NCBI GenBank assembly: GCA_947464585.1
Contig: CANHYS010000135.1
Coordinates: 1 to 6,342, forward strand
From: Planctomycetaceae bacterium
GTDB taxonomy: Bacteria; Planctomycetota; Planctomycetia; Pirellulales; UBA1268
Direction of reading: 5' to 3'
DNA length: 6,342 bases
Shown here: one piece after another, positions 1 to 6,342 of the stretch
Layout: each line of letters starts with the position of its first letter
Position numbering within the stretch: position 1 is the stretch's first letter
The notes under the pieces: model-generated
Databases searched by the model: none
What the model saw: only the letters and a program-made list of their open reading frames with translations
Told to the model about the DNA's origin: nothing
Translations under genes and position numbers: made by a program

Positions 1-1440
1 TGCCGCCGTGAGATCGTGACGGCGTCGTTCGGCGATTCGTTTCACGACGCCTACCAGCGGATGCAGGCGGCCGATCTGCGTGCGATTCCCGTCGTGGACG
101 ACCGCCGCAAGGTGGTGGGCGTGCTTTCCGTTCTCCACCTCATGGACCTCTTCTTCCGTGACGAAGGCGACCCGCTCAAGCTGCGGACGGTGACGACCTG
201 CCTGCAGAAGATCCACGACGTGCTCGGCGGCAGCTTTCAGCACGTGCTCGATCCGCAGCAGCGAGATCAACTGCTGGTGATGGTGGGCGCCATGAGCGCC
301 GAGGGCTTCACCGACCGGATGCACAAGTTTCCGGCGGACCGGTTGATCGTGGTCTGCGGTGACCGGCCCACGATCCAGCTCCCGGCGATCGAGCACGGCG
401 TGCGGCTGTTGGTGATCACGGGCGGCTTCTCGCTGTCCGCGGGGCTCGCGGAATTGGCCAAGATCCGCAACGTGTCGGTGATTCTCAGCCCCTTCGACAC
501 GCTCAACACCGCGCTGCGGATCAAGTCGTCGCAGTTCATCGATCCGGTGGTCGACACCGACGTCATCACGGTGCCGGGCAAGGCGAGCGTCGTCGAGGCT
601 CGGACGATCGTGGAGCGTTCACCGCAGCCGGTGTTTCCCGTGGTGTCTGACGACGGGGAACTGGTGGGTTTGTCGTTCAAGTCGGATCTCATCAATCCGC
701 CGAAGCCGCGGCTCGTGCTCGTGGACCACAATGAACTGGGCCAGGCCGTGAGCGGGGCTGATGAGGCGGAGATCGTCGAGGTGCTCGATCACCACCGGCT
801 GGGTGGGGGGCTGAAGTCGACGCAGCCGATCCGGTTCATCAACGAACCGGTGGGCTCGACCTGCACCCTGGTGGCCAGGCAATTTCGAGCCGCGGGGATC
901 GTGCCGCGGCCCGGGATCGCCCTCTGCATGGCGTCGGGGATCATCTCCGACACGCTTTTCCTGAGGTCGCCCACGACCACCGACACCGACCGTGAGATCC
1001 TCGTCTGGCTGCGGACCATGTGCACCGTCGACCTCGATCAATATGCTCGCGAGTTCTTCGAGATCGGCTCGGCGCTGCGGTCGAGCAAGCCGTCCGACGT
1101 GATCAGCGAGGACTGCAAGGAGTTTACGGAGCATGGGGTACGATTCTCGATCTCGCAGATCGAGGAGACTGGTTTCGACCTCTTCTGGGAGCGGAAGGAT
1201 GAACTGCGGGCGGCGTTGGAGGAGTTTGCCGTCGTGCACAGGCTCGACTTCTCGGCGCTCCTGGTGACCGACGTGGTGAGCAACGGCTCGCTGCTGCTCC
1301 TCTCCCGGGAGAGCGAGGAGTGGGAGGACATCAACTACCCGCGTCTCGACCGCGGCCTCTATTCCCTCAAGAACGTGGTCAGTCGCAAGAAGCAGCTCCT
1401 GCCGCTGTTGTCACAGCTGATCGCGACGGCACACGCCTAG
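1..1440 (+). CDS. Manganese-dependent inorganic pyrophosphatase (family II, DHH) with CBS and DRTGG domains; 5'-partial
   Basis: This cytoplasmic enzyme hydrolyses pyrophosphate to two phosphates. The frame is open from base 1, and the first possible start in view is GTG at 16, but that falls inside the first CBS domain. The N-terminal HxxPDxDS metal motif expected in the family is absent, so the true start lies upstream. Counting from GTG 16, I see the rest of CBS1 (about 1-50), a DRTGG domain (about 80-170), CBS2 (about 178-228), then the rest of the DHH domain. That includes VDHNE (236-240), DHHR (258-261), EPVGSTCT (277-284) and the SGIISDT aspartate (D312). A DHHA2 domain follows, with the substrate-binding SRKKQ motif (456-460). 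The visible metal- and substrate-binding residues are all intact. In characterised relatives CBS/DRTGG domains bind adenine nucleotides and regulate activity; that is family knowledge, not seen here. The gene is convergent with the DUF6807 gene. Confidence 0.93.
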   Translation, partial: CRREIVTASFGDSFHDAYQRMQAADLRAIPVVDDRRKVVGVLSVLHLMDLFFRDEGDPLKLRTVTTCLQKIHDVLGGSFQHVLDPQQRDQLLVMVGAMSAEGFTDRMHKFPADRLIVVCGDRPTIQLPAIEHGVRLLVITGGFSLSAGLAELAKIRNVSVILSPFDTLNTALRIKSSQFIDPVVDTDVITVPGKASVVEARTIVERSPQPVFPVVSDDGELVGLSFKSDLINPPKPRLVLVDHNELGQAVSGADEAEIVEVLDHHRLGGGLKSTQPIRFINEPVGSTCTLVARQFRAAGIVPRPGIALCMASGIISDTLFLRSPTTTDTDREILVWLRTMCTVDLDQYAREFFEIGSALRSSKPSDVISEDCKEFTEHGVRFSISQIEETGFDLFWERKDELRAALEEFAVVHRLDFSALLVTDVVSNGSLLLLSRESEEWEDINYPRLDRGLYSLKNVVSRKKQLLPLLSQLIATAHA

Positions 1441-1573
1441 TCCGCGACATTCGACGTACGTCGAGTGGCCCAAACCGCCGGGTGCGGTGAAAGCCTCCGA
1501 CTTGAAGCGAGCATACGCTGACTCGCTTCGGCTTCCCCCGACACCCGGCTCCCGGAATGTCGGGCAAGTGTGA
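1441..1573. repeat. Intergenic element of nested inverted repeats between convergent genes
   Basis: This 133-bp gap separates two convergent genes and is built from arms that pair concentrically. CGACATTC (1445-1452) pairs with GAATGTCG (1555-1562). GCCGGGTG (1477-1484) pairs with CACCCGGC (1542-1549). AAGCC (1491-1495) pairs with GGCTT (1530-1534). GAAGCGAG (1504-1511) pairs with CTCGCTTC (1522-1529) around a 10-nt loop. Every pair is perfect and all are correctly nested, so either strand could fold into one long interrupted stem. No T-tract follows, so it is not a classic intrinsic terminator, although its position suits a bidirectional transcript end. It could also be a REP- or MITE-like dispersed palindrome. 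I see no ORF that looks coding. Confidence 0.7.
1451..1464. repeat. 14-bp perfect palindrome TCGACGTACGTCGA
   Basis: A perfect 14-bp palindrome starts 10 bp after the pyrophosphatase stop codon. It overlaps the inner end of the outermost arm (1445-1452) of the surrounding nested structure, so the two folds would compete. It could be a binding site for a dimeric protein or a small terminator stem; nothing in the sequence decides this. Confidence 0.6.
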
Positions 1574-2686
1574 TCAATCTTTCCCGGATTCACTTGAACC
1601 ATCGCCCCCGATCGGCGCTGGTGTCTCGCGGGCGTATTGCTGCCACGCCTCGTCGATCGCCGCGGCTCGTTCGTCGCCAGTGTGCAACAGGATGCGGTGA
1701 TGCAGTCGTAGCACATCGCCTGGCGCGAGCGTGGTCGAGGCATCGGCCAGGTTGGCGTCGAAGGCTTTGCTGGCGAAGGGGTTGGCCGCGAACAGGCCGT
1801 AGGTGCGGACGTGCCACCGCGTGGGATGACGGTAGCTGTTCGGATGGTTCAGGATCGCGACCCCGAGGTGTTCTTCTCCAGCGGGACCGTGGTAGTCGCA
1901 CCACCGCGCAGGCTTGCTCCAGGCATCCGCGTCGACCTGTCCTTCGCTGTTGACGATCTTGCCGCCCAGCTTGGAGTCGACCGCCATGCTCGTCGGCACC
2001 CGCACGTACAGACCGGCATCCTTCTTGTCGCCGATGTGCGCCGGACCGGCATCTTGGGCCGGCCGAAGTTCCTGGTCGATGTCGATCGTCCGCTTCGCCT
2101 TGTCCACGCGGAAGGTGAGGCGGCGACGCTCGGTGACGACCGGCTTGCCGGCCGGGTCGAGATGATCGCAGATCTCCTCGATGACCGCTCGCTCCCCGTC
2201 GACGGCAACCAGGGAAAAGTCGCGATGGACGATGCGGCCCAGGCTCGCCACCTTGGGGCTGTCGTCCGGTTCCTTGGCAAACGTGGCCCGGTCGTGCCAA
2301 CTGTTGGAGCCCGCCATGTGCTCGTGGGCGAAGGTGATGCCGCGGTGGTGCGGGTGATCCCGCTGAGCGGCCGGTTCATCCGGCAGCTCCTGCATCGGGT
2401 AGGCCCGGGTCATCGCCTTGCCGGTTGGACCGATCACAGGCCACAGATAGGGCTTGTTGGCTTGGTCGATCACATAGGCCGCGAACGGCCCGCCATCGAC
2501 CTCGACACGAATGCCATGCCGGTCCTGCCGGAGCGCCAGTCCATGAGGCTCGGTGGCCAACACCGGGCTGACCGTGCCGAACAGACTCCAGCCGAGCAGA
2601 CCACAGCCCAGCAGACCACAGCAGAGCAGGGCGAGCCGGCGGGTGGTCGCAGCAGCCCGAGGAAGTCTCCACACAGCGGTCATCAT
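1574..2686 (-). CDS. Secreted DUF6807 / PmoA-like family protein
   Basis: The 370-residue product matches the family labelled DUF6807 or 'methane oxygenase PmoA'. As I understand it, that label does not mean it is the membrane methane monooxygenase subunit, and its biochemical activity is unknown to me. Recognisable blocks are DHPHHRG (110-116), FAHEH (119-123), GDKKDAGLYVRVP (219-231), WCDYHGP (262-268), and a histidine- and aromatic-rich stretch with ILNHPNSYRHP (278-288) and YGLFAANPF (296-304). The N-terminus looks like a Sec signal peptide: an arginine-rich start, a hydrophobic core (about 18-36) and likely cleavage after VLA (A44). I chose ATG 2686 because GGAG at 2699-2696 lies 9 nt upstream. 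An in-frame ATG at 2725 would add 13 residues but has no visible ribosome-binding site. The gene is divergent from a Gfo/Idh/MocA oxidoreductase, which suggests a carbohydrate role (inference). Confidence 0.85.
   Translation of the reverse strand: MMTAVWRLPRAAATTRRLALLCCGLLGCGLLGWSLFGTVSPVLATEPHGLALRQDRHGIRVEVDGGPFAAYVIDQANKPYLWPVIGPTGKAMTRAYPMQELPDEPAAQRDHPHHRGITFAHEHMAGSNSWHDRATFAKEPDDSPKVASLGRIVHRDFSLVAVDGERAVIEEICDHLDPAGKPVVTERRRLTFRVDKAKRTIDIDQELRPAQDAGPAHIGDKKDAGLYVRVPTSMAVDSKLGGKIVNSEGQVDADAWSKPARWCDYHGPAGEEHLGVAILNHPNSYRHPTRWHVRTYGLFAANPFASKAFDANLADASTTLAPGDVLRLHHRILLHTGDERAAAIDEAWQQYARETPAPIGGDGSSESGKD
2590..2634. repeat. 15-bp tandem repeat, three imperfect copies, inside the DUF6807 signal peptide
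   Basis: Units at 2590-2604, 2605-2619 and 2620-2634 are each 15 bp. The first two differ at one base and the third has diverged further. Read on the minus strand they encode the pentapeptides ALLCC, GLLGC and GLLGW, which form most of the hydrophobic core of the signal peptide. The repeat keeps the reading frame, so copy-number change would alter only the length of the core. Confidence 0.75.
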
Positions 2687-2695
2687 TTCCACAGA

Positions 2696-2699
2696 CTCC
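2696..2699 (-). promoter_or_regulatory. Ribosome-binding site (GGAG) of the DUF6807 gene
   Basis: GGAG on the minus strand lies 9 nt before ATG 2686. It decides the start in favour of that codon over the upstream in-frame ATG at 2725, which has no purine-rich site. Confidence 0.6.
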
Positions 2700-2872
2700 A
2701 GTGAAGCGGGGCATCGTGACGGCATTGGCCGGTGCCATCATCATGACCGAAAAAAGCCGGCAGGGAAGCCTGTGTGGATCGCCACGCCGTGCAGCGGGCG
2801 GCTATGCTATCGCTTCTGTGGAAGGCGGGCTCGTGTCGAGATTCCGCAGTGAGCTCTGGGCATCCGAAGGAC

Positions 2873-2877
2873 GGGAG
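2873..2877 (+). promoter_or_regulatory. Ribosome-binding site (GGGAG) of the oxidoreductase gene
   Basis: GGGAG lies 7 nt before ATG 2885. It fixes the start there rather than at the upstream in-frame ATG at 2774, because the Rossmann fold begins immediately after ATG 2885. Confidence 0.7.
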
Positions 2878-2884
2878 AACATTG

Positions 2885-3973
2885 ATGCGGGCAGCCATCA
2901 TCGGCATCGGGGCGATCGCGAAGATGCACGCGCGGGCCCTCGGCGACATCGACGGCGTTGAACTCGTGGCGGCAACCTGCCGCACCGAGGAGAAGGGACG
3001 GGCGTTCGGGCAGGAGTTCGGCTGCACCTGGTATGCCGATGCCGACTCCATGCTCAAGGCGGAGCGGCCCGATTTCGTCACGGTGGCCACCCCATCCGGC
3101 GCGCACCTCGACGCCGTGCTCGCTGCCGCCCGGCACGGCGTGCACGTGATCTGCGAGAAGCCGCTCGAGATCTCGCTCGAACGGATCGACGAGATGCTGA
3201 TCGCGACGAGGCAGGCCGGCATCACGCTCGGTGCCATCTTCCCGCAACGGTTCAATCCCGTGGTGCAGACGGTGCACGAGGCCGCGGCGGCCGGCCGCTT
3301 CGGCCCGCTGGCGATCGCCGCCAGCTACGTGCCGTGGTGGCGGGACGACGCCTACTACGGCCCGGGCCGCTGGCAGGGCACCAAGGCGCTCGATGGCGGC
3401 GGTGCCGTCATGAACCAGTCGATCCACGGCGTCGACGCGGTGCAGTGGATCGCCGGTGCCTCGATGCCCGAACTCGCGCCGGGCGAGAATCCGGTCGAGA
3501 GTGTCGTGGCGTTGACTGCCGTGCGCTCGCACGACGTGAAGCGGTTGGAGGTGGAGGATACCTGCGTGGCGATCCTGCGATTCAAGAACGGCGGACTCGG
3601 GCAGTTGCTGGCTGCAACGAGCCTCTATCCGGGGCAACTGCGACGGTTTCTCTTCGGGGGCCGCGACGGCACCGCGGAGATCCTGGAGGAACAGCTGACC
3701 ACCTGGCGGTTTCGCGAGGAGGCGGCTGCCGACGCGGCCACGCGGGAACGGTTCGGCGGGGCGAGTGGCACGTCGGGAGGCGCCGCGGATCCGATGGCGA
3801 TCAACTACTCCTGCCACACCCGCAACTTCGAGGACTTCATCACCGCCCTCAGATCCGGTCGGGCTCCCGCGCTCGACGGTCTCGAGGGCCGCAAGGCGGT
3901 GGCGATCGTGGAAGCCTGCTATGAGTCGGCTCGCACCGGACGGTCCGCGGCGGTCCGCGAGTCACCCCGATGA
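2885..3973 (+). CDS. Gfo/Idh/MocA family NAD(P)-dependent oxidoreductase
   Basis: The 362-residue product is a cytoplasmic dehydrogenase-type enzyme of the family that oxidises or reduces sugars, inositols and their derivatives. The N-terminal Rossmann fold opens with the dinucleotide-binding GIGAIA (7-12) and continues through VATPSGAH (67-74) to the family signature EKP (91-93), whose lysine is K92. The C-terminal substrate domain carries W163-Q-G-T and DGGGAVMNQSIHGVD (170-184), with the conserved histidine H181 and aspartate D184. Length is normal and no signal peptide is seen, unlike the many Tat-exported planctomycete relatives. It is divergent from the DUF6807 gene and its stop codon overlaps the start of the TOPRIM gene. 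The substrate cannot be named from sequence. Confidence 0.93.
   Translation: MRAAIIGIGAIAKMHARALGDIDGVELVAATCRTEEKGRAFGQEFGCTWYADADSMLKAERPDFVTVATPSGAHLDAVLAAARHGVHVICEKPLEISLERIDEMLIATRQAGITLGAIFPQRFNPVVQTVHEAAAAGRFGPLAIAASYVPWWRDDAYYGPGRWQGTKALDGGGAVMNQSIHGVDAVQWIAGASMPELAPGENPVESVVALTAVRSHDVKRLEVEDTCVAILRFKNGGLGQLLAATSLYPGQLRRFLFGGRDGTAEILEEQLTTWRFREEAAADAATRERFGGASGTSGGAADPMAINYSCHTRNFEDFITALRSGRAPALDGLEGRKAVAIVEACYESARTGRSAAVRESPR
3970..3973 (+). promoter_or_regulatory. ATGA stop/start overlap coupling oxidoreductase and TOPRIM genes
   Basis: The TGA of the oxidoreductase (3971-3973) overlaps the ATG of the TOPRIM gene (3970-3972). With no purine-rich site upstream, re-initiation by ribosomes finishing the first gene is the likely way the second is translated. 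Confidence 0.7.
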
Positions 3974-4653
3974 CCAGGCCGTTTCCCTCGGGGCCGGTAA
4001 AGCTCGACGACTGTGCGCGGCATGGAGCAGGGCCGCATGCGGCGATGGGAGCCACGCCGGAACTGTTCGTGGTGGAGGGAGAGTCGGCGGCGCTGGCGGT
4101 GACGCGGGTCCGCGATGCTACGAACCAGGCGGTGCTCGCGATGCAGGGCAAGCCGCTCAATGCCATCAAGGCGACAGAGAAGAAACTGGCGGCGCACCCG
4201 CTCTTCACGGCGCTGACAGACAGCCTCGGCACAGGCCGGGGCGACGTGTTCGATCTGGCAAGGCTCCGGTATGCGCGGGTGCTCTTGCTGATGGATCCCG
4301 ATGCCGACGGCATCCACTGTGGCGTGCTGATGCTGATGTTCTTCCACCGTTGGATGCGGCCGCTGCTCGACGCCGGCCATGTCGAGATCGTTCGGCCGCC
4401 GTGGGGCGAGGTGGTGCCGGCGGACGGCGGGCCACCGCGGCATGCCTGCTCCGAGGAGGAGTTTCAGGCCGTTTCCGATGCTGTCCGTGCACGGGGGCCG
4501 GCGACAGCCCGGCGGTTTCGGGGGCTGGCGGCCATCGAGCCGCAGTTGTTGCTCGAGACCTGCATCGCCCCGGCCACGCGGCGGACCGATCGGATCAGCA
4601 CTGCCGAGGCCGCGGCGATGATCGAGGTGTTTGGGTCGCTCGACGGCTTGTGA
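3970..4653 (+). CDS. Stand-alone TOPRIM protein equal to the C-terminal half of GyrB/ParE
   Basis: The 227-residue product aligns by eye with type IIA topoisomerase subunit B, from just before the LPGKLADC-like segment (here KLDDC, 11-15) to the tail. TOPRIM motifs are ELFVVEGESA (31-40, catalytic-type E36), QAVLAMQGKPLNA (53-65), LGTGRGDVFDLARLRY (86-101) and DPDADG (109-114), so all three metal-binding aspartates remain. GHVEIVRPP (136-144) matches GyrB GHVYIAQPP. RRFRGLAAIEP (181-191) and LLLETCIAPATRR (193-205) match the RYKGLGEMNPEQLWETTM tail. The GHKL ATPase and transducer domains are absent. It cannot be a simple frameshift remnant, because the upstream DNA encodes an intact oxidoreductase. 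The start ATG overlaps that gene's TGA and no Shine-Dalgarno is visible, which suggests translational coupling. It could be a GyrA-binding modulator, a TOPRIM nuclease or a decaying paralogue. Confidence 0.85.
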   Translation: MTRPFPSGPVKLDDCARHGAGPHAAMGATPELFVVEGESAALAVTRVRDATNQAVLAMQGKPLNAIKATEKKLAAHPLFTALTDSLGTGRGDVFDLARLRYARVLLLMDPDADGIHCGVLMLMFFHRWMRPLLDAGHVEIVRPPWGEVVPADGGPPRHACSEEEFQAVSDAVRARGPATARRFRGLAAIEPQLLLETCIAPATRRTDRISTAEAAAMIEVFGSLDGL

Positions 4654-4674
4654 GCGGTCGTGCGGCGGGCGCGT

Positions 4675-6147
4675 CTACGGGCTGTTGGTCAACGGACGGC
4701 CGACGAGGCCTGCGTCGGTCGCCTGGACGAGCAGGTAGGTGTTGCGGCCATCGGACACCGTGACGGTCTGGGGAACGGGCTGGCCGAATGGCCGTCCCTG
4801 GCGATCGAGTGGCCGCAGTTGGAGCGTGTGTGTGCCGACGGGCAATTCCAGTCGCATCGTCTGGATGCGGTCGGGCAGGAGGCTCCAGCATCTCGTGTCG
4901 GCGTTTTCTGTTGCCTCCCAGGCAATGCCCGCCACGTCGAGGGCCAGCGACGGCAGCCCATCCCGCATGCCAAGCCCCTGCTTGACGCCGTAGATCGTTC
5001 CTTTTTTGACGGCGCGGCGGGCCACGGCCCGTGCGAGGGCATACGGCAGCACCGCCTCCTGCTGCCGGAGGGCCATCTGCGAGATGTCGGTGATCGTTTC
5101 CGTCTGCCCCGCCGCCCAGTCGCCCACCGCCACCTGCACGCTCCCGACGGCGCCCGGCGCCGCGACGATGCGCGGCACCTTGATCGGCGCGACCGTGGGC
5201 GGGAGGGTGGTTCCGAGTTGCGTGCTCAGGACCTGATCGGCGATCAGGAGCGACGTGCTCGTCGGCATCTCCTCCACCTCCGCCTTGAACGGCCCGTGGC
5301 CGACCATCGCAAAGACGTGCACCACCCCGTGGCCACGGTTTGAGTGGCTGCCGCCTGCGGCCCGCGCACGATGGACTCGGCCCGGCCCGAATTCGGGCTG
5401 CCAGTCGACTACCATCTGGAAATTCCTCGCGGCGTCGTCGTAGTCGCGGTGGGTCTCCTCGCGGATGATGCCGCGGAGGTAGGGAGCGAGGGCGACCTGC
5501 TGATAGGCGGCCTTGGGGTTCGTTCCGTCGGGCCTGGCTGCGTCTGCCACGATGCGCTGCTGTTTGTCGACCACCTGCAGGCTGTAGGCCTCGGCATCGT
5601 CGCCATCCTGCACGAGATTCGCGAGGGCGAGCATCGCCCGCAGCAGCACCTTCTCGTAGTCTTCGCCGTGGTAGGCCTTGGCCCCGTCGTCGCTGAGCAT
5701 GCTCCACGTGTTCTCGGCTGGGCTCTCCTCCTCGAGATGGTCGAAGCTGTCGCGAACCCGCCGCAGCATCCGTTCGGCATCGGCGGGGCGGCCGTCGGCG
5801 AGCGTGACCATGGCCCGGTCGAGCAGCAGCAGGTCTTCCTCGCCCGACTGCTGTTCAAGTTCGTGGGCGATCAGCCGGTCGGCCTCGGCGACGTCACCCC
5901 GCTGAAACGCCGCCCGCACAGGCTGCAGGCGGATCATGTGTGTCGCGCAGCCCGTCAGGGTGATCAGGGAGAGCAGGAGCAGCAGACTGGTATGAAGCCG
6001 GTGGGATTGCAGCCGGTGGGGTTGCAGCCGCCGGAACGGCAGAAGTCTCGTCGCGGGGGCGAGGATACGCCCAATGCTCCTCGAGCTTCCGCCGATTCCG
6101 GCTTCCCCTTGGGTGCGCCAGCAAAGACCTGCATGGCAGGATGCCAT
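4675..6147 (-). CDS. TPR-rich lipoprotein, COG3014-like; start uncertain
   Basis: Function is unknown. The body looks like the COG3014 type of envelope lipoprotein. Counting from ATG 6147, a hydrophobic core (SLLLLLSLI, 54-62) leads to the lipobox LTGC with Cys67. Then come TPR-like helices (about 75-250) containing WSMLSDDGAKAYHGEDYEKVLLR (148-170), a central segment with FAMVGHGPFKAE (279-290), and a C-terminal region with ARAVARRAVKKG (372-383) and ADTRCWSLLPDRIQTMRLELP (416-436). It should be exported and lipid-anchored. The start is problematic. ATG 6147 is the nearest conventional codon, but it lies inside a repeated non-coding-looking element and leaves an overlong leader. CTG at 6027 would give an ideal 26-residue lipoprotein signal. 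Neither has a ribosome-binding site. The frame stays open to the window edge at 6342. The gene ends 21 bp from the TOPRIM stop, convergently. Confidence 0.75.
   Translation of the reverse strand: MASCHAGLCWRTQGEAGIGGSSRSIGRILAPATRLLPFRRLQPHRLQSHRLHTSLLLLLSLITLTGCATHMIRLQPVRAAFQRGDVAEADRLIAHELEQQSGEEDLLLLDRAMVTLADGRPADAERMLRRVRDSFDHLEEESPAENTWSMLSDDGAKAYHGEDYEKVLLRAMLALANLVQDGDDAEAYSLQVVDKQQRIVADAARPDGTNPKAAYQQVALAPYLRGIIREETHRDYDDAARNFQMVVDWQPEFGPGRVHRARAAGGSHSNRGHGVVHVFAMVGHGPFKAEVEEMPTSTSLLIADQVLSTQLGTTLPPTVAPIKVPRIVAAPGAVGSVQVAVGDWAAGQTETITDISQMALRQQEAVLPYALARAVARRAVKKGTIYGVKQGLGMRDGLPSLALDVAGIAWEATENADTRCWSLLPDRIQTMRLELPVGTHTLQLRPLDRQGRPFGQPVPQTVTVSDGRNTYLLVQATDAGLVGRPLTNSP
6001..6030. 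repeat. 15-bp tandem repeat at the start of the lipoprotein signal peptide
   Basis: Two 15-bp units, 6001-6015 and 6016-6030, differ at one base, and a decayed third (about 5991-6000) keeps only its end. On the minus strand they encode RLQPH, RLQSH and RLHTS, the basic n-region just before the hydrophobic core. The array begins 3 bp from the end of the large direct repeat. Confidence 0.7.
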
Positions 6148-6162
6148 GCGCAGCACCAGCAA
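6034..6162. repeat. 129-bp direct repeat, copy 1
   Basis: This segment is identical, base for base, to 6214-6342. The left boundary is sharp: bases 6033 and 6213 differ. It contains several short stems: GGGCG/CGCCC (6057-6061 with 6068-6072), GCTC/GAGC near 6075-6085, and GCATGGCA/TGCCATGC (6131-6149). The minus-strand frame continues through it into the lipoprotein gene, but the peptide it would add resembles no domain I know. Likely a non-coding structured repeat. Confidence 0.85.
6131..6149. repeat. Perfect 8-bp hairpin with GGA loop
   Basis: GCATGGCA and TGCCATGC flank a 3-nt GGA loop. An alternative stem, CCTGC/GCAGG, overlaps it and would compete. It lies within repeat copy 1 and recurs exactly at 6311-6329 in copy 2. 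Confidence 0.65.
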
Positions 6163-6173
6163 TCGGAGATTGC
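6159..6173. repeat. 6-bp hairpin with GGA loop at the edge of repeat copy 1
   Basis: GCAATC and GATTGC flank another GGA loop. It straddles the junction between repeat copy 1 and the spacer. Whether it also follows copy 2 cannot be seen, because the window ends there. Confidence 0.5.
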
Positions 6174-6177
6174 CAAG

Positions 6178-6203
6178 AAAAAACAGCACGAAGCTGTGTT
6201 TTT
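6178..6203 (-). terminator. Possible intrinsic terminator in the spacer between the repeat copies
   Basis: Read on the minus strand, ACAGC (6197-6193) and GCTGT (6187-6183) pair around a 5-nt loop. The stem is extended by A-T pairs after one mismatch and followed by a run of six T (6183-6178). The GC part is short, so the call is tentative. It would end transcripts arriving from a gene to the right of the window. A run of T on the other side makes it possibly bidirectional. Confidence 0.4.
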
Positions 6204-6213
6204 CGTGAAGCAA

Positions 6214-6342
6214 GAACGGCAGAAGTCTCGTCGCGGGGGCGAGGATACGCCCAATGCTCCTCGAGCTTCCGCCGATTCCGGCTTCCCCTTGGGTGCGCCA
6301 GCAAAGACCTGCATGGCAGGATGCCATGCGCAGCACCAGCAA
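6214..6342. repeat. 129-bp direct repeat, copy 2 (cut by the window edge)
   Basis: This is identical to 6034-6162, offset by exactly 180 bp. The match runs to the last base, so the copy may continue and the array may have further units. The spacer between copies (6163-6213) is 51 bp. Because 180 is divisible by three, both copies are read in the same frame, which explains the artificially long open frame here. Confidence 0.85.

Follow-up and report, generated by a model that had tools for sequence, protein, structure and literature searches.

A stand-alone gyrase B-like TOPRIM protein family in Planctomycetota and some Gammaproteobacteria: a possible ATP-independent partner of GyrA

The planctomycete DNA analysed here encodes a protein of an old family with a patchy distribution, whose stand-alone members combine a TOPRIM domain with a tail and a hinge and are devoid of the ATPase and transducer domains. 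In our preferred reading, to which we assign a probability of about 0.4, this protein (hereafter SA, for stand-alone) acts as an ATP-independent cleavage half that works together with GyrA, with catalysis, GyrA binding and either relaxation without ATP or a regulated cleavage as its predicted properties. More broadly, and more tentatively, a clade of ATPase-less type IIA half-subunits present in Planctomycetota and some Gammaproteobacteria might provide GyrA or ParC with a second mode of cleavage and strand passage that needs no ATP.

The window, i.e., the whole stretch of 6,342 nucleotides that was analysed, has a GC content of 0.62-0.70 when read in 500-base steps, and it carries the following genes:

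2885..3973, + strand: oxidoreductase of the Gfo/Idh/MocA type (Pfam); its stop codon overlaps the SA start codon (ATGA)
3970..4653, + strand: SA gene, encoding a stand-alone TOPRIM-plus-tail protein of the gyrB C-terminal-half family (open reading frame, profile and PDB matches)
5' of the oxidoreductase gene in gene order, + strand: CBS/DRTGG/DHH/DHHA2 gene (Pfam)
within the window, - strand: DUF6807 gene (Pfam)
4678-5991, - strand: lipoprotein-like gene by by-eye reading, with no Pfam match

As the initial annotation had proposed, the SA reading frame is complete and runs over 227 codons from ATG to TGA. Judging from the ATGA overlap, SA and the oxidoreductase gene are probably co-transcribed; we saw no functional link between them. 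A perfect direct repeat of 129 nucleotides (window 6034-6162 and 6214-6342, spacing 180) reaches the end of the window; either it is a dispersed repeat, or the assembly produced it at the contig end.

Searches against NCBIfam returned five matches for SA, all of them to the C-terminal parts of GyrB and ParE models with profile starts at 397-418. Since the best of these, PRK05644 (positions 409-619 of 641, E 7.2e-39), scored 133.6 bits against a curated cut-off of 740 and was matched in its C-terminal part only, SA is homologous to GyrB but is not a full GyrB; the other four matches likewise fell under their curated cut-offs. In Pfam, the Toprim domain was recognized with 44 bits (cut-off 23.1) and DNA_gyraseB_C with 20.1 bits, under its cut-off of 29.8, while no match to the GHKL ATPase or transducer domains was obtained within the 227 amino acids. 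The 49 distinct PDB sequences that matched all bear the name of gyrase B, topoisomerase IV or topoisomerase 2; the top five, short chains of gyrase B, measure 242-269 amino acids (E 1e-29 to 1.3e-28). When aligned with GyrB of E. coli K-12 (L103), SA extends from just before the KLADC segment to shortly after F777 and is without both the insertion of the E. coli protein and the last GyrB residues. The alignment and the profile matches thus bear out the earlier proposal that SA covers GyrB from KLADC through TOPRIM. The following landmarks were mapped in this way:

4000..4014, + strand: KLDDC, codons 11-15, equivalent to E. coli KLADC (K406-C410), the start of the GyrB cleavage half
4075..4077, + strand: codon of E36, the metal-site glutamate in VEGESA, equivalent to E. 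coli GyrB E424
4294..4311, + strand: DPDADG, codons 109-114, with the metal-site aspartates D109 (D498), D111 (D500) and D113 (D502)
4510..4536, + strand: RRFRGLAAI hinge, codons 181-189, equivalent to QRYKGLGEM with GEM replaced
4561..4563, + strand: codon of C198, equivalent to E. coli T754; Cys in 208 of 214 aligned rows

K11, L12 and C15 of SA correspond to K406, L407 and C410 of the E. coli protein, and equivalents of its K449, H505 and R760 are present as well. The four acidic residues described in the initial annotation are indeed intact, and DPDADG replaces DADVDG as stated there, with proline in 208 of 214 rows. The RYKGLGEM-like tail was seen correctly in part: R184-G-L is the equivalent of K740-G-L, but the GEM portion is not retained. 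SA hence carries the E, D, D, D metal site of type IIA B subunits, and it covers the span of a GyrB47-like cleavage half from KLADC to the hinge, including the closing TOPRIM segment; the ATPase and transducer domains, a score at the curated level and the KGLGEM hinge are missing. Judged from its sequence, SA is type IIA topoisomerase B-like by descent and not a B subunit by the definition that we tested.

In an alignment of 214 SA rows, which includes near-duplicates, the short L063 protein and P0150, D109, D111, D113, H116, G60 and K61 are identical throughout, and E36 is present in 211 rows (two gaps and one K in P0091). P110 and C198 (208 rows each), A187 (206) and Q59 (205) are nearly constant. 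We compared 68 positions that are at least 90% conserved in 30 full-length B subunits with 74 SA rows. Twenty of them are kept in at least 90% of the SA rows, among them E36, G60, K61, N64, D109, D111, D113, G114, H116, the hinge residue G185 and R204, and the remaining 48 are relaxed or switched. Four switches are clean (A to V44, A to P110, G to A187 and T to C198). E. coli G743, E744 and T754 are replaced by A, A or S, and C, the equivalents of G743 and E744 being found in 5% and 0% of the 74 rows, respectively, and the R or K at the position of E. coli K447 is Q in most SA rows. Since the metal site is kept while 48 of 68 positions are not, the chemistry appears to have been held and other constraints of the holoenzyme loosened. 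An alignment of 55 rows contains no invariant or nearly invariant tyrosine; topoisomerase-type covalent chemistry by SA would therefore need a partner. Cysteine C15 is kept in 191 of 214 rows, and C198 takes the place of a threonine found in most full-length proteins; the two cysteines are possibly a redox or metal pair.

A search with the SA protein (candidates of 0.55-1.75 times the query length) detected 1092 homologues at E<=1e-3. The 120 of these that were listed are 182-268 amino acids long and 55-100% identical, so that orthologues of SA length are present across relatives, one of the checks that the initial annotation had called for. Where a source name is given for them, it reads gyrase/topoisomerase IV subunit B or toprim domain-containing protein, and current annotation therefore hides the family. 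Our reference relative, G001, the closest among the genomes compared, possesses an SA orthologue of 88% identity and belongs to a taxonomic family of 72 genomes. SA is carried by 39 of them (scores of at least 199 bits; two or three cut by a contig end); among the 33 without an SA match, 32 have only GyrB-type matches or pieces and one has nothing, and some of these absences may be gaps in draft genomes. The records of L002 and L004 are titled Candidatus Kuenenia stuttgartiensis, yet the genomes G002 and G004 are placed in the family of the Planctomycetaceae MAG G001; the titles look wrong.

At the level of the order, for which seven candidates per genome were scored and carriers were called by frame length and score, SA occurs in at least 77 of 396 genomes, namely the 39 of the G001 family and at least 38 others (37 called by length and score, G544 by model comparison). 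We retrieved 26 of these 38 proteins, and all 26 fall in the SA clade. A divergent form of SA (L122) is present in the planctomycete genome G643. With ten candidates per genome scored, at least one of the 294 genomes of the phylum sample, its centre genome, had an SA score; short frames in G286, G122 and G250 were dismissed as contig-cut full-length B subunits, and the sample holds a few further short frames, such as those of G223 and G078. At least two of 274 genomes of the class Gammaproteobacteria carry SA (G005 and G876). The G005 protein has 30 relatives, and in the last of them, P0150, a GyrB domain is present as well.

Among plasmids, 170 records matched; the best 15 were listed, H16 was inspected, and four of the listed matches had no annotation under the match. 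SA is present on plasmid pTs417 of Candidatus Thiodictyon syntrophicum, where a protein of 53% identity is annotated as toprim domain-containing protein (L144:8995-9675). This host is a purple sulfur bacterium, and its SA gene adjoins RNB ribonuclease, helicase and PRTRC genes. A phage origin of SA was considered and rejected: at 44 of 46 viral-contig loci the frames span at least 588 amino acids, and the remaining two, L216 (547 amino acids) and L211 (202 amino acids), are cut by the contig end, so that no stand-alone form was seen on viral contigs. SA matched 186 phage records, each with less than 60% identity and 15 of them listed, and three topoisomerase II families of PHROGs. None of 154 stretches was confirmed in the A2 scan for SA, and no PADLOC anti-phage defence family matched at E<=1.

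We built two unrooted trees of 218-224 columns from chosen subsets, in which long branches could draw the SA proteins together. The first comprised 104 rows, i.e., 30 full-length B subunits and 74 SA proteins (19 of the 36 loci of the window's group including the window itself, 26 of the 38 other order members, and 29 of the 30 relatives of the G005 protein), and it separated all full-length rows from all SA rows with a support of 100/100. The second combined 39 SA rows (37 of the previous 74 plus two) with full-length rows, of which 24 were cellular and 17 came from phage contigs; here a branch supported by 100/99 sets all SA rows apart, the Thiodictyon and G876 proteins among them. V44, P110, A187 and C198, which are common to the SA rows, support one group. 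Because the trees are unrooted, a single origin of SA is compatible with them but not proven. We discarded the explanation that ParE or GyrB of the relatives was recently truncated, given that SA stands apart from both proteins in the two trees. The pTs417 protein groups with the window's group (99/95), a placement that suggests transfer of SA between phyla.

Five loci (L001, L002, L003, L059 and L089) share the arrangement of the window, with the oxidoreductase gene upstream and a counterpart of the lipoprotein-like gene adjoining SA downstream. Each of them holds the same short gene (226-228 amino acids) and none a full-length gyrB. Other SA members have different neighbours (gene labels by eye), and no constant neighbour or operon partner emerged among the compared loci. 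Directly upstream of a gammaproteobacterial SA lies a ProQ/FinO-domain gene (79 bits; L005:7242-7904). By by-eye reading, no RNA-acting gene directly adjoins SA at G876 or at the planctomycete loci.

Complete SA frames of 211-242 amino acids, with start codons chosen by script, are found in 35 of 36 loci; the exception, L063, stops at 168 amino acids, and one stop was flagged inside the SA match of each of G348, G338 and G311. SA is under purifying selection. Compared with its five nearest orthologues, the dN/dS of the window's gene is 0.13-0.17 (L001-L003) and 0.20-0.21 (L059 and L089), far below 1. Among 35 SA genes (L005 and the truncated L063 excluded), pN is smaller than pS in 595 of 595 pairs, and the 517 pairs with a dS of 0.05-1.5 have a median dN/dS of 0.35 and a maximum of 0.64; the close pair L078-L081 gives 0.41. 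These are plain NG86 estimates, and distant pairs are near saturation. Complete frames, low dN/dS, orthologues at the same locus and wide occurrence led us to reject a pseudogene or an assembly break, and the case that the initial annotation had made against decay is strengthened by the orthologues, the locus and the dN/dS values.

The close relatives G001-G004 each possess one long GyrB and one GyrA; the suggestion that SA works in a reduced topoisomerase therefore finds no support in the sense of a replacement of normal gyrase. A main GyrB match is present in 36 of the 39 SA carriers of the G001 family (two as partial pieces); the others are G306, with a C-terminal piece only, and G316 and G354, with none. 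GyrA-type matches occur in 38 of the 39 (none in G327). Across all 72 genomes, 66 match the A-subunit family PF00521, and none has two complete matches, G348 possessing one complete match and one contig-cut extra piece. Since we found neither two complete A subunits nor a ParE-like frame of about 640 amino acids in any of the 72, topoisomerase IV seems to be absent from this family. On the question of whether full gyrB or parE genes exist elsewhere in the genome, as checked in relatives, GyrB is there, and ParE was not seen in the G001 family but is present as a full-length ParE-like frame of 630-713 amino acids in at least 30 of the 38 other SA-carrying order genomes.

We propose that SA is catalytically competent through its kept metal site and would work in trans with GyrA, whose active-site tyrosine it would use; GyrA is the sole type IIA A subunit found in the closest relatives. 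The two proteins would constitute a form of gyrase that cuts and relaxes DNA without ATP, similar to the artificial GyrA2/GyrB47-2 enzyme, which is capable of ATP-independent relaxation without the ATPase-transducer half, according to the accessible part of PMC7897471. The available part of PMC2923608 reports that the half of GyrB matched by SA forms the enzyme core with GyrA, and that an M. tuberculosis Toprim construct (448-654), tail and hinge included, was crystallised alone. Because relatives also carry a long GyrB, this mode would be accessory to gyrase and not a replacement. Borrowing of the GyrA tyrosine is the simplest reading in view of an intact metal site, no conserved tyrosine and no constant neighbour; the last is expected for a housekeeping partner, and the lack of SA in 33 of 72 family genomes (drafts) fits an accessory role. 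Against the GyrA model stand the 48 of 68 conserved full-length positions that SA does not keep, which could mean another partner or none, and the discrepancy between SA, not found in 33 of 72 draft genomes, and GyrA, found in 66.

The same pattern of conservation could be read differently. Having left the gyrase complex, SA might be an autonomous metal-dependent TOPRIM nuclease or nickase that acts on DNA or RNA by water hydrolysis, for which RNase M5 and the OLD nucleases offer a comparison in principle. Retention of the metal site amid the relaxation of most other full-length positions would suit such an enzyme, as would the lack of a conserved tyrosine and of a constant neighbour, and RNA-acting genes lie beside SA in two Gammaproteobacteria (ProQ/FinO at L005, RNB ribonuclease on the Thiodictyon plasmid). 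We regard it as somewhat unlikely but a serious alternative to the GyrA model. Against it, SA keeps counterparts of the topoisomerase B-subunit residues K449, H505, R760 and of the hinge glycine, together with the tail and hinge regions; the G876 and planctomycete loci show no adjoining RNA-acting gene by eye; and at E<=1e-3 NCBIfam and Pfam gave neither an OLD nor an RNase M5 model.

If it bound GyrA (or ParC) without catalysis, SA would instead be a regulator or a decoy, competing with GyrB for its place and lowering supercoiling under some condition, its metal site serving for binding. This idea accords with the match of SA to the half of GyrB forming the core with GyrA (PMC2923608, available part) and with its co-occurrences: of the 39 family genomes with SA, 36 also have a long GyrB, and of the 38 other order genomes at least 30 have a ParE-like protein. 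For a pure decoy, there is no obvious need to hold E36, D109, D111 and D113 constant over such divergence; we consider this reading unlikely, though a serious alternative. A decaying gyrB or parE fragment, or a remnant left after loss of topoisomerase IV, could draw on the apparent absence of that enzyme from the 72-genome family, on the early stop of L063 and on the internal stops flagged in three genomes. It is nevertheless most improbable, considering the dN/dS far below 1, the complete frames in 35 of 36 loci, the coexistence of SA with ParE-like proteins elsewhere and its position outside GyrB and ParE in either tree.

Type IIA topoisomerases are regarded as machines driven by ATP; to our knowledge, an ATP-free half-enzyme is known only as a laboratory construct or fragment. 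If a conserved natural half-subunit does operate beside complete gyrase, cells would use the cleavage core separately, with a bearing on GyrA sharing, topoisomerase IV loss and gyrase evolution; if its mode is ATP-free, one A subunit would serve two kinds of topoisomerase in the same cell. Should SA instead be a free nuclease, it would belong to a TOPRIM nuclease lineage that is new and descends from a topoisomerase. Among the matches listed, we found no description of a stand-alone family of the SA type in the open PubMed Central literature. As judged by sequence comparison, what appears to be new is the conserved natural family; the wider kind to which it belongs, the type IIA B-like proteins, was already known.

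Arabidopsis GyrB3, as described in the accessible part of PMC2845627, is without key motifs of type II enzymes and shows no binding to GyrA, whereas SA keeps the metal site. With GyrB and ParE (PRK05644, TIGR01059 and TIGR01055) SA shares homology over TOPRIM, tail and hinge and the same metal-site residues, but it lacks their ATPase and transducer domains and forms a separate group in both trees (100/100 and 100/99). RNase M5 and the OLD family possess a TOPRIM metal chemistry like that predicted for SA, and RNase M5 is also small; unlike them, SA matches topoisomerase B models, keeps tail and hinge, and has no match to their models at E<=1e-3. GyrB47 and its complex with GyrA carry the older names nu fragment and topoisomerase II'. 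GyrB47 (E. coli GyrB 393-804) is the same half of GyrB as SA, and together with GyrA it performs ATP-independent relaxation, according to the accessible part of PMC7897471. GyrB47, however, is a piece of a full subunit, while SA is an independent gene; its product has neither the insertion of E. coli GyrB nor the final part of that subunit, and residues of its hinge are switched.
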